DNA of 52,983 nt from Frankiaceae bacterium (lineage in GTDB: Bacteria; Actinomycetota; Actinomycetes; JAFAQI01). The position numbers and the translations under genes are program-made. This document shows, piece by piece, positions 1-52,983 of this stretch. The stretch covers positions 1 through 52,983 of the forward strand of contig JAFAZI010000130.1 of NCBI GenBank assembly GCA_019239875.1, read 5' to 3'. The notes under the pieces are model-generated. The model was not told the DNA's origin and did no database searches. It saw only the letters and a program-made list of their open reading frames with translations. How positions within the stretch are numbered: the stretch's first letter is position 1; each line of letters begins with the position of its first letter.

Positions 1-666
1 CTGTATCTCCTCGCAGCTGATGACGCGGCAGACATGCTGCACCTGTACTACCTGTCCAACACGACGCCCACGGACCCGCCGGTGACCCTGGCCGCCGACA
101 TCCCCTACTCGTTCGCTGCTCCGTCGCGACCGATCAACCAGCCGGACGGCCGGACCCTCGTCTCGGGCGACGGACGAATCACGAGCTCGCCGACCCAGGT
201 CGGGAACTGGCTGTACTTCGCACACGAGGTGGATGCCGATGGCTTCCCGGGTGTCAGCTTCGGACGAGTGAATCTCTTCAACCACCAGCTGCAGACCGCG
301 CTTGCTTATCACGGGAACACCACCGACGACTTCAACCCGTCCATCACCGCCGCGGTCAGCCCTGACCGCGGCGGCAACATCGCGTACGAGATCAACTGGG
401 CCTACACGAACGTCAGCGTCGAGGTTGGCGTCACCGATGTTGCCGCGATCGGCGTCGGCGCCCCGCGCCACTTGACGGGCGTGCTGTTGGACAAGCCGGG
501 CCACGTGTCCTCGCCAGAGACCGCGTTCTCCCGGTACTCCGGCGCGGCGACTGTCTACGACACCGTCGGTTCTTGTCGGCCGGGAACTGATGCGATCGTC
601 GCCAACCAGTACTTCGCACCAGACGGGACCTGGAAGACCCGCTTCGCGCGGGTCGGCACCTGCTGA
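1..666 (+). CDS. C-terminal part of an uncharacterised protein (5' end outside window)
   Basis: An open frame runs from the first base to a TGA at 664-666, so the true start lies upstream; the first internal ATG at 34 is not convincing as a start because the frame is open before it. About 221 residues are visible, rich in aromatic, Thr and Asn residues and in short alternating hydrophobic stretches, as in a beta-rich, possibly secreted protein. Two cysteines lie near the end, one 31 residues from the C-terminus and one as the last residue, which would suit an extracytoplasmic disulfide. No catalytic motif is recognisable. It ends 5 bases before the convergent polymerase-like gene. Its link to the polysaccharide locus is by position only. 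Confidence 0.6.
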   Translation: MYLLAADDAADMLHLYYLSNTTPTDPPVTLAADIPYSFAAPSRPINQPDGRTLVSGDGRITSSPTQVGNWLYFAHEVDADGFPGVSFGRVNLFNHQLQTALAYHGNTTDDFNPSITAAVSPDRGGNIAYEINWAYTNVSVEVGVTDVAAIGVGAPRHLTGVLLDKPGHVSSPETAFSRYSGAATVYDTVGSCRPGTDAIVANQYFAPDGTWKTRFARVGTC

Positions 667-671
667 CCGGA

Positions 672-2864
672 TCAGGGATCGAGCGCTGGAATGTTCGGCG
701 TGGCCGGCTCATCGACCGGCGGTAGCGCCGGTGGTTGGCGTCTGGCGGGTTCGCGCCGAGTCGTCGCCGGACGAGGCGCGGACTGGCGCGGCCGTTCCGC
801 GGTCGGGGTGCTTCGGGGCGGACGCAGGCCGGTGCCCGCAAGACCCGTGGGTCCGGGCGGCCGTCGCAGACCTCGACCGCTGCGTGTCGCGATCGGCCGG
901 AGTTCCTTCATGGGATCGGGAGCCGGGCGAACTGCGACGGGCTGCTCGTCCGGTTCGGTGGCTGGCCCAACCGCGGCCGGCTCCTCGGCGACGTCGGGCG
1001 CGGCGGGGATGGTCACTGACGGCTCGGCGGGGCGCGGCTCGATCGTGGCCGCGTCTGTTGGCGGCATGTCGACGCTCGCCGGCCGGCGGCGACGCAACGG
1101 AAGCGGTGCGATGAAGGCGAGAGCGAAGCCCAGCACCGCTCCAGAGACCGGCGCCGTGTTCCAGGCGGTCTCGCGTTCGGCGATCGGCGGGCTGAACGCC
1201 TGGGTCCGGTAGTCGCCGAGATAGGCGACCTGCTGGAGTCGGTTCTCGAGCAGCGTGTAAGCCGCAAGTGTCCCTGTGCTGCTCGGCGACTCGACCCGAA
1301 GTGTGCCGACGCCCGGCGTCGTGTAGTTGTCGCGACACTCGATGCGGGTGTCGGGCAGGTCGACGACGAGCGCCTTCGCGGCGTCGCACACCGTGCCGAT
1401 CAGTGATGGCCCGGCGCCGCCACCGCCGTTGGTGACGACGCCGAGATCGCTGACGGTGGAGAACGTGCGCTCCTGCGACACGATCACGGGTGCGACCAGG
1501 TAGGCGAACCCGCCGACAAGCGCACCGGTCACAGTGAGGAACACAGCGCGCGGAGTCGACCACTTGGGGAGCAGAGCGAACCCGAGCTCTGGCTCGGCAG
1601 CCGCGGTGGCGAGCGCCAGCAGCAGCATCGCCAGCTGCGCCGGCTGACCGAGGAGCAGTGCGTCGTCGAACAGGCCGCTGGCGAGGAACGCGATAAAGCC
1701 GAGTACCGACGCCGAGATCACGGCCCGCCGGGTCCGGTCCGACACGGTGATGCCGCGGCCGGTCTGCACCAGCGCGGTGAGACACACGGCGATCAAGACC
1801 GCGGCGCCGACCACCCCGGTCTCGCCGTACGCATTCAGGTAGAAGTTGTCGGTCGTCGACACGCCGATCGACGACAGCCCGCCGAGACCGAGACCGAGGT
1901 ACGGGTGATGTGAGGCAGCCTCGAGGATCGGTGGCAGCCGCTGGAACCGGATGCCGACCGAGCCTGAGTCGGTCGAGAGCGACAGATGGTGGTGGATCGT
2001 TGGGACGGCGAGGTACAGCGTGAGTGCACCCAGGGCCGCCAGTCCGCCGACGCTCAAAGTACGACGGTCCCGGACCGCCATCGCGAGCAGGATGAACACC
2101 GCCGGAACCGCTGCCGCAGCACTTCGCGAGTAGGTCCAGTAGATCGCCAGCAGCACCAGCGCGACGGCGGGGACGCCAAGGCGAACGACGCGGCGGTAGC
2201 GCAACGCGACCAACGTCGCGACCGGGAGCAGCATGACGGCGACCCAGGCGTAGGCAAGCGCGAACTCACCCGATGCCCGGACCCGCACATGCCCGGCACG
2301 CGTCTCGAGGACGTGCGATGCATCGATCTCGCCCGGATGACCGGCGATCCCGAAGATCCAGTGGCCGAACGAGTTCTTGGTGAAGTGTTCGACGACGGCG
2401 ACACCGGCGGTCGCCACCAACGCGACGGTGAGCATCTGCATGACGCGCCACGGGTCGTCGATCTGCCGGACCAGCGCGAGTACCACGATGAAGAAGGCGA
2501 TCGTGAACGCCAGGTTGATCATCCGCTGCTCGGCGGTGGCGGACACCTCGGTGGGTTGCGCGAACACCACGCCGGCAACTGCCCAGGTGACGAGCAGCAG
2601 CGCAAGTGCGAGATGCAGCGGCGTGGCCCGGAACGCGTCCCGGCTGGCTTCGCCGCGCCGATACCTCCCGATCATGCGGAGGGCGGCTGCGGTGATGACC
2701 ACATGGTTGACCGTTGCGTACGACGTGTGGAGGTGCGGTGTGACCAGTGTCGCCGGAATGAGCATGACGGTGCCGACAAGGACACCGAGCGCCGTCACCG
2801 GGCGGCCGTAGAGGACGACGAGTGCTAGCAGCACCGTGACCAGATCGATCAGGAGCGGACCCAT
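672..2864 (-). CDS. Wzy/O-antigen ligase-like membrane protein with Wzz-like C-terminal module
   Basis: A 730-residue protein. The first ~440 residues are a polytopic membrane domain with the Wzy_C hallmark near residues 305-355, where a HPYLGLGLGG segment is followed by DNFYLNAYGETG, as in O-antigen ligases and polysaccharide polymerases. It then departs from the family: one membrane segment (about 440-462), an extracytoplasmic stretch of ~105 residues, another membrane segment (about 570-590), and a ~135-residue Pro/Arg-rich, probably disordered cytoplasmic tail. That TM-ectodomain-TM layout, with a short P-V-S near the second segment, resembles a Wzz chain-length regulator. It lies 20 bases after the Wzz-like gene and is probably cotranscribed with it. 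Whether it polymerises repeat units or attaches finished glycan cannot be told from sequence. Typical family members are 400-500 residues. Confidence 0.85.
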   Translation of the reverse strand: MGPLLIDLVTVLLALVVLYGRPVTALGVLVGTVMLIPATLVTPHLHTSYATVNHVVITAAALRMIGRYRRGEASRDAFRATPLHLALALLLVTWAVAGVVFAQPTEVSATAEQRMINLAFTIAFFIVVLALVRQIDDPWRVMQMLTVALVATAGVAVVEHFTKNSFGHWIFGIAGHPGEIDASHVLETRAGHVRVRASGEFALAYAWVAVMLLPVATLVALRYRRVVRLGVPAVALVLLAIYWTYSRSAAAAVPAVFILLAMAVRDRRTLSVGGLAALGALTLYLAVPTIHHHLSLSTDSGSVGIRFQRLPPILEAASHHPYLGLGLGGLSSIGVSTTDNFYLNAYGETGVVGAAVLIAVCLTALVQTGRGITVSDRTRRAVISASVLGFIAFLASGLFDDALLLGQPAQLAMLLLALATAAAEPELGFALLPKWSTPRAVFLTVTGALVGGFAYLVAPVIVSQERTFSTVSDLGVVTNGGGGAGPSLIGTVCDAAKALVVDLPDTRIECRDNYTTPGVGTLRVESPSSTGTLAAYTLLENRLQQVAYLGDYRTQAFSPPIAERETAWNTAPVSGAVLGFALAFIAPLPLRRRRPASVDMPPTDAATIEPRPAEPSVTIPAAPDVAEEPAAVGPATEPDEQPVAVRPAPDPMKELRPIATRSGRGLRRPPGPTGLAGTGLRPPRSTPTAERPRQSAPRPATTRREPARRQPPALPPVDEPATPNIPALDP

Positions 2865-2884
2865 CAGCGCGACCGCTTCATGAC

Positions 2885-3529
2885 TCAGTTACGACGGCGT
2901 AGCAGGTCCGCGATGATCAGGAATGCGCCACCGACCACGATGAACGCGATGACCGCCGGGAGCAGGATCTTCGTGGTCGACAGCGAGACCCGCACGCCGG
3001 CGTGCGGCGGCGTGAGCTCGGTGAGCACCACGCGGCTGGTGACCGGCACGCCGAGATGTTGCTGCGACTTGTCGACGTAGCTGGTCAGCTGGGAGACCGC
3101 CGCCTGGGCGACGAGATTGGACTCCGAGGGGTTGTCGGCGGTGGCGGCGATCGTGATCGTGAACGACAGCGGGTCTGCCGAACCGACGAGGTCGTTCTCG
3201 ACCTGCCCGACCGAGATGTTGCCGACCTGTCGAGCCACGGGCACCGCGATCGTCTCGGTCTTCAGCAGGCCGATGTACTGGTAACGCAGGAGTTGGAGCT
3301 TCTGCAGCGGCGCGGCGTCGGGGGTCTGCGCCACGACCAACGGCTGGTCGATCAGCAGCACTGCGACGCTGAGGTAGTTGGCGGGACGCGACTTCTGATA
3401 CAGCGCCGCGCCGGCGCCGGCCATCAGCGCGAGCGCAAGGGCCAGGATCGCGGTTATCGCGGTGATCTCGATCGGAAGCTGCAGGCCCGGCCGCCGCGCG
3501 CCGTCGTACTCGGGGTCGCCTGTTGCCAT
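2885..3529 (-). CDS. Wzz-like chain-length determinant family membrane protein
   Basis: A 214-residue protein from the ATG at 3529, which has a GGGG ribosome-binding stretch 6 bases before it; a TTG at 3571 would add 14 residues but touches the putative -10 box. Two membrane segments, near residues 20-42 and 185-205, flank an extracytoplasmic domain of about 140 residues, and the protein ends in a short basic tail. This is the topology of Wzz/YveK polysaccharide co-polymerases without the cytoplasmic kinase. The Wzz proline motif at the second segment is weak, so the family call rests mainly on topology and context. It is first in a two-gene minus-strand operon with the polymerase/ligase-like gene. 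Confidence 0.7.
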   Translation of the reverse strand: MATGDPEYDGARRPGLQLPIEITAITAILALALALMAGAGAALYQKSRPANYLSVAVLLIDQPLVVAQTPDAAPLQKLQLLRYQYIGLLKTETIAVPVARQVGNISVGQVENDLVGSADPLSFTITIAATADNPSESNLVAQAAVSQLTSYVDKSQQHLGVPVTSRVVLTELTPPHAGVRVSLSTTKILLPAVIAFIVVGGAFLIIADLLRRRN

Positions 3530-3571
3530 CAACGCCCCAGCGCTCGGCGACCCGAATTCGGCACGCGCCAA

Positions 3572-3577
3572 ACGCTA
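3572..3577 (-). promoter_or_regulatory. Putative -10 box for the Wzz/Wzy-like operon
   Basis: TAGCGT on the minus strand fits the actinobacterial TANNNT -10 pattern. Transcription would begin near 3565, giving a leader of about 36 bases with a G-rich ribosome site before ATG 3529. No convincing -35 box is seen. Confidence 0.35.
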
Positions 3578-3613
3578 GCAGCGCTCGACTCACGAGTCTG
3601 AGAACCTGCTGCG

Positions 3614-4534
3614 GTGCAATCGAACGCGCCCGACGCGATCTCGGTGATCGTTCCGACGCGGGATCGGCCGGCGGAGTTGGCGCGCTGCCTGGCAGCTGTC
3701 CGCGCCTCCGTACGGGACAGCGACGAGGTGATCGTCGTCGACAGCGCCTCCGCGGACGCGGCTGCGATCGTCGCGACCGCGGCGGAGTACGGCGCAACGG
3801 TGGTCCGTTGCGACACACCGGGAGTCGGGCGTGCCCGCAATGCCGGATGGCGTGCGGCCCGTTCCCACGTCGTGCTGTTCACCGACGATGACGTCGTGGT
3901 GGCGGTGGACTGGCGGGAGTCGCTGGCGGCGGCGGTCGCGTCGCACCCGGAAGCCGGCTTCGTCACCGGACGCGTGCTCCCAGGTCCCGGACAGAACCCG
4001 TCACGTGACGTCGCGATCAAGCGTGACGAGTCGGTCGAGGTCTACGACGCGACGAGCACCGGCAACCTCGGGCACAGTGCCAACCTCGGCATGCGCCGAG
4101 ACGCGCTCGCCGCGGTCGGCGGCTTCGACGACGAGATGGGTGTCGGCAGCCGGTTCCGCGCTGCACCCGAGACGGACCTGTTCGACCGGTGCTTCGCGGC
4201 TGGTATGGGTGGGCGCTACGAGCCGAGCGCCCTCGCGTATCACGACAACTGGCGGGGTCCGCGCCGGCTGCTGCTGCTCGAGGCGCGCTACGGGTTCGGC
4301 AACGGGGCGCGGCTGGCGAAACTTGTCCGGACCGATCCGGATCGCGCGCGGTTGGTACGCCGGGACGCTTTTCTCGGATGGGGCATCCACGAGGTGGTTC
4401 GGGAGCTGCGGCTGGGTCACGGTTATCCGGCGATGGGCGCGCTCGTGCGGATGGTCGCAACCGGACTCGGGTTCGCCCGCGCGCGGTTCGTTCCGATCCA
4501 GAACAGTCACTTCCGGCCGCGGGGTGGGCGGTGA
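3614..4534 (+). CDS. Glycosyltransferase family 2
   Basis: A 306-residue GTG-started protein. It opens with the GT-A nucleotide-binding strand (SVIVPTRDRPAEL, residues 10-22), has IVVDSAS near residue 40 and the metal-binding DDD at residues 91-93. The second half carries an ETDLFDR motif near residue 188, the usual place of the catalytic acidic residue. No membrane segment is evident, so it is probably a soluble or peripheral cytoplasmic enzyme that adds one sugar to the lipid-linked glycan. It overlaps the next gene by four bases (GTGA), so the two are translationally coupled. Donor and acceptor cannot be assigned. Confidence 0.92.
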   Translation: MQSNAPDAISVIVPTRDRPAELARCLAAVRASVRDSDEVIVVDSASADAAAIVATAAEYGATVVRCDTPGVGRARNAGWRAARSHVVLFTDDDVVVAVDWRESLAAAVASHPEAGFVTGRVLPGPGQNPSRDVAIKRDESVEVYDATSTGNLGHSANLGMRRDALAAVGGFDDEMGVGSRFRAAPETDLFDRCFAAGMGGRYEPSALAYHDNWRGPRRLLLLEARYGFGNGARLAKLVRTDPDRARLVRRDAFLGWGIHEVVRELRLGHGYPAMGALVRMVATGLGFARARFVPIQNSHFRPRGGR

Positions 4535-5442
4535 CGTCCCCACCGCTCTCGGTGGTCGTGCCGACCCGGGACCGGGCGGACCAGCTGCAGACGGCTCTCG
4601 CGGCACTCGCCGCTTCGTTACGGCCGGATGACCAGCTGATCGTCGTCGACTCGGCATCCCGGGATGCGCGGCTCATCGCACGGGCTGCCGCCGACGCGGG
4701 CGCCCGCCTCGTGCGTTGCGACCTGCCCGGCGCCTCGCACGCCCGAAATGCCGGCTGGGCGGCTGCGGTGCACGACATCGTCGCGTTCGTCGATGACGAC
4801 GTCGTGGTGGACGCCGGTTGGGCGGCGGGGATCTCAGCCGCGATGGCGGACCACCCCGACGTGGGCTTCGTGACCGGCCGGATCGAAGCGCCCCCGGAGA
4901 GCGGGACGATGACGGTTGCGATCAAGTCTGGCGACCAGCCCGCGGTCATCGATCGCACGACCACGGGAGTGCTCGGACACTCGGCGAGCCTTGCGGTGCG
5001 CCGGGCCGTCCTTGCCGAGGTCGGCGGCTTCGACGAGCTGCTCGGAGCCGGGGCCAGGTGGCGTGCCGCCGAGGACACGGACCTGTTCGACCGAATCCTC
5101 GGCGCCGGCCACCTCGGTCGATACGAAGCGTCGGTCGGGGCAACCCACGAGCAGTGGCGCCGCATCCGCGCCTGGGTCGGGCTCCAGCACTCCTACGGCA
5201 TCGGGAGCGGTGCCCGGCTCGCGAAGCTCTGGCGCACTGACCGCGAGCGCTGGCGACGGGTGTTTCGTGAGGACGTCGTCACCTGGGGCGTCGGCCAGCT
5301 CCCTGGAGAGGTCGCCCGGCTCGACGGTTACCGCGCGCTCGGCACGGCGCTGCGGCTGGGCGGGATCATCCGCGGTTTCGTGACCGCGATCGCCGTACCG
5401 GTGCGCCACGGTCACTTCACGCGGCGCAGCAGCTCCTCGTAG
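4531..5442 (+). CDS. Glycosyltransferase family 2, paralogue of the preceding gene
   Basis: A 303-residue protein whose GTG start overlaps the previous stop in a GTGA. The open frame continues far upstream, but the GT2 fold begins here (SVVVPTRDRADQL), so the longer frame is a shadow. DDD is at residues 88-90 and EDTDLFDR in the second half. It matches the preceding protein segment by segment, including the spacing of LVRCD, ARNAGW, VTGR, LGHSA and YGxGxGARLAKL, so the pair arose by tandem duplication. Its last 31 bases overlap, tail to tail, the convergent GT4 gene. It probably transfers a sugar in the same glycan; specificity is unknown. Confidence 0.92.
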   Translation: MTSPPLSVVVPTRDRADQLQTALAALAASLRPDDQLIVVDSASRDARLIARAAADAGARLVRCDLPGASHARNAGWAAAVHDIVAFVDDDVVVDAGWAAGISAAMADHPDVGFVTGRIEAPPESGTMTVAIKSGDQPAVIDRTTTGVLGHSASLAVRRAVLAEVGGFDELLGAGARWRAAEDTDLFDRILGAGHLGRYEASVGATHEQWRRIRAWVGLQHSYGIGSGARLAKLWRTDRERWRRVFREDVVTWGVGQLPGEVARLDGYRALGTALRLGGIIRGFVTAIAVPVRHGHFTRRSSSS

Positions 5443-6494
5443 AGGTCGTCGACCCGGGACGTGCAGGTGCGCACGTCCCACTGTTTGGCGTGGGGCACTC
5501 CGGCTTCGCCGAGTGACATCGCGAGCGACCGGTCCTGCAGCACGCGGATCACGGCGTCGCCGAGGGCACCGGGATCGGCTTCGGGCACCAGCAGCCCGGT
5601 CGTGCCGGTGGCGACGTACTCGGGGATTCCGCCGTGCTGCGTCGACACGACCGGCCGGCCGCTGGCGGCGGCCTCCAAGTTGACGAGGAGGAGACTTTCG
5701 CTGTCGCCGTCGGGCCCGGTCTCGCTGGGCGTGACGACGACGGTGGCGCGGCGGATCAGGTCGCGTACCTGCTCGCGCCGGCGGCGCGGCTCGGGTGCGT
5801 GCCAGGTGATGCGTGCGTCGTCAGTCGGGATGAGCCCGCGGAGTGGGCCGTCGCCGACCAGCTCGAGGGATGCGTCCGGCACCGCCGTACCAATCGTCCG
5901 CCAGGCATCGAGAAGGGTCGGAATCCCTTTCTTTGCAATGAGCCGGCCGACGAAGGCGACGACCGGAGGTCCATCCGGAAGCGGCGTTGGCGTGAAGAAC
6001 TCCGTGTCGACGCCGCTGGGTACGACGCAGATCCGGTCCTCAGCAAAGCCGGCCGCCGTCGCGGTGGCTGCGAGGAACTGCGACGGCACGATCACAGCGT
6101 TCACGTGCGGCGCGACGCCCCGGTAGCGGTCGGGCTCGTCATGCAGCAGGCCGGTCACGTCATGGCCGTGCAGCGACAACACGAAGGGTCGGCGTCGCGT
6201 GACGGCGAGGGCATCGGTTGCGGCGTACCCGAAGTGCACGTGGACGATGTCGGCGCGCTCGGCCGCGAGAACCGCACCGAGCTGAAGTCGCAACGCGCGC
6301 GCCTTGTGACGCTCTGGCGTGCGGCTGCGGATCGGTGACAAGGAGTGCCGTGGCCGGTGGTCAAAGGCATCGAGGTTCAGCCAACCGTCGCGGCTGATGA
6401 CGACGCCACGGTGCCGAGAGTGTTCGACGTGCGCGGCGACGAAGCCTGCCGAAAGTTCGAGCCACCGCTCGAGATAGTGCGCGACGGTGGTCAC
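5412..6494 (-). CDS. Glycosyltransferase family 4 (GT-B fold)
   Basis: A 360-residue protein from the GTG at 6494, which overlaps the upstream methyltransferase stop by four bases (GTGA); the longer frame to 6689 only reads through that gene. The N-terminal half has the DIVHVHFGYAATDAL segment and LSLHGHDVTGLL typical of GT4 enzymes. The C-terminal half has VAFVGRLIAKKG and the EX7E signature in DSESLLLVNLE, which binds the nucleotide sugar. Likely a retaining transferase acting at the cytoplasmic membrane face. It is the second gene of a two-gene minus-strand operon with a methyltransferase, consistent with coordinated extension and capping of the glycan. Confidence 0.92.
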   Translation of the reverse strand: MTTVAHYLERWLELSAGFVAAHVEHSRHRGVVISRDGWLNLDAFDHRPRHSLSPIRSRTPERHKARALRLQLGAVLAAERADIVHVHFGYAATDALAVTRRRPFVLSLHGHDVTGLLHDEPDRYRGVAPHVNAVIVPSQFLAATATAAGFAEDRICVVPSGVDTEFFTPTPLPDGPPVVAFVGRLIAKKGIPTLLDAWRTIGTAVPDASLELVGDGPLRGLIPTDDARITWHAPEPRRRREQVRDLIRRATVVVTPSETGPDGDSESLLLVNLEAAASGRPVVSTQHGGIPEYVATGTTGLLVPEADPGALGDAVIRVLQDRSLAMSLGEAGVPHAKQWDVRTCTSRVDDLYEELLRRVK

Positions 6495-7228
6495 GTGACG
6501 CGCTCGATGACCGCGAGCCGAAGCCACGGCCGCAACGGCAGAACCGTGTCCATCGCCCACTCGACCGGCCCGCGGAGGCGTGGATGCCACCAGTGACGCC
6601 ACGTCGCCTCCCGCGGATGCGACAGGGCCTTGAAGTATGGGTGGGTCGACGCAATGCGCAGGCCGACCGCCGAAAGCGCCGGGTCCCATCGGTCGCGACC
6701 TCGGAAGACGACGTGTTCGCCCGGCTGCTGGCTCGAGGCGGCGAGCGTATCGGTGATGATCGCTGCACCGCCCGGCCGCAGGACCCGCGCTATCTCGGCG
6801 AGCGCCTGCTCGAACTTCGCGTCATCGACCAGGTGATAGATGACATCGAGCATCGTGACGGTGTCGATGCTTGCGGTCCCGGCAGGCAGCGGGTCAACCC
6901 CGATCTCGACCCGGTGGAAACTGACGTCAGGATGCTCACCGCGGAGCCGATCGACGCCGACGGCGGTGAGCTCGCAGCCAGCGACGCGCGTCGCCCCCGC
7001 GGCCTTTAGCTGCTGCACCACCCAGCCGGTGCCGCTCCCGAGGTCGAGTGCCTCCCCGATCACGCGACCGCCGAGCGCGCGTCGCAGCACTGCTCGCTTT
7101 CGGCGATACAGCCAGCGGTTGTAGTGCTCGGGGTACTCCTGATGGCCGACCCCGGTCAGCCCCCAGTGCTCGTTCAGGCGCGACGACCAGTACGCGTCGG
7201 CGTCGAACGGGTGGGGCACGTCAGACAT
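6491..7228 (-). CDS. SAM-dependent methyltransferase
   Basis: A 245-residue class I methyltransferase. Motif I, ALDLGSGTGWV, is at residues 60-70; an acidic ribose-binding position follows in AGCELTAVG, and TVTMLDVIYHL plus RVLRPGGAAIITD are the later strands. The start is ATG 7228, or ATG 7231 directly before it; the open frame beyond that runs antisense through the neighbouring gene and is not real. Its start is only about 6-9 bases from the start of the divergent methyltransferase, leaving no room for separate leaders. It is followed by the GT4 gene with a GTGA overlap. It probably O-methylates a sugar or glycan intermediate. Confidence 0.88.
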   Translation of the reverse strand: MSDVPHPFDADAYWSSRLNEHWGLTGVGHQEYPEHYNRWLYRRKRAVLRRALGGRVIGEALDLGSGTGWVVQQLKAAGATRVAGCELTAVGVDRLRGEHPDVSFHRVEIGVDPLPAGTASIDTVTMLDVIYHLVDDAKFEQALAEIARVLRPGGAAIITDTLAASSQQPGEHVVFRGRDRWDPALSAVGLRIASTHPYFKALSHPREATWRHWWHPRLRGPVEWAMDTVLPLRPWLRLAVIERVT

Positions 7229-7237
7229 CATGGCCGT

Positions 7238-8365
7238 ATGCATCCGGCTTTGGCGCGCCTGGCTCGCGCCGTGCGCGTCGGCCTGCCGATCGGCCTGCTC
7301 GCTGGCCTGCTGCAGCCGCAGGCATCTCGCCGGCGTCGAGGCCTTCTCGGCGCGGCGCTGCTCGCGGTCTGGTCGACGTCGTACCTGCGGTATCGGCGGC
7401 GGGGGATCGAGGCGACCCAGCACGACTGGGAGCTGCTGCGTACGGCGACACCGGAGGCGTTCTCGCGGCATTACAACGAGGCGGTGCCGACGCTCGAGGA
7501 AGAGCTCGAGATGTGGTCGGACTACCACGGCCACCGGCACGAGATGCGGTATCGGTTGGTCGGCGACGCCACCCGCGACCACGCACCGCCGGGCGGCGTC
7601 GTCCTCGACATCGGGTGTGGGTCCGGGCTGGTCGCCGACCGGCTGGCCGGGTTGCCGCTGCACTACGTGGGGCTGGACTTCGGCGGACATCACATCGAGT
7701 CGGCGGCGAAGCGTCACGCCGATTCCCGCGACTCGGTGCTGCGCACGTCGTTCGTGCGTGGCGACGGTGAGCGCCTGCCGATGCGAGACGAAAGCGTCGA
7801 CGTCGTCGTCTTCACCGAGGTGATCGAGCACCTGGTCCGGCCGGAGCTCGCGGTGTGGGAGATCGCGCGTGTGCTGCGACCGGATGGCGTACTCGTGATG
7901 ACGACGAACAACGCGTCCGAGATGCCGCTGCGCTTCCCGTTGTCGGATCCATTCGCCTTCCTGGAGAAGGCGGTGGGGTTCAATCACGACGGGCTGATCT
8001 CACATCGCCCATGGGTCTGGCCGCAGCCGGTCGACCCGGGGTTGCTGCCGGAGGGCGCACCCACCACGTGGCTCCCGCACACGTGGCACAAGCAGGGTGA
8101 GACGCGTCGGATGTTCGCCGCCGCGGGCCTCGACACGATCGCGGCGTCGAGCTTCGAGTTCCCGCCGCCGCAGAGCGCCACGGCGAGGCGGTTGGACAGA
8201 GGCGACGAGATCGCGCGCGATGCGGTCGATGTCATCGAGGCGCTCTGCCAGGCGGTTCCGCTGCTCAACCGGCTCGGCTGTCACCTGATGATGGTCGCGA
8301 AGAAGACCGGCACGCCCAGCGCCGTACCACCCCCCGGCATCTGGCCCGGCCCCTTCTCACCCTGA
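7238..8365 (+). CDS. SAM-dependent methyltransferase with hydrophobic N-terminus
   Basis: A 375-residue protein from ATG 7238. The SAM-binding motif VVLDIGCGSGLV lies at residues 121-132, followed by YVGLDFG and, later, VVVFTEVIEHL and RVLRPDGVLVMTT, all class I methyltransferase strands. Before it are two hydrophobic stretches (about residues 13-25 and 36-50) and a basic patch, so the enzyme may be membrane-anchored near lipid-linked substrates. The C-terminal ~150 residues, with PWVWPQPVDPG and TWHKQGETRR, are probably a substrate-binding region. A putative -10 box (CATCAT, 7226-7231) lies 6 bases before the ATG, suggesting a leaderless message, and overlaps the divergent gene's start. Confidence 0.85.
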   Translation: MHPALARLARAVRVGLPIGLLAGLLQPQASRRRRGLLGAALLAVWSTSYLRYRRRGIEATQHDWELLRTATPEAFSRHYNEAVPTLEEELEMWSDYHGHRHEMRYRLVGDATRDHAPPGGVVLDIGCGSGLVADRLAGLPLHYVGLDFGGHHIESAAKRHADSRDSVLRTSFVRGDGERLPMRDESVDVVVFTEVIEHLVRPELAVWEIARVLRPDGVLVMTTNNASEMPLRFPLSDPFAFLEKAVGFNHDGLISHRPWVWPQPVDPGLLPEGAPTTWLPHTWHKQGETRRMFAAAGLDTIAASSFEFPPPQSATARRLDRGDEIARDAVDVIEALCQAVPLLNRLGCHLMMVAKKTGTPSAVPPPGIWPGPFSP

Positions 8366-8404
8366 CCCGCTCGCAGGGCCTTGGTCGCCCTGCCCCAACC
8401 CTTG

Positions 8405-8470
8405 TCGCCAAAGCGTCGCGAATCGTTGGTTCGAGGCGACTGAAATCAAAGATTCGCGACGCTTTGGCGA
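8405..8470. repeat. Perfect 20-bp inverted repeat, possible bidirectional terminator or REP-like element
   Basis: Bases 8405-8424 are the exact reverse complement of 8451-8470, separated by 26 bases. The element sits between two convergent genes (stops at 8363-8365 and 8526-8528), where a terminator for both is expected. The arms are long and perfect and lack a clean U-tract, so it could instead be a dispersed palindromic repeat. Counting copies in the genome would separate these. Confidence 0.7.
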
Positions 8471-8477
8471 TAACGCC

Positions 8478-8514
8478 GGGCCGGGCGGGGCGGGGCGGCA
8501 GCGGGGCGGGGTTG
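8478..8514 (+). other. G-rich tract, possible G-quadruplex
   Basis: At least six runs of three or four G separated mostly by one or two C or A bases lie between the inverted repeat and the end of the convergent glycosyltransferase gene. The spacing satisfies the usual G-quadruplex rule on the plus strand. A functional role is not shown. Confidence 0.4.
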
Positions 8515-8525
8515 GAGGTGTGGGG

Positions 8526-9533
8526 TCAGAGAACGAGGGTGCGGTGGCGGATCGAGCCCCACAGACACGCGATGAGCTCCGCGGCGTCAACCAGAAAGGC
8601 CCCTGGTACGACGGCCCAGCGGCTGCGAGGGCCCGTCCCCGGCAGCGGTGCCAACGCGCCGCGATACACGGCATACGCCACAACCATGGCGCCGAAGAAG
8701 GCCCACTCGCTCCACAGGCCAGGCTCCGACGCGACCCCGATGACACCGAGGAGCACGCCCAGCACCCACACGTGTGACGGCCGCCAGATGAAGCGCCACG
8801 TGAACTTCTCCCGCAGCCCGGGGTGACGTTTGGCGGCGAGGGCGACGCTCTGCCACCGCCAGCTGTCGCGGATCGCGCGCCGCAGGCTCGAGCGCGGTAC
8901 GTCGTGGAAGACCACCGCCTCGGGCACGAACGATGACGACGCGCCCGCTTCCTTTGCCCGCCAGGCGAAGTCCGTGTCCTCGCCTGCGGGGAATCGGAAA
9001 GCCTCGTGGAACCCGTCCATCCGTTCGAGGACGTCACGGCGATAGGCGATGTTGCAGGTCTGGTAGTAGCCGTCTTCCGAGGCCACGTCGAGAGTCCGGC
9101 TGAAGGGCCCTTGGTGCTCCCGCTGCTCCGGGTCGGGCAACGTCCGCCCTTGCGCCATGTCGACCGTGTCCGTCGCGGCCGCAAGCGCAGCGAGCCAGCC
9201 CGGCTGTGGCACGCAGTCGTCATCGGTGAACGCGACCACGGACGCCGTGGTGGCGCGCCACCCGACGTTTCGCGCGGTGGCGGGCCCGGCATTGCGGGCG
9301 AGGTGAATCACCTGCACCGGTACAGCCGCATCGCGGGCGAGGTCGTCCAGGACAGACCTCGTGTCGTCGGTCGACGCGTCGTTGACGACGACGATCTCGA
9401 TGCCGTCGACCGCGGCCTGGGCATCGAGTCCCGTGAACAAACGCGGGAGCAGGTCCGCGCGGTTGTGGGTGGGGACGACGATTGCGATCGCCGGTGTGCC
9501 GTCAGTCGCCGGCGGCAAAGTCGGCCTCGACAT
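8526..9533 (-). CDS. Membrane-anchored glycosyltransferase family 2
   Basis: A 335-residue protein from ATG 9533, which overlaps the end of the ATPase gene by 32 bases. The GT2 domain has AIVVPTHNRADLL near the start, IVVVNDAST, the metal-binding DDD in FTDDDCVPQ, and GEDTDFAWR. After about residue 230 come hydrophobic segments (VWVLGVLLGVIG, FFGAMVVAYAVY and a weaker one), so the enzyme is probably held in the cytoplasmic membrane. It is third in the minus-strand operon after the ABC permease and ATPase, so it may act on the glycan that pair exports. Donor and linkage are unknown. A closely similar layout occurs at 17473-18483. Confidence 0.9.
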   Translation of the reverse strand: MSRPTLPPATDGTPAIAIVVPTHNRADLLPRLFTGLDAQAAVDGIEIVVVNDASTDDTRSVLDDLARDAAVPVQVIHLARNAGPATARNVGWRATTASVVAFTDDDCVPQPGWLAALAAATDTVDMAQGRTLPDPEQREHQGPFSRTLDVASEDGYYQTCNIAYRRDVLERMDGFHEAFRFPAGEDTDFAWRAKEAGASSSFVPEAVVFHDVPRSSLRRAIRDSWRWQSVALAAKRHPGLREKFTWRFIWRPSHVWVLGVLLGVIGVASEPGLWSEWAFFGAMVVAYAVYRGALAPLPGTGPRSRWAVVPGAFLVDAAELIACLWGSIRHRTLVL

Positions 9534-10686
9534 CGATGACACCGTGCGCGTCGAGCTTTCCCTGCACGAAGAGCGTGACCGGCGCCGGCTCCGACAGGAT
9601 CGCGATCTTGTCGTCGGCGGCGATGCTGCCGAGATGCATCCGCACGCCATAGGTACCGGTCGGCATCTGCGCGTTCCACGTCACCTCGTAGACGCGCCTT
9701 TCACCCGCGGCGAGCGGCGGGAACGGCCGGCTCCGATTGCCCTGGTGGAAGATGGCGTCGCCGCGTGGCCCGTCGATCGTCAGGCCGACGAACGGCCGCT
9801 CGATGTCGCGATGCGCAGCAACCGACACTCGCGCGGTGAGGCGCTCGCCGGTCGGTGTCGCGTTCACGGGAGTCCCGCTGCCGTTGCAGATCGCGAACTC
9901 GGTCACGTCCGCAACGTTCGGCACGACCTCGACCGCGCCGGCCTGCACCTGCGCCTCGTCGTCGAGCAGGGCATGCAGCGTCGAGATGGCCTCGAGGGTG
10001 GGCCCGTCGTACCGGACGGTCCCTTCGTGGAGGACGACGGTACGACGGCACAGCCGCTCGACCATCGACAGGTTGTGGCTGACCAGCAGCACGCTCGCGC
10101 CGCTGGTGCGGATCTCGTCGATCCGTTTCAGGCACTTCATCTGGAAGGCGAAGTCGCCGACTGCGAGCACTTCGTCGACCAGGAGCACCTGCGGATCGGC
10201 CTGCACGGCGACCGCGAAGCCGAGTCGGACCTGCATGCCGGACGAGTAGAACTTCACCGGGGTGTCGATGAAGTCGTCGATCTCCGCGAAGTCGACGATC
10301 GCGTCGAAGCGGCGCTCGATGTCGCGGCGCGACATGCCGAGGATCGTGCCGTTGAGGAAAACGTTGTCGCGGCCGGTCAGCTCGGGGTGGAACCCGACAC
10401 CGACCGAGATCAGTGGCGCCACTCGGCCGTACACGGTGACGGTGCCTTCCGTCGGCGCGGTGATGCCGCCGAGCAGCTGTAACAGCGTTGACTTCCCAGA
10501 GCCGTTGCGTCCCACGACACCGACGCACTCTCCGGAGTCGATGCGCAGGTCGACACCGCGCAGCGCCCACAGCCGGTCGGTACGTGACCGCGCGGCCAGC
10601 CGGACCAGGGCGTGGGCGAGCATCGGCTGGTCGTGGTACTTCACGTACTGCTTGCCGACGCCCTCGACGACGATCGATCCGCTCAC
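9502..10686 (-). CDS. Polysaccharide ABC exporter, ATP-binding subunit (Wzt/TagH type)
   Basis: A 394-residue GTG-started ATPase. Walker A GRNGSGKST is at residues 59-67, the signature YSSGMQVRLGF (a degenerate LSGGQ, usual in this family) at 147-157, Walker B VLLVDE at 167-172, and the switch histidine in VSHNLSM near 201. The extra ~150-residue C-terminal beta-rich domain resembles the Wzt carbohydrate-binding domain that recognises the non-reducing end of the glycan. Its GTG overlaps the permease stop by four bases. With the permease it should drive ATP-dependent export of lipid-linked polysaccharide across the cytoplasmic membrane. The presence of a C-terminal domain suggests recognition of a terminal modification, for which the nearby methyltransferases are candidates. 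Confidence 0.95.
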   Translation of the reverse strand: MSGSIVVEGVGKQYVKYHDQPMLAHALVRLAARSRTDRLWALRGVDLRIDSGECVGVVGRNGSGKSTLLQLLGGITAPTEGTVTVYGRVAPLISVGVGFHPELTGRDNVFLNGTILGMSRRDIERRFDAIVDFAEIDDFIDTPVKFYSSGMQVRLGFAVAVQADPQVLLVDEVLAVGDFAFQMKCLKRIDEIRTSGASVLLVSHNLSMVERLCRRTVVLHEGTVRYDGPTLEAISTLHALLDDEAQVQAGAVEVVPNVADVTEFAICNGSGTPVNATPTGERLTARVSVAAHRDIERPFVGLTIDGPRGDAIFHQGNRSRPFPPLAAGERRVYEVTWNAQMPTGTYGVRMHLGSIAADDKIAILSEPAPVTLFVQGKLDAHGVIDVEADFAAGD

Positions 10687-11513
10687 AGCAGGTCCGCCAG
10701 CACCCGGTCACGGGAGCAGTGCACGTAGACGGCAGCGATAGCGAGGGCGACCGTCCAGGCGCCGCTGATGAGGACGGCGTGTCCCCAGTCGGCGGCGCCA
10801 CCGGCGATCGCGTAGTGGAAGAGCTGCACGATGCCGGTCGCCGGGTTGGCGAGCACGACGTGGCGCAGTGCCGACGGGTATCGCTGGAGTGGCAGGAAGA
10901 CGGGCGTGAGGTAGAGCAGCCCGGTGAACAGGGCCTGGACGACGTACCGGATGTCGCGGAAGTACACGTGCAGCGCCGACAGCGTCAGGACCGCTGCCGA
11001 GCAGAGCAGCACCAGCAGCAGGGTTGCCGGTATCAGGATCAGGATGTGGGCGTCGAGACCATCGCCGAATCCGATCGCAAGGGCGAACACGATCAGGATG
11101 TTGATCGCGAGTCCGTAGAGGTTGGCGCGGGCCTGCACGAGCGGCAACACGGCGCGGGGGAAGTAGATCTTGTTGGTCAGCCCCGAGTTGTCGACGATCG
11201 ACGTCGAGCCGGCCGTGATCGTGCTCGTGAAATACGTCCACACCGCCATGCCGGTGAACACGAAGACCGGATAGCTCGTGGACGTGTGGATTCTCACCAC
11301 CCGCGAGAACACGATCGAGAGCACGGTTGCCTGGATCAATGGCAGGCCTGCCGCCCACAGCACGCCCAGTGAGGATCGCCGGTAGCGGACGAAGAACTCC
11401 TTGCGGGCGAGCGTCGTGATCAGCTCGCGGCATTCCCACACCGAGGCGAACAGCTGTCGCGGTGACGCCGAGCTGTTGGACAGCCGGAGTACGTCGGTTT
11501 CGGTGGCGGACAT
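10683..11513 (-). CDS. Polysaccharide ABC exporter, permease subunit (Wzm/TagG type)
   Basis: A 276-residue ABC-2 type permease from ATG 11513. It begins with a cytoplasmic N-terminus (ELITTLARKEFFVRYRRSSLG, split by an amphipathic segment before the first membrane helix) typical of TagG/Wzm proteins, then shows about six hydrophobic segments. The HVYFRDIRYVVQ stretch before the fifth segment is characteristic of the family. The open frame extends upstream to 12476, but that part is antisense to a methyltransferase gene. It is first of three in a minus-strand operon with the ATPase and a GT2. It forms the membrane channel for exporting the glycan on its polyprenyl carrier. Confidence 0.94.
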   Translation of the reverse strand: MSATETDVLRLSNSSASPRQLFASVWECRELITTLARKEFFVRYRRSSLGVLWAAGLPLIQATVLSIVFSRVVRIHTSTSYPVFVFTGMAVWTYFTSTITAGSTSIVDNSGLTNKIYFPRAVLPLVQARANLYGLAINILIVFALAIGFGDGLDAHILILIPATLLLVLLCSAAVLTLSALHVYFRDIRYVVQALFTGLLYLTPVFLPLQRYPSALRHVVLANPATGIVQLFHYAIAGGAADWGHAVLISGAWTVALAIAAVYVHCSRDRVLADLL

Positions 11514-11521
11514 GGCGAACC

Positions 11522-11527
11522 AGCATG
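11522..11527 (-). promoter_or_regulatory. Putative -10 box for the ABC exporter operon
   Basis: CATGCT on the minus strand, eight bases before ATG 11513. This is the spacing of a leaderless or nearly leaderless actinobacterial transcript. No ribosome site is visible in the short gap. The -35 box is unclear. Confidence 0.3.
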
Positions 11528-11540
11528 TCACGCCGCCACC

Positions 11541-11569
11541 TTCGCAAGCCGGTGTCGGGCTGGCATGAT
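11541..11569 (+). promoter_or_regulatory. Putative promoter for the micro-ORF and methyltransferase
   Basis: TTCGCA (11541-11546), a 17-base spacer and CATGAT (11564-11569). Transcription would start at about the GTG at 11578, making a leaderless message for the 16-codon ORF that overlaps the methyltransferase start. Confidence 0.35.
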
Positions 11570-11577
11570 GGCCCATC

Positions 11578-11628
11578 GTGACCGCTCCGATCGACTCGCG
11601 TGTGTGGGCTCTCCCGGGCCGCCGATGA
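11578..11628 (+). CDS. Possible leaderless 16-residue leader peptide ORF
   Basis: GTG 11578 opens a 16-codon frame (VTAPIDSRVWALPGRR) ending in a TGA at 11626-11628 that overlaps the ATG of the methyltransferase at 11625 in an ATGA. It sits eight bases after a putative -10 box. The arrangement would let ribosomes that load on the 5' end terminate and re-start on the methyltransferase, which itself lacks a clear ribosome site. The peptide has no run of one amino acid that would suggest attenuation. It is short enough to be chance. Confidence 0.35.
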   Translation: MTAPIDSRVWALPGRR

Positions 11629-12362
11629 AGGCCGAGGACGCGAGTCGCCATTACGCGGACCGCGATGATCGCGAGGCGCAAACCGCGCCCGGAGAAGTGC
11701 GCGCCGGCCTCCGTCGCTTTCTCGCGGAGCACACGGTCGCGTCGCCGATCCTCGAGATCGGGACTGGTATTGGCGGCAACCTGCCGGACCTCAACGAAGC
11801 CGGACCGACATTCGGCATCGAGATCTCGCACGGGGCGGCGAGGGAGGCGGCGTCCTTGGCGCCGGTGGCGGTTGCCGACGCGGGCCGGTTGCCGTTCGGC
11901 GACGCGTCGATGGGCACGCTGGTCTGCACCGAGGTGCTCGAGCACGTGGACGAGCTCGACCGGGTGCTGGCTGAGATGGCGAGGGTGATCCGGCCGAACG
12001 GACTGGCGTACGTCACCACGCCGAACTACTCCAACCTTGCAGGCCTCCACAAGTGGTGGGCGGACCGCCGCTCCGGACGGCACGACTGGAATCCCTGGGG
12101 CGCCCACGAGGGTGGGTACGAGGCCTTCATGACCGGCCGCCGGCTGTGGCGAGCGGCTCGCCCGCACTTCGAGCTCGTGGCGGTGCGCGGTCTGGACTTC
12201 GGTCAGGCCATCACCGGCCGGTTCGCCGTCACCGACCGGATCGCCTGGAGTCGCGCCGGAAACGCCGTCATCCGCAAGACGCTGCCTCGGCTCGCCCGGT
12301 CGACCGGCGCAGTCGCCTGGCATGGAATGCACATCGAGCTGACGATGCGACGGCTCTCGTAA
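11625..12362 (+). CDS. SAM-dependent methyltransferase
   Basis: A 245-residue class I methyltransferase. Motif I is ILEIGTGIGGNL near residues 42-53; FGIEISHGA, the acidic strand, follows, then LVCTEVLEHV and RVIRPNGLAYVTT. An in-frame ATG at 11565 would add 20 residues that look like non-coding translation (MMAHRDRSDRL...). I prefer ATG 11625 because it overlaps the stop of a possible leader ORF. The gene stands alone on the plus strand between two minus-strand operons. It probably methylates the glycan or a precursor; the sequence does not show the acceptor. Confidence 0.85.
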   Translation: MKAEDASRHYADRDDREAQTAPGEVRAGLRRFLAEHTVASPILEIGTGIGGNLPDLNEAGPTFGIEISHGAAREAASLAPVAVADAGRLPFGDASMGTLVCTEVLEHVDELDRVLAEMARVIRPNGLAYVTTPNYSNLAGLHKWWADRRSGRHDWNPWGAHEGGYEAFMTGRRLWRAARPHFELVAVRGLDFGQAITGRFAVTDRIAWSRAGNAVIRKTLPRLARSTGAVAWHGMHIELTMRRLS

Positions 12363-12402
12363 GACCCGTCCATGCAGTCGGCGGCTAGGCAACCGGAGAG
12401 TG

Positions 12403-13902
12403 CTACTGCCTCCCGCGAGCCCGCCTGCCGCGGTAGGCGACCACGGTCCGCCCGCTGCGGTCGGGGACGGTTCCAATCAGCCCGTTCCGTGCCGCACGCT
12501 CCATCAGAGCCGCCGCGTCCATCCCACCGTCCGCCTGCTGCGCCGCATTGACCACGACGATGCTGGCGGCCGCCTCGATCCGATCGAGCTGTTCCGTGGC
12601 GGTCGGTGACGTCTCGAGGTGGTCCAAGCACAGCACGACGTCGACAGCCGGCGGAAGGTCCGCGTCGGCGACGAGGTCAGCAGCGATGTGATGGGCGGCG
12701 CAGCGGTACCTGACGTAGTCCGAGTCGATGTCCTCACCGTCGCGGAAGGTCACCATGTACCCGGCGCGGGCAAGGTCGATCCCGGCGCTGCCGTCGTGGG
12801 CCGCCCAGTCGATGACGGTGCTGCCTTCGGGTGCCTCCGACTTCAGCAGTGAGAGGGCGGGCTCATGCGTGTCGGCCATTGCGCTCGCTGTCCACGCATA
12901 CACACGGTCGACCTCGCTCGTCGCCTTGCGTGCGTTGTTGAGCTTCGTCGGAGTGAACTCGCCGTCGAGGTAGTCGACCAGATCGCAGAGCGTCTCGGCT
13001 GCGTCGAAACGGCGGATGAACTCCGGTGCCAGCCGGCGGTAGTAGACCGCGTTCGCGTGATCACGGACGCGCCGGCGGACGGGGCCGAGCCAGGCCGGGA
13101 TCACGTCGGCCAGCCGTGTGACGGGCAGCGTCCGACGGCGGGCGAGAGAGGTCTGGCATCTTCGGAGGAAGAAGGGCTCGACCGTTGGGTGCTTGTGACA
13201 CATCAGCCGCTCGCTTGCAGCGACCCCCTCGAAGCGCCGGGCGATGGCATCCCATGTGTAGTCGTGCAGATGCCGGACCTGAGCAGCAGGCTGGTAGATC
13301 AGACGAAGTCCCTTGTCCGCAAGGCGGACCCCGAGGTCGAGATCCTCGTAACCGAAGTAGAAGTCGGTGTCGAATCCGCCGACCGATGTGAACAGCTCGC
13401 GCTTCATCGACAAGTTGCTCGCAAACATCCGGCCGGGTCCGACGTCCTCGCCCGATCGACCGTCGAGCAGCTGGTAGTCGAACTGTGTGTTGGACCAGTC
13501 CAGCCAGCGATTCAGGGGGTTGCGAGCAACCCTCGGGTGCCACTGGACGAGCCCGAGGATCGCGTCGGTCAGAGCGGGGAACTCGTTGTGCGACGCGACG
13601 TGCCGCTGAACCAGGTCGAGCTCAGGGATCGTGTCGTCACCGAGGAACATCACGATTCGCCGCGTTGACGCGGCAGCGCCAAGGTTGCGACCGGCGCCTG
13701 GTCCGGCGTCCTCGGTACGCACGAGTCTGATCCCCGGCAGGTCGGGTGGCGACTGGTCCTCGCCGTTGACGACCACGATGGTCTCCGCGCCGCTCGACGT
13801 CTGATCCCTGAGCGCCTCCAGCGTCATCGCGAGGATGTCCCACCGGTTTCGCGTGGGGATCACGACGGAGACGTCAGCCGCGGTGAAGGCGGGCTCAGGC
13901 AT
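12403..13902 (-). CDS. Glycosyltransferase family 2 fused to a degenerate methyltransferase-like domain
   Basis: A 499-residue protein from ATG 13902. Residues 11-240 form a GT2 domain: VSVVIPTRNRWDIL (11-24), GAGRNLGAA, GDDT at 88-91 in the place of the DxD motif, and GYEDLDLG at 184-191. Residues ~245-340 are an Arg-rich linker. Residues ~345-499 resemble a class I methyltransferase, with TVIDWAAHDGSAGIDLA (362-378) where motif I would be and VDVVLCLDHLETSP (420-433) for the later strand. The glycine-rich loop is changed (DWAAHDG for D-x-G-x-G-x-G), so SAM binding is doubtful and the domain may be structural or regulatory. It lies 80 bases after a GT4 gene in the same direction. The GT2 part resembles the one at 47373 (both have WHP, RWLD and QF-Y blocks). 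Confidence 0.85.
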   Translation of the reverse strand: MPEPAFTAADVSVVIPTRNRWDILAMTLEALRDQTSSGAETIVVVNGEDQSPPDLPGIRLVRTEDAGPGAGRNLGAAASTRRIVMFLGDDTIPELDLVQRHVASHNEFPALTDAILGLVQWHPRVARNPLNRWLDWSNTQFDYQLLDGRSGEDVGPGRMFASNLSMKRELFTSVGGFDTDFYFGYEDLDLGVRLADKGLRLIYQPAAQVRHLHDYTWDAIARRFEGVAASERLMCHKHPTVEPFFLRRCQTSLARRRTLPVTRLADVIPAWLGPVRRRVRDHANAVYYRRLAPEFIRRFDAAETLCDLVDYLDGEFTPTKLNNARKATSEVDRVYAWTASAMADTHEPALSLLKSEAPEGSTVIDWAAHDGSAGIDLARAGYMVTFRDGEDIDSDYVRYRCAAHHIAADLVADADLPPAVDVVLCLDHLETSPTATEQLDRIEAAASIVVVNAAQQADGGMDAAALMERAARNGLIGTVPDRSGRTVVAYRGRRARGRQ

Positions 13903-13982
13903 CGACGCCGCCCCCAGAGCTGCGTGCCTGATGCTTGATCCCGGATCCGATGAGCCGCCCAAGCACGGGATCGACCCTAGCT

Positions 13983-15056
13983 TCAGGCGATGGCCGCGTC
14001 GTACGCGTCGAGGTGCTGCGGTCCCACGACGTCCCAGCTCCACCGCGCCGCGTGTGTCGCGCAGACGGCCGGCGTTGCGGGGTTCTCGGCGAGGGCGACG
14101 GTCTCGATGATGGCCACGGCGAGCGAGGCCGCGTCGTCCGGCTCCGCCAGATTGCCGACGGCTGGTACGACGATCTCTGGTAAGCCGCCGGATCGGGCAC
14201 CGACCACCGGCGTCCCGCACGCGAGTGACTCGACCAGAACGAGCCCGAACGCCTCGTCCACCGACGGCAGCACGGTGACGTGAGCGCGACGGAATCGCTC
14301 GCTGACGTCGGCAAAGGTGCCAACACCTGGCGTGTCCATCGCGGCCCGGACCGCAGGGTCGACGTCGTCGGGGAGTACGCCAGGCCCTGCGATGACCAGA
14401 CGCGCCTGCGGCACCGACTTCAACACCATCGGCATCGCGTCGAGCATGACCGACAGGCGCTTGCGCCGGTCTTCGACGTCGGCGGCGAACAACAGCTCGG
14501 GCCGGCCACGGCGCGCCCGGAGATTCGGTGAGAAGACGTCGAGACGGACTCCCGGCTGCACGACACGGGCCGGCACGCCAGTCATGGCCGTGGTCTCCGA
14601 TGCGGCCGAGGCTGACAGCGCGGTGACCACGTTGGCGGCATGGCACGCGCGGTCGAGCAGCTTGCGGTCGGGGCGGCGGATCTTCTTCCGTAGCGGACCT
14701 GGGTGCCCGATGACGGAGTAGACAACCCGTTGCTTCGCTTTGACGGCGGCGACCGTGGCCGAGGTTGCGAGCGAGTGCACGACGTCGTACCGATGTGAAG
14801 AGAGCCAGGGCAGAACGGTTCGTCCGAAACCGTCGAGGCCGGTCAAGCCCCGACGGTCAGCCATGCTGGTCGGCCGCGGTGCCAGCTTCACGATGCGCGA
14901 CCCGGCGGCGTACTCCGTCGTGTCGGTGGCACCAACTGTCACGAAGTCGACGTCGTGACCCTGGCTCGTCAGCCACCACGCGAGGTCATGGGCATAACGT
15001 TCACCGCCGCGCCGCACCTCTGGCCAGCTGAAGGGATGAAGCAGCGCGATCCGCAT
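13983..15056 (-). CDS. Glycosyltransferase family 4
   Basis: A 357-residue GT-B enzyme from ATG 15056, two bases after the stop of the dehydratase-like gene. The N-terminus IALLHPFSWPEVRRGGERY is the GT4 phosphate-loop region, YDVVHSLATSATVAA follows, and the C-terminal half has LLFAADVEDRRKRL and the EX7E motif in DEAFGLVLVESLACG. Likely a retaining hexosyl- or rhamnosyltransferase at the membrane face. It is third of four same-strand genes (nucleotidyltransferase, dehydratase-like SDR, this enzyme, GT2 fusion), so its donor may be the sugar nucleotide made by the first two. Confidence 0.93.
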   Translation of the reverse strand: MRIALLHPFSWPEVRRGGERYAHDLAWWLTSQGHDVDFVTVGATDTTEYAAGSRIVKLAPRPTSMADRRGLTGLDGFGRTVLPWLSSHRYDVVHSLATSATVAAVKAKQRVVYSVIGHPGPLRKKIRRPDRKLLDRACHAANVVTALSASAASETTAMTGVPARVVQPGVRLDVFSPNLRARRGRPELLFAADVEDRRKRLSVMLDAMPMVLKSVPQARLVIAGPGVLPDDVDPAVRAAMDTPGVGTFADVSERFRRAHVTVLPSVDEAFGLVLVESLACGTPVVGARSGGLPEIVVPAVGNLAEPDDAASLAVAIIETVALAENPATPAVCATHAARWSWDVVGPQHLDAYDAAIA

Positions 15057-15058
15057 CG

Positions 15059-16042
15059 TCAGGGTGCGAAGGACGAACTGCCCTGCGCCAGATTGTCGCG
15101 GTACCAGTCGATGGTGCGGGACAGCCCTTCCTCGAGACTTACTTCCGACGTCCAACCCACTCGCTCGGTGGCCTTCGTCGCGTCGGCGTACATCCGGGGG
15201 ATCTCGATCGGCCGTTCCTCGAGCGCGCCGAACTCCGCCTCGACCGGGTTGCCCATGAGGTCGAGGATCAAGGTGGCGAGATCTCGCATCGACACCTCTC
15301 GGCCGCACCCGAGGTTGAACAGGTCGCCGTCGATGCCGGGAGCGGTCGCGAGCTTGAGGAACCCGGCGGCGAGGTCGTCGACGTAGTTGAACTCACGGGT
15401 CTGCAGCCCTTGCGTCATCTTGAGCGGCCGTTTCTGGAGGCCGCGGGTGATGATCTCGGGAATGACGCGGTCAGGGGACTGCATCGGTCCGTACGCGTTG
15501 AATGGCCGCGCCCGCACGATCGGCCACGATCGGGCATCGCCGAGCAGCCGGCAGTACTCCTCAGCACTGTGCTTCGAGACCGCATACGGCGAGATCGGGT
15601 GCACCGCCGCGTCCTCACGGTAGGGAACATCGATGTCGCCGTAGATCTCGCTCGTGCCGGTGTTGAGGAACCGGGTGACGTCGACGTTCTCGAGGGCCAT
15701 CAACAAGTTCACGGTGCCCTGGATGTTGACCTGGATGCATTCATCCGTCCGGTTCCACGATTTGCCGACGTGCGTGTACGCCCCGAGATGGAAGACGTAG
15801 GACGGCCGCACGTCTGCGGCGAGGATGTTCAATGCACCGCGGTCGGTAAGCGAAGCCTCGTGGAGCGTGATCTTGTCGCGGATCGCGAGCAGCCGGGTCG
15901 GATAGACCGATGACACGGTGCTCGTCAGCGCGTGGACCTGGGCCCCTTCGTCAACCAGGCGCCTGGTCAGGTGGGAGCCGATGAAACCGGATGCGCCTGT
16001 CACGAGGACGCGCCGCCCGGCTAGTTCCGATTCGGCAGCCAT
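15059..16042 (-). CDS. NAD(P)-dependent sugar-nucleotide dehydratase/epimerase (extended SDR)
   Basis: A 327-residue extended short-chain dehydrogenase. The Rossmann motif TGASGFIGSH is at residues 15-24, a TSEIYG motif supplies the acidic residue seen in 4,6-dehydratases (compare T-D-E or S-S-E in family members), and YAVSKHSAEEY holds the catalytic Tyr and Lys. RARPFNAYGPMQSPDRVI and REFNYVDDLAAG are typical substrate-side blocks. Its ATG lies 22 bases inside the upstream RfbF-like gene. Paired with that gene it may act as a CDP-glucose 4,6-dehydratase analogue, but a GDP- or dTDP-sugar substrate, or an epimerase role, is equally possible from sequence. Confidence 0.88.
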   Translation of the reverse strand: MAAESELAGRRVLVTGASGFIGSHLTRRLVDEGAQVHALTSTVSSVYPTRLLAIRDKITLHEASLTDRGALNILAADVRPSYVFHLGAYTHVGKSWNRTDECIQVNIQGTVNLLMALENVDVTRFLNTGTSEIYGDIDVPYREDAAVHPISPYAVSKHSAEEYCRLLGDARSWPIVRARPFNAYGPMQSPDRVIPEIITRGLQKRPLKMTQGLQTREFNYVDDLAAGFLKLATAPGIDGDLFNLGCGREVSMRDLATLILDLMGNPVEAEFGALEERPIEIPRMYADATKATERVGWTSEVSLEEGLSRTIDWYRDNLAQGSSSFAP

Positions 16043-16722
16043 GGGGGGACCTCTCTGGTCGCGAGCTGGTCGAGTTCCTGGATGTCCTTCTGTGTGTCCA
16101 TCGATTTCCAGAAGCCAGCGTGACGGTAGACGAACAGCTCGCCGCGTGATCCGAGGTTGGGCAGGATGTCACGCTCGAGGCTGCCGGTGACGGATCGGTC
16201 GAGGACATCGCGGTTGATCACGAAGAATCCGGCGTTGATCAGGTGATCGGGCAATGACGGCTTCTCGCGGAAGTCCACGACGCGGTCTGCGGGGTCGACG
16301 TCGAGGGTGCCGTACTGCGAGGGCAACGGTACGACGGTGACGGTCGCCCCGCGACCGTGACTTTCGTGTCGTGACCGCAGTGCGGTGATGTCGACATCGC
16401 CGAGGCCGTCGCCGTACGTGAGGAAGAACGTCTCGCCCAGCCGGTCGAGGCAGCAGAGCACACGATCACCCGTGTCGGCTTCCTCGCCGGTGTCGACGAT
16501 GTCCACGTCCCAGCTGGAGGGGAACGCGTCGCGGTAGTCGCGGATCGCGTCGATGCGATAGCCACCGGCCAGGACGAAGTCGTGGACGCCGTGGCGTGCG
16601 TAGATGTCCATCACGTGGTGCAGGGCGGGCCGGCCCCCGACCTGCAGCATCGGTTTCGGCACGTCCGCCGTTGCGGGCCAGGCCCGCACACCGCGACCGC
16701 CGCAAAGGATCACCGCCTGCAC
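16021..16722 (-). CDS. Sugar-1-phosphate nucleotidyltransferase, RfbF-like (glucose-1-phosphate cytidylyltransferase family)
   Basis: A 233-residue protein from the GTG at 16722. The nucleotide-binding loop is AVILCGGRGVRAWP, with V where the family has T in GGxGTR, followed by VPKPMLQVGGRPALHHVMDIY. The stretches FLTYGDGLGDVDI, YGTLDVD, DFREKP, INAGFFV and GFWKSMDTQKD match RfbF-type cytidylyltransferases rather than RfbA. It is somewhat shorter than the usual ~257 residues. It overlaps the dehydratase-like SDR by 22 bases. The expected product is a CDP-hexose (or another NDP-sugar) feeding the adjacent SDR and glycosyltransferases. The base specificity is inferred from family resemblance only. 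Confidence 0.87.
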   Translation of the reverse strand: MQAVILCGGRGVRAWPATADVPKPMLQVGGRPALHHVMDIYARHGVHDFVLAGGYRIDAIRDYRDAFPSSWDVDIVDTGEEADTGDRVLCCLDRLGETFFLTYGDGLGDVDITALRSRHESHGRGATVTVVPLPSQYGTLDVDPADRVVDFREKPSLPDHLINAGFFVINRDVLDRSVTGSLERDILPNLGSRGELFVYRHAGFWKSMDTQKDIQELDQLATREVPPWLPNRN

Positions 16723-16728
16723 GCCGCG

Positions 16729-16734
16729 AGGATA
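16729..16734 (-). promoter_or_regulatory. Putative -10 box, leaderless, for the RfbF-like operon
   Basis: TATCCT on the minus strand, six bases before GTG 16722. It matches TANNNT exactly. A transcript would begin at or next to the start codon. It faces the plus-strand box at 16745-16750 in a 34-base divergent gap. Confidence 0.45.
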
Positions 16735-16744
16735 GGCGCTCGCG

Positions 16745-16750
16745 TAGGCT
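16745..16750 (+). promoter_or_regulatory. Putative -10 box, leaderless, for the methyltransferase at 16757
   Basis: TAGGCT, six bases before GTG 16757, in the 34-base gap shared with the divergent RfbF-like operon. No ribosome site is present in the gap, which supports leaderless translation. Confidence 0.4.
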
Positions 16751-16756
16751 CCGACC

Positions 16757-17476
16757 GTGCCTGGCCGTACGACGCGGGGGATGCGCTCGTTCTGGGACGA
16801 GGCGGCACAACGCAACGCGATGTTCTACGTCGACACGAGCCTCGGCTACGACGATCCCGATCCTGAGGCGTTCCTCGCGGGTGGTCGCCGGATCGCGGAC
16901 ATCGCACTGGACGAGACGAAGGCAACCCCGCCCGGTCACGGCCTCGCGGTCGAGATCGGCAGCGGACTCGGCCGGATCTGCGCCGCGCTGTCCGAGACGT
17001 TCGAGAAGGTTGTCGGATTCGACATCTCGGCGGAGATGGTCCGGCAGGCCGAGGAGCTCGTCAACCGGCCGAACGTCGAGTTCCGGCATGGCAACGGAGT
17101 GAGCCTCACGGGAGTCGACGATGCGACCGCCGACTTCGTGCTGACCTTCACCGTGTTCCAGCACGCGCCGCGCCGCTCGATCATTCGGGCGAACATCCAT
17201 GAGGCGGCGAGAGTGCTCCGCGATGGCGGCGTCTTCGCCGTGCAGTGGAACGCGACACCGGGTCCGATTCGGTGGCGGGCGCATCGGATCAAGATGGGTC
17301 TGCTCGGTCGGCTGGGTCGGGCCGATGCGAAGGGTCGCGACGTCCCGCAGTTCCTCGGATCGCGTGTGCCGCTCGGCGCTATGGATCGAATGCTCGCCGA
17401 CGCGGGTTTCATCCGGGTCGGCCTGGCAGAGCCCGACTCGCTGTTCACGTGGGCCTGGGCGGTCCGCCGCCGTTAG
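16757..17476 (+). CDS. SAM-dependent methyltransferase
   Basis: A 239-residue, GTG-started class I methyltransferase. Motif I, AVEIGSGLGRIC, is near residues 64-75, with VVGFDISAEMV, FVLTFTVFQHAP and RVLRDGGVFAVQW following in order. FVLTFTVFQH in place of the usual D-x-x-E-H strand is a common variant in sugar and small-molecule methyltransferases. It is a single plus-strand gene between two minus-strand operons, and its final four bases overlap the convergent GT2 gene. Its likely role is glycan O-methylation; the acceptor is not identifiable. Confidence 0.87.
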   Translation: MPGRTTRGMRSFWDEAAQRNAMFYVDTSLGYDDPDPEAFLAGGRRIADIALDETKATPPGHGLAVEIGSGLGRICAALSETFEKVVGFDISAEMVRQAEELVNRPNVEFRHGNGVSLTGVDDATADFVLTFTVFQHAPRRSIIRANIHEAARVLRDGGVFAVQWNATPGPIRWRAHRIKMGLLGRLGRADAKGRDVPQFLGSRVPLGAMDRMLADAGFIRVGLAEPDSLFTWAWAVRRR

Positions 17477-18483
17477 AGCAGGAGGGTCCGCGCCTGGAGG
17501 CTCCCCTTCACCTGCGCCCCGAGTCCGGCAGCATCAGCTGTCGCCTCTTGCGCGATGCGGACCGCGAGGTTGCGTCCCCACCGGGTGCGGGCCGCCCTCG
17601 TGATCAGCACCATCCACGGGGCTGCGGCGACCAGCGGCTCCACCCGCCGCACGGCCGCTGCGCTCGCGACGGCGAGCAGTGCCACATCGAACGCCGCCGC
17701 GCGACGGCTTCGGAACCAGCGGTGGTAGCAGTAGTCGCGCAGCTCAGGCACGAGGCGCACGAGTTCTGGCATGGCTTCGTGGCGCCGCATCGCCTCGAGG
17801 TGTGATCGGTAGTCACCGCGGACCCACCGGTGTCGGACGATTGCTGTCGGTGCCCAGAAGCCGCCGGCGATCCGTGCTGCGTTGGACCCGAGGACGGTGT
17901 CTTCGCCGAAGCCCCGCCCGCCCTCGCCGAGCAGGTCCAGGACCGGGAACCCGCCGGCCTTCTGGAAGACGCGACGGGGAACGGCGAGGTTGCAGGACTC
18001 CCACAGGCCGGTCTCGGCCGTGATCGAGATCGTGCGATCCCATGGTGAGACCTGACCGTCCCGCATCGGCTTGGTCCGGCCCTGCACGACCCGCCCGGCA
18101 TGAACTGCGGGGAGCAGGCGGGCGAGCCATTCCCGGTGCGGCAGGCAGTCGTCGTCCGTGAAAGCGATCAGGTCGCCGTGGCACGCCGCGACCGCGGTGT
18201 TGCGGGGCACCGATGGTCCGCCGCTCGGCGGCAGGCGCAACGCGAGGAAGGGAAGTTCGGTCGACCGTGCGAGCGTCGTGAGGACGGTCCACGTCTCATC
18301 GGTCGAGCCATCGTCGGCGATCACGACCTCGAAGGGCGGCGCGTGCCGCTGGCGTTCGAGCGCGTCGACGAGTTCGGGGAGGTACGCCGCGCGGTTGTGC
18401 GTCGCGATCACGACCGTCACGTCCGGACACGTGGTGACCCACCGCGGGCTGCGCACCGACTCCGTCGGCTCGACGGTCCGCAT
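17473..18483 (-). CDS. Glycosyltransferase family 2
   Basis: A 336-residue protein. I place the start at ATG 18483, which shares one base with the stop of the upstream GT4 (TGATG); a start at 18498 would add five residues. The GT2 domain has VTVVIATHNRAAYL, VVIADDGSTDET, the DDD of FTDDDCLPH, and GEDTVLGS. The middle has WVRGDYRSHLEAMRRHEAM. A hydrophobic stretch near residues 265-295 suggests membrane association. It is the third gene of a GT2-GT4-GT2 operon. It resembles the GT2 at 8526-9533 in the QGRTxP and ESCNLAV/QTCNIAY blocks. Confidence 0.9.
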   Translation of the reverse strand: MRTVEPTESVRSPRWVTTCPDVTVVIATHNRAAYLPELVDALERQRHAPPFEVVIADDGSTDETWTVLTTLARSTELPFLALRLPPSGGPSVPRNTAVAACHGDLIAFTDDDCLPHREWLARLLPAVHAGRVVQGRTKPMRDGQVSPWDRTISITAETGLWESCNLAVPRRVFQKAGGFPVLDLLGEGGRGFGEDTVLGSNAARIAGGFWAPTAIVRHRWVRGDYRSHLEAMRRHEAMPELVRLVPELRDYCYHRWFRSRRAAAFDVALLAVASAAAVRRVEPLVAAAPWMVLITRAARTRWGRNLAVRIAQEATADAAGLGAQVKGSLQARTLLL

Positions 18484-19679
18484 CACGCGTGCTCGCACAC
18501 TCGGCGATGGAGGGCCTCGAGGCGATCCGCGTAGCTGTCAGCGTCGTAGCGCTGTGCGGTGGCGACGCCGTTGCTCGCGAGCCGCTGCCGGAGCACCGGG
18601 TCCGCTGCAAGCCGGGTGACGCCGCTCGCGATCGCGCGCGGATCATCAGGGGGCACCGCGAGACAGTTCACATCGTCGCTGAGGTACTCGGCCGAGCCAC
18701 CGCGCCGGGTGGCCACCACTGGAGTCGCCTGGCTCATCGCCTCCAGTGGTACGAGGCCGAACGGCTCCTCCCATCGCGATGGGAAGACGCAGACGTCGGC
18801 CGCGGCATAGATGCCCGCCAGCTCCGCCCGCGGCACCTCGCCGGTCGTGATCCGGTCGCGCACACCGAGCTCGTCGGCGAGCTGGAGCAGGCCGGTGAGC
18901 TGGCCGTCGTCCGGACCGACCAACCGCAGCGCGACATCCGGCAGGTCCGAAAGGGCGCGCACGACCGTGTCGAACCCCTTGCGCGGCTCCACTCGACCCA
19001 CGCACACAAGGGTGCCCTGCCACGGGCGAGCGGCAGCGGTCCGGATCGGGAAGTCGGTCGGGTCGATGCCGGGCGGCACGATCTCGCTTGCGCCGAATCC
19101 GACCACGGCGCCGCGGGTGGCGGCTTGGCGGAGGAACTCGCTCACGAAGGCGACGGGGGCATCGCGCGGGAGGCTTGGGATCGCGGTGGGTGCGCCCGTG
19201 ACGGCCGCAGCAACCGCGGCCAGTCGCCGAGGGCGGCGCGACCACGCGTCGACCCACGGGTCCAGCCTCGGTGCGTACGTGAGCCAGTCGTCGCCGGCTA
19301 CCGCGGTGAGGCGGACGCCATGCTCGACGCAGTGCGTGATGAGAGACAGCGACATCGCGCCCATCGCCCACAGCGAGACGACATCGGGACGCAGCGCGTC
19401 CAAGCGCTCGGCGAGCCGGCGCGCGTTGCGCCGCTCGATCCCAAGGCGCTCACGCGGCGACGGCCGCAGGAGCTCATGGTCCGCCCAGTACCACTCGAGC
19501 ACGCGATGAATGCCGGTCTCGCCGGTGTCGTCGGCGATCCCCGGGCGACGCGTCGCGGTCGTCAACACCTCGACCTCGTGGCCGCGGGTCCGCCAACGGT
19601 TGACGGTGTCCTTGCAGGTGAGCTCGTACCCGCCGAAGGAGTGCGGTGGGTAGAGATTCGTCAGCACAAGGCATTTCAT
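18483..19679 (-). CDS. Glycosyltransferase family 4
   Basis: A 398-residue GT-B enzyme from ATG 19679, which overlaps the upstream GT2 stop in an ATGA. The N-terminus has CLVLTNLYPPHSFGGYEL, the GT4 acceptor-side loop. The C-terminal half has LVCVGRVEPRKGFD, LRLVGPDDGQL, and the EX7E motif in EEPFGLVPLEAM. It should transfer a sugar with retention at the cytoplasmic membrane face. It is the middle gene of a three-gene coupled operon, which implies three sequential transfers to one glycan. Confidence 0.94.
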   Translation of the reverse strand: MKCLVLTNLYPPHSFGGYELTCKDTVNRWRTRGHEVEVLTTATRRPGIADDTGETGIHRVLEWYWADHELLRPSPRERLGIERRNARRLAERLDALRPDVVSLWAMGAMSLSLITHCVEHGVRLTAVAGDDWLTYAPRLDPWVDAWSRRPRRLAAVAAAVTGAPTAIPSLPRDAPVAFVSEFLRQAATRGAVVGFGASEIVPPGIDPTDFPIRTAAARPWQGTLVCVGRVEPRKGFDTVVRALSDLPDVALRLVGPDDGQLTGLLQLADELGVRDRITTGEVPRAELAGIYAAADVCVFPSRWEEPFGLVPLEAMSQATPVVATRRGGSAEYLSDDVNCLAVPPDDPRAIASGVTRLAADPVLRQRLASNGVATAQRYDADSYADRLEALHRRVCEHA

Positions 19680-20584
19680 GCCGGGCTACCTGCGGGGTCA
19701 TCAGCCGGCCGCTGCAGCCACTGCCGGGCCTGGCGTCGCCAGTTCGCCGCGAGTGCCGGGTCGCCCTGGCGGCGGGCCCGGCGGGAGGAGAGCAGCGCCC
19801 CGGCGGCGTTGGCGGCCTGCCACGCCAGGCTCAACGGCCGCGACCTGTGTCGGCGGAAGACGCGCACCGAGTTGTTGATCCACGCGTCGGCTCTCGCTTC
19901 CCCGAACCGCTGCTCGCCGGAGGCGTTGCCGACGTGACGGACGACCGCGCGGGGCGTGAACCAGACCTGCCATCCGGCCTCGCGGGCCCGCCAGCACCAG
20001 TCGAGGTCCTCGGCATACATGAACAACGAGTCGTCGAGGAGACCGATCGCGTCGATCGCTTCGCGCCGGAGCAGCCAGGCGGCGCCGACCGCCCAGCCGA
20101 CCGGACGCTCCTCGTCGTGATCCCACACGTACCGGCCGGCCCGCAGCGCCGACGACGCGGCCGTCCGCACCGACGGCAGCGGCCAGGTGGACTGCTCGAG
20201 CTCGCCGGTCGGCCGCTCCAGGCGGGGCGTCACTACGGCGGCCCGCGGGAGCCGCTCCGCGACATCGACCAGCGTGTCGATGGCGCCCGGTTCCGGCCAG
20301 GCATCGGAGTTCAGCAACAGGACCCACGGCGCCGTGGATCGCTGGAGCGCGGCGTTCACCCCACCTGCGAAGCCGAGGTTCGTCGTACCTCGCTCCAGTT
20401 CCACTCCTGGGAACGCGGCCGCGATGGCATCAGGAGTGCCGTCGTTCGATCCGTTGTCATGGATCAGCAGCCGAATGCCGCGGTCGGCTCCGGCACGCAT
20501 GAGGTTGGTGAGACTCATGAGCGTGACTTCGCGCGTGTTCCACGTCACAACCACGACGTCGACGAGCGCGCCGGCGGAAGTCAC
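19676..20584 (-). CDS. Glycosyltransferase family 2, rhamnosyltransferase-like
   Basis: A 302-residue protein from GTG 20584; the longer frame to 21178 is antisense to cysD. It has VDVVVVTWNTREVTL, IHDNGSNDGT, NLGFAGGVNAAL, LLLNSDAWP at the DxD position, and DLDWCWRAREAGW. NLGFAGGxN plus NSDAW and the WCWR block are features of WbbL-type rhamnosyl- and related transferases, so rhamnose is a reasonable donor given the rfb genes elsewhere in the window. It is first in the GT2-GT4-GT2 operon and lies 51 bases from the divergent cysD. Confidence 0.9.
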   Translation of the reverse strand: MTSAGALVDVVVVTWNTREVTLMSLTNLMRAGADRGIRLLIHDNGSNDGTPDAIAAAFPGVELERGTTNLGFAGGVNAALQRSTAPWVLLLNSDAWPEPGAIDTLVDVAERLPRAAVVTPRLERPTGELEQSTWPLPSVRTAASSALRAGRYVWDHDEERPVGWAVGAAWLLRREAIDAIGLLDDSLFMYAEDLDWCWRAREAGWQVWFTPRAVVRHVGNASGEQRFGEARADAWINNSVRVFRRHRSRPLSLAWQAANAAGALLSSRRARRQGDPALAANWRRQARQWLQRPADDPAGSPA

Positions 20585-20620
20585 CTGGGCAGCGTACGGC
20601 GAGCAGTACGAGCGTCCTAC

Positions 20621-20626
20621 TAGACT
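20621..20626 (+). promoter_or_regulatory. Putative -10 box for cysDNQ
   Basis: TAGACT, nine bases before the cysD ATG at 20636. The distance places the transcription start at or very near the A of the ATG, so cysD is probably translated from a leaderless message. No Shine-Dalgarno sequence is present. The -35 region is not recognisable. Confidence 0.5.
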
Positions 20627-20635
20627 TACCGCTCT

Positions 20636-21547
20636 ATGACTGCGCCGACTACGTACGAGCTCAGCTCGCTGCAGGCGCTCGAAGCCGAGTCGATCCACAT
20701 CTTCCGTGAGGTCGCTGCCGAGTTCGAGCGCCCCGTTCTGCTGTTCAGTGGTGGCAAGGACTCCGTCGTCATGCTGCATGTGGCGCGCAAGGCGTTCTGG
20801 CCGGCCCCGATCCCGTTCCCGGTGATGCACGTCGACACGGGCCACAACTTCCCAGAGGTGCTCGCGTTCCGCGACAGCACGGTCCAGGAGATGGGGCTGC
20901 GGTTGGTCGTCGCGAGCGTCGAGGAGTCGATCGCGAAGGGTCGGGTCAGGGAGCGCCCCGACGGCGTCCGCAACCCGCTGCAGACCGTCACGCTGCTCGA
21001 CGCCATCCAGCAGGGCCAGTTCGACGCCGTCTTCGGTGGCGCCCGCCGCGACGAGGAGAAGGCGCGCGCCAAGGAGCGAGTGTTCAGCTTCCGCGACGAG
21101 TTCGGCCAGTGGGACCCGAAGGCGCAACGGCCGGAGCTGTGGAGCCTCTACAACGGCCGGCACCACAAGGGTGAGCACATCCGAATCTTTCCGCTGTCCA
21201 ACTGGACCGAGCTCGACATCTGGAGCTACCTCAAGCAGGAGGACGCGCCACTACCGAGCATCTACTTCGCCCACGAGCGCGAGGTCTTCCAGCGCGACGG
21301 CATGTGGCTGCCGGTGAGCGAGTTCACCTCGCCGAAGGAGTCCGAAGAGGTTGTCACGCTGACCGTCCGCTACCGGACCGTCGGTGACATCCCGATCACC
21401 GGCGCGGTGGAGTCCTCGGCAGCGTCGTACGACGAGATCATCGCCGAGGTCGCGGCAACCCGGGTCACCGAGCGAGGCGCAACCCGTGCCGACGACCGGC
21501 TCTCCGAGGCTGCCATGGAAGACCGCAAGAAGGAAGGCTATTTCTGA
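20636..21547 (+). CDS. cysD: Sulfate adenylyltransferase small subunit CysD
   Basis: A 303-residue protein, the normal length for CysD. The PP-loop LLFSGGKDSVV is at residues 35-45; HVDTGHNFPEV, GARRDEEKARAKERVFSFRD and FPLSNWTELDIWSY are family blocks in the correct order. It adenylates sulfate with ATP to give adenosine 5'-phosphosulfate (APS) and diphosphate, together with the GTPase CysN, in the cytoplasm. Its stop shares a base with the cysN ATG (TGATG). No cysH, sulfite reductase or sulfate transporter gene is in the window, so the APS made here may serve sulfation rather than cysteine synthesis. Confidence 0.98.
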   Translation: MTAPTTYELSSLQALEAESIHIFREVAAEFERPVLLFSGGKDSVVMLHVARKAFWPAPIPFPVMHVDTGHNFPEVLAFRDSTVQEMGLRLVVASVEESIAKGRVRERPDGVRNPLQTVTLLDAIQQGQFDAVFGGARRDEEKARAKERVFSFRDEFGQWDPKAQRPELWSLYNGRHHKGEHIRIFPLSNWTELDIWSYLKQEDAPLPSIYFAHEREVFQRDGMWLPVSEFTSPKESEEVVTLTVRYRTVGDIPITGAVESSAASYDEIIAEVAATRVTERGATRADDRLSEAAMEDRKKEGYF

Positions 21548-22791
21548 TGGCCGAGTTGTTGCGGTTCGCCACCGCGGGCAGCGTCGACGACGGAAAGTCG
21601 ACGCTGATCGGCCGGCTGCTCTATGACACCAAGTCGATCTTCGAAGACCAGCTCGAGGCCGTGGAGCGCACCTCGCGCGACCGCGGTGACGAGCACGTGA
21701 ATCTCGCGCTGCTGACGGACGGGCTGCGCGCAGAGCGTGAGCAAGGCATCACGATCGACGTCGCCTACCGCTACTTCGCAACCCCCAAGCGGACGTTCAT
21801 CATCGCGGACACGCCGGGCCACATCCAGTACACGCGCAACATGGTCACCGGTGCGTCGACGGCGAGCTTGGCGCTGGTGCTGATCGACGCGAGGAACGGG
21901 ATCGTCGAGCAGTCGCGGCGCCACGCGTTCATCACGTCGCTGCTTCGTGTGCCGCACCTTGTCGTCTGCGTGAACAAGATGGACCTCGTCGACTACGACG
22001 AGGCCGTGTTCAACCGGATCAAGGACGAGTTCCGGAACTTCGCGACCAAGCTCGACATCGGCGACCTCTCATTTATCCCGATCAGCGCTCTCAAGGGCGA
22101 CAACGTCGTCCACCGCTCGGAGAACATGCCCTGGTACGACGGCACCTCGTTGCTGCACCACCTCGAGGACGTCCACATCGCCAGCGATCGCAACCTGATC
22201 GACGTGCGGTTCCCGGTCCAGTACGTGATCCGCCCGCAGTCGACCGAGCACCACGACTACCGCGGCTATGCGGGCACCGTGGCCGGCGGCGTCATGAAGC
22301 CGGGCGACGAGGTGCTGGTCCTCGAGTCGGGCCTGACGACGACGATCGAGTCGATCGACACCGCCGACGGGCCGGTCGAGGAGGCGTACTCCCCGATGTC
22401 GGTGACCGTCCGGCTCAAGGACGACATCGACATCAGCCGCGGTGACATGATCTGCCGGCCGCAGAACCGACCGCAGGCCACGCAGGATGTCGACGCGATG
22501 GTGTGCTGGCTGACGAGTGACCCGCTGCACGTGCGCGGCATGTACGGGTTGAAGCACACGACGCGCAACGTCCGCGCCCAGGTCAAGGACATCGAATACC
22601 GGATCGACGTCAACTCCCTGCACCGCGACGAGACGGCAGAAACCTTGAGCCTCAACGAGATCGGGCGGATCAAGCTCCGCACGACCAAGCCGTTGTTCGT
22701 CGACGAGTACCGCCGCAACCGCACGACCGGCTCGTTCCTGCTGATCGACGAGGCGACCGGTGCCACCGTCGGCGCCGGCATGATCCTTTAG
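21547..22791 (+). CDS. cysN: Sulfate adenylyltransferase large subunit CysN (GTPase)
   Basis: A 414-residue translation-factor-like GTPase. The G1 loop GSVDDGKS is at residues 11-18, G3 DTPGH at 88-92 and G4 NKMD at 143-146, followed by the beta-barrel domains. GTP hydrolysis drives APS synthesis by CysD. In many actinobacteria CysN is fused to the APS kinase CysC; here the protein stops after the barrel domains, and a separate cysC is found at 24670-25656. It is coupled to cysD (TGATG). A hairpin-like sequence follows its stop. Confidence 0.98.
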   Translation: MAELLRFATAGSVDDGKSTLIGRLLYDTKSIFEDQLEAVERTSRDRGDEHVNLALLTDGLRAEREQGITIDVAYRYFATPKRTFIIADTPGHIQYTRNMVTGASTASLALVLIDARNGIVEQSRRHAFITSLLRVPHLVVCVNKMDLVDYDEAVFNRIKDEFRNFATKLDIGDLSFIPISALKGDNVVHRSENMPWYDGTSLLHHLEDVHIASDRNLIDVRFPVQYVIRPQSTEHHDYRGYAGTVAGGVMKPGDEVLVLESGLTTTIESIDTADGPVEEAYSPMSVTVRLKDDIDISRGDMICRPQNRPQATQDVDAMVCWLTSDPLHVRGMYGLKHTTRNVRAQVKDIEYRIDVNSLHRDETAETLSLNEIGRIKLRTTKPLFVDEYRRNRTTGSFLLIDEATGATVGAGMIL

Positions 22792-22830
22792 CCCCACGAA
22801 AACGCTCGCTTCGCTCACGTTTCCGCGGGG
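22792..22830 (+). terminator. Imperfect hairpin between cysN and cysQ
   Basis: Bases 22792-22804 pair with 22818-22830 at 11 of 13 positions around a 13-base loop that contains a smaller CGC-TTC-GC type palindrome. There is no U-tract, so it may be a weak terminator, an mRNA-stability structure or a dispersed repeat. It fills most of the 60-base gap. Confidence 0.4.
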
Positions 22831-22857
22831 GCCCCGAAGATTGGACCTACTTTGAGC

Positions 22858-23607
22858 ATGGAAGACGCTGTCCTTGCGCGTGACCTTGCGGCGAGCGCGG
22901 GTGAGCTGCTCCTCCGCCTCCGGGTCGATCTCGGATTTGCTGACCCGTGGAAGCTCCGCGACGCCGGTGACAAGAAGTCGAACGAGCTGTTGCTGAAAGC
23001 GCTCTCCGAGGCCCGCCCGGACGACATCGTCCTGTCGGAGGAAGCGGCCGACGACCCGCGCCGCCACGACGCCGAGCGGCTCTGGATCATCGATCCGCTC
23101 GACGGTACGACGGAGTACGGCGAAGAGGGCCGCACCGATTGGGCGGTCCACGTCGCGCTCTGGGAACGCGGCAAGGGGCTCACCGAGGGTGCGGTCGCGC
23201 TACCTGCCCGTGGCATGACGCTGTCCACGGCGGACCCGCTCCCCGAGCCTCCCACCGCAACCGGTCCGACCCGCCTAGCCGTCAGCCGCACCCGACGGCC
23301 GGCCTGGGTGGTGGCCGTCGCCGAGACGATCGACGGCGTCCTCGAGCCGATCGGCAGCGCCGGCATGAAGACGATGTCGCTGTTGCTGGGCGAAGCGGAC
23401 GCCTACATGCACAGCGGGCCGATGAAGGAGTGGGACGCGGCCGCGCCGGTCGTCGTCGCGATGAAGGCTGGCCTGTCGGCGACGGACCTCTCCGGTGGGG
23501 AGCTCGAGTTCAACAAGCCGAACCGCCTGACCGATCAGCTGATCGTCTGCCATCCGTCGATGACCGACACGCTGGTCAACGCCTACGCGAAGGTCGATCA
23601 CCCGTAG
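22858..23607 (+). CDS. cysQ: 3'(2'),5'-bisphosphate nucleotidase CysQ (inositol monophosphatase family)
   Basis: A 249-residue protein from ATG 22858 (a TTG two codons earlier is possible). The metal-binding residues of the family are all present: SEE at 60-62, DPLDGTTEY at 79-87 and EWDAAAP at 191-197. CysQ hydrolyses 3'-phosphoadenosine 5'-phosphate (PAP) to AMP, and can also hydrolyse PAPS. PAP is the by-product of sulfotransferases, so this gene beside cysDN and a cluster sulfotransferase supports a sulfation role. Related IMPases act on inositol phosphates, which cannot be excluded. Its last 32 bases overlap the convergent acyltransferase gene. Confidence 0.9.
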   Translation: MEDAVLARDLAASAGELLLRLRVDLGFADPWKLRDAGDKKSNELLLKALSEARPDDIVLSEEAADDPRRHDAERLWIIDPLDGTTEYGEEGRTDWAVHVALWERGKGLTEGAVALPARGMTLSTADPLPEPPTATGPTRLAVSRTRRPAWVVAVAETIDGVLEPIGSAGMKTMSLLLGEADAYMHSGPMKEWDAAAPVVVAMKAGLSATDLSGGELEFNKPNRLTDQLIVCHPSMTDTLVNAYAKVDHP

Positions 23608-24673
23608 ACACACCTGTCGGGACGGCGGACCGCCGCGAGCGGACCCGGAGCGGGTTCTCGATGAAGGTGTACGACGCCCACGCCAGGACGAACGACAGCA
23701 CGGTGGCGAGTGCGAGTTGGATCGCCGTTGGCCAACTATTCAGATTGTGCGAGACCTCGCTCACGGTGAAGACGCTCCACAAGTAGAAGGAGTACGACAC
23801 CGTGCCGATCCACACGACCGGCGGCCAACGAAGCACGCGATCGAACCACCACGGTTGCTCGCGCGGCTGGACGATCACGGCGGTGGCGAGCGCGGCTAGC
23901 AACATGCCGACGGCGTAGACCCACTCGGCACTGATCGATGCGTAGGCCGTGCCGAAGACGAGGAACGCCAGGCCGCCAGTTCGCAACCAGCTCGGGGCCT
24001 GCGGTCGACCGCCGAGCAGACCGATCGCCGATCCCGCGAGGAGGTCCTCGAAACGCAGCCACGACAGGTGATAGCTCAGGACGTAGTTCGGGTCCCGGTG
24101 ATAGGTGACCGCCCTCACGAGCGCCGCGGCCAGCGCGCCGGCCGCCGCGACGTACCCGATGGTTCGGATGGACCGTCCAGAGCGCAGTAGCAGGACGAGC
24201 ACCAACGGCCAGGTGAAGTAGAAGATCCACTCGACCACGAGCGTCCACATCTGGCCGACGCCTGGCGGATTGTGAACCGACGTCGCGAACTGCCCGGAGG
24301 CGACATAGGTGATCACCGACGCGACGCCGCGAAGGATCTGTCCGCCGGTCCCGTGGACGACCTGGTACCAGAGCACCGACACCACGACGAACGCAACGAG
24401 TGCCGGAAGGAGTCGTCTGGCGCGCCGCTGGTAGAACGAGCCGAGGTTGACCGCACCGTACCGCTCGAAGTCGTTGAGGAGGATCTCCGTGATCAACATC
24501 CCGGAGAGCACGAAGAAGATGTCGACGGACAGGAAGCCGCCCTTCGCGACGTGCCAGATCGGCCACCAGATGAACGCCATGTGGAAGCCGAAGATGCACA
24601 ACACTGCGAGACCACGGACACCGTCGAGCTCGGGCCGATACCCGAGTCGGCGGGACGTCGCGGGTGCGGTCAT
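23576..24673 (-). CDS. Acyltransferase family 3 membrane protein (OafA/YrhL type)
   Basis: A 365-residue integral membrane protein from ATG 24673. It begins with RPELDGVRGLAVLCIFGFH, the family hallmark that includes the catalytic-type His, then FFVLSGMLIT and YQRRARRLLPAL, and contains about ten hydrophobic segments, ending in FIENPLRVR and a basic tail. These proteins O-acetylate or succinylate sugars of envelope polysaccharides using a cytoplasmic acyl donor. Its start overlaps the cysC stop in an ATGA, so it is cotranscribed with APS kinase, which links acylation and sulfation in one operon. Confidence 0.93.
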   Translation of the reverse strand: MTAPATSRRLGYRPELDGVRGLAVLCIFGFHMAFIWWPIWHVAKGGFLSVDIFFVLSGMLITEILLNDFERYGAVNLGSFYQRRARRLLPALVAFVVVSVLWYQVVHGTGGQILRGVASVITYVASGQFATSVHNPPGVGQMWTLVVEWIFYFTWPLVLVLLLRSGRSIRTIGYVAAAGALAAALVRAVTYHRDPNYVLSYHLSWLRFEDLLAGSAIGLLGGRPQAPSWLRTGGLAFLVFGTAYASISAEWVYAVGMLLAALATAVIVQPREQPWWFDRVLRWPPVVWIGTVSYSFYLWSVFTVSEVSHNLNSWPTAIQLALATVLSFVLAWASYTFIENPLRVRSRRSAVPTGVSTGDRPSRRR

Positions 24674-25656
24674 CCCCGAAGCAGGCTGATGATCTGCTCG
24701 ACGGCGTCCGGCACGTCGACATGCGTCGTGTCGATGACCAGCTCGGCGTCCGCCGGCTCCTCGTAGGGATCGTCGATACCGGTGAACCCGGTGATCTCCC
24801 CGGCGCGGGCTTTGGCGTACAGGCCCTTCACGTCACGACGTTCACACTCCTCGATCGGCGTGGAGATCCACACCAGGAGAAATGATCCGGGACCGCCCGC
24901 CGCCTCCACGGTGGCGCGCACCCACTTGCGGGTCTCGTCGTACGGCGCGATCGGCGCGCACACCGCGAGTCCGCCATGCTTCGTGACTTCGCCGGCTACC
25001 CATCCGATGCGCCGGATGTTGAGGTCGCGGTCCTCGCGGGAGAACCCGAGCCCCCGTGACAGGTGGGTGCGCACGACGTCGCCGTCGAGCAGAGTCACTG
25101 AACGCTCGGCGTTCAGCCGCTCGACGAGAGCGCGCGCGATCGTCGACTTCCCCGATCCGGAGAAGCCGGTCAGGAACAGGGTGCGCCCGTTGCCCGCGCC
25201 ATGCGGGATGGTGGCGATCTCGAGCAAAGAACCCGACGAGTACGCCGCGGCCAACTCGGCGGCCCGAGGACCGGCCTCGGCGGCGGTCACCGGGATCTTG
25301 ACGATGTCGGCGCCCGCAGCAGACCACGCGCTCGCCCACTCGGCGTGTCTGGTGTCGTCGGCACGCACGCCGGCAGCGGCGAGCAGCAGGAGCGAGCCGG
25401 CCGGCACCGGCTCGGCGGGCAGCTGTCCGCCGATCGCCACGACGACAGGCTGGCTGCTCGCTACCGATTCTGGAGTGCGCCATTTGACCGGCTGGCGACT
25501 CGAGACGGCGTCGCCTTCGCGAACCGCGATCGGCGTGCCCTCCTCGTCGAGATAGCCGTCGCCATCGGCTCCGGGCAACGCCGATGCCGGCAGCAGGCCG
25601 ATCAGAACCTGGTCGAGGACGGCGCGAGCGGCGACGTCGAGCGTGATGTCGGACAC
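24670..25656 (-). CDS. cysC: Adenylylsulfate (APS) kinase CysC with an N-terminal extension
   Basis: A 328-residue protein from GTG 25656. Residues ~155-328 are a complete APS kinase: P-loop GFSGSGKST at 164-172, DGDVVRTHLSRGLGFSREDR from 191, RIGWVAGEVTKHGG, and KGLYAKARAGEITGFTGIDDPYEEP at 277-301. It phosphorylates APS at the 3' position to give PAPS. The first ~155 residues are not part of the kinase. They are alanine-rich with alternating strands and helices, faintly like the PUA-like region of ATP sulfurylases, but I cannot assign them. Standard CysC is about 200 residues. It is divergent from an acyl-CoA dehydrogenase gene across 54 bases. Confidence 0.94.
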   Translation of the reverse strand: MSDITLDVAARAVLDQVLIGLLPASALPGADGDGYLDEEGTPIAVREGDAVSSRQPVKWRTPESVASSQPVVVAIGGQLPAEPVPAGSLLLLAAAGVRADDTRHAEWASAWSAAGADIVKIPVTAAEAGPRAAELAAAYSSGSLLEIATIPHGAGNGRTLFLTGFSGSGKSTIARALVERLNAERSVTLLDGDVVRTHLSRGLGFSREDRDLNIRRIGWVAGEVTKHGGLAVCAPIAPYDETRKWVRATVEAAGGPGSFLLVWISTPIEECERRDVKGLYAKARAGEITGFTGIDDPYEEPADAELVIDTTHVDVPDAVEQIISLLRG

Positions 25657-25663
25657 TCCAGAA

Positions 25664-25669
25664 ACCCTA
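25664..25669 (-). promoter_or_regulatory. Putative -10 box, leaderless, for cysC
   Basis: TAGGGT on the minus strand, seven bases before GTG 25656. The gap holds no ribosome site. The position fits transcription starting at or beside the GTG. Confidence 0.42.
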
Positions 25670-25698
25670 GTGTTTGCGGCCGATCGTCCGGCTCCTGG

Positions 25699-25704
25699 CA
25701 GACT
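25699..25704 (+). promoter_or_regulatory. Putative -10 box for the acyl-CoA dehydrogenase
   Basis: CAGACT, six bases before GTG 25711. It differs from the cysD box only in its first base. The -10 position suggests a leaderless message. Confidence 0.33.
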
Positions 25705-25710
25705 GATCGC

Positions 25711-26853
25711 GTGGATTTCTCGCTGACCGACGAGCAGATCGCGTTTCGCAGGAGTGTTTTCGACTGGGCGGCGGCGACCGTCGCGCCCGGCGCCAGCGAT
25801 CGCGACAAGGACGGCCGCTGGGACCACGAGGTGTGGAAGTCGTTCGGGGCACAAGGCCTGGCCGGGCTGCCGATCGCCGAAGAGTACGGCGGCGCTGGTG
25901 GCTCGATCATGGACTGCGTCGTCGCCAACGAGGCGATTGCCGAAGGTGGTCATGACGGCGGGTTCAACCTCTCGCTCGGCGCGCACTGGGTCATCGGCTC
26001 AGTGCCGATCTGGCTGCACGGCACCGAGGAGCAGAAGCGCCGGTGGCTGCCGGGCCTGACCGACGGCTCGATGGTGGGGGCGTGGGCGTCGACTGAGCCG
26101 GAGGCGGGCTCGGATGCCGCCGGCCTGCTGACGACCGCGGTTCGCGATGGCGATGACTGGGTGCTGAACGGCACGAAGATCTTCATCACGAACGGTCCGA
26201 TCGCGGACGTGTGCACCGTGCTCGCCAAGACCGGGGAGAAGGCGGCCACCGCGTTCATCGTCGACACGACGAATCCCGGCTTCCAGGTCGGTCGCGAGCT
26301 GGACAAGATGGGCTGCCGGTCCTCGCCAACCGCGGAGATCGCCCTTGTCGACTGCCGGGTGCCCGCGGACTGCGTGCTCGGTGACGAAGGTGCGGCGCTC
26401 TGGCAGGTCGCGTTCGAATGCTTCGACTGGGAGCGCACGGTCATGATCGCCAGCGGGGTCGGCGGCATGCAGGCGACGTTGAACAGCTGCATCGCCTACG
26501 CGAAGGAGCGCAAGCAGTTCGGGAAGCCGATCGCGCAGTTCCAGGCGGTCGCTCACAAGCTGGCAGAGATGAAGGTGAAGCTCGAGACGTGCCGGACGGC
26601 GGTCTACCGGGCGGCGTACCTGAAGCAGACGAACGCCGAGCATCAGATGGAGGCGTCGATCGCCAAGTACCTGGTCGGAGAGCTTGCCGTCCAGAACGCT
26701 CTGGACGCGATCCAGATCCATGGTGGCTACGGCTACCTGCGGGACTTCAACGTCGAGCGCGCGCTTCGGGACGCCAAGCTCGGGTCGATCGGGGGCGGAA
26801 CTTCGGAGATTCAGAAGCTGATCATCAGCCGACTCCTGCTGGGCGACTCCTAG
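25711..26853 (+). CDS. Acyl-CoA dehydrogenase family protein
   Basis: A 380-residue flavoprotein of standard length, from GTG 25711; the open frame continues upstream only as a shadow of cysC. The family blocks are in order: FSLTDEQIAFRRSVFDWA, GLPIAEEYGGAGG, WASTEPEAGSDAAG, GTKIFITNGPIADV, the catalytic-region ERTVMIASG, RKQFGKPIAQFQAV and IQIHGGYGYLRDFNVERALRD. It should oxidise an acyl-CoA thioester to the 2,3-enoyl form, passing electrons to an electron-transfer flavoprotein. The substrate is unknown. It is first in an operon with a nitrobindin-like gene and a DUF4012 gene; a link to polysaccharide is not evident. Confidence 0.95.
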   Translation: MDFSLTDEQIAFRRSVFDWAAATVAPGASDRDKDGRWDHEVWKSFGAQGLAGLPIAEEYGGAGGSIMDCVVANEAIAEGGHDGGFNLSLGAHWVIGSVPIWLHGTEEQKRRWLPGLTDGSMVGAWASTEPEAGSDAAGLLTTAVRDGDDWVLNGTKIFITNGPIADVCTVLAKTGEKAATAFIVDTTNPGFQVGRELDKMGCRSSPTAEIALVDCRVPADCVLGDEGAALWQVAFECFDWERTVMIASGVGGMQATLNSCIAYAKERKQFGKPIAQFQAVAHKLAEMKVKLETCRTAVYRAAYLKQTNAEHQMEASIAKYLVGELAVQNALDAIQIHGGYGYLRDFNVERALRDAKLGSIGGGTSEIQKLIISRLLLGDS

Positions 26854-27353
26854 TGGTCGCCGAAGCCCTCCGCCCGCTGGAGTTCCTGATCGGGACCTGG
26901 CGCGGCGAAGGCGTCGGCGCGATTCCTGGTGGCGGCGGCCCGGACTACCCGTACGTCGAGGAGCTGCGAATCTATGAGGACGGTTCGCCGTGGCTGGCGT
27001 ACTCGAGCCGGGTGACCGCCGCTGCGGACGGCCGATGGCTGCACTCCGAGGCGGGGTGGTGGCGGCCGCAGCCCGCGGACGAGTCCGACACGATCGGCGT
27101 CGAACTCGTGCTGACCCGAGCGACGGGCGTAACGGAGATCCTGATCGGCCACCTCACGACGGGTCCGGTCGGTGACCAGATCGAGCTCGCGAGCGACGTG
27201 GTGGCGCGGACGCCGACCGCGCCGGCCTTCACCGCCGACAAACGGCTCTACGCCGTGCGCGGCGGAAAGCTCATGTACGCGATCGACCTTGCGGCGGGCG
27301 ACAGTGGACTCGCGCCGCACCTGGCGGCTGCCCTCGATCGCGCCGAGGACTGA
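26853..27353 (+). CDS. Nitrobindin-like heme-binding beta-barrel protein
   Basis: A 166-residue protein whose GTG shares one base with the upstream TAG; the longer frame is antisense noise in the dehydrogenase gene. It has the nitrobindin/THAP4-like opening motif FLIGTWRGEG (residues 11-20), alternating beta-strand segments, and a C-terminal PHLAAALDR stretch whose His156 is at the position of the heme-ligand His in the family. Nitrobindins bind ferric heme, react with nitric oxide and can isomerise peroxynitrite. Fatty-acid-binding-like folds without heme share the shape, so heme binding is inferred from the motif and the His only. Confidence 0.85.
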   Translation: MVAEALRPLEFLIGTWRGEGVGAIPGGGGPDYPYVEELRIYEDGSPWLAYSSRVTAAADGRWLHSEAGWWRPQPADESDTIGVELVLTRATGVTEILIGHLTTGPVGDQIELASDVVARTPTAPAFTADKRLYAVRGGKLMYAIDLAAGDSGLAPHLAAALDRAED

Positions 27354-27355
27354 GC

Positions 27356-29128
27356 ATGCTGCGCCGCCTGTCCACCGTCGCGTCGATCGCGATCATCGTG
27401 GTCTTCGTGGCGGTGGTCGTCGCGGTATGGATCATCCTGCGCGGCGTCGCGGCCGCTTCACATCTGGCGGACGCCAGAGCAGACATAGCCCTGCTACGCG
27501 ACGACCTCGTCAACGGGCAGCCGACCGAGGCCGACTTGCAGCGAGTGGAGGCCGACGCGCGCGCGGCTCATGCCGAGACCCATGATCCGGTCTGGTGGGC
27601 GATGTCCTGGCTACCACCGATCCACACGGTGCGAGGGCTGACCAGTGCCACGAACGAGCTGGCAGAAAACGCGTTGCCCTCGGTGGTCTCGGTCGGGCTC
27701 ACGGTCGAGCCTTCGAAGCTGCGAGTGGCACCCAACAAGATCGCGCTGCCGCCGTTGCAGCGCGCAGCACCGGCCCTGTCGAAGGCTGCCACTGCGCTCG
27801 AAACCGCGCGGGACGACGTCGCCGGGCTGTCCTCCGGGTGGGGAGTCTTCGGCGACATCCGCGACAAGGCACTCGAGCAGCTGACGTCCTTGCACGGGTC
27901 CATCGACGACGCCGCGAGATTCGCCCGTGCGGGTCCGGCCATGCTCGGTGCAGACGGCGAGCGCCGGTTCTTCGTCGGCATCCAGAACAACGCTGAGTCG
28001 CGAGCAACCGGAGGGCTTGTCTCGGGTTGGGCGATCGTGACGGCGAACCACGGGCGGATCCGGGTAACCGCGCACGGCAACGACGGCGAACTGCAGAACT
28101 TCATCCCGACGCGACGTAAGGCGGTCACCTCGCTCCCCGCCGACTACCAGGACGTTTACGGCAACTTCCTGCCTGCGAACCACTGGATCACCAGCAATCT
28201 GTCGCCCAACTTCCCGGACGCGGCGCGCATCTGGGCCAAGATGTGGCAGGCCCAGACCGGCCAGCGGATCGACGGCGTCTTCGGGGTCGACCCGTTCGCG
28301 CTTCAGGCGATGCTCGGTGCCGCAGGTCCGGTGACCGTCCCCGGGTACGCGGGGGTCTACGACGGAACAAATCTCGCCGACTACATCGAGTCGAAGGAGT
28401 ACGTCGACTTCGCGGGCGCCGACCCTTTGACCAATGACCGGCGGAAGAACTTCATCGCGGAGGTCTCGACGGCCGTCATCCACAAGCTGCTCTCCGGATC
28501 GGGTGATCCCGTGGCCATCACGAAGGCCTTGGGCGCATCCGCCGGAGCCGGTCACCTGGCGCTTTGGGCCGCCAACTCCAGCGAACAGGCCGAGCTGTCC
28601 GGGACACCGCTAGCGGGCGAGCTCCCCGAGACGGCGGCGCCGTTTGCCGCAGTTCACGTGGACAATGCCACGGCCAGCAAGCTCGACTACTACCTTGATC
28701 GATCGTTCGCCTACCAGGCGGGACAATGCGCCGGCGACTACCGGGACTCGACAATCACGGTGCGCCTGACCAACCAGGCGCCGCGGCACGGCCTCCCGCC
28801 GTACGTTCGGACTCGTGGTGACCGCGACTTCCAGGGGAACGGGACGGTCGAGCGCGTGCCGCAGAACCGGCTCTTTGTGTACATCCACACGACGAACGGG
28901 GCAGCGCTACGGCGTGCCACGCTGGGTGGGAAGACGGTGCAGGTGACTGAGGGCGTCGAGCACGGCCACCCGGTCTTCGGGCTGGAGGTGACCCTCGATC
29001 CGGGACAGCCGGAGACGATCCGGCTCCGGCTGATCGAGCCGACAACCGCTACCGGGCCGGCTCAAACGATGGTGCAGCCGATGGCCCGCCTCCAACAGAC
29101 TCACGTCGATGTGCCAATTTGCCGATAA
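27356..29128 (+). CDS. DUF4012 domain membrane-anchored protein
   Basis: A 590-residue protein starting two bases after the nitrobindin-like gene. One N-terminal membrane segment (about residues 8-32) is followed by a large extracytoplasmic region. RRFFVGIQNNAESRATGG near residue 200, GVFGVDPFALQAML near 305 and DRRKNFIAE near 360 are DUF4012 family blocks. Proteins of this family are common beside envelope polysaccharide genes in actinobacteria, but their biochemical role is not established. The LytR-like resemblance of some members suggests wall-polymer handling, which I treat as speculation. The C-terminal 150 residues look like a beta-rich domain. Confidence 0.85.
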   Translation: MLRRLSTVASIAIIVVFVAVVVAVWIILRGVAAASHLADARADIALLRDDLVNGQPTEADLQRVEADARAAHAETHDPVWWAMSWLPPIHTVRGLTSATNELAENALPSVVSVGLTVEPSKLRVAPNKIALPPLQRAAPALSKAATALETARDDVAGLSSGWGVFGDIRDKALEQLTSLHGSIDDAARFARAGPAMLGADGERRFFVGIQNNAESRATGGLVSGWAIVTANHGRIRVTAHGNDGELQNFIPTRRKAVTSLPADYQDVYGNFLPANHWITSNLSPNFPDAARIWAKMWQAQTGQRIDGVFGVDPFALQAMLGAAGPVTVPGYAGVYDGTNLADYIESKEYVDFAGADPLTNDRRKNFIAEVSTAVIHKLLSGSGDPVAITKALGASAGAGHLALWAANSSEQAELSGTPLAGELPETAAPFAAVHVDNATASKLDYYLDRSFAYQAGQCAGDYRDSTITVRLTNQAPRHGLPPYVRTRGDRDFQGNGTVERVPQNRLFVYIHTTNGAALRRATLGGKTVQVTEGVEHGHPVFGLEVTLDPGQPETIRLRLIEPTTATGPAQTMVQPMARLQQTHVDVPICR

Positions 29129-29179
29129 CGGCCCCAGCAGACCAGATTGCGTATTGGGTATGGATAAGCGTGAGTGGCC

Positions 29180-29208
29180 TTGACCGGGCACTATGTCGTG
29201 CGACACTT
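29180..29208 (+). promoter_or_regulatory. Putative promoter of the LPFTG protein gene
   Basis: TTGACC at 29180-29185 and a weak -10 (GACACT at 29202-29207 or ACACTT at 29203-29208) after 16-17 bases. A GGAGAG ribosome site (29228-29233) lies just before GTG 29238. This gene therefore has a normal leader, unlike several in the window. Confidence 0.4.
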
Positions 29209-29237
29209 GATGCGGCAGCGAACGGACGGAGAGATTT

Positions 29238-29771
29238 GTGACCGCAACGTATAAGCGTGGCTTCAGCACGGCGCTGGTCGCCGTCCTGTTCGCGTTTACC
29301 GCTGCATTGTTTGCTGCGGGTCCCGCGCAGGCCGGGACTTCTGCGCCGCAGCCAGGCCCGACCGGGACCGTCGGCGTGCTCGGCCAGCACTTCGTCAAGT
29401 ACTGCGTGAAGCACTTCAAGCCCCACAGCACGGTGACCGTCACCAACGTGACAACCGGCGCAACTGTCACCATTCACACGAATGGCAACGGGGCTGGTTG
29501 CACCCAGGTGCCGATCAAGCGCGCGTGTAAGCCCCTCACGGAGAAGATCGTTGCCACCGGCATCGGCGCCGACGGCAAGCCGGCAACGGTCCACTCGACC
29601 GTCAATGTCCCGGCAACGAAGAGTTTGTGCAACAGCAGCTCCGGCGGCACTCTGCCGTTCACCGGGTCCGAGATCATCATCACCGGTGTGATCCTCGGCG
29701 TTGTGCTGATCGTCGGTGGTGCGGCGCTGACCGTGGTCCGCCGGCGCCGCGAGGACGGCAGCGCCGCCTAA
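29238..29771 (+). CDS. Small secreted LPFTG-type cell-wall surface protein
   Basis: A 177-residue GTG-started protein with a clear ribosome site. A signal peptide (basic KR, then a hydrophobic core, cleavage near AQA-G at residue 32) precedes a ~105-residue Thr/Val-rich extracellular part with four cysteines (56, 88, 97, 131) that could form two disulfides. The C-terminus is a full sortase signal: LPFTG at 139-143, membrane segment 146-167 and an RRRR tail. No sortase gene is in the window. The body has no recognisable domain. Its TAA shares bases with the stop of the convergent patatin gene. Confidence 0.9.
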   Translation: MTATYKRGFSTALVAVLFAFTAALFAAGPAQAGTSAPQPGPTGTVGVLGQHFVKYCVKHFKPHSTVTVTNVTTGATVTIHTNGNGAGCTQVPIKRACKPLTEKIVATGIGADGKPATVHSTVNVPATKSLCNSSSGGTLPFTGSEIIITGVILGVVLIVGGAALTVVRRRREDGSAA

Positions 29772-30847
29772 CCTGGTGGCGGCCGGTGGGCGAGGAACGC
29801 TCTAGCGGCCTTTCGTCCGTTCCGCAGGAGTAGTTGCTGCTGATCGGGTGTGATGCCGAAATCGGTCGTGCGCACCGTGCCGTGGTCGACGAATATCGTC
29901 CGTTGCGCGTCGGCGGGGATGACGTAGAACCGGTCGGCGTTGTCGAGCAGCGTCTCGAGGCAGGCCTTCGCCTCGTCGAACACGCCATCGGTCGGCCGAG
30001 CCGGCGGTGGGCCGAGCGCGGAAAGCTTCACGCCGATCGTCGGCCAGCGGCCGGGAAGATCCTGACCGCGGGAGAAGACATCGATAGGGAAGTTGTCCAG
30101 CATCCCGCCGTCGACCCAGATGCACGTCCCGCCCGTGTATTTCACGCCGGCGACCTCGGCGTCCTTGGAGTGGACCCGCCACGGCGTGAAGAAGAACGGG
30201 ATGGACATCGAGGCGCGGACGGCTTCGACAACCTTCTGCTCAGCCGCTACGAGGCCGTAGTGCGCGTACTCCCATGGCAGTCGGATCGACTTGCCTCGCG
30301 TGATGTCCGAGACCATGACGACGAGGCTGTAACGGCGTTCCTCCGGAATCAGCTCGTCATCGATCGTGAGGTCGGCGAAGGTCACAACCCCCAGCTTCTC
30401 GAGCTCGCCCCCGAGCCATTCGAGCAGGTACTCGCCGTTGTGCAAGCCCTCGTGGGCGAGCAGCCGGATGCCGGAGCCCACCTCACCGAGCACGCCGTGC
30501 GACACGAACTTGTCGTAGGCGACGGTCTGCAGGATGGTTTCGAGATCGGCGACCGGGCGGCCGGCCGCCTGCAGCGCCGCAAGCAGCGACGCAACGATGG
30601 CGCCGGCGCTCGCTCCGGCGAATCGGTTGAACTCATAGCCCGCGGCTGACAGTTCCAACGCGGCGCCGACGAGCCCCAGCCCCTTGACGCCGCCCCCCTC
30701 GAGGACGAGATCTACCTTGCCGGCCTGCTGGCTCGCCACCGTGACTGGTGGCGTCGTGCCGTCAGGGCGAGGCACGGACGGGACGACGACACCCGACTCG
30801 GGTCCCGGGCCTTCGCCGGCCGCTGCTTCAGATGGCGGTGTCGTCAT
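29768..30847 (-). CDS. Patatin-like phospholipase
   Basis: A 359-residue protein from ATG 30847, which has GGAGG five bases upstream; a TTG one codon earlier is less likely. After a ~45-residue Pro/Gly-rich leader come the patatin motifs: oxyanion loop GGGVKG at 51-56, nucleophile elbow GASAG at 78-82 and the dyad DGG near residue 246. ASMSIPFFFTPW is also typical. It should hydrolyse acyl ester bonds of lipids. No signal peptide or membrane segment is evident, so it is likely cytoplasmic or peripheral. The gene lies downstream of the GGDEF-EAL gene but a hairpin separates them. Confidence 0.93.
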   Translation of the reverse strand: MTTPPSEAAAGEGPGPESGVVVPSVPRPDGTTPPVTVASQQAGKVDLVLEGGGVKGLGLVGAALELSAAGYEFNRFAGASAGAIVASLLAALQAAGRPVADLETILQTVAYDKFVSHGVLGEVGSGIRLLAHEGLHNGEYLLEWLGGELEKLGVVTFADLTIDDELIPEERRYSLVVMVSDITRGKSIRLPWEYAHYGLVAAEQKVVEAVRASMSIPFFFTPWRVHSKDAEVAGVKYTGGTCIWVDGGMLDNFPIDVFSRGQDLPGRWPTIGVKLSALGPPPARPTDGVFDEAKACLETLLDNADRFYVIPADAQRTIFVDHGTVRTTDFGITPDQQQLLLRNGRKAARAFLAHRPPPG

Positions 30848-30885
30848 CAAAACCTCCGCTGCCTACCTTGGCGGTCGGGCAGCGT

Positions 30886-30913
30886 CGGCGCAACGACCGA
30901 GACCGTTGTGCCG
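30886..30913 (-). terminator. Hairpin after the GGDEF-EAL gene
   Basis: Bases 30886-30895 pair with 30904-30913 at nine of ten positions (the tenth a G-U in one strand) around an eight-base loop, starting five bases after the minus-strand stop at 30918. There is no U-tract, as is common in high-GC actinobacteria. Probably a terminator for the GGDEF-EAL gene. Confidence 0.5.
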
Positions 30914-30917
30914 CTGA

Positions 30918-33230
30918 TCAGGTGGCTTGGGGGTGGCGAGGCGGCAGGATTGCTTCCCGCCGCGGCCGCGGCAGGACTCCCGCGACGTCCCCCACCGCTT
31001 CCTCGTAGCTGAACAGGCCGGCACCGCGGTCGTCCTCGAGGAGCCGTGTGATGTGTGACGGGGGTTGTGGCGTGGTGAAGAAGAAGCCCTGCGCCAGGTC
31101 GCAACCGAGTCGGCGCAGCGCGAACAGCTGGCCGATGCTCTCGACGCCCTCCGCGATGGTGGTGAGTCGAAGGGCCCGTGCCATGCCGGTGACCGCGGCC
31201 ACGATCGCCGAGTCGTCGCCGTCGAGGGCGAGACCGTCGACGAAGGATCGGTCGACCTTCACAGCATCGACGGGTAGCCGTTTCAGGTAGGACAACGATG
31301 AGTAACCAGTACCGAAGTCGTCGATCGCGAGCCGGACGCCTAGCGAGCGAAGGGCTCCGAGTGCGGCGACCGCTCCCTCCGCGTCCTGCAACAGCGCCGT
31401 CTCGGTGATTTCGAGTCCGAGCTGATGCGGTGCGACCCCGTGCTCACGCAGCGCTGCGGCGACCTCATCGACCAGGTTCTCGTCGCTCAGCTGGCGGGCC
31501 GACAGGTTCACCCACACCAGCAGCCCGGTGCCGTTCCATCGAGCCGTCGACCACTCCGCGGCTTGCTTGATGGCGGAGGTGAGCACCCAATGGCCGATGC
31601 CGGTGATCAAACCGGTCTGTTCGGCGAGGGGGATGAACTCGGCGGGAGGGACCAGGCCTCGCTCAGGGTGATGCCAGCGGACCAGCGCCTCGACTGCCAC
31701 GATGTGGCCGCTGCGTAGGTCGACCTCAGGCTGGTAGACCACGCGGAACTCGCCGCCGTCGAGGGCTCGATGCAGATCGCTCGCTGTCCGCAGCTGGTTG
31801 ACGGCCGTGTGGCGGAAGTCTTCGATGAACAGCTCGGCGCGTGCCCGGCCACGCTCCTTGGCGCGATGCAACGCCGCATCGGCGTCACGCAGCAGACCTT
31901 CGGGAGTGTCCTGGCCGCCGTTGCCCGATGACAGCGCAATCCCGGTGGAGACGGTGACGAAGATCGGGTCGCCGTCGATCTCGATCGGGGCCGAGAGCTG
32001 GTCGGCGATCCGCTCCGCAAGCTGGACGGGACCTTCGGTGTCGACGTCCTCGACGAGCAGGCAGAACTCGTCGGAGCCGAAGCGGGCCAGCAGCACGGAC
32101 GGGCCGGCTGCGACCCGCAGCCGCTCGGCGACCGCTTGCAGCATCTGGTCGCCGGCGACGTGACCGAGAGAGTCGTTGACGAGCTTGAAGTGGTCGATGT
32201 CCGCGACCAGGACCGACAACCGGCTGTGGGACCTGGCGCTGCGCTCGAGGCACACCTCGATCGCATCGATGAAGAATGCGCGGTTCGGTAGCGCGGTGAC
32301 CGGGTCGTACCACTCGGCCTTGGCGAGCTGAGCCTCGAAGGCGCGCTGCTCGGAAAGGTCACGGGTGATCGACGAGTAGTAATCGATGCTGCCGTCGGTG
32401 TGACGGTGGGCGACGATGACCTGTGAGACCGGCACCGTTGTGCCGTCGAAGAGCATCAGGTCGATCTCGCCGATCCAGACCTCGTCGCGCTCTGCTGTGG
32501 AGATCGCCTCGGTCAGGAAGCGCTGACGCTCGTACGGCGCATACAGGTCGGCCGCCTCGATCGGCGGCAGCGGGCCGTCCACCGGGATCCCGAACCTGGC
32601 TCGCATCGCGACGTTGGCGTGGGTGAGCACGCCCTTCGCATCGATCATCGCGACCAGGTCAGGAGTTGCCTCGAGGATCTCGGACAGCCGGCGAAGCCGA
32701 GCCCAGGTTGCGAGCTCGTCGGTCGCATCCCAGCAGGACCCGACCCAGGACGTCGGTTTGCCGTTGGCATCGGTGAGGGCGCGACATTCGACATCGACCC
32801 ATCTGATCTCGCCGTCGGGCCGCTCGATCCGGAACTGGGATCGGAACGGCCGCTGCGACCGTTGTGCATCGGTCCAAGCGGTGATCACCCCCGGCAGGTC
32901 GTCGGGATGAATCGGGACGTTGTCGCAGTGCGGGATGTCGATGCGGCCGACGATCTCGGTGAGTCGTTGGTTGACGAAGGTGATCGAGCCGTCGATCTCG
33001 GTACGAAAGATTCCCGCCGGAACTGCTTCAGCAGTCGCCTGGAGCTCTTGCTTGCTGCGGGCGAGCTGCGAGGTGGCGCGAGCGAGGCGCTGTCGGTCGG
33101 CCGAGGCGCGACGCAGCAGCAGGACCAGGATCGCGACAGCGAGGAGGGCACAGATGGTGACGACGTCCGCCGATACCACCGCGTGAGATTGGTTGGCGGC
33201 GTGGGTCGCTGCTGCCGGGTTGCGCAACAC
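30918..33230 (-). CDS. Membrane-bound PAS-PAS-GGDEF-EAL cyclic-di-GMP enzyme
   Basis: A 770-residue protein from GTG 33230. One membrane segment (about 19-40) is followed by a short helical linker, two PAS domains (about 55-170 and 180-300), a GGDEF domain whose signature reads RFGSDEF near residue 382, and an EAL domain with EALVRW near 512, LEITET, DDFGTGYSSL and AEGVES. The GSDEF variant is compatible with diguanylate cyclase activity but is not canonical; the EAL residues for metal and catalysis appear intact, so phosphodiesterase activity is likely. It may control cyclic-di-GMP in response to a small signal bound by PAS. A link to exopolysaccharide production is plausible from the neighbours only. 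Confidence 0.95.
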   Translation of the reverse strand: MLRNPAAATHAANQSHAVVSADVVTICALLAVAILVLLLRRASADRQRLARATSQLARSKQELQATAEAVPAGIFRTEIDGSITFVNQRLTEIVGRIDIPHCDNVPIHPDDLPGVITAWTDAQRSQRPFRSQFRIERPDGEIRWVDVECRALTDANGKPTSWVGSCWDATDELATWARLRRLSEILEATPDLVAMIDAKGVLTHANVAMRARFGIPVDGPLPPIEAADLYAPYERQRFLTEAISTAERDEVWIGEIDLMLFDGTTVPVSQVIVAHRHTDGSIDYYSSITRDLSEQRAFEAQLAKAEWYDPVTALPNRAFFIDAIEVCLERSARSHSRLSVLVADIDHFKLVNDSLGHVAGDQMLQAVAERLRVAAGPSVLLARFGSDEFCLLVEDVDTEGPVQLAERIADQLSAPIEIDGDPIFVTVSTGIALSSGNGGQDTPEGLLRDADAALHRAKERGRARAELFIEDFRHTAVNQLRTASDLHRALDGGEFRVVYQPEVDLRSGHIVAVEALVRWHHPERGLVPPAEFIPLAEQTGLITGIGHWVLTSAIKQAAEWSTARWNGTGLLVWVNLSARQLSDENLVDEVAAALREHGVAPHQLGLEITETALLQDAEGAVAALGALRSLGVRLAIDDFGTGYSSLSYLKRLPVDAVKVDRSFVDGLALDGDDSAIVAAVTGMARALRLTTIAEGVESIGQLFALRRLGCDLAQGFFFTTPQPPSHITRLLEDDRGAGLFSYEEAVGDVAGVLPRPRREAILPPRHPQAT

Positions 33231-33507
33231 GTGTGGATCCTGTCCCTTAATTACGCAGTCGCCGGCTACTCGGATCTCGAGGCCGACGTCCGAGAAAGAC
33301 TAGGAGCCGCCTAACCGGCTGTCAGGACAATCGGAACGAAATGGCGTTGGAATGACTACAAATGACTAGGCAGCCGAAGCCCGAATTAGGCCGATCAGCC
33401 GACTTGCTGGCGCTTTGCGGATGACCCAAAGGTCAAGCCCTCCGGGGGTACGTGCCGAGACATGGTGTGTCGGTAGTTGACTTTCCGGTATGAGCGGAGG
33501 TTGGAAC
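33231..33507. other. Intergenic region upstream of two divergent genes
   Basis: This 277-base gap separates the GGDEF-EAL gene from the NlpC/P60 gene. An imperfect inverted repeat (33455-33462 against 33466-33473, seven of eight pairs, three-base centre) could be an operator. The GGAGG at 33494-33498 is the ribosome site for GTG 33508. I looked for a cyclic-di-AMP riboswitch, often found before such hydrolase genes, and could not recognise its conserved blocks. Confidence 0.4.
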
Positions 33508-34767
33508 GTGCGCGCACGCGGTGGCTGGGTTGGTCGGGCCAGTGTGGTGACGACCCTCGCCGCCCTGCTGTCCGCTGCCGCCACCGCTCCTGCGCTGGCC
33601 GCTGGCAAGTCGGCCGCCGAGGCGACCGGATGTGCGGCGCTCCGCCAGGGCGCGACCGGCTCGGCCGTGAAGACCATCCAGAAGGCGGTCGGCGCAACCC
33701 CCGATGGCGACTTCGGTCCGGCCACGGAAAAGTCAGTGAAGAAGTGGCAGAAGTCCCACGGCGTCGCTGTCACGGGCGTAGTCGACGACGCCACCTGGAT
33801 GGCATTGCCGGCCGACGTTGCGCCGAAAGCCTGCGGCCAGAAGGTCAGCGGCAGCGGCACGGCTGCCGTCTGCGCCGTACTCAGCAAGGGCAGCAGCGGG
33901 CTCGCGGTCGCGGTGCTCCAGACCGCGCTCGAGGTGGCGGTTGACGGCCAGTTCGGCACGGCGACGGCGAAGGCCGTCAAGCAGCTGCAGCGCGACGCCG
34001 GGCTGACTGTCTCTGGGACGACGTCCACCGCAACCTGGAAGGCGCTGAAGCGGCTCGGGACGCCCGCCTGCTCGACCACGAAGACAACTGGCCCGCATGA
34101 GTCGAAGAACGCCAAGGCACAAGCGAAGGTCAGGGCGCGGGTTCAGGAGCTGGTGAGGACGCTCGAGCAGAAGCCCGGCAAGACGAAGAACCGGGTTGCC
34201 CTGCAGGCAATGGCCTTCGCCAACAAGCAGCTCGGCAAGCCATACATCTATGGGGGCACAGGCCCCAAGGGTTACGACTGCTCCGGACTGCAGCTCAAGG
34301 CGTATCAGCACGCCGGTTTGACGATCCCGCGGACGGCCGCGGCGCAGTACGCCGGGGGCGGAACCTTCGAGTCCCTCGACGCGGCGCGGCAGGGGGACCT
34401 GCTGTTCTTCGCGAGCGACGTCACCAAGCCGTCCACCGTCTACCACGTCTCCATGTACGTCGGCGGCGGAAACATGATCGAGGCCCCGCACACCGGCGCT
34501 GACGTGCGCGTGGTGCCGCTGTGGACCTCTGACCTGCTGCCCAAGGTGGTACGGCCGGTCGCCGGCTTGGACCTACCGCTCAAGTCAGGTGACACCGGCT
34601 GGGCCGTCACGCAGCTCCAGGAAGCGCTGAACCGCCACCACGCAGGGCTGTCGGTCGACGGCGGCTTCGGTTCTGACACCGTCGCCGCGGTGAAGAAGTG
34701 GCAGACCTCGCACGACCTCAAGGCCACCGGAGTCGTGCGGATGGCGACCTGGCTCAGCCTCGGCTGA
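33508..34767 (+). CDS. Secreted NlpC/P60 peptidase with three peptidoglycan-binding domains
   Basis: A 419-residue protein. I choose GTG 33508 because GGAGG lies six bases before it; an ATG at 33490 would place that site inside the gene. A signal peptide covers about residues 1-32 (basic start, hydrophobic core, ALA-AG). Two peptidoglycan-binding type 1 domains lie at about 42-101 and 121-181, a Lys-rich linker follows, then the NlpC/P60 domain (about 233-345) with catalytic Cys258 in DCSGL and His313 in YHVSMYVG, and a third binding domain at 353-418. It should cleave peptide stems of peptidoglycan outside the membrane. It stands alone on the plus strand. Confidence 0.95.
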   Translation: MRARGGWVGRASVVTTLAALLSAAATAPALAAGKSAAEATGCAALRQGATGSAVKTIQKAVGATPDGDFGPATEKSVKKWQKSHGVAVTGVVDDATWMALPADVAPKACGQKVSGSGTAAVCAVLSKGSSGLAVAVLQTALEVAVDGQFGTATAKAVKQLQRDAGLTVSGTTSTATWKALKRLGTPACSTTKTTGPHESKNAKAQAKVRARVQELVRTLEQKPGKTKNRVALQAMAFANKQLGKPYIYGGTGPKGYDCSGLQLKAYQHAGLTIPRTAAAQYAGGGTFESLDAARQGDLLFFASDVTKPSTVYHVSMYVGGGNMIEAPHTGADVRVVPLWTSDLLPKVVRPVAGLDLPLKSGDTGWAVTQLQEALNRHHAGLSVDGGFGSDTVAAVKKWQTSHDLKATGVVRMATWLSLG

Positions 34768-34769
34768 TT

Positions 34770-34793
34770 CCCAGCAGTGGGTTGGCTGGCGGG
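34770..34793 (+). terminator. Short hairpin after the NlpC/P60 stop
   Basis: Directly after the TGA at 34765-34767, TTCCC and CCAGC (34769-34775) can pair with GCTGG and GGGAA further on, or a four-base CCCA/TGGG stem can form at 34770-34781. Likely the terminator of the hydrolase gene. There is no U-tract. Confidence 0.35.
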
Positions 34794-34800
34794 AAATGGA

Positions 34801-34885
34801 AACCCCCGGGCAGTCACCTCGGCGCCAGCAAGCTGACGGGAGGTCGCCGACTGGACTGGTCGGCCGCCCGGGGGTTCGGTGACTG
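34801..34885 (-). repeat. Two interleaved inverted repeats (pseudoknot-capable or mutually exclusive)
   Basis: Bases 34801-34811 are the perfect complement of 34866-34876 (11 pairs, mostly C-G). Bases 34811-34818 are the perfect complement of 34878-34885 (8 pairs). The order is A, B, A', B', so the stems cannot nest; they can form an H-type pseudoknot. A smaller CCGAC/GTCGG stem lies between them. On the minus strand the A arm is followed by a T-rich stretch, as in a terminator, which favours a minus-strand transcript. Confidence 0.6.
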
Positions 34886-34961
34886 TCGGAGATTCGCCAG
34901 CGCCGCGCACGGCGGAGCGTGCCACGGCAGGAGGTTCTCACCTCGAGTCCGTTGACGGCGT

Positions 34962-35000
34962 CTAGCGGACCGCCACCTCACAAGTCCAACGTGTACTCAA
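34962..35000 (-). CDS. Candidate 12-residue micro-ORF with a very strong Shine-Dalgarno sequence
   Basis: On the minus strand a TTG at 35000 starts the frame LSTRWTCEVAVR followed by TAG (34962-34964). AAAGGAGGT (35011-35019) lies ten bases upstream, part of a 16-base stretch (35006-35021) that matches the complement of the 16S rRNA 3' tail at 14 positions, with one of the two mismatches able to wobble. Downstream the transcript would contain two CCTCC stretches able to mask the ribosome site, then the interleaved inverted repeats. No same-strand gene follows for more than 1.7 kb, so this would be a self-contained small gene or regulatory RNA. Expression is unproved. Confidence 0.4.
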   Translation of the reverse strand: MSTRWTCEVAVR

Positions 35001-35005
35001 AGCGT

Positions 35006-35021
35006 GGACCACCTCCTTTCC
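35006..35021 (-). promoter_or_regulatory. Extended Shine-Dalgarno-like element
   Basis: Read on the minus strand this is a 16-base match, 14 identities, to the full complement of the 16S rRNA tail. Read on the plus strand it imitates the 16S tail itself. Ordinary ribosome sites in this window are four to six bases long, so this length is exceptional. Confidence 0.6.
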
Positions 35022-35073
35022 GTGTAACGCAAGGTTAAGCCCATACGGTGTACATGCCGAGGGAATTAACAGT

Positions 35074-35100
35074 GGATTAATCCGACCGTGCCCGGGTCGG
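35074..35100. repeat. Small palindrome and adjoining hairpin
   Basis: GGATTAATCC (35074-35083) is a perfect 10-base palindrome in an unusually AT-rich patch. It adjoins a CCGACC/GGTCGG six-base stem (35082-35087 with 35095-35100). It may be an operator for the minus-strand RNA or for the sugar phosphotransferase; no regulator is identified. Confidence 0.35.
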
Positions 35101-35145
35101 CCGAATCCTGTTGTCTGATCGGCGACAGATCTCCGGCCACCTCGG

Positions 35146-35174
35146 CTGACAGCCGTTCGATCTCGCCCTAGCCT
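35146..35174 (+). promoter_or_regulatory. Promoter of the sugar phosphotransferase gene
   Basis: CTGACA (35146-35151), a 17-base spacer and TAGCCT (35169-35174) make a good housekeeping-type promoter. Transcription should start near 35181, giving a leader of about 27 bases that contains a GGGGG ribosome site before GTG 35208. Confidence 0.6.
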
Positions 35175-35207
35175 GGGGCGGCTCGCAAAGACATGTGGGG
35201 GCAACAC

Positions 35208-36707
35208 GTGACTCTCGCGGACAAGGGGCAGTCGATTACCGACGACATGACCCTCGATGTCCCGACCTGGCTTCAGGGAGAGCCGCGCCGACGGATCCGC
35301 CCGATTGATGTCTGGCAGCGCGAGTACCTGCGGATGGTCGTCCTCGTCGACTTCGCGATCATCCTCGGCAGCACGCTCCTCGCGTTGCATCTTCGCTTCG
35401 GTGACGAGCAGAAGGCCATTCACGGCCTGTCCTACGCCTTGCTCAGCATCCTGTTGGTGCCGGTCTGGCTCGCCGCCCTGGTGCTGGCCCGTGCCTATGA
35501 GGCGCGCTTCCTCGGCACCGGCGCAGACGAGTTCAAGCGGGTCAGCTCCGCGTCACTGCGCCTGATGGCCGTCATGGCGATCGTTGCCTACACGTTCCAG
35601 CTCAATCTCGCCCGTGGTTATGTCGCGGTCGCTCTCCCGCTGGGCACATTGCTGCTGTTGACCGGCCGGTACGGCCAGCGACGCTGGCTGCACGCACGCC
35701 GCCGCCGCGGCAAGTCGCTGCACCGGGCGATCGTCGTCGGCGGTGTCGATGGCATCTACGACCTCGCGACGCAGCTCGAAGACTTCCCCTACGTCGGCTA
35801 CAGCCTCGTGGGTGCGTGTCTGCCGTCGTCGAGCGAGGCGTTCGCGCTGCCCGGGGTGCCGGTGCTGGGCTCGCTCACCCAGGTCATGGCGGCGGTGGCG
35901 CAGGCCAATGCGGACTCGGTGATCGTCACTGCCGGCCCGGGAATGTCGCCGGCTGTGCTGAGACGGCTGTCCTGGGAGATCGAGGGCACCGGCATCAGCC
36001 TCGTGGTCGCGCCGGCGCTACTGGATGTCGCCGGCCCAAGGATCAGTGTCCGACCGGTGGCCGGGCTACCACTGCTGCACGTCGAGGAGCCCGAGCTCGC
36101 TGGCGCGCGGCAGGCGGTCAAGGCAATCGTCGAGTGGCTGTTCGCGACCATCGCCTTCCTCCTGTTGCTGCCCCTCATGGTCGGCATCGCCGTCCTGATC
36201 CGAATCGACAGTCACGGCCCGCCGCTGTTCCGCCAGACCCGCGTCGGCAAGGCCGGTCGGGAGTTCACCGTCTACAAGATGCGCACGATGCGCGCGGACG
36301 CCGAGTCACTGCTCGAGTCGCTGCGCGAGCAGAACGAGGCCTCCGACGGCCTGCTGTTCAAGATGCGTGAGGACCCGCGGATCACCCGGGTCGGCAAGTA
36401 CTTGCGCAAGTGGTCGATCGACGAGCTGCCGCAGCTTTGGAACGTCGTCCGTGGCGACATGGCGCTCGTCGGCCCGCGGCCGCCGCTGCCGGGTGAGGTG
36501 GCGCAGTACGGCGCGGAGGTCGCCCGGCGGTTGTTGGTCAGGCCAGGCATCACCGGCTTGTGGCAGGTGTCGGGTCGCTCCAATCTGAGCTGGGACGACA
36601 GCGTCCGGCTCGACCTGTACTACGTCGAGAACTGGTCGCTCTCCCTGGACCTGATGATTGTCTGGAAGACGTTCTTCGCGATCTTCCGGAAGGAAGGCGC
36701 TTTCTAG
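35208..36707 (+). CDS. Polyprenyl-phosphate sugar-1-phosphate transferase (WbaP/CpsE type)
   Basis: A 499-residue protein. I prefer GTG 35208, with GGGGG six bases upstream, over the ATG at 35193. The N-terminal half has four to five membrane segments and a nucleotide-binding-like region (AIVVGGVDGIYDLA). After a membrane hairpin near residue 310 comes the catalytic bacterial sugar transferase domain: RQTRVGKAGREFTVYKMRTM, KWSIDELPQLWNVVRGDMALVGPRPPLPGEV and ITGLWQVSGRS. It moves a sugar-1-phosphate from a nucleotide sugar to undecaprenyl phosphate, the first step of the glycan. The donor cannot be told. Its TAG and that of the convergent Wzc-like gene share a CTAG. Confidence 0.95.
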   Translation: MTLADKGQSITDDMTLDVPTWLQGEPRRRIRPIDVWQREYLRMVVLVDFAIILGSTLLALHLRFGDEQKAIHGLSYALLSILLVPVWLAALVLARAYEARFLGTGADEFKRVSSASLRLMAVMAIVAYTFQLNLARGYVAVALPLGTLLLLTGRYGQRRWLHARRRRGKSLHRAIVVGGVDGIYDLATQLEDFPYVGYSLVGACLPSSSEAFALPGVPVLGSLTQVMAAVAQANADSVIVTAGPGMSPAVLRRLSWEIEGTGISLVVAPALLDVAGPRISVRPVAGLPLLHVEEPELAGARQAVKAIVEWLFATIAFLLLLPLMVGIAVLIRIDSHGPPLFRQTRVGKAGREFTVYKMRTMRADAESLLESLREQNEASDGLLFKMREDPRITRVGKYLRKWSIDELPQLWNVVRGDMALVGPRPPLPGEVAQYGAEVARRLLVRPGITGLWQVSGRSNLSWDDSVRLDLYYVENWSLSLDLMIVWKTFFAIFRKEGAF

Positions 36708-38506
36708 CGAAGGAGGTCACCGGCGTCTTCGCGCCGGTCGTCGTGATCGTGGCCGGATGTGGCGCTGGGCTCAGCACCGTTCGTCGTGGCCGGAGCCGCG
36801 GGAGCTGGCTTCACGAAGCTTGCCGGCTCCCCTGAGGCGGGCGGGTTCGCCGCCGACGCGGGTGACGGGGAGGTCGGAGGAGGCGTCGCGGGAGCCTGCG
36901 AAGCGGGGGACGGCGGCGTCGACGAGACGAACGGCGTCGGATAGCTCTGCGCGGGGCGCGGCGCAGGGCGCGGCGGGATGGTCGGCGAGGACACCGGAGT
37001 GCTCGCGCCCGGAGTGCTCGAGCCCGGGCGGGTTGGCGCCGGTGCAGGCCTGGTGGCTCGGGCAGGCGGCGGTGGGCGGCGTCGCGAGACTGGCTGTGCT
37101 GGGCCGCCTGGCGGCAACGGCGGTACGGGGCCCGGCGACGGCGGCGCCGGCCGGTCGGCGTACGCAGTGCTGTAGTCGTAGTAGTAGGCATGCGCGCCCT
37201 TGGTGGGTGCCATGTTGATCACACACCCGAGCAACCGTGCGCTGACGCTCCTCAGCGCCTCCGTCGAGCGTTGGAGCTGGTCGCGGGTGGTCTTGCCCGA
37301 GCGGACGATCAGCACCGCGCCGCTGGTCTGGGTGGCGATCACCGCGGCGTCAGTGACGGGCAGGAGGGGCGGGGCGTCGAGCAGGACGATGTCGTAGGTC
37401 GCTTCGGCACGTGCCAGCAGCGCGGCCATGCCGCGTGAGGCGAGCAGCTCGCTCGGGTTTGGGGGCGGCGGGCCCGACGGCAGAACATGCAGGGGGATGT
37501 TGCCCCACTGCTGGCTGGCGTCCTCTGGCGACACGGTCCCGACGAGCACGTTCGTGAGGCCGACGGAGTCCGAGAGACCCAGGTAGCGCGCGGCGCGCGG
37601 GCGCCGGAGGTCGGCTTCGATCAGCAGGACCTTCTTGCCGCCCTGCGCGAGGGCGATCGCGAGGTTGCAGGCCGTGGTGGTCTTGCCCTCGTCCGGAACC
37701 GAACTCGTGAAGACGATCGAGCGTGGTGCCTCGTCCACGTCGATGAACTGCAGGTTCGTCCGCAGGGCTCGGAAGGCCTCCGACCGCGGCGAGTGCCCGC
37801 CTTGAGCAATCACCAGAGGGTGCAGCTCAGCGTCATCGTCGAAGCCGATGACCCCGAGCGTCCCGATGCCGGCGACCGACTGAACATCCTGTGAGGTGCG
37901 AATCGTGTTGTCGCTGGCCTCGCGGTAGACGGCCCCAGCGATACCGAGACCGAGACCGATGATCAGGCCGATGATGAGGTCGAGCGTGGTCTTCGGGCTC
38001 ACCGGGCTGGTTGGGAGCTCCGCCCGCTTGACCACCGTGACCTTGACCGGGGGGGTCTTCGCGCCCGAGGTGGTCTCCAGGTTGGTGGCATAGGTCGCGA
38101 ACTCGTCGCTCACGGCGTTCGCAATCGCCTGCGCCCGCGCTGGCGACTTGTCCGTCACGTGGACGTTGACGAGCACCGTGCTGGCCGGCGCTGACGCAGA
38201 GATCTCGTGGGCCACCTGCTGGGCGGTCAGCCCGCCGCCGACCTTGGTGGCGACCGGGCCGGTGATCTGCAGGCTGTTCATGATCTCGGCGTAGGACTGC
38301 ACGCGGTCCTGTGAGAACTGACTGCCCTGCTCGATGCTGCCGATGGCCGTCGTGTCCTTGGCGGCGACGAACAGCTGCGTCGAGGCCTGGTACTTCGGCG
38401 TCGCGTGCCACACGAAAAGCGCAGCGATCGCTACGCACACGAGCACGCAGATCGCGAGTACTCGCCAGCGCTTCCGGAAGACTCTTAGATACTCGTTGAA
38501 GCTCAA
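36704..38506 (-). CDS. Wzc/CpsCD-type polysaccharide co-polymerase and tyrosine kinase
   Basis: A 600-residue protein from a TTG with AGGA six bases upstream. The Wzz domain has membrane segments near 15-34 and 173-193 and the proline motif PTSPVSPKTTLD before the second. The cytoplasmic BY-kinase domain has Walker A SSVPDEGKTTT at 268-278, Walker A' LLIEADLRRP at 294-303 and Walker B VLLDAP at 374-379. A tyrosine cluster (441-443, 445, 449) is where autophosphorylation usually occurs. Uniquely, a ~148-residue Pro/Ser/Ala-rich tail follows it, instead of the protein ending there. It should control chain length and export or ligation by phosphorylation cycling. It ends tail to tail with the phosphotransferase gene. 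Confidence 0.94.
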   Translation of the reverse strand: MSFNEYLRVFRKRWRVLAICVLVCVAIAALFVWHATPKYQASTQLFVAAKDTTAIGSIEQGSQFSQDRVQSYAEIMNSLQITGPVATKVGGGLTAQQVAHEISASAPASTVLVNVHVTDKSPARAQAIANAVSDEFATYATNLETTSGAKTPPVKVTVVKRAELPTSPVSPKTTLDLIIGLIIGLGLGIAGAVYREASDNTIRTSQDVQSVAGIGTLGVIGFDDDAELHPLVIAQGGHSPRSEAFRALRTNLQFIDVDEAPRSIVFTSSVPDEGKTTTACNLAIALAQGGKKVLLIEADLRRPRAARYLGLSDSVGLTNVLVGTVSPEDASQQWGNIPLHVLPSGPPPPNPSELLASRGMAALLARAEATYDIVLLDAPPLLPVTDAAVIATQTSGAVLIVRSGKTTRDQLQRSTEALRSVSARLLGCVINMAPTKGAHAYYYDYSTAYADRPAPPSPGPVPPLPPGGPAQPVSRRRPPPPARATRPAPAPTRPGSSTPGASTPVSSPTIPPRPAPRPAQSYPTPFVSSTPPSPASQAPATPPPTSPSPASAANPPASGEPASFVKPAPAAPATTNGAEPSATSGHDHDDRREDAGDLLR

Positions 38507-38573
38507 GCAACGTCCTATCGGAAGTTCACTGCCGGCGAGTGGAAACGGTGCTTATGCTACGCCAACGGGGCGT

Positions 38574-39455
38574 TTACGCCGAGTCGAAGGATCCGGTGAG
38601 CTCGTCGCCGAGCGTGAGAATCGCCTCGTGAAGCGCGTCTCTCCAGTGCGGCATCTCGGGCAGGCCTGCCGCCAGCCATTTTCGCTGTGAAAGCACTGAA
38701 TACGCAGGTCGAGGCGCTGGGCGGGGGAACGCGGCGGTCGTCGTCGGAACCACCCGAGCGGGGTCGAGGCCCAGCTCGGCGAAGATTGCCCGCGCAAACA
38801 CATGCCAGCTCGCCTCGCCGCCACCGGTGCAGTGCCACAGGCCCGGCTCGGCATCGGCGGTCGCAAGCGCGGTGATGGCGCGGGCGAGGTGCAGCGACCA
38901 GGTCGGTGCTCCGATCTGGTCGTCGACCACCTTCAGGATCTCCTGGCGCTCGGCGAGGGTCGCCATCGTCCGCACGAAGTTGGGGCCGGCCGCGCCGTAC
39001 ACCCATGCCGTACGGACGATGTGCGCGTCCCCACCGGCCGCACGGACGGCCGCCTCACCCGCCGCCTTCGATCTGCCGTACGCGGACTGCGGCGATATCG
39101 GCTCGTCGACCTCGTACGGTGCGGTCGCCTCGCCGGCGAACACGTAATCGGTGGACAGATGGATGAGCCGGGCGCCGTGCGCCGCGCACCATCGCGCAAG
39201 ATGCCCGGGCCCTTCACCGTTGATCGCGAATGCGGTGCGTTCGTCGTCCTCGGCCGCATCGACTGCGGTGTAGGCGGCACAGTTCACGACGACCGCGGGC
39301 GCAGCGTCGCTGAGGACGAGCTCGACCTGGTCTGCGTCCGAGACGTCCAGGGTGCGGCGGTCGCAGCCGATGACATCGGCGCGATAGGCCTGAAGCAGGT
39401 CGACGACGTCCGACCCGACCTGGCCCGCGGCGCCGGTCACCAGCCAGCGGGTCAT
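38574..39455 (-). CDS. rfbD: dTDP-4-dehydrorhamnose reductase
   Basis: A 293-residue extended SDR from ATG 39455. It has the Rossmann motif WLVTGAAGQVGS at the N-terminus, VVNCAAYTAVDAAE, the family-specific LSTDYVFAG, and the catalytic YGRSKAAGE, followed by RTAWVYGAAGPNFV. It reduces dTDP-4-dehydro-L-rhamnose to dTDP-L-rhamnose with NAD(P)H, the last step of the rhamnose donor pathway. It lies about 3 kb from rfbB and 6.4 kb from rfbA/rfbC, so the four genes are scattered but complete in this window. Confidence 0.96.
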   Translation of the reverse strand: MTRWLVTGAAGQVGSDVVDLLQAYRADVIGCDRRTLDVSDADQVELVLSDAAPAVVVNCAAYTAVDAAEDDERTAFAINGEGPGHLARWCAAHGARLIHLSTDYVFAGEATAPYEVDEPISPQSAYGRSKAAGEAAVRAAGGDAHIVRTAWVYGAAGPNFVRTMATLAERQEILKVVDDQIGAPTWSLHLARAITALATADAEPGLWHCTGGGEASWHVFARAIFAELGLDPARVVPTTTAAFPRPAPRPAYSVLSQRKWLAAGLPEMPHWRDALHEAILTLGDELTGSFDSA

Positions 39456-39461
39456 AGGAGA

Positions 39462-39467
39462 ACGGTA
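39462..39467 (-). promoter_or_regulatory. Putative -10 box, leaderless, for rfbD
   Basis: TACCGT on the minus strand, six bases before ATG 39455. It lies just beyond the stop of the DUF1501 gene, so rfbD may be transcribed on its own. A leaderless start is implied, although the six bases TCTCCT contain no ribosome site. Confidence 0.4.
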
Positions 39468-39474
39468 GCTCCGA

Positions 39475-40722
39475 CTAACGAGCGACCCCGAGCGGCCGGT
39501 AGTGCAGCCCGGGGAACACCTTGTCCACGTGATGGTTGCCAAGCCGATGACGGACGACATCTGCGATGACTCGGCGATAGTCGGTCGTGACGGCAAGATT
39601 TCCGAGATCGAGGTTCTTCGCGGCCAGCCCTGGCCAGTGCCCGAACACCCGCCCGCCCCGGATCCCCTTGCCGATCACGAACATCACGTTGCCGTGGCCG
39701 TGGTCCGTGCCCAGGCTGCTGTTCTCCTCGAGTCGTCGCCCGAACTCGCTCATCACGATGATCGTCGTCCGGTGCATGTGGTGTCCCAGGTCCGCCGTGA
39801 AGGCGGCCAGCCCACTCGCGAGGTCGGCCAGGTTCCGTGGCAGCGCGGCGTTCTGTGCCGCATGGGTGTCCCAGCCATAGGCATCGACCGTGACGGCCTC
39901 GGTCTGCGGGACATGTTTGATGACACGGGCAATGTCGAGGAGTGCGTTTCCCAGGACGGACTTCGGATAGCGGGCACCGTTCGAGGGCTGGTAGGGCCGC
40001 GACCGGATGGCCGAGACCTTGTCCAAAGTCTTGAACGTCTCGTGGGCAGCAGCGGTCGCGGGTCGGCCGTCGTCGCTGTAGAGCCGATCGAGCGCCCGCA
40101 TGACGGTGTCGTAGGAGTGTCCGAGCGTGTTGAGGCTGAAGCCGTCGAGATTGCCCATCGCCGTGGAGCCGTCCCAGCCGACCAGGCTGGCCGCGACATG
40201 CGGGCCGTACGACACAGCTCGGAGGGTCGACTGGGCTTGCGGCCGGCACGCCAGGTGACGGGCGAGCCAACCGGTGCCGGCAGTCATCATGCCGTGACCG
40301 GACTCCATCATCGCCTGGGCGTCGAAGTGGGAGTAGTTCGCGGTCGACCGGAGGCCGGCCGCATTCACCACAGCGAGGTCGCCCCGCTTCCACAGCGGCA
40401 TCAGCTGTTCGAGCGAGGGATGGAGGCCGAAGTGCCCGTCGAGGTCGTGCAGCTTGTGCGCGGGGATGGCAAGCGTCGGGCGGGCGTCGTAGTACGCCTT
40501 GTCGCCGTGCGGGACGACGAGCGACAGCCCGTCAACTGCGCCGCGGAGGAAGAGCACCACGACAGTTCCCTCGGGTCGACCCCCGTTGTGGTGGTGCTCG
40601 GGGGTGGCGGCGAAGGCGAACCGCGGTACGACGGACGGCGCTGCCAGCGCAGCCGCTCCGACCGCGCCACCACGCGCGAGCAAGCCGCGGCGAGTCATCG
40701 AGCGGGTCGGCTCGGGGCTCAT
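39475..40722 (-). CDS. Secreted DUF1501 protein (Tat signal)
   Basis: A 415-residue protein from ATG 40722. A Tat signal (TRRGLLARGG, hydrophobic core, AFA-A near residue 38) is followed by the DUF1501 blocks FLRGAVDGLSLVVPHGD, YDARPTLAI, LHPSLEQLMPLW, GWDTHAAQN, VMSEFGRR and TDHGHGN. The last three resemble metal-binding segments of the alkaline phosphatase/sulfatase superfamily, but the activity of DUF1501 is not established. It starts inside the end of the upstream DUF1800 gene (ATGA overlap); the two are a standard pair in many bacteria. A role in glycan handling is not shown. Confidence 0.94.
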   Translation of the reverse strand: MSPEPTRSMTRRGLLARGGAVGAAALAAPSVVPRFAFAATPEHHHNGGRPEGTVVVLFLRGAVDGLSLVVPHGDKAYYDARPTLAIPAHKLHDLDGHFGLHPSLEQLMPLWKRGDLAVVNAAGLRSTANYSHFDAQAMMESGHGMMTAGTGWLARHLACRPQAQSTLRAVSYGPHVAASLVGWDGSTAMGNLDGFSLNTLGHSYDTVMRALDRLYSDDGRPATAAAHETFKTLDKVSAIRSRPYQPSNGARYPKSVLGNALLDIARVIKHVPQTEAVTVDAYGWDTHAAQNAALPRNLADLASGLAAFTADLGHHMHRTTIIVMSEFGRRLEENSSLGTDHGHGNVMFVIGKGIRGGRVFGHWPGLAAKNLDLGNLAVTTDYRRVIADVVRHRLGNHHVDKVFPGLHYRPLGVAR

Positions 40723-42317
40723 CGGACCTCCATGTACTCGCTCGCGCAGATCGCGAAATGAATCAGCTCGTGCGCAGCCGCCGCCCCAGTTCGCCACGAG
40801 GCACCCGCGACGTCGGATGGGTGTCGTTTGATCAGTGCGGCGATCGCATGCCGGTGCGCCTTGTCGAATTCCTGGCCGGTGATCTGGAAGGCAGCGCGCT
40901 TGATGATCTCGTCGATCGTCGCGCCGGGTGACCAGGCCGCGGCCGCCGGGCCGGCCGACTTCACGAACGGGCCCCGCTGCGTCGGATCCACCGTCGTGGC
41001 CAAGAGGCCCCAGGTGTGCAGCATGGTGTTCGAGTTCGTCCAGGCGGCGTTCACCTGCGGGTACCCGTTCGGCGCGAGCCATTCGCCGGGGGCGTGACCC
41101 GCCGCCCGAAGCTGGCCGAGATAGGGCTTCCAGCTGCTCACGTGGCTGAGGTGCCTGACCGATGGCCGGGCCGCCAACGTCCATCCGAGACCTCGAACCG
41201 CCGCCGCGAACCACTCGCTCGGGCGCCTGGCCTTCCGGCCACGGGAGGCGAAGAACTCGTCCTGCTCGACGATGAACTTCAGCGTCTCTCCGATGTCGGT
41301 CCCGTGCTTGAGGTAGTGGCGTGCCACCCGATCGACCAGATGGCGCGATGGGTGGTCCTCGACGTAGTGCACGAGCAGCCTGCGGGCCACGTTTTGCGCC
41401 GTCCGAGGGTGGTGCGCGAGGTACTCGGCGAAGTGGTGCACCGTCGCGAGTCCGTGACGGCTGCGGTTCGAGGTCTTGAACCCCAGGATCTCGAGGTGCC
41501 CGGTGTGATGCCGGGAGGGGTCGTACTCGAACTGCAACGTCTGCACGTCGACGGTCAGGCCGGTGAGCAGTTTGGCGTACTGCTTGACGTCATGCTCGTT
41601 GAAGTGGCCGACGCCGACGGTGTGGAGCTCGAGTGACTCACGCGCGAGGTTCTCGCCGGGGAGCTCCTTCGTGGACAGCCACTGGTCGAGATACCCGAGC
41701 ATGGCGGGCGAGACCAGCACCGCCTTCAACAGCTCGGCGAATGGTCCGGAAGCGCGGGGACGGACGACCCGATAGTCGTACTCGAAGCGGGTCCACGGAA
41801 GGAACGGTTTGGGCGCCGCCGTCGAGACGTTGAAATGATCAAGCCATACCTCGGTGAGGCGAGCCTCGACCGGACGCGAGGTGTACATCGTCCGTAGGAG
41901 CGTGGCCCACTCGTAGGCCTCCACGGCGGCCCACGCGTCGCCGTCGAACTCCAGTTCGGCCGCTCGAGGCCCTTGCGTCAACAACGGGAAGATCAGCTCG
42001 AGCTGCGCAGCGCACCTGTCGACGCCCGGTTGCAACTGCTGATTCAGCCATTTGCTGGGACCGGTCGCTCGGACGGCTTTGAGATCAGCCGGGCTCGGGC
42101 CATACCCGAGCCGTCGCAGCGCGTGCAACGCCTGGTCATGCGGGACCCGGACGTGGTGTGGCCGGTGGTTGGGCTTGTGGTGCCGCGCCGGTGCGGCGAC
42201 GGCTTCCGAAGCCGGCAGGGTGGCGAGTGCCGATCCCGCCGCGAGGCCGCTGAGGAGCCCGCGGCGGCTCAGCCGCGACGTGGCGTCGGCGTGTGGCACA
42301 CCGGACCGTTCGGACAC
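40719..42317 (-). CDS. Secreted DUF1800 protein (Tat signal)
   Basis: A 532-residue GTG-started protein with GGAGGGG four bases before the start. The Tat motif SRRGLLSGLAAG (from about residue 17) and a signal cleavage near residue 40 precede a mostly helical DUF1800 body, with HALRRLGYGPSP, WLDHFNVS, LPGENLARESLELHTVG and NVARRLLVHYVEDHP as family blocks. The function of DUF1800 is not known. It is coupled to the DUF1501 gene by an ATGA overlap, so the two products probably work together outside the membrane. Confidence 0.94.
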   Translation of the reverse strand: MSERSGVPHADATSRLSRRGLLSGLAAGSALATLPASEAVAAPARHHKPNHRPHHVRVPHDQALHALRRLGYGPSPADLKAVRATGPSKWLNQQLQPGVDRCAAQLELIFPLLTQGPRAAELEFDGDAWAAVEAYEWATLLRTMYTSRPVEARLTEVWLDHFNVSTAAPKPFLPWTRFEYDYRVVRPRASGPFAELLKAVLVSPAMLGYLDQWLSTKELPGENLARESLELHTVGVGHFNEHDVKQYAKLLTGLTVDVQTLQFEYDPSRHHTGHLEILGFKTSNRSRHGLATVHHFAEYLAHHPRTAQNVARRLLVHYVEDHPSRHLVDRVARHYLKHGTDIGETLKFIVEQDEFFASRGRKARRPSEWFAAAVRGLGWTLAARPSVRHLSHVSSWKPYLGQLRAAGHAPGEWLAPNGYPQVNAAWTNSNTMLHTWGLLATTVDPTQRGPFVKSAGPAAAAWSPGATIDEIIKRAAFQITGQEFDKAHRHAIAALIKRHPSDVAGASWRTGAAAAHELIHFAICASEYMEVR

Positions 42318-42398
42318 TGACCCCTCCGTCGCTCGCCTTCACCTGCAGTCGTGTGAAGTAACCGTTCAACGAGCGACCGCCCCCGGGGTGACGGGATC

Positions 42399-42428
42399 AG
42401 CGTAGGAGCCAGACATTTCGGTGCTTAA
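42399..42428 (-). promoter_or_regulatory. Possible promoter for the DUF1800/DUF1501 operon
   Basis: On the minus strand, TTAAGC (42423-42428), an 18-base spacer and TACGCT (42399-42404). It lies 82 bases before the GTG at 42317. The -35 match is weak. Confidence 0.3.
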
Positions 42429-42452
42429 GCCGCACCCTCTTTCACGCCACGA

Positions 42453-43424
42453 TCACTTCTTGAGCGGACGCCACCAGTCTTCGTGCTCGCGGTACCAGTT
42501 GACGGTCGCGGCCAGGCCGGCCTCGAAGTCGATGCTCGGCGCGTAGCCGAGTTCGGTGCGCAGCTTCGTGTCGTCGAGGGAGTATCTCCGGTCGTGACCC
42601 TTGCGGTCCTCGACCGGTTCGACGGACGACCAGTCGCGACCGCAGATCTCGACGAGCCGCTCGGTGAGCTCTCGATTGGTCAGCTCGACGCCACCCCCGA
42701 TGTTGTAGATCTCGCCGCTGCGACCACCGGCAAGGACGAGCGCGATGGCTCGACAGTGGTCGGCGACGTGCAACCAGTCGCGGACGTTGAGACCGTCGCC
42801 GTACAGCGGGACCGTCAGGCCGTCGAACAGGTTGGTGACGAACAGTGGGATGACCTTCTCGGGGAACTGATACGGGCCGTAGTTGTTGGTGCAGCGGGTC
42901 GTCACGACGTCGAGGCCGTGGGTCACGGCATACGACCGGGCGATCAGGTCACCCCCCGCCTTGGCGGCGGAGTACGGCGAGTTCGGCTCGAGCCGGTCGG
43001 CTTCGGTGAACGAGCCTTCCTGAATCGATCCGTAGACCTCGTCGGTGGAGACCTGCAGGACCCGGCGGACTCCCGCACGCAGACACGCATCGAGCAGGGT
43101 CTGGACGCCCACCGCGTTGGTCATGACGAAATCGGCGGCACCCGCGATCGACCGGTCCACATGGGACTCCGCCGCGAAGTTGACGACGATGTCGTGCCCT
43201 GGAAGAGCCTCGTCGAGCGCGGTGGCGTCGCAGATGTCGCCGTGGACAAAGCGGTACCGCGGGTCCGCCGCGATCGTTGCGAGATTGGCGAGGTTGCCGG
43301 CGTAGGTGAGCTTGTCGTACACGGTCACCTCGGCACCTGCGTACTCGACGTACTCGTCAGCGAGCAACGATCGAACGAAGTGCGATCCGATGAAGCCGGC
43401 GCCGCCGGTCACGAGCAACCGCAT
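42453..43424 (-). CDS. rfbB: dTDP-glucose 4,6-dehydratase
   Basis: A 323-residue extended SDR of standard length from ATG 43424. TGGAGFIGSHFV at residues 6-17 binds NAD; NFAAESHVDRSI, VSTDEVYGS and YSAAKAGGD carry the catalytic Thr, Asp, Glu, Tyr and Lys; TRCTNNYGPYQFPEKVIP and YGDGLNVRDWLHV are characteristic of RmlB. It converts dTDP-glucose to dTDP-4-dehydro-6-deoxyglucose, the second step in dTDP-L-rhamnose synthesis. It begins nine bases after the stop of the acyltransferase gene on the same strand. Confidence 0.97.
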   Translation of the reverse strand: MRLLVTGGAGFIGSHFVRSLLADEYVEYAGAEVTVYDKLTYAGNLANLATIAADPRYRFVHGDICDATALDEALPGHDIVVNFAAESHVDRSIAGAADFVMTNAVGVQTLLDACLRAGVRRVLQVSTDEVYGSIQEGSFTEADRLEPNSPYSAAKAGGDLIARSYAVTHGLDVVTTRCTNNYGPYQFPEKVIPLFVTNLFDGLTVPLYGDGLNVRDWLHVADHCRAIALVLAGGRSGEIYNIGGGVELTNRELTERLVEICGRDWSSVEPVEDRKGHDRRYSLDDTKLRTELGYAPSIDFEAGLAATVNWYREHEDWWRPLKK

Positions 43425-43433
43425 TGGCTCAGG

Positions 43434-44624
43434 CTATGTGAGGTGGCTCGTGACGACGCGACGCTGTGAGACGTTGCGGGTCACGGCATCGCCGACGCGC
43501 CGCGACAGGTCGTGCGCCGGGCCCTCGGCGACGACGTGGAACAACCAGCCTGCCAACAACGACAGCGGAACGCTGATCGCGAAGGCCACGAAGATGGAGG
43601 TTCCTTTGCCGAGCAGCAGCACGACGCTGACGACGATCGGCTCGTGGACCAGATAAAGGCTGAACGAGACCTTGCCAAGCCACTGCGCAACGCGGCTGTC
43701 ACATGCTTTGCGAACCGGTGCTGCAACTAGTACGAGAAGGACCACCAGCCCGGCACCGAGGCTCGCACCGACCTGGCTCGGCGCCGAGACGACGGGTACG
43801 GGTCCGTGCAGCAACCGCAGCGCGTTGGTGTCGAGCAACGCGAGCGCGACGACGAAGAGCATGAGAGCGACCGCGCGGCGGTCGCGAAGCCAGTCGGCCA
43901 GTCGCGTGATGCGATCGAGGTCCCCGGCCATCGCTGCGCCGATACCGAAGACGGGCAAGTACAGCAACCATGGGCGATTCGTGTGCGCGCCGATCGCGAT
44001 CAGGTCGAGCATGATCGCCACTTTGATCAGTGATCCGCGGCGGCCGATGCGGGCGAGCGCGACGTAGATCGGCAAGAGCAGCGAGAACCAGAGCTCCCAC
44101 TTGAGGGTCCACAACGGGCCATTGATCTCCGCGAATGGCCGGATCGAGTCGTCGGCGCCGTGCAGCAGGGTCAGGTCTCGCACCACCTGTGCCTGTTGGG
44201 GGTCGTGATGAATCACGAGCCAGGGACTCAGCCCCTCGATCGGATGTCGGTGCACCGCCATACCGAGCAGCACCGCGACACCCACTGCCGCCCACACGGG
44301 CACGTAGAGCCGGATGAGACGCCGCGGGTAGTAGCCAGCCCATTGCGCGCCGCTCACCGCCTCAGGCCGCACGAATGGCAGCAGGACGACAAGGCCGGAC
44401 AGGACGAAGAAGATGAGAACGGCGAGCGAGCCAGACCACAGCAGGTTGACGGGAGGCCGGGTCAGCCACCAGTCCAGCGAGAACCGATGAATGTCAGTCG
44501 GAACGTAGAGCGCACCGAAGAACACTGGGCTGGACAGGAGTGCGTGTCCGAGTACGACCGCGAGGGCGGCAAAACCGCGCAGACCATCGAGGGATCGCAG
44601 CCGCACAAGGAGCGAGGATCGCAC
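43434..44624 (-). CDS. Acyltransferase family 3 membrane protein
   Basis: A 396-residue protein if started at GTG 44624; GTG 44606, six codons later, is also possible, and the longer frame to 44804 is antisense to the sulfotransferase. The N-terminus RLRSLDGLRGFAALAVVLGH is the family hallmark, followed by IFFVLSGLVVLLPF, YYPRRLIRLYVPVW, LWTLKWELWFS and SFSLYLVHEPIV, within about ten membrane segments. It probably O-acylates a sugar of the polysaccharide. It precedes rfbB by nine bases and is divergent from the sulfotransferase across 46 bases. Confidence 0.93.
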   Translation of the reverse strand: MRSSLLVRLRSLDGLRGFAALAVVLGHALLSSPVFFGALYVPTDIHRFSLDWWLTRPPVNLLWSGSLAVLIFFVLSGLVVLLPFVRPEAVSGAQWAGYYPRRLIRLYVPVWAAVGVAVLLGMAVHRHPIEGLSPWLVIHHDPQQAQVVRDLTLLHGADDSIRPFAEINGPLWTLKWELWFSLLLPIYVALARIGRRGSLIKVAIMLDLIAIGAHTNRPWLLYLPVFGIGAAMAGDLDRITRLADWLRDRRAVALMLFVVALALLDTNALRLLHGPVPVVSAPSQVGASLGAGLVVLLVLVAAPVRKACDSRVAQWLGKVSFSLYLVHEPIVVSVVLLLGKGTSIFVAFAISVPLSLLAGWLFHVVAEGPAHDLSRRVGDAVTRNVSQRRVVTSHLT

Positions 44625-44670
44625 AAGGCTGTCGGGTACGGTCGGTGCCGCGTCGGCCGGAGGAGGGATC

Positions 44671-45867
44671 GTGACTGCGGAGATTGATCTGCGCGGTCGG
44701 GTGGTGTTCCTCGTCGGGGCCCGTCGTAGTGGGACGAACTGGCTGCACAACCTGATGGCCGTGCATCCGCGGATTGCCAGGGTGCCGTCGGAGACGCACC
44801 TCATCTATACGCTCGCTGAGCTCCAGGGCCGTTTTCAGCACGGTCTCCTCGGCTCGGCGAACACTGGGACGACCTACCTCCCGCGCAAGGATCTGATCGA
44901 CAGCTTCCGCCAGCTCTGTGACAAAGCCTTCGCGATCCAGCTGGGCGCCGCGCAACGTACTGATCTGCTCCTGGTCGAGCGGACGCCGCTACACACGCAG
45001 CACCTGGACCTCATCGCCGAGATCTATCCGGATTCACCGGTGGTCCACCTGATTCGGGACCCCCGTGAGGTCGCAACGTCGCTGGTCCGCCAGCCCTGGG
45101 GCCCCGACTCGGTGGAGGAGGCGGCGCAGGAATGGGTGGACACCGTCGGACGGGCGCGGGCTCATCGATCGCCGCGTTACGTCGAGGTGCGGTACGAGGA
45201 TCTGGTTGCGGACGTGGTCACTGCGATGTCGGGGGTGTTCGGCTTCCTCGGGCTCGACACCTCTGATGCGATCGCTGCGCAGCTCCGGGCGGTCGCCGAT
45301 CAGCCGATCAACCGTTCGCCGGAACCGAGCCGTCGGCCGCTCGCGGCCGATGAGCAAGCCGACATCGAGGCAGTCGCTGGCGTTTTGATGAAGGAAGTGG
45401 GTTACCAGCCCGCCGGCCGGGCGAGCGATGAGATACCGGCCCGGCGACGGCATCGGGCAGTCGGTTCGCGTCGGCGCGGCACCGTGCGCGAGGAGGTCGG
45501 AGAAGGCAAACCCACCGAATTGTTGTTGGATCACGTCCAGTTCATCGTTGACCGGTTCCTCGGCGGGATTGCGGTGCGCGACGTGCGGGCGGTGAAGGAT
45601 CTGATGAGCCCCACCGCCACAGTGCAGCTTCGTGACGAGGGGACTGTGCTGAGCGCGGCGCCCGATCGGTCGCAGGCTGCGCAGGCGCTGATTGATGCGG
45701 CCGCACCGGAGGGAACCCAGATCAGAGGAGATTCCTTCGGCGGCCGCCCGACCTTCACCGTCGTGTGGTCGCACGACGACGACGGCCACATCTCGCATCG
45801 CCTGTTCGTGATCGCCGTCGCGTCGGACGGTCTGGTGAGCTCCGTCGACTACTACCGAATGCGGTGA
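44671..45867 (+). CDS. PAPS-dependent sulfotransferase fused to an NTF2/SnoaL-like domain
   Basis: A 398-residue GTG-started protein with GGAGGAGGG just upstream. Residues 1-245 are a sulfotransferase: 5'-phosphosulfate loop [10 protein letters not shown] at 16-25, the VERTPLH segment holding the usual catalytic-region residues, and the 3'-phosphate motif [10 protein letters not shown] at about 130-139. A basic linker (about 250-280) leads to a ~115-residue alpha-plus-beta domain with the strand-helix pattern of NTF2/SnoaL-like folds ([32 protein letters not shown]). It should transfer sulfate from PAPS to a hydroxyl of the glycan or a lipid. The cys genes in this window could supply PAPS and remove PAP. 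The second domain's role is unknown. Confidence 0.88.
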
Positions 45868-45891
45868 CGCTGCCTCCGGATTCGGTAGCGT
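45864..45891 (+). promoter_or_regulatory. Putative promoter of the rfbA operon
   Basis: GTGACG (45864-45869), a 16-base spacer and TAGCGT (45886-45891), ten bases before ATG 45902. It overlaps the end of the sulfotransferase gene. The message would be leaderless or nearly so. Confidence 0.45.
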
Positions 45892-45901
45892 GCTGAGTGC
45901 G

Positions 45902-46777
45902 ATGAAGGGCATCATCCTGGCCGGCGGCACCGGCTCGCGGTTGTGGCCGATTACTCGGGCCATCTCGAAGCAGCTGATGCCGATCTATGACAAGCCGATG
46001 GTCTACTACCCGCTGTCGACCCTCATGATGGCCGGGATAAGAGAGATCCTCGTCATCACTGCACCGGAGGATGCGTCGCAGTTCCACCGGCTGCTCGGCG
46101 ACGGCAACGAGCTCGGCCTGACGATCTCCTACGCCGTACAGGAGGCGCCGAACGGTTTGGCCGAGGCGTTCACGATCGGTGCTGACTTCATCGCGGGCGA
46201 ATCAGTTGCGCTCGTGTTGGGCGACAACATCTTCTACGGGACCGGGCTCGGCACTCAGCTTCGGAGGCTGGCGGAGGTTGACGGCGGTCACATCTTCGCC
46301 TACCAGGTGGCGCGGCCGTCGGACTACGGTGTCGTCGAGTTCGACGGCGATGGACGGGTCGTGTCGATCGAAGAGAAGCCGATCCAGCCACGAAGTTCGT
46401 TCGCCGTACCTGGTCTCTACTTCTACTCCGCCGACGTGGTCGACATCGCTCGGTCCCTGTCGCCGAGCGAGCGCGGGGAGCTGGAGATCACGGCTGTGAA
46501 CGAGGCGTACCTCGAACAAGGTCGACTCGCGGTCAGCGTCCTGCCGCGCGGCACGGCGTGGCTCGACACCGGAACCTTTGCCTCGTTGGTGCAAGCGTCA
46601 GAGTTCGTCCGCGTCGTCGAGGAGCGACAGGGCCAGAAGATCGGGTGCCCTGAGGAGATCGCTTGGCGCAACGGTTGGATCGATGATCACCAGCTTCGGT
46701 CCCATGCGCGGCAGTTGGTGAAGAGCGGTTACGGCTCCTACCTTGACGCCTTGATCGGCGGCACCCCCCTCTCGTGA
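45902..46777 (+). CDS. rfbA: Glucose-1-phosphate thymidylyltransferase
   Basis: A 291-residue protein of normal length. I prefer ATG 45902 over the frame's first codon at 45890, because the hallmark [16 protein letters not shown] begins there. [44 protein letters not shown] and [10 protein letters not shown] follow in order. It joins dTTP and glucose-1-phosphate to give dTDP-glucose, the first step of dTDP-L-rhamnose synthesis. Its stop overlaps the rfbC start by four bases (GTGA). A TAGCGT -10 box sits ten bases before the start. Confidence 0.97.
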
Positions 46778-47376
46778 AGATCGAACCGCTCGGGATTTCT
46801 GGCGCCTGGGTGTGCACACCGTCGGTGCACCCGGACGACCGCGGCGCCTTTCTCGAATGGTTTCGCGGCGACCGGCTGGCCGCGGCTACCCGCCGCCGAT
46901 TCGACGTGGTGCAGGCGAACCACTCGATCTCGCAGCAAGGTGTCGTCCGGGGCATCCACTTCGCCGACGTGCCGCCCGGGCAAGCCAAGTATGTGTACTG
47001 CGCGCGGGGCGCTGTTCTCGATGTGATCGTCGACATTCGCGTCGGCTCGCCTACCTTCGGTGAGCACGTGGCGGTCATGCTCGATGAGGTCGACCGTCGG
47101 GGCGTGTTCATCGCGGAAGGCCTCGGGCACGGCTTTTGCGCGCTCACGGACGAGTCGTCCGTCGCCTACCTCGTCTCGTCTCCCTATAACGCCTCAGCCG
47201 AGCGAACCGTCTCTCCGGTCGACGCGGAGCTGCAGCTGCCATGGCCTGAGGGAACGCCCCTGCTGCTGTCGGACAAGGATCGCGATGCACCGTCGTTGGC
47301 CACGGCGGCGGCGGATGGGATTCTCCCGACATACGACTCGTGCGTCTCGCTCTATGAGTCGCTGAGGCATTCGTGA
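46774..47376 (+). CDS. rfbC: dTDP-4-dehydrorhamnose 3,5-epimerase
   Basis: A 200-residue cupin-type epimerase from GTG 46774. [28 protein letters not shown] (with the catalytic His in RGIHF), [18 protein letters not shown] and [10 protein letters not shown] are the RmlC blocks. It epimerises carbons 3 and 5 of dTDP-4-dehydro-6-deoxyglucose. Its GTG overlaps rfbA and its stop overlaps the next GT2 (both GTGA), so rfbA, rfbC and the transferase are translationally coupled. Confidence 0.96.
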
Positions 47377-48302
47377 GCGCGGTCACGCCGATGATCTCGG
47401 TCGTCATCCCCACCTACGAGCGACCAGACCTCCTCCGTCGGTGTCTGGCTGCCCTCGCCGCCCAGGATCTCGCGCCCGACCGGTTCGAGGTGGTGGTCGT
47501 CGACGACGGGTCGGGCCCGGAAGTGCGGACTGTCCTCGAGGAAGCGAGCACCCGTTCGCCCCAGCTCCGCTGGCTGGCCCAAGCGACGAACCAAGGACCG
47601 GCCGCAGCTCGGAACCTCGGGGTCGCCGAAGCCCGCGGCGATCTCATCCTGTTCATGGACGACGACATCGTCGCGACCCCCTCCCTGGTGCGCGACCACG
47701 TCGAGCTGCACGATCGCGCGAATGACCCGACGTTGGGCGTGATCGGCCGAGTGGCGTGGCATCCCGACCTGCAGATCACGCCCTTCATGCGGTGGCTGGA
47801 CACCACCAGCCACCAGTTCGCGTATGAGACCTGGATGAGGGAAGGGCCGATCGCGAAGCCGTGGGAGGCGTTCTACACGTGCAACCTCAGCCTGCACCGT
47901 GCTCTGTTCGAAACGACAGGCGGCTTCAACGAGACCTTCCCGTTCGCTGCCTGCGAGGACACGGAACTCGGCTATCGGTTGTGGAAGAACGGCTTTCATC
48001 TGGAGTACCGGCCCGCGGTGCTCGGGTGGAACGCCCGACCGATCACGTTGAGCGTCTTCCGCAAGCGCATGGAGAAGGCCGGCGAGTCGCTCGTCATCCT
48101 CGAACGGCTCCAGCCGGAGCTGCAGACCATGACGGTCGGTGAACCCGAGGGGCCCACCCCTGCGCGTGGGCACGCCGAGAAACTCCGCACGCTGGTGATG
48201 GAACGTGGGCGCCTGGACAAGCTGCGTGGCGCCATCTACCAGCGCATCGTGACCCGTGCGCAGGCAGCCGGAATGGACAAGCGGGCTGCCATATCGTGCT
48301 GA
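47373..48302 (+). CDS. Glycosyltransferase family 2
   Basis: A 309-residue protein whose GTG overlaps the rfbC stop by four bases. It has ISVVIPTYERPDLL, VVVVDDGSGPE, NQGPAAARNLG, the metal-binding DDD in FMDDDIVAT and ACEDTELGYRL. The coupling to rfbA and rfbC makes it a plausible rhamnosyltransferase, although GT2 sequence alone does not fix the donor. Its WHP, RWLD and QF-Y blocks match the N-terminal domain of the fusion protein at 12403-13902. The C-terminal ~70 residues are basic and helical. The methyltransferase that follows starts one base after its stop. Confidence 0.91.
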   Translation: MSAVTPMISVVIPTYERPDLLRRCLAALAAQDLAPDRFEVVVVDDGSGPEVRTVLEEASTRSPQLRWLAQATNQGPAAARNLGVAEARGDLILFMDDDIVATPSLVRDHVELHDRANDPTLGVIGRVAWHPDLQITPFMRWLDTTSHQFAYETWMREGPIAKPWEAFYTCNLSLHRALFETTGGFNETFPFAACEDTELGYRLWKNGFHLEYRPAVLGWNARPITLSVFRKRMEKAGESLVILERLQPELQTMTVGEPEGPTPARGHAEKLRTLVMERGRLDKLRGAIYQRIVTRAQAAGMDKRAAISC

Positions 48303-48303
48303 C

Positions 48304-49029
48304 GTGACCGGCGGACTCCGCGCAACGACCCGCGCAAAGCTGTTCGGTGCCCGGCGTAGGTTCCTGTCCTACCGCTTCGTTCGTGGCGAGGGACTCGAGA
48401 TCGGTGCCCTCGGATCACCGTTGCGAGTGCGGAACGGCGTCAAGGTTCGGTACGTCGATCGATTCGATCACGAAGGTCTGATCGAGCAGTACCCGGAGGC
48501 GCACCGGGATCAGCTGGTCTCCGTCGACATCATCGACGACGGTGAGGTGCTGTCCACGCAACCTGACGGGTCGGCGGACTTCATCGTCGCGAACCACTTC
48601 ATCGAGCATGCCGAGAACACTGTCGGCACGCTCGAGAACCTCTGCCGGGTACTTCGACCGGGCGGGATCCTGTATCTCGCAGTGCCCGACCGGCATCGGA
48701 CCTTCGACAAGGATCGCCCACCGACGCCGCTCGACCACATCGAGAGGGATTACCGGGACGGTCCCGGCTGGTCGAGGCACGCTCACCAAGAGGAGTGGGC
48801 TCGTCTCGTCGAGCGCGCGCCCGAGTCGAGCATCGTGACGCGGGTGGCCGACCTGGAGCGGCTCGATTATGCGATCCACTACCACGTGTGGGACCGCGCT
48901 GAGTTCCGCGCTCTGGTCGAGCACGCGAGCTCTCGGCTCGGGCTGCCCCTCGAGGTGGTCACCACGGTCCGGAACGGGTTTGAATTCATCGTCATTCTTC
49001 GGAAGACGTCGGCGCGAGCAAAGCCTTGA
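48304..49029 (+). CDS. SAM-dependent methyltransferase
   Basis: A 241-residue protein from GTG 48304, one base after the GT2 stop; the frame's first codon at 48256 lies inside that gene. The sequence EGLEIGALGSPL near residue 30 replaces a classic motif I, and VRYVDRFDHEGL, FIVANHFIEHAENTV and RVLRPGGILYLAVPD follow, a pattern common in sugar-cluster methyltransferases. It ends 38 bases inside the convergent GT2 gene. It is last in the rfbA-rfbC-GT2 operon, so it probably methylates the residue added by that transferase. Confidence 0.87.
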   Translation: MTGGLRATTRAKLFGARRRFLSYRFVRGEGLEIGALGSPLRVRNGVKVRYVDRFDHEGLIEQYPEAHRDQLVSVDIIDDGEVLSTQPDGSADFIVANHFIEHAENTVGTLENLCRVLRPGGILYLAVPDRHRTFDKDRPPTPLDHIERDYRDGPGWSRHAHQEEWARLVERAPESSIVTRVADLERLDYAIHYHVWDRAEFRALVEHASSRLGLPLEVVTTVRNGFEFIVILRKTSARAKP

Positions 49030-49864
49030 CCATCGCGCCATAGGTACGCCCACGTAGCGGTTGCAACGACGCGGCGGTGGCATAGGACCGCAGGGCTTGA
49101 CGTCGTTGGCCCAGTCGACTCTGGAGCCGAGCCAGGTCGCGATGTCGGTCGGCCAGCGCCGCAGGGTGATCACGCCAACGCCCTGCATGATCGGCGAGAA
49201 TCAGTTCGAGTCCGATCCGTTGCCGGTCTGCATTTCCGAACAGGCTGTCGGCGCTGGCATACCGCGTCAGGATCACCTCGTCGACTGCGGCGAACTCGCA
49301 CAGGTCGTCGAGCCGAAAGATGAGGTCCCAGTCCTCGAGGCACGGCATGTCCTGGCGAAACCCGCCCGCCGCTGCCAGGACCTCCCGCCGCACCAGCCAG
49401 GTGGGGGTGACGAAGGCGCGACCGTCGAGGAGTTCGGCGCGATGGTCCTCGCCAGCGATGATCGATGTAGGACCGACGGTCCAGGCCTCGGAGCCGGCGA
49501 CGACTCGGTGTCTACCCCCGACCCATCCGATCCGAGCGTCGCGATCGAACACCTCGAGCTGACTCTCGAGCTTGCCCGGGACCCACTCGTCGTCGCTGTC
49601 CTGAAAGGCGATCAGTTGTCCTCGTGCCAGCTCAATGCCGCGATTACGAGCCGTCGCCGCGCCAGCCTGCCTTGCCAGGGCCTCGAATGTCAGCCGAGGA
49701 TCGTCGTACTCCGCAATGAGTTCGGCGGTGGTGTCGGTCGACCCGTCGTCCACCACGATCAGCTCGAGATCTCCGTGCGTCTGGGACAACACACTGTCCA
49801 CGGCGCGCGACAGGGTGCGCCGCCGGTTGTGCGTCGGAAGTATGACGCTGACGAGCGGCGGCAT
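48992..49864 (-). CDS. Glycosyltransferase family 2
   Basis: A 290-residue protein from ATG 49864, which shares one base with the stop of the upstream GT2 (TGATG). VSVILPTHNRRRTL, LIVVDDGSTDTTAE, the DSDDEW motif (DxD) and CLEDWDLIFR are present in the right order. The C-terminal ~60 residues (ALADRHRDLARLQSRLGQRR) are helical and may bind another protein or the membrane. It is second of two GT2 genes on the minus strand. Its 3' end overlaps the convergent methyltransferase by 38 bases. Donor unknown. Confidence 0.9.
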   Translation of the reverse strand: MPPLVSVILPTHNRRRTLSRAVDSVLSQTHGDLELIVVDDGSTDTTAELIAEYDDPRLTFEALARQAGAATARNRGIELARGQLIAFQDSDDEWVPGKLESQLEVFDRDARIGWVGGRHRVVAGSEAWTVGPTSIIAGEDHRAELLDGRAFVTPTWLVRREVLAAAGGFRQDMPCLEDWDLIFRLDDLCEFAAVDEVILTRYASADSLFGNADRQRIGLELILADHAGRWRDHPAALADRHRDLARLQSRLGQRRQALRSYATAASLQPLRGRTYGAMVKALLAPTSSEE

Positions 49865-50850
49865 CACGCGACTGTCGACGAGGCCCACCAACGGAGCTCG
49901 AGCGGCTGGCGCACGGTTTGACGCGGCCACGTCAACAGTCCCAGCCGTGCGGCCGCTTCCGCCAGGCGATTCAGCCCCGGGATGAGGATGGTCTTGTCCT
50001 CGATCGCAGAAATAGCGCGCGGATACGTGAGGATCGCCCGCCAGAGCTGGTATCGCATGTACCAGTGGGACGGCGACGGGTTGTAGTGCCGAGTGAACAG
50101 TCGGCGTCCTGCGGCTGCTGCACGTCGAAGCTTCCGCGGCGCGTCTTGAAGTGCTTCACACTCGTCCAGCATTTCGCCGTAGCTGTTCCAGATTTCGCGG
50201 GTTCGTTCGTTGCGCTGCCCTGGGTGAGCGCGCCAGACCGAAAACCGTTGGTCGATCTTTTCGATCTTGGTCTCGAATGACATGCGAAGCCATAGGTCGA
50301 GGTCCGCCACGAAGCATGACTCCCGCCAACCCCCAACCTGCCTTGCAATGTCAAGGCGGAAGAAGGTGCTGCTCTGGAACAGCACCGTCCTACCGAGAAG
50401 GAATGCCTCCATGGAGAACGGGGGGTAGAAAGAATCCCACAACACTCGTGCGCCCTGGGCGTCCATGATCGATCCGTCGCCGTACACGATTCCGAGATCG
50501 CGGTGGGTGGTCAGCTGCTCGACCGCCGTAGCGACGGCACCTGGCAAATAGATGTCGTCTGAGGACTGGATGCCGGCGAACTCGCCCGTCGCGTGCTTGA
50601 GACCCTTGTTGACGGCATCGGCGACGCCTTGGTCGGGCTCAGACCACCACCGCAGTTCCGGGTGTCGTTTTCCGTACTCCTCGAGAATGGAGACAGTTTC
50701 GTCGGTCGAACCGCCGTCCACAACGATGACTTCCATCGGTCGGTAGTCCTGCGCGAGCGTCGAGTCCAAGGCATCGCGGAGGTACGGCCCCTGGTTGAAG
50801 CTGGGGATGATGATTGAGACCAGCGGCTGAAGCGGCTGACCTGCGTTCAT
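49864..50850 (-). CDS. Glycosyltransferase family 2
   Basis: A 328-residue protein from ATG 50850, with GGAG five bases before it; two GTG codons just upstream are less likely. VSIIIPSFNQGPYL, VIVVDGGSTDETV, QSSDDIYLPGA (DxD region) and FVADLDLWLRM are characteristic of GT2 enzymes of the WcaA type. The C-terminal ~100 residues are basic and aromatic (RHYNPSPSHWYMRYQLWR), likely membrane-associated. It is first in a two-gene operon with another GT2 and divergent from the TylF-like gene across 83 bases. Confidence 0.91.
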   Translation of the reverse strand: MNAGQPLQPLVSIIIPSFNQGPYLRDALDSTLAQDYRPMEVIVVDGGSTDETVSILEEYGKRHPELRWWSEPDQGVADAVNKGLKHATGEFAGIQSSDDIYLPGAVATAVEQLTTHRDLGIVYGDGSIMDAQGARVLWDSFYPPFSMEAFLLGRTVLFQSSTFFRLDIARQVGGWRESCFVADLDLWLRMSFETKIEKIDQRFSVWRAHPGQRNERTREIWNSYGEMLDECEALQDAPRKLRRAAAAGRRLFTRHYNPSPSHWYMRYQLWRAILTYPRAISAIEDKTILIPGLNRLAEAAARLGLLTWPRQTVRQPLELRWWASSTVA

Positions 50851-50933
50851 CACCACTCCGCCTGTACCGTTGGCTCGATCATCGACACCGCGAACGGAAT
50901 CATAGTTTCGCGCATTGAGAAGGTAGCCCGAGC

Positions 50934-52058
50934 ATGCCGTCGTCCCACACCGCGATCGGGCAGCGGCTGCGAAGCAGTGCTCCTGCGAACGCCCTGCGTC
51001 GTCGAATCCGAGGCACCGCGTCGGAGCCGCGTTGGGAAGGCGTCGCGGACGCCGACCAAGCGGCCGCTGCGCTCTGCGGCTGGGCTCGCGAGGCCACTGG
51101 CGGCGTGCCGGGACGTGGCCTGATCCTGACCATCGGTGACCAAGGCGCCCTGCATTCCCGGGTGGTGGCGATGCTGCGGGAGCAGGGTCATCAGGTGGAG
51201 CCCGTGGACCTCGACGCGATCAGCTCGTGGGCACCTACGGAGGGGACCGGCGTAGCCGCCGTCCTGTGCACGTTCGCCGACGCTCGTCGCATCACAGATT
51301 CCGCCACCGCCGTCAGCCAGCATCCAGCGCTGGAAGATGTGCGATTCGAGTACGTCAGTGGTCTGTACGACGAGCGGTCAACCTTCGGGCGCCTCGATGA
51401 ATACGAATCGACATGGTTCATCTCGCCGGTCCTGCTCGACGAGCCGTCGCCGTACGAGATCTACACCGAGTCGCTGACCAAGTTCGAGCAGAAGTGCGGA
51501 CTGCGCGACTACCTGGACCTTTACCAGCTGCTTGCTCAGGTCGTCCGCAACGGCGTCCCAGGTGACATCGCCGAGTTCGGCTCGTTTCGAGGGCACAGCG
51601 GGTACCTCATCGCGCGTTCACTCGAAGCTCTGCACTCGGACAAGCGCCTGTTCATGTTCGACACCTTTGAGTCCTTCCCCGAAGAGCCGTATGGCGTCGA
51701 TCAGTTCTGGAGCGCCACGCACGATGTCGACTTCGAGTCGGTGCGGGCGAAGTTCGCGACGTTGCACCAGGTGACGATGGTCAAGGGCGACTTCACCGAG
51801 ACCCTCGACGATGTTGATCTCGACACCGTGTCGCTTGCCTTCGTTGACTGTGACTCGTATCGAGCCACTCGCTATCTGATCGACGCCCTCTTGCCCGAGC
51901 GGATCGTGCCGGGTGGTCTGCTCGTCTTCGAGGACTACGGACACCCGGCGCTGCTGGGAAACCGGGTCGCGGTCCGCGAGGGGATGCGCAAGTACCCTGG
52001 CTCCTTCCAGTTCTTCTCTCAGTTCAGCGGTCTCTACATCGTGATGAAACAGGTTTGA
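50934..52058 (+). CDS. TylF/MycF-type O-methyltransferase with an N-terminal extension
   Basis: A 374-residue protein from ATG 50934. The C-terminal ~230 residues are a TylF-family methyltransferase: IAEFGSFRGHSGYL (SAM loop), FMFDTFESFPEE, VKGDFTETL, LAFVDCDSYRATRYL (metal-binding acidic residues) and GGLLVFEDYGHPA. These metal-dependent enzymes O-methylate deoxysugars. The first ~140 residues are extra and include ILTIGDQGALHSRVVAMLREQG, which looks like a small Rossmann-like unit of unknown role. A possible -10 box (TAGTTT at 50903-50908) precedes it. The partial GT75-like gene follows after ten bases. Confidence 0.86.
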   Translation: MPSSHTAIGQRLRSSAPANALRRRIRGTASEPRWEGVADADQAAAALCGWAREATGGVPGRGLILTIGDQGALHSRVVAMLREQGHQVEPVDLDAISSWAPTEGTGVAAVLCTFADARRITDSATAVSQHPALEDVRFEYVSGLYDERSTFGRLDEYESTWFISPVLLDEPSPYEIYTESLTKFEQKCGLRDYLDLYQLLAQVVRNGVPGDIAEFGSFRGHSGYLIARSLEALHSDKRLFMFDTFESFPEEPYGVDQFWSATHDVDFESVRAKFATLHQVTMVKGDFTETLDDVDLDTVSLAFVDCDSYRATRYLIDALLPERIVPGGLLVFEDYGHPALLGNRVAVREGMRKYPGSFQFFSQFSGLYIVMKQV

Positions 52059-52068
52059 CGCGAAGCGC

Positions 52069-52983
52069 ATGATGGACAGTCACAACCGCAAGATCGACCT
52101 GGTGGTCACGACGATCTTCGAGCCGGCTTGGCTCGGCGGCTATCTCGCCGATCTCGAGAACTTCCCAGCTCGCGATGACGTCACCCTCCGCATCATCTGT
52201 GATCGCAAGACGCCCGAGACGGTGTGGCGCGCGGCGGCAGATGCGCGTGACCAGGGCTTCGATGTGCGCTGCCCGACGCTCGATGAGCAGTCCGGCTACT
52301 TGAGCAAACTCGGCGTTCCTGACGACTTCATCCCGTGGAACACCGACAACCGCCGCAACATCGGCTATCTCCAGGCGTGGGAGGAGGGCGCTGACCTGCT
52401 GATCTCCATCGACGATGACAACTACTGCCTGCCCGGGAGTGAGTTCTTTGCCTCGCACTGCGTCGTAGGCTCCCGGGCCGGTGATCAACCGGGTCGCTGG
52501 GCACCCGACGGCTGGTTCAACATCTGCTCGATGCTCGAGTTCGAGGAGCCCGGACCGATCTTCCCCCGCGGTTTCCCTTACGCCGAGCGTGGCGCCGCTC
52601 CCGCAACTACCGCAACCGCCCGGCCGGACGACACGATCGCCTTCAACGCCGGTCTGTGGCTGAGTGATCCCGACGTCGATGCGATCAGCCGCCTGTCGCT
52701 GCGTCCCGTCGCCACTGCCGCCGCGCCCGAGGCGTCCCTCCTCGGCCCGTACTCCTGGTCCCCTATCAACACCCAGAACACGTCGCTGTCCCGTGAGGCG
52801 CTCCCGTCCTACTACTACGTCAAGATGGGCTTCCCCATCCAGGGCATGCGGATCGACAGGTTCGGCGACATCCTCTCCGGCTACTTCCTTCAAAAGTGCG
52901 CGAAGCAGGCGGGACAGGTGGCCCGCGTTGGGTCTCCGGTCGCGGACCACGTCCGCACGCCACACAACCTGATGCAGGACCTC
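52069..52983 (+). CDS. GT75-like protein (reversibly glycosylated polypeptide / UDP-arabinopyranose mutase type), 3' end outside window
   Basis: An open frame from ATG 52069 (or 52072) runs off the window without a stop, at least 304 residues. IDLVVTTIFEPAWLGGYL begins the nucleotide-binding region and ISIDDDNYCLPGS is the DDD motif. FNAGLWLSDPDVDAISRL, SPINTQNTSLSREALPSYYY, and RIDRFGDILSGYFLQ with a VADHVRTPHN block match the order of conserved blocks in plant and bacterial reversibly glycosylated polypeptides. Those proteins interconvert UDP-arabinopyranose and UDP-arabinofuranose or bind sugars covalently; the family resemblance is by motif only. It is the second gene after the TylF-like methyltransferase, ten bases away. 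Confidence 0.75.
   Translation, partial: MMDSHNRKIDLVVTTIFEPAWLGGYLADLENFPARDDVTLRIICDRKTPETVWRAAADARDQGFDVRCPTLDEQSGYLSKLGVPDDFIPWNTDNRRNIGYLQAWEEGADLLISIDDDNYCLPGSEFFASHCVVGSRAGDQPGRWAPDGWFNICSMLEFEEPGPIFPRGFPYAERGAAPATTATARPDDTIAFNAGLWLSDPDVDAISRLSLRPVATAAAPEASLLGPYSWSPINTQNTSLSREALPSYYYVKMGFPIQGMRIDRFGDILSGYFLQKCAKQAGQVARVGSPVADHVRTPHNLMQDL

What the first reader, a model, noticed from the sequence alone, without database searches (positions are those of the whole stretch)
34790..35021. Minus-strand micro-ORF with an exceptionally long Shine-Dalgarno match and a structured tail
A TTG-started frame of 12 codons (34962-35000) follows a 16-base near-complement of the 16S rRNA tail (35006-35021). 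Downstream on the same strand are two CCTCC stretches (34935-34930 and 34844-34838) that could pair with the ribosome site, then two interleaved inverted repeats and a T-rich run. No gene lies downstream on that strand for 1.7 kb, so this is either a tiny gene, a ribosome-binding RNA or a self-contained attenuator. None of the listed protein genes explains it.
Basis: partly seen in the sequence, partly recalled or inferred. Interest (0 to 1): 0.68.

Follow-up and report, generated by a model that had tools for sequence, protein, structure and literature searches.

The report
Translated "noncoding" RNA grips ribosomes
The stretch is a copy of a known but functionally unexplained actinobacterial small RNA (Rfam Ms_IGR-5), and comparison across several hundred genomes shows that this supposedly noncoding RNA always carries a near-perfect ribosome docking sequence and a tiny conserved reading frame folded into a pseudoknot, so it probably works by being translated.

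Summary
Window 34794-35025 (minus) is a full-length, single-copy member of Rfam RF02471, Ms_IGR-5, "Actinobacteria sRNA" (88.9 bits, cut-off 45). In the papers I could search, that family is described only as a small RNA, with ribosome footprints reported in two mycobacteria and no function.

New here:
(1) The SD pairs with the 16S tail over 16/16 bases, counting G-U, in 183 of 212 relatives and 15/16 in the rest.
(2) A 10-19-codon frame follows it and always ends in a stop (TAG/TGA/TAA, never TGG). It is open in 212/212 relatives and in 38/38 loci found later, while the other two frames are mostly blocked. Its length varies by whole codons, but the peptide is not conserved.
(3) Covarying helices P1, P2 and P3, and a pseudoknot between the frame and the terminator loop, bury the frame in structure.
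(4) A conserved promoter with an A-tract starts transcription 10 nt before the SD.
(5) The family reaches Acidobacteriota; in Bryobacterales it lies next to rpmE (bL31).

The CCTCC stretches are not conserved, and neighbours change by clade, so a cis-attenuator is unlikely. Most likely it is a stand-alone RNA whose folding is controlled by ribosomes loading, translating 12 codons and pausing at the stop on a second internal SD. Its molecular output is unknown.

The parts
34794..35025 (-). whole RNA, member of Rfam RF02471 Ms_IGR-5
   Evidence: cmscan 88.9 bits, model 1-184 complete, gathering 45; only copy in the genome
35032..35037 (-). probable -10 box TAACCT; inferred transcription start at 35025
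   Evidence: aligned to the conserved TANNNT of 211 upstream regions; the -35 box of this copy is weak and the generic promoter scan finds none
35065..35070 (-). AT-rich stretch at the place of the conserved A-tract (UP-element position, about -45 to -40 from the start)
   Evidence: A-tract peak at -55 to -50 from the SD in relatives; poorly matched here
35006..35021 (-). SD1, 16-base complement of the 16S rRNA tail (14 WC + 2 GU)
   Evidence: tail sequence verified in 8 genomes
34962..35000 (-). micro-ORF, TTG start, 12 codons, TAG stop
   Evidence: frame and stop kept in all 212 relatives and in 38 further loci
34974..34979 (-). SD2, GAGGTG inside the frame, 15 nt before the stop
   Evidence: 15 nt in 208/212 loci, 14 nt in 4
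35022..35024 (-). P1 5' strand CAC (pairs with 34979-34981)
   Evidence: helix 1: 97% of cells paired, 3 of 4 pairs with changes on both sides
34979..34981 (-). P1 3' strand GTG, inside the frame
34984..34987 (-). GGAC, pseudoknot strand inside the frame (pairs with 34853-34856)
   Evidence: 55/60 Watson-Crick paired versus shuffled mean 47.9, maximum 53 of 5000
34969..34977 (-). P2 5' strand GGTGGCGGT, overlaps SD2
   Evidence: helix 2, 92% paired
34878..34886 (-). P2 3' strand ACAGTCACC
34962..34967 (-). P3 5' strand CGCTAG, contains the stop codon
   Evidence: helix 3, 74% paired
34895..34900 (-). P3 3' strand CTGGCG
34801..34876 (-). P4, GC-rich terminator-like hairpin with inner stem
   Evidence: helices 4 and 5, 87-95% paired; poor T run
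34853..34856 (-). GTCC in the apical loop of P4, pseudoknot partner of GGAC

Best explanation
It is a stand-alone RNA gene of the Ms_IGR-5 family that works by being translated. Transcription from its own promoter starts at about 35025. A 30S subunit docks on SD1, which is complementary to the whole 16S tail, and starts at the near-cognate TTG. It translates 12 codons and reaches the TAG. At that point the internal SD2 lies about 8 nt upstream of the P-site codon, a spacing that favours pairing with the 16S tail and therefore a pause or retention at the stop codon. From codon 5 to the stop, nearly every codon of the frame also belongs to the pseudoknot, P1, P2 or P3, so translation and folding exclude each other. 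The RNA therefore switches between a ribosome-occupied open form and a compact pseudoknotted form according to ribosome engagement, and acts in trans. Shown here: family membership, conservation of SD1, frame and stop, the covarying structure, the conserved promoter and the lack of a conserved downstream gene. Inferred: the pause, the switch, and an output in translation or ribosome physiology. The molecular target is not known.
For: Rfam match over the full length. The frame is open with its stop in 212/212 loci, while the two other frames are blocked in 124 and 189; stops are TAG 170, TGA 28, TAA 14, TGG 0, although TGG was allowed by the scan pattern. In 38 loci found later by a model that knows nothing of codons, the frame is open in 38, blocked in 22 and 29 for the other frames, and has an NTG start in 35. 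Clades in which the distance SD2-stop is 14 instead of 15 have shifted the upstream part so that the frame stays open, which changes the peptide from ...EV... to ...GG...; so translation is kept, not the peptide. SD1 pairs 16/16 with the 16S tail in 183/212, and apart from 29 mismatches, almost all at the two outermost 5' positions, every departure is a G-U wobble. P1-P4 covary: score 0.315 versus 0.134 shuffled (0/500) and at most 0.083 when slid. The pseudoknot covaries: GGAU/AUCC, CGAC/GUCG. Promoter with -10, -35 and A-tract conserved, start at the first A of ACAC. Flanking genes differ by clade. Ribosome footprints on Ms_IGR-5 homologues in M. abscessus and M. smegmatis (PMC4974804); sRNA transcripts reported in S. 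lividans, S. avermitilis and M. smegmatis (PMC8079986, PMC8780764, PMC10454040).
Against: No experiment shows translation to the stop, a pause there, or a phenotype. PMC4974804 itself warns that noncoding RNAs often carry ribosome reads. GAGGTG is also the P2 strand, so its conservation does not by itself prove an SD2 role. REV/EVA recurs in Acidobacteriota peptides, so a peptide role cannot be dismissed. The promoter of this copy is a poor match. Shuffle controls ignore relatedness.
Confidence: 0.5

Rival explanations
1. The product is a functional micropeptide (dual-function RNA): the REV/EVA-containing peptide acts on the ribosome or another target, and the RNA structure only tunes its synthesis.
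For...TREVA.R*...PREVTGC* and MSSGS..TREVVDC* recur in two phyla; synonymous changes occur at the Thr, Arg and Ser codons.
Against: Codons 2-5 are free. The residue before EV changes to S, G, E, Y or P whenever P1 changes by compensatory mutation. Frame-shifted clades encode unrelated ...SGGGSS* peptides with the same RNA.
Confidence: 0.15
2. A 16S-tail decoy: the RNA binds free 30S subunits through SD1 and holds them, and elongation through the frame is not needed.
For: 16/16 pairing with the 16S tail in most relatives, and in 206/212 a wobble instead of the perfect pair at one position (GGTGG was fixed in the scan pattern for 120 of them); an A-tract (UP-like) promoter.
Against: A pure decoy needs no stop codon and no maintained frame, yet both are kept without exception.
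Confidence: 0.15
3. A conventional noncoding antisense sRNA; the frame is incidental.
For: Annotated as an sRNA by Rfam and in three transcriptome papers.
Against: Frame, start and stop are under selection; nearly all conserved single strands are SD, frame or pseudoknot, leaving no obvious seed.
Confidence: 0.1
4. A transcription attenuator or leader that senses translation for a downstream gene.
For: Terminator-like P4 follows P2; in 15 of 17 Bryobacterales loci the next gene is rpmE.
Against: In the window the downstream gene is convergent; among 92 actinobacterial loci the next gene is convergent in 45, same strand in 28 and absent within 600 nt in 19 (rough gene calls), and neighbours differ by clade. 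In Bryobacterales an extended -10 (TGCTATACT) lies between terminator and rpmE in most aligned loci.
Confidence: 0.05

Closest known systems
Rfam RF02471, Ms_IGR-5
   Same: Whole RNA matches end to end above the curated cut-off; same SD, frame region, stems and terminator hairpin in the consensus.
   Different: Rfam and the papers found treat it as a noncoding sRNA of Actinobacteria. The conserved frame, the 16S complementarity, the pseudoknot, the promoter and the spread to Acidobacteriota were not described in the papers I could search. The long P3 loop with CCTCC is special to this copy.
Dual-function sRNAs (SgrS/SgrT, RNAIII/hld, SR1; from general knowledge)
   Same: A regulatory RNA with a short translated frame.
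   Different: Here the frame is threaded through the conserved RNA fold, and the peptide sequence is not what is conserved; no antisense target is known.
Leader-peptide attenuators and regulatory uORFs (e.g. topAI uORF, PMC12121999)
   Same: A short frame whose translation competes with RNA structures.
   Different: No downstream gene is controlled; the RNA is stand-alone with its own promoter and terminator.
tmRNA (from general knowledge)
   Same: Stable RNA with pseudoknot and a roughly 10-codon frame ending in a stop within a helix.
   Different: No tRNA-like domain and no tmRNA match in the window; initiates by its own SD.

Membership tests
Rfam RF02471 Ms_IGR-5 | score above the curated gathering cut-off over the full model | tested here: met
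   88.9 bits against 45, positions 1-184 of 184
Rfam RF02471 Ms_IGR-5 | consensus helices present in this copy | tested here: met
   P1 3 bp, P2 8 of 9 pairs, P3 6 pairs, P4; this copy is row 1 of the alignment counted
Rfam RF02471 Ms_IGR-5 | expressed as a small RNA | not testable with these tools
   shown by others for relatives (PMC8079986, PMC8780764, PMC10454040), not for this genome
Dual-function sRNA | conserved translatable frame | tested here: met
Dual-function sRNA | independent antisense target activity | not tested
   no target prediction was run
Leader-peptide attenuator | conserved co-directional gene downstream | tested here: not met
   convergent NlpC/P60 gene in the window; neighbours vary by clade
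tmRNA | match to the tmRNA covariance model, tRNA-like ends | tested here: not met
   only RF02471 reaches threshold in the whole window

The most novel reading that the evidence does not exclude
A widespread class of stand-alone RNA whose function is to be translated: a ribosome-engagement sensor or ribosome-holding RNA in Actinomycetota and Acidobacteriota, in which a 16-bp match to the 16S tail loads a ribosome, a tiny peptide-independent frame moves it to a stop codon with a second SD, and this opens or closes a pseudoknotted RNA that controls translation globally.
Probability: 0.3. Interest if true: 0.9.

Novelty: new member of a known kind. Interest (0 to 1): 0.6.

Why it matters
A single-copy RNA kept across two phyla, including mycobacteria and Streptomyces, is filed as a noncoding sRNA of unknown function. 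The comparison predicts that it is translated and that translation, not the peptide, is the selected property. That turns an orphan family into a set of simple tests (start codon, frame, stop, pseudoknot swaps) and suggests a link to ribosome supply that no known bacterial RNA class describes.

Tried and rejected
CCTCC stretches as conserved anti-SD elements: not enriched and absent in close relatives, although the lowest-energy fold of this one sequence uses the first of them to mask SD1. Conserved peptide LSTRWTCEVAVR: only a few relatives share WTCEVA. Attenuator for a downstream gene: rejected on context, and rpmE in Bryobacterales mostly has its own -10 box. Generic promoter and terminator scans find nothing here; the promoter was seen only by aligning relatives. 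The 16S tail of this genome could not be read, because its 16S gene end was not found in the assembly; eight relatives were used instead. Exact-pattern search of Acidobacteriota was too strict. No target search was run, because the conserved unpaired bases are accounted for by SD, frame and pseudoknot. Literature searches found no paper describing the frame; the original report of Ms_IGR-5 is not in the library.

Full report
What it is. The minus-strand stretch 34794-35025 matches Rfam RF02471, Ms_IGR-5, "Actinobacteria sRNA", end to end with 88.9 bits against a cut-off of 45; it is the only Rfam match in the window and the only copy in the genome. Papers that mention the family report transcripts in Streptomyces lividans and S. 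avermitilis (PMC8079986, PMC8780764) and in M. smegmatis (PMC10454040), and ribosome footprints in M. abscessus and M. smegmatis (PMC4974804). The last paper cautions that noncoding RNAs can carry ribosome reads. No paper found describes a reading frame or a function.

Relatives. RF02471 found 70 of 396 actinobacterial genomes and 40 of 60 nearer relatives, one copy each. A model built here from 42 actinobacterial sequences, R1, found 144 of the same 396, almost always one copy. A DNA-pattern scan of named genomes gave 120 loci in Actinomycetes, Acidimicrobiia and Solirubrobacteraceae, but also in Bryobacterales, which are Acidobacteriota. A targeted search found 17 of 200 genomes of that order, and R1 found 25 of 199 Acidobacteriota genomes, down to E 1.5e-12. 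RF02471 itself passes its cut-off in two of them.

Ribosome-binding site. The 16S tail GGATCACCTCCTTTCT was verified in eight genomes. SD1 pairs with it over 16/16 positions (WC or GU) in 183 of 212 relatives and 15/16 in 29; the mismatches are almost all at the two outermost 5' positions, and every other departure is a G-U wobble. For 120 of the 212 loci the search pattern fixed GGAGGTGGTCCA, so the free positions and the 92 model-derived loci carry this evidence. In the window it is the only 16-mer with 16/16.

Frame. In all 212 loci a frame runs from the region just after SD1 to a stop, with no earlier stop in that frame, while the two other frames are blocked in 124 and 189 loci. Stops are TAG 170, TGA 28, TAA 14; TGG, which the pattern allowed, never occurs. 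Start codons are TTG 90, ATG 65, GTG 20, and CTG, ATT, ATC and others in the remaining 37. The SD-start spacer varies, while the coding part changes by whole codons, 10 to 15 in these loci and up to 19 in Acidobacteriota. As an out-of-sample test I fetched 40 loci newly found by R1, a model without codon knowledge: 38 parse, the frame is open in 38/38, the other frames are blocked in 22 and 29, and 35 have an NTG start. In clades where SD2 is 14 rather than 15 nt from the stop, the upstream part has shifted to compensate, so the peptide reads SGGGSS-like instead of TREVA-like. Residues under P1 change freely when P1 covaries. So translation is conserved but the peptide largely is not.

Structure. 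On a 60-sequence alignment, P1-P4 form standard pairs in 87.4% of cells, with a covariation score of 0.315 against 0.134 after shuffling (0/500) and at most 0.083 when slid. P1 is 97% paired, with AU, CG, GC and GU at one pair. GGAC in the frame pairs with GUCC in the P4 loop. Natural double changes (GGAU/AUCC; CGAC/GUCG) support this pseudoknot, while the 5' GGUCC, the other possible partner, does not change. Counted automatically, 55 of 60 pair by Watson-Crick against a shuffled mean of 47.9 and a maximum of 53 in 5000. Shuffles ignore relatedness, so these are strong but not formal tests.

Promoter and context. Aligning 211 upstream regions shows TANNNT at -22 to -17, TTG at -46 and an A-tract at -55 to -50 from SD1, and a start at the first A of ACAC, so transcription begins 10 nt before SD1. 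The A-tract is where a UP element would lie; the copy in the window matches poorly. Flanking genes change by clade: a citrate-synthase-like gene and pdxH in streptomycetes, a nitrobindin-like gene in mycobacteria, ligA in Acidimicrobiia, sugar transferase and NlpC/P60 in the window's family (names from my reading of the proteins). The downstream gene is more often convergent than co-directional (45 against 28 of 92). In Bryobacterales 15 of 17 loci lie just upstream of rpmE, with a separate -10 box for rpmE in most aligned loci.

How it most likely works. Shown: a stand-alone RNA with conserved promoter, near-perfect SD, frame with stop, and a fold in which codon 5 to the stop belong to pseudoknot, P1, P2 or P3. 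Inferred: a ribosome loads through SD1, translates, and is held at the stop because SD2 then has about 8 nt to the P-site codon; occupancy opens the fold, absence of ribosomes closes it; the RNA thereby reports or titrates ribosome engagement. The output is not known. Rivals are a functional peptide, a 30S decoy, an antisense sRNA and an attenuator; the first two remain open.

Novelty. The locus is a new member of a known family. What is new is the coding evidence, the complete 16S complementarity, the pseudoknot, the promoter and the spread to a second phylum; I did not see these in the papers I could search, which exclude most subscription journals.

Noticed in passing
L227-L243 (Bryobacterales), SD near locus position 1500: Acidobacterial version with frames such as MSSGSKHKREVVDC*, own TTGACA promoter and terminator, directly upstream of rpmE (bL31) in 15 of 17 loci; the 5' strand pairs after the frame instead of inside it (CACTGA/TCAGTG, CACGGAA/TTCCGTG). 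Twelve of these loci gave no Ms_IGR-5 match in Rfam even at E 1.
   Followed up: partly
212 relatives, base 13 of SD1 (window 35009): 206 of 212 loci have G, a wobble with the 16S U, where A would pair perfectly (fixed by the scan pattern in 120 of them); perhaps avoids a perfect duplex or serves an alternative GGUCC/GGAC pairing.
   Followed up: no
window 34930-34935: The lowest-energy fold of this copy pairs ACCTCC with SD1, masking it; not conserved in close relatives.
   Followed up: yes
L056, L061, L063, L064, L066 and others: CTG, ATT and ATC as apparent start codons at the normal place in Acidimicrobiia and related clades, i.e. near-cognate initiation.
   Followed up: no
G224: The only genome with two R1 matches; its contamination is 7%, so it may be a mixture.
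   Followed up: no
G225, G257, G268, G316, G343 (family f9): Complete genomes of one family in the same class without any match by either model; the RNA seems lost there.
   Followed up: no
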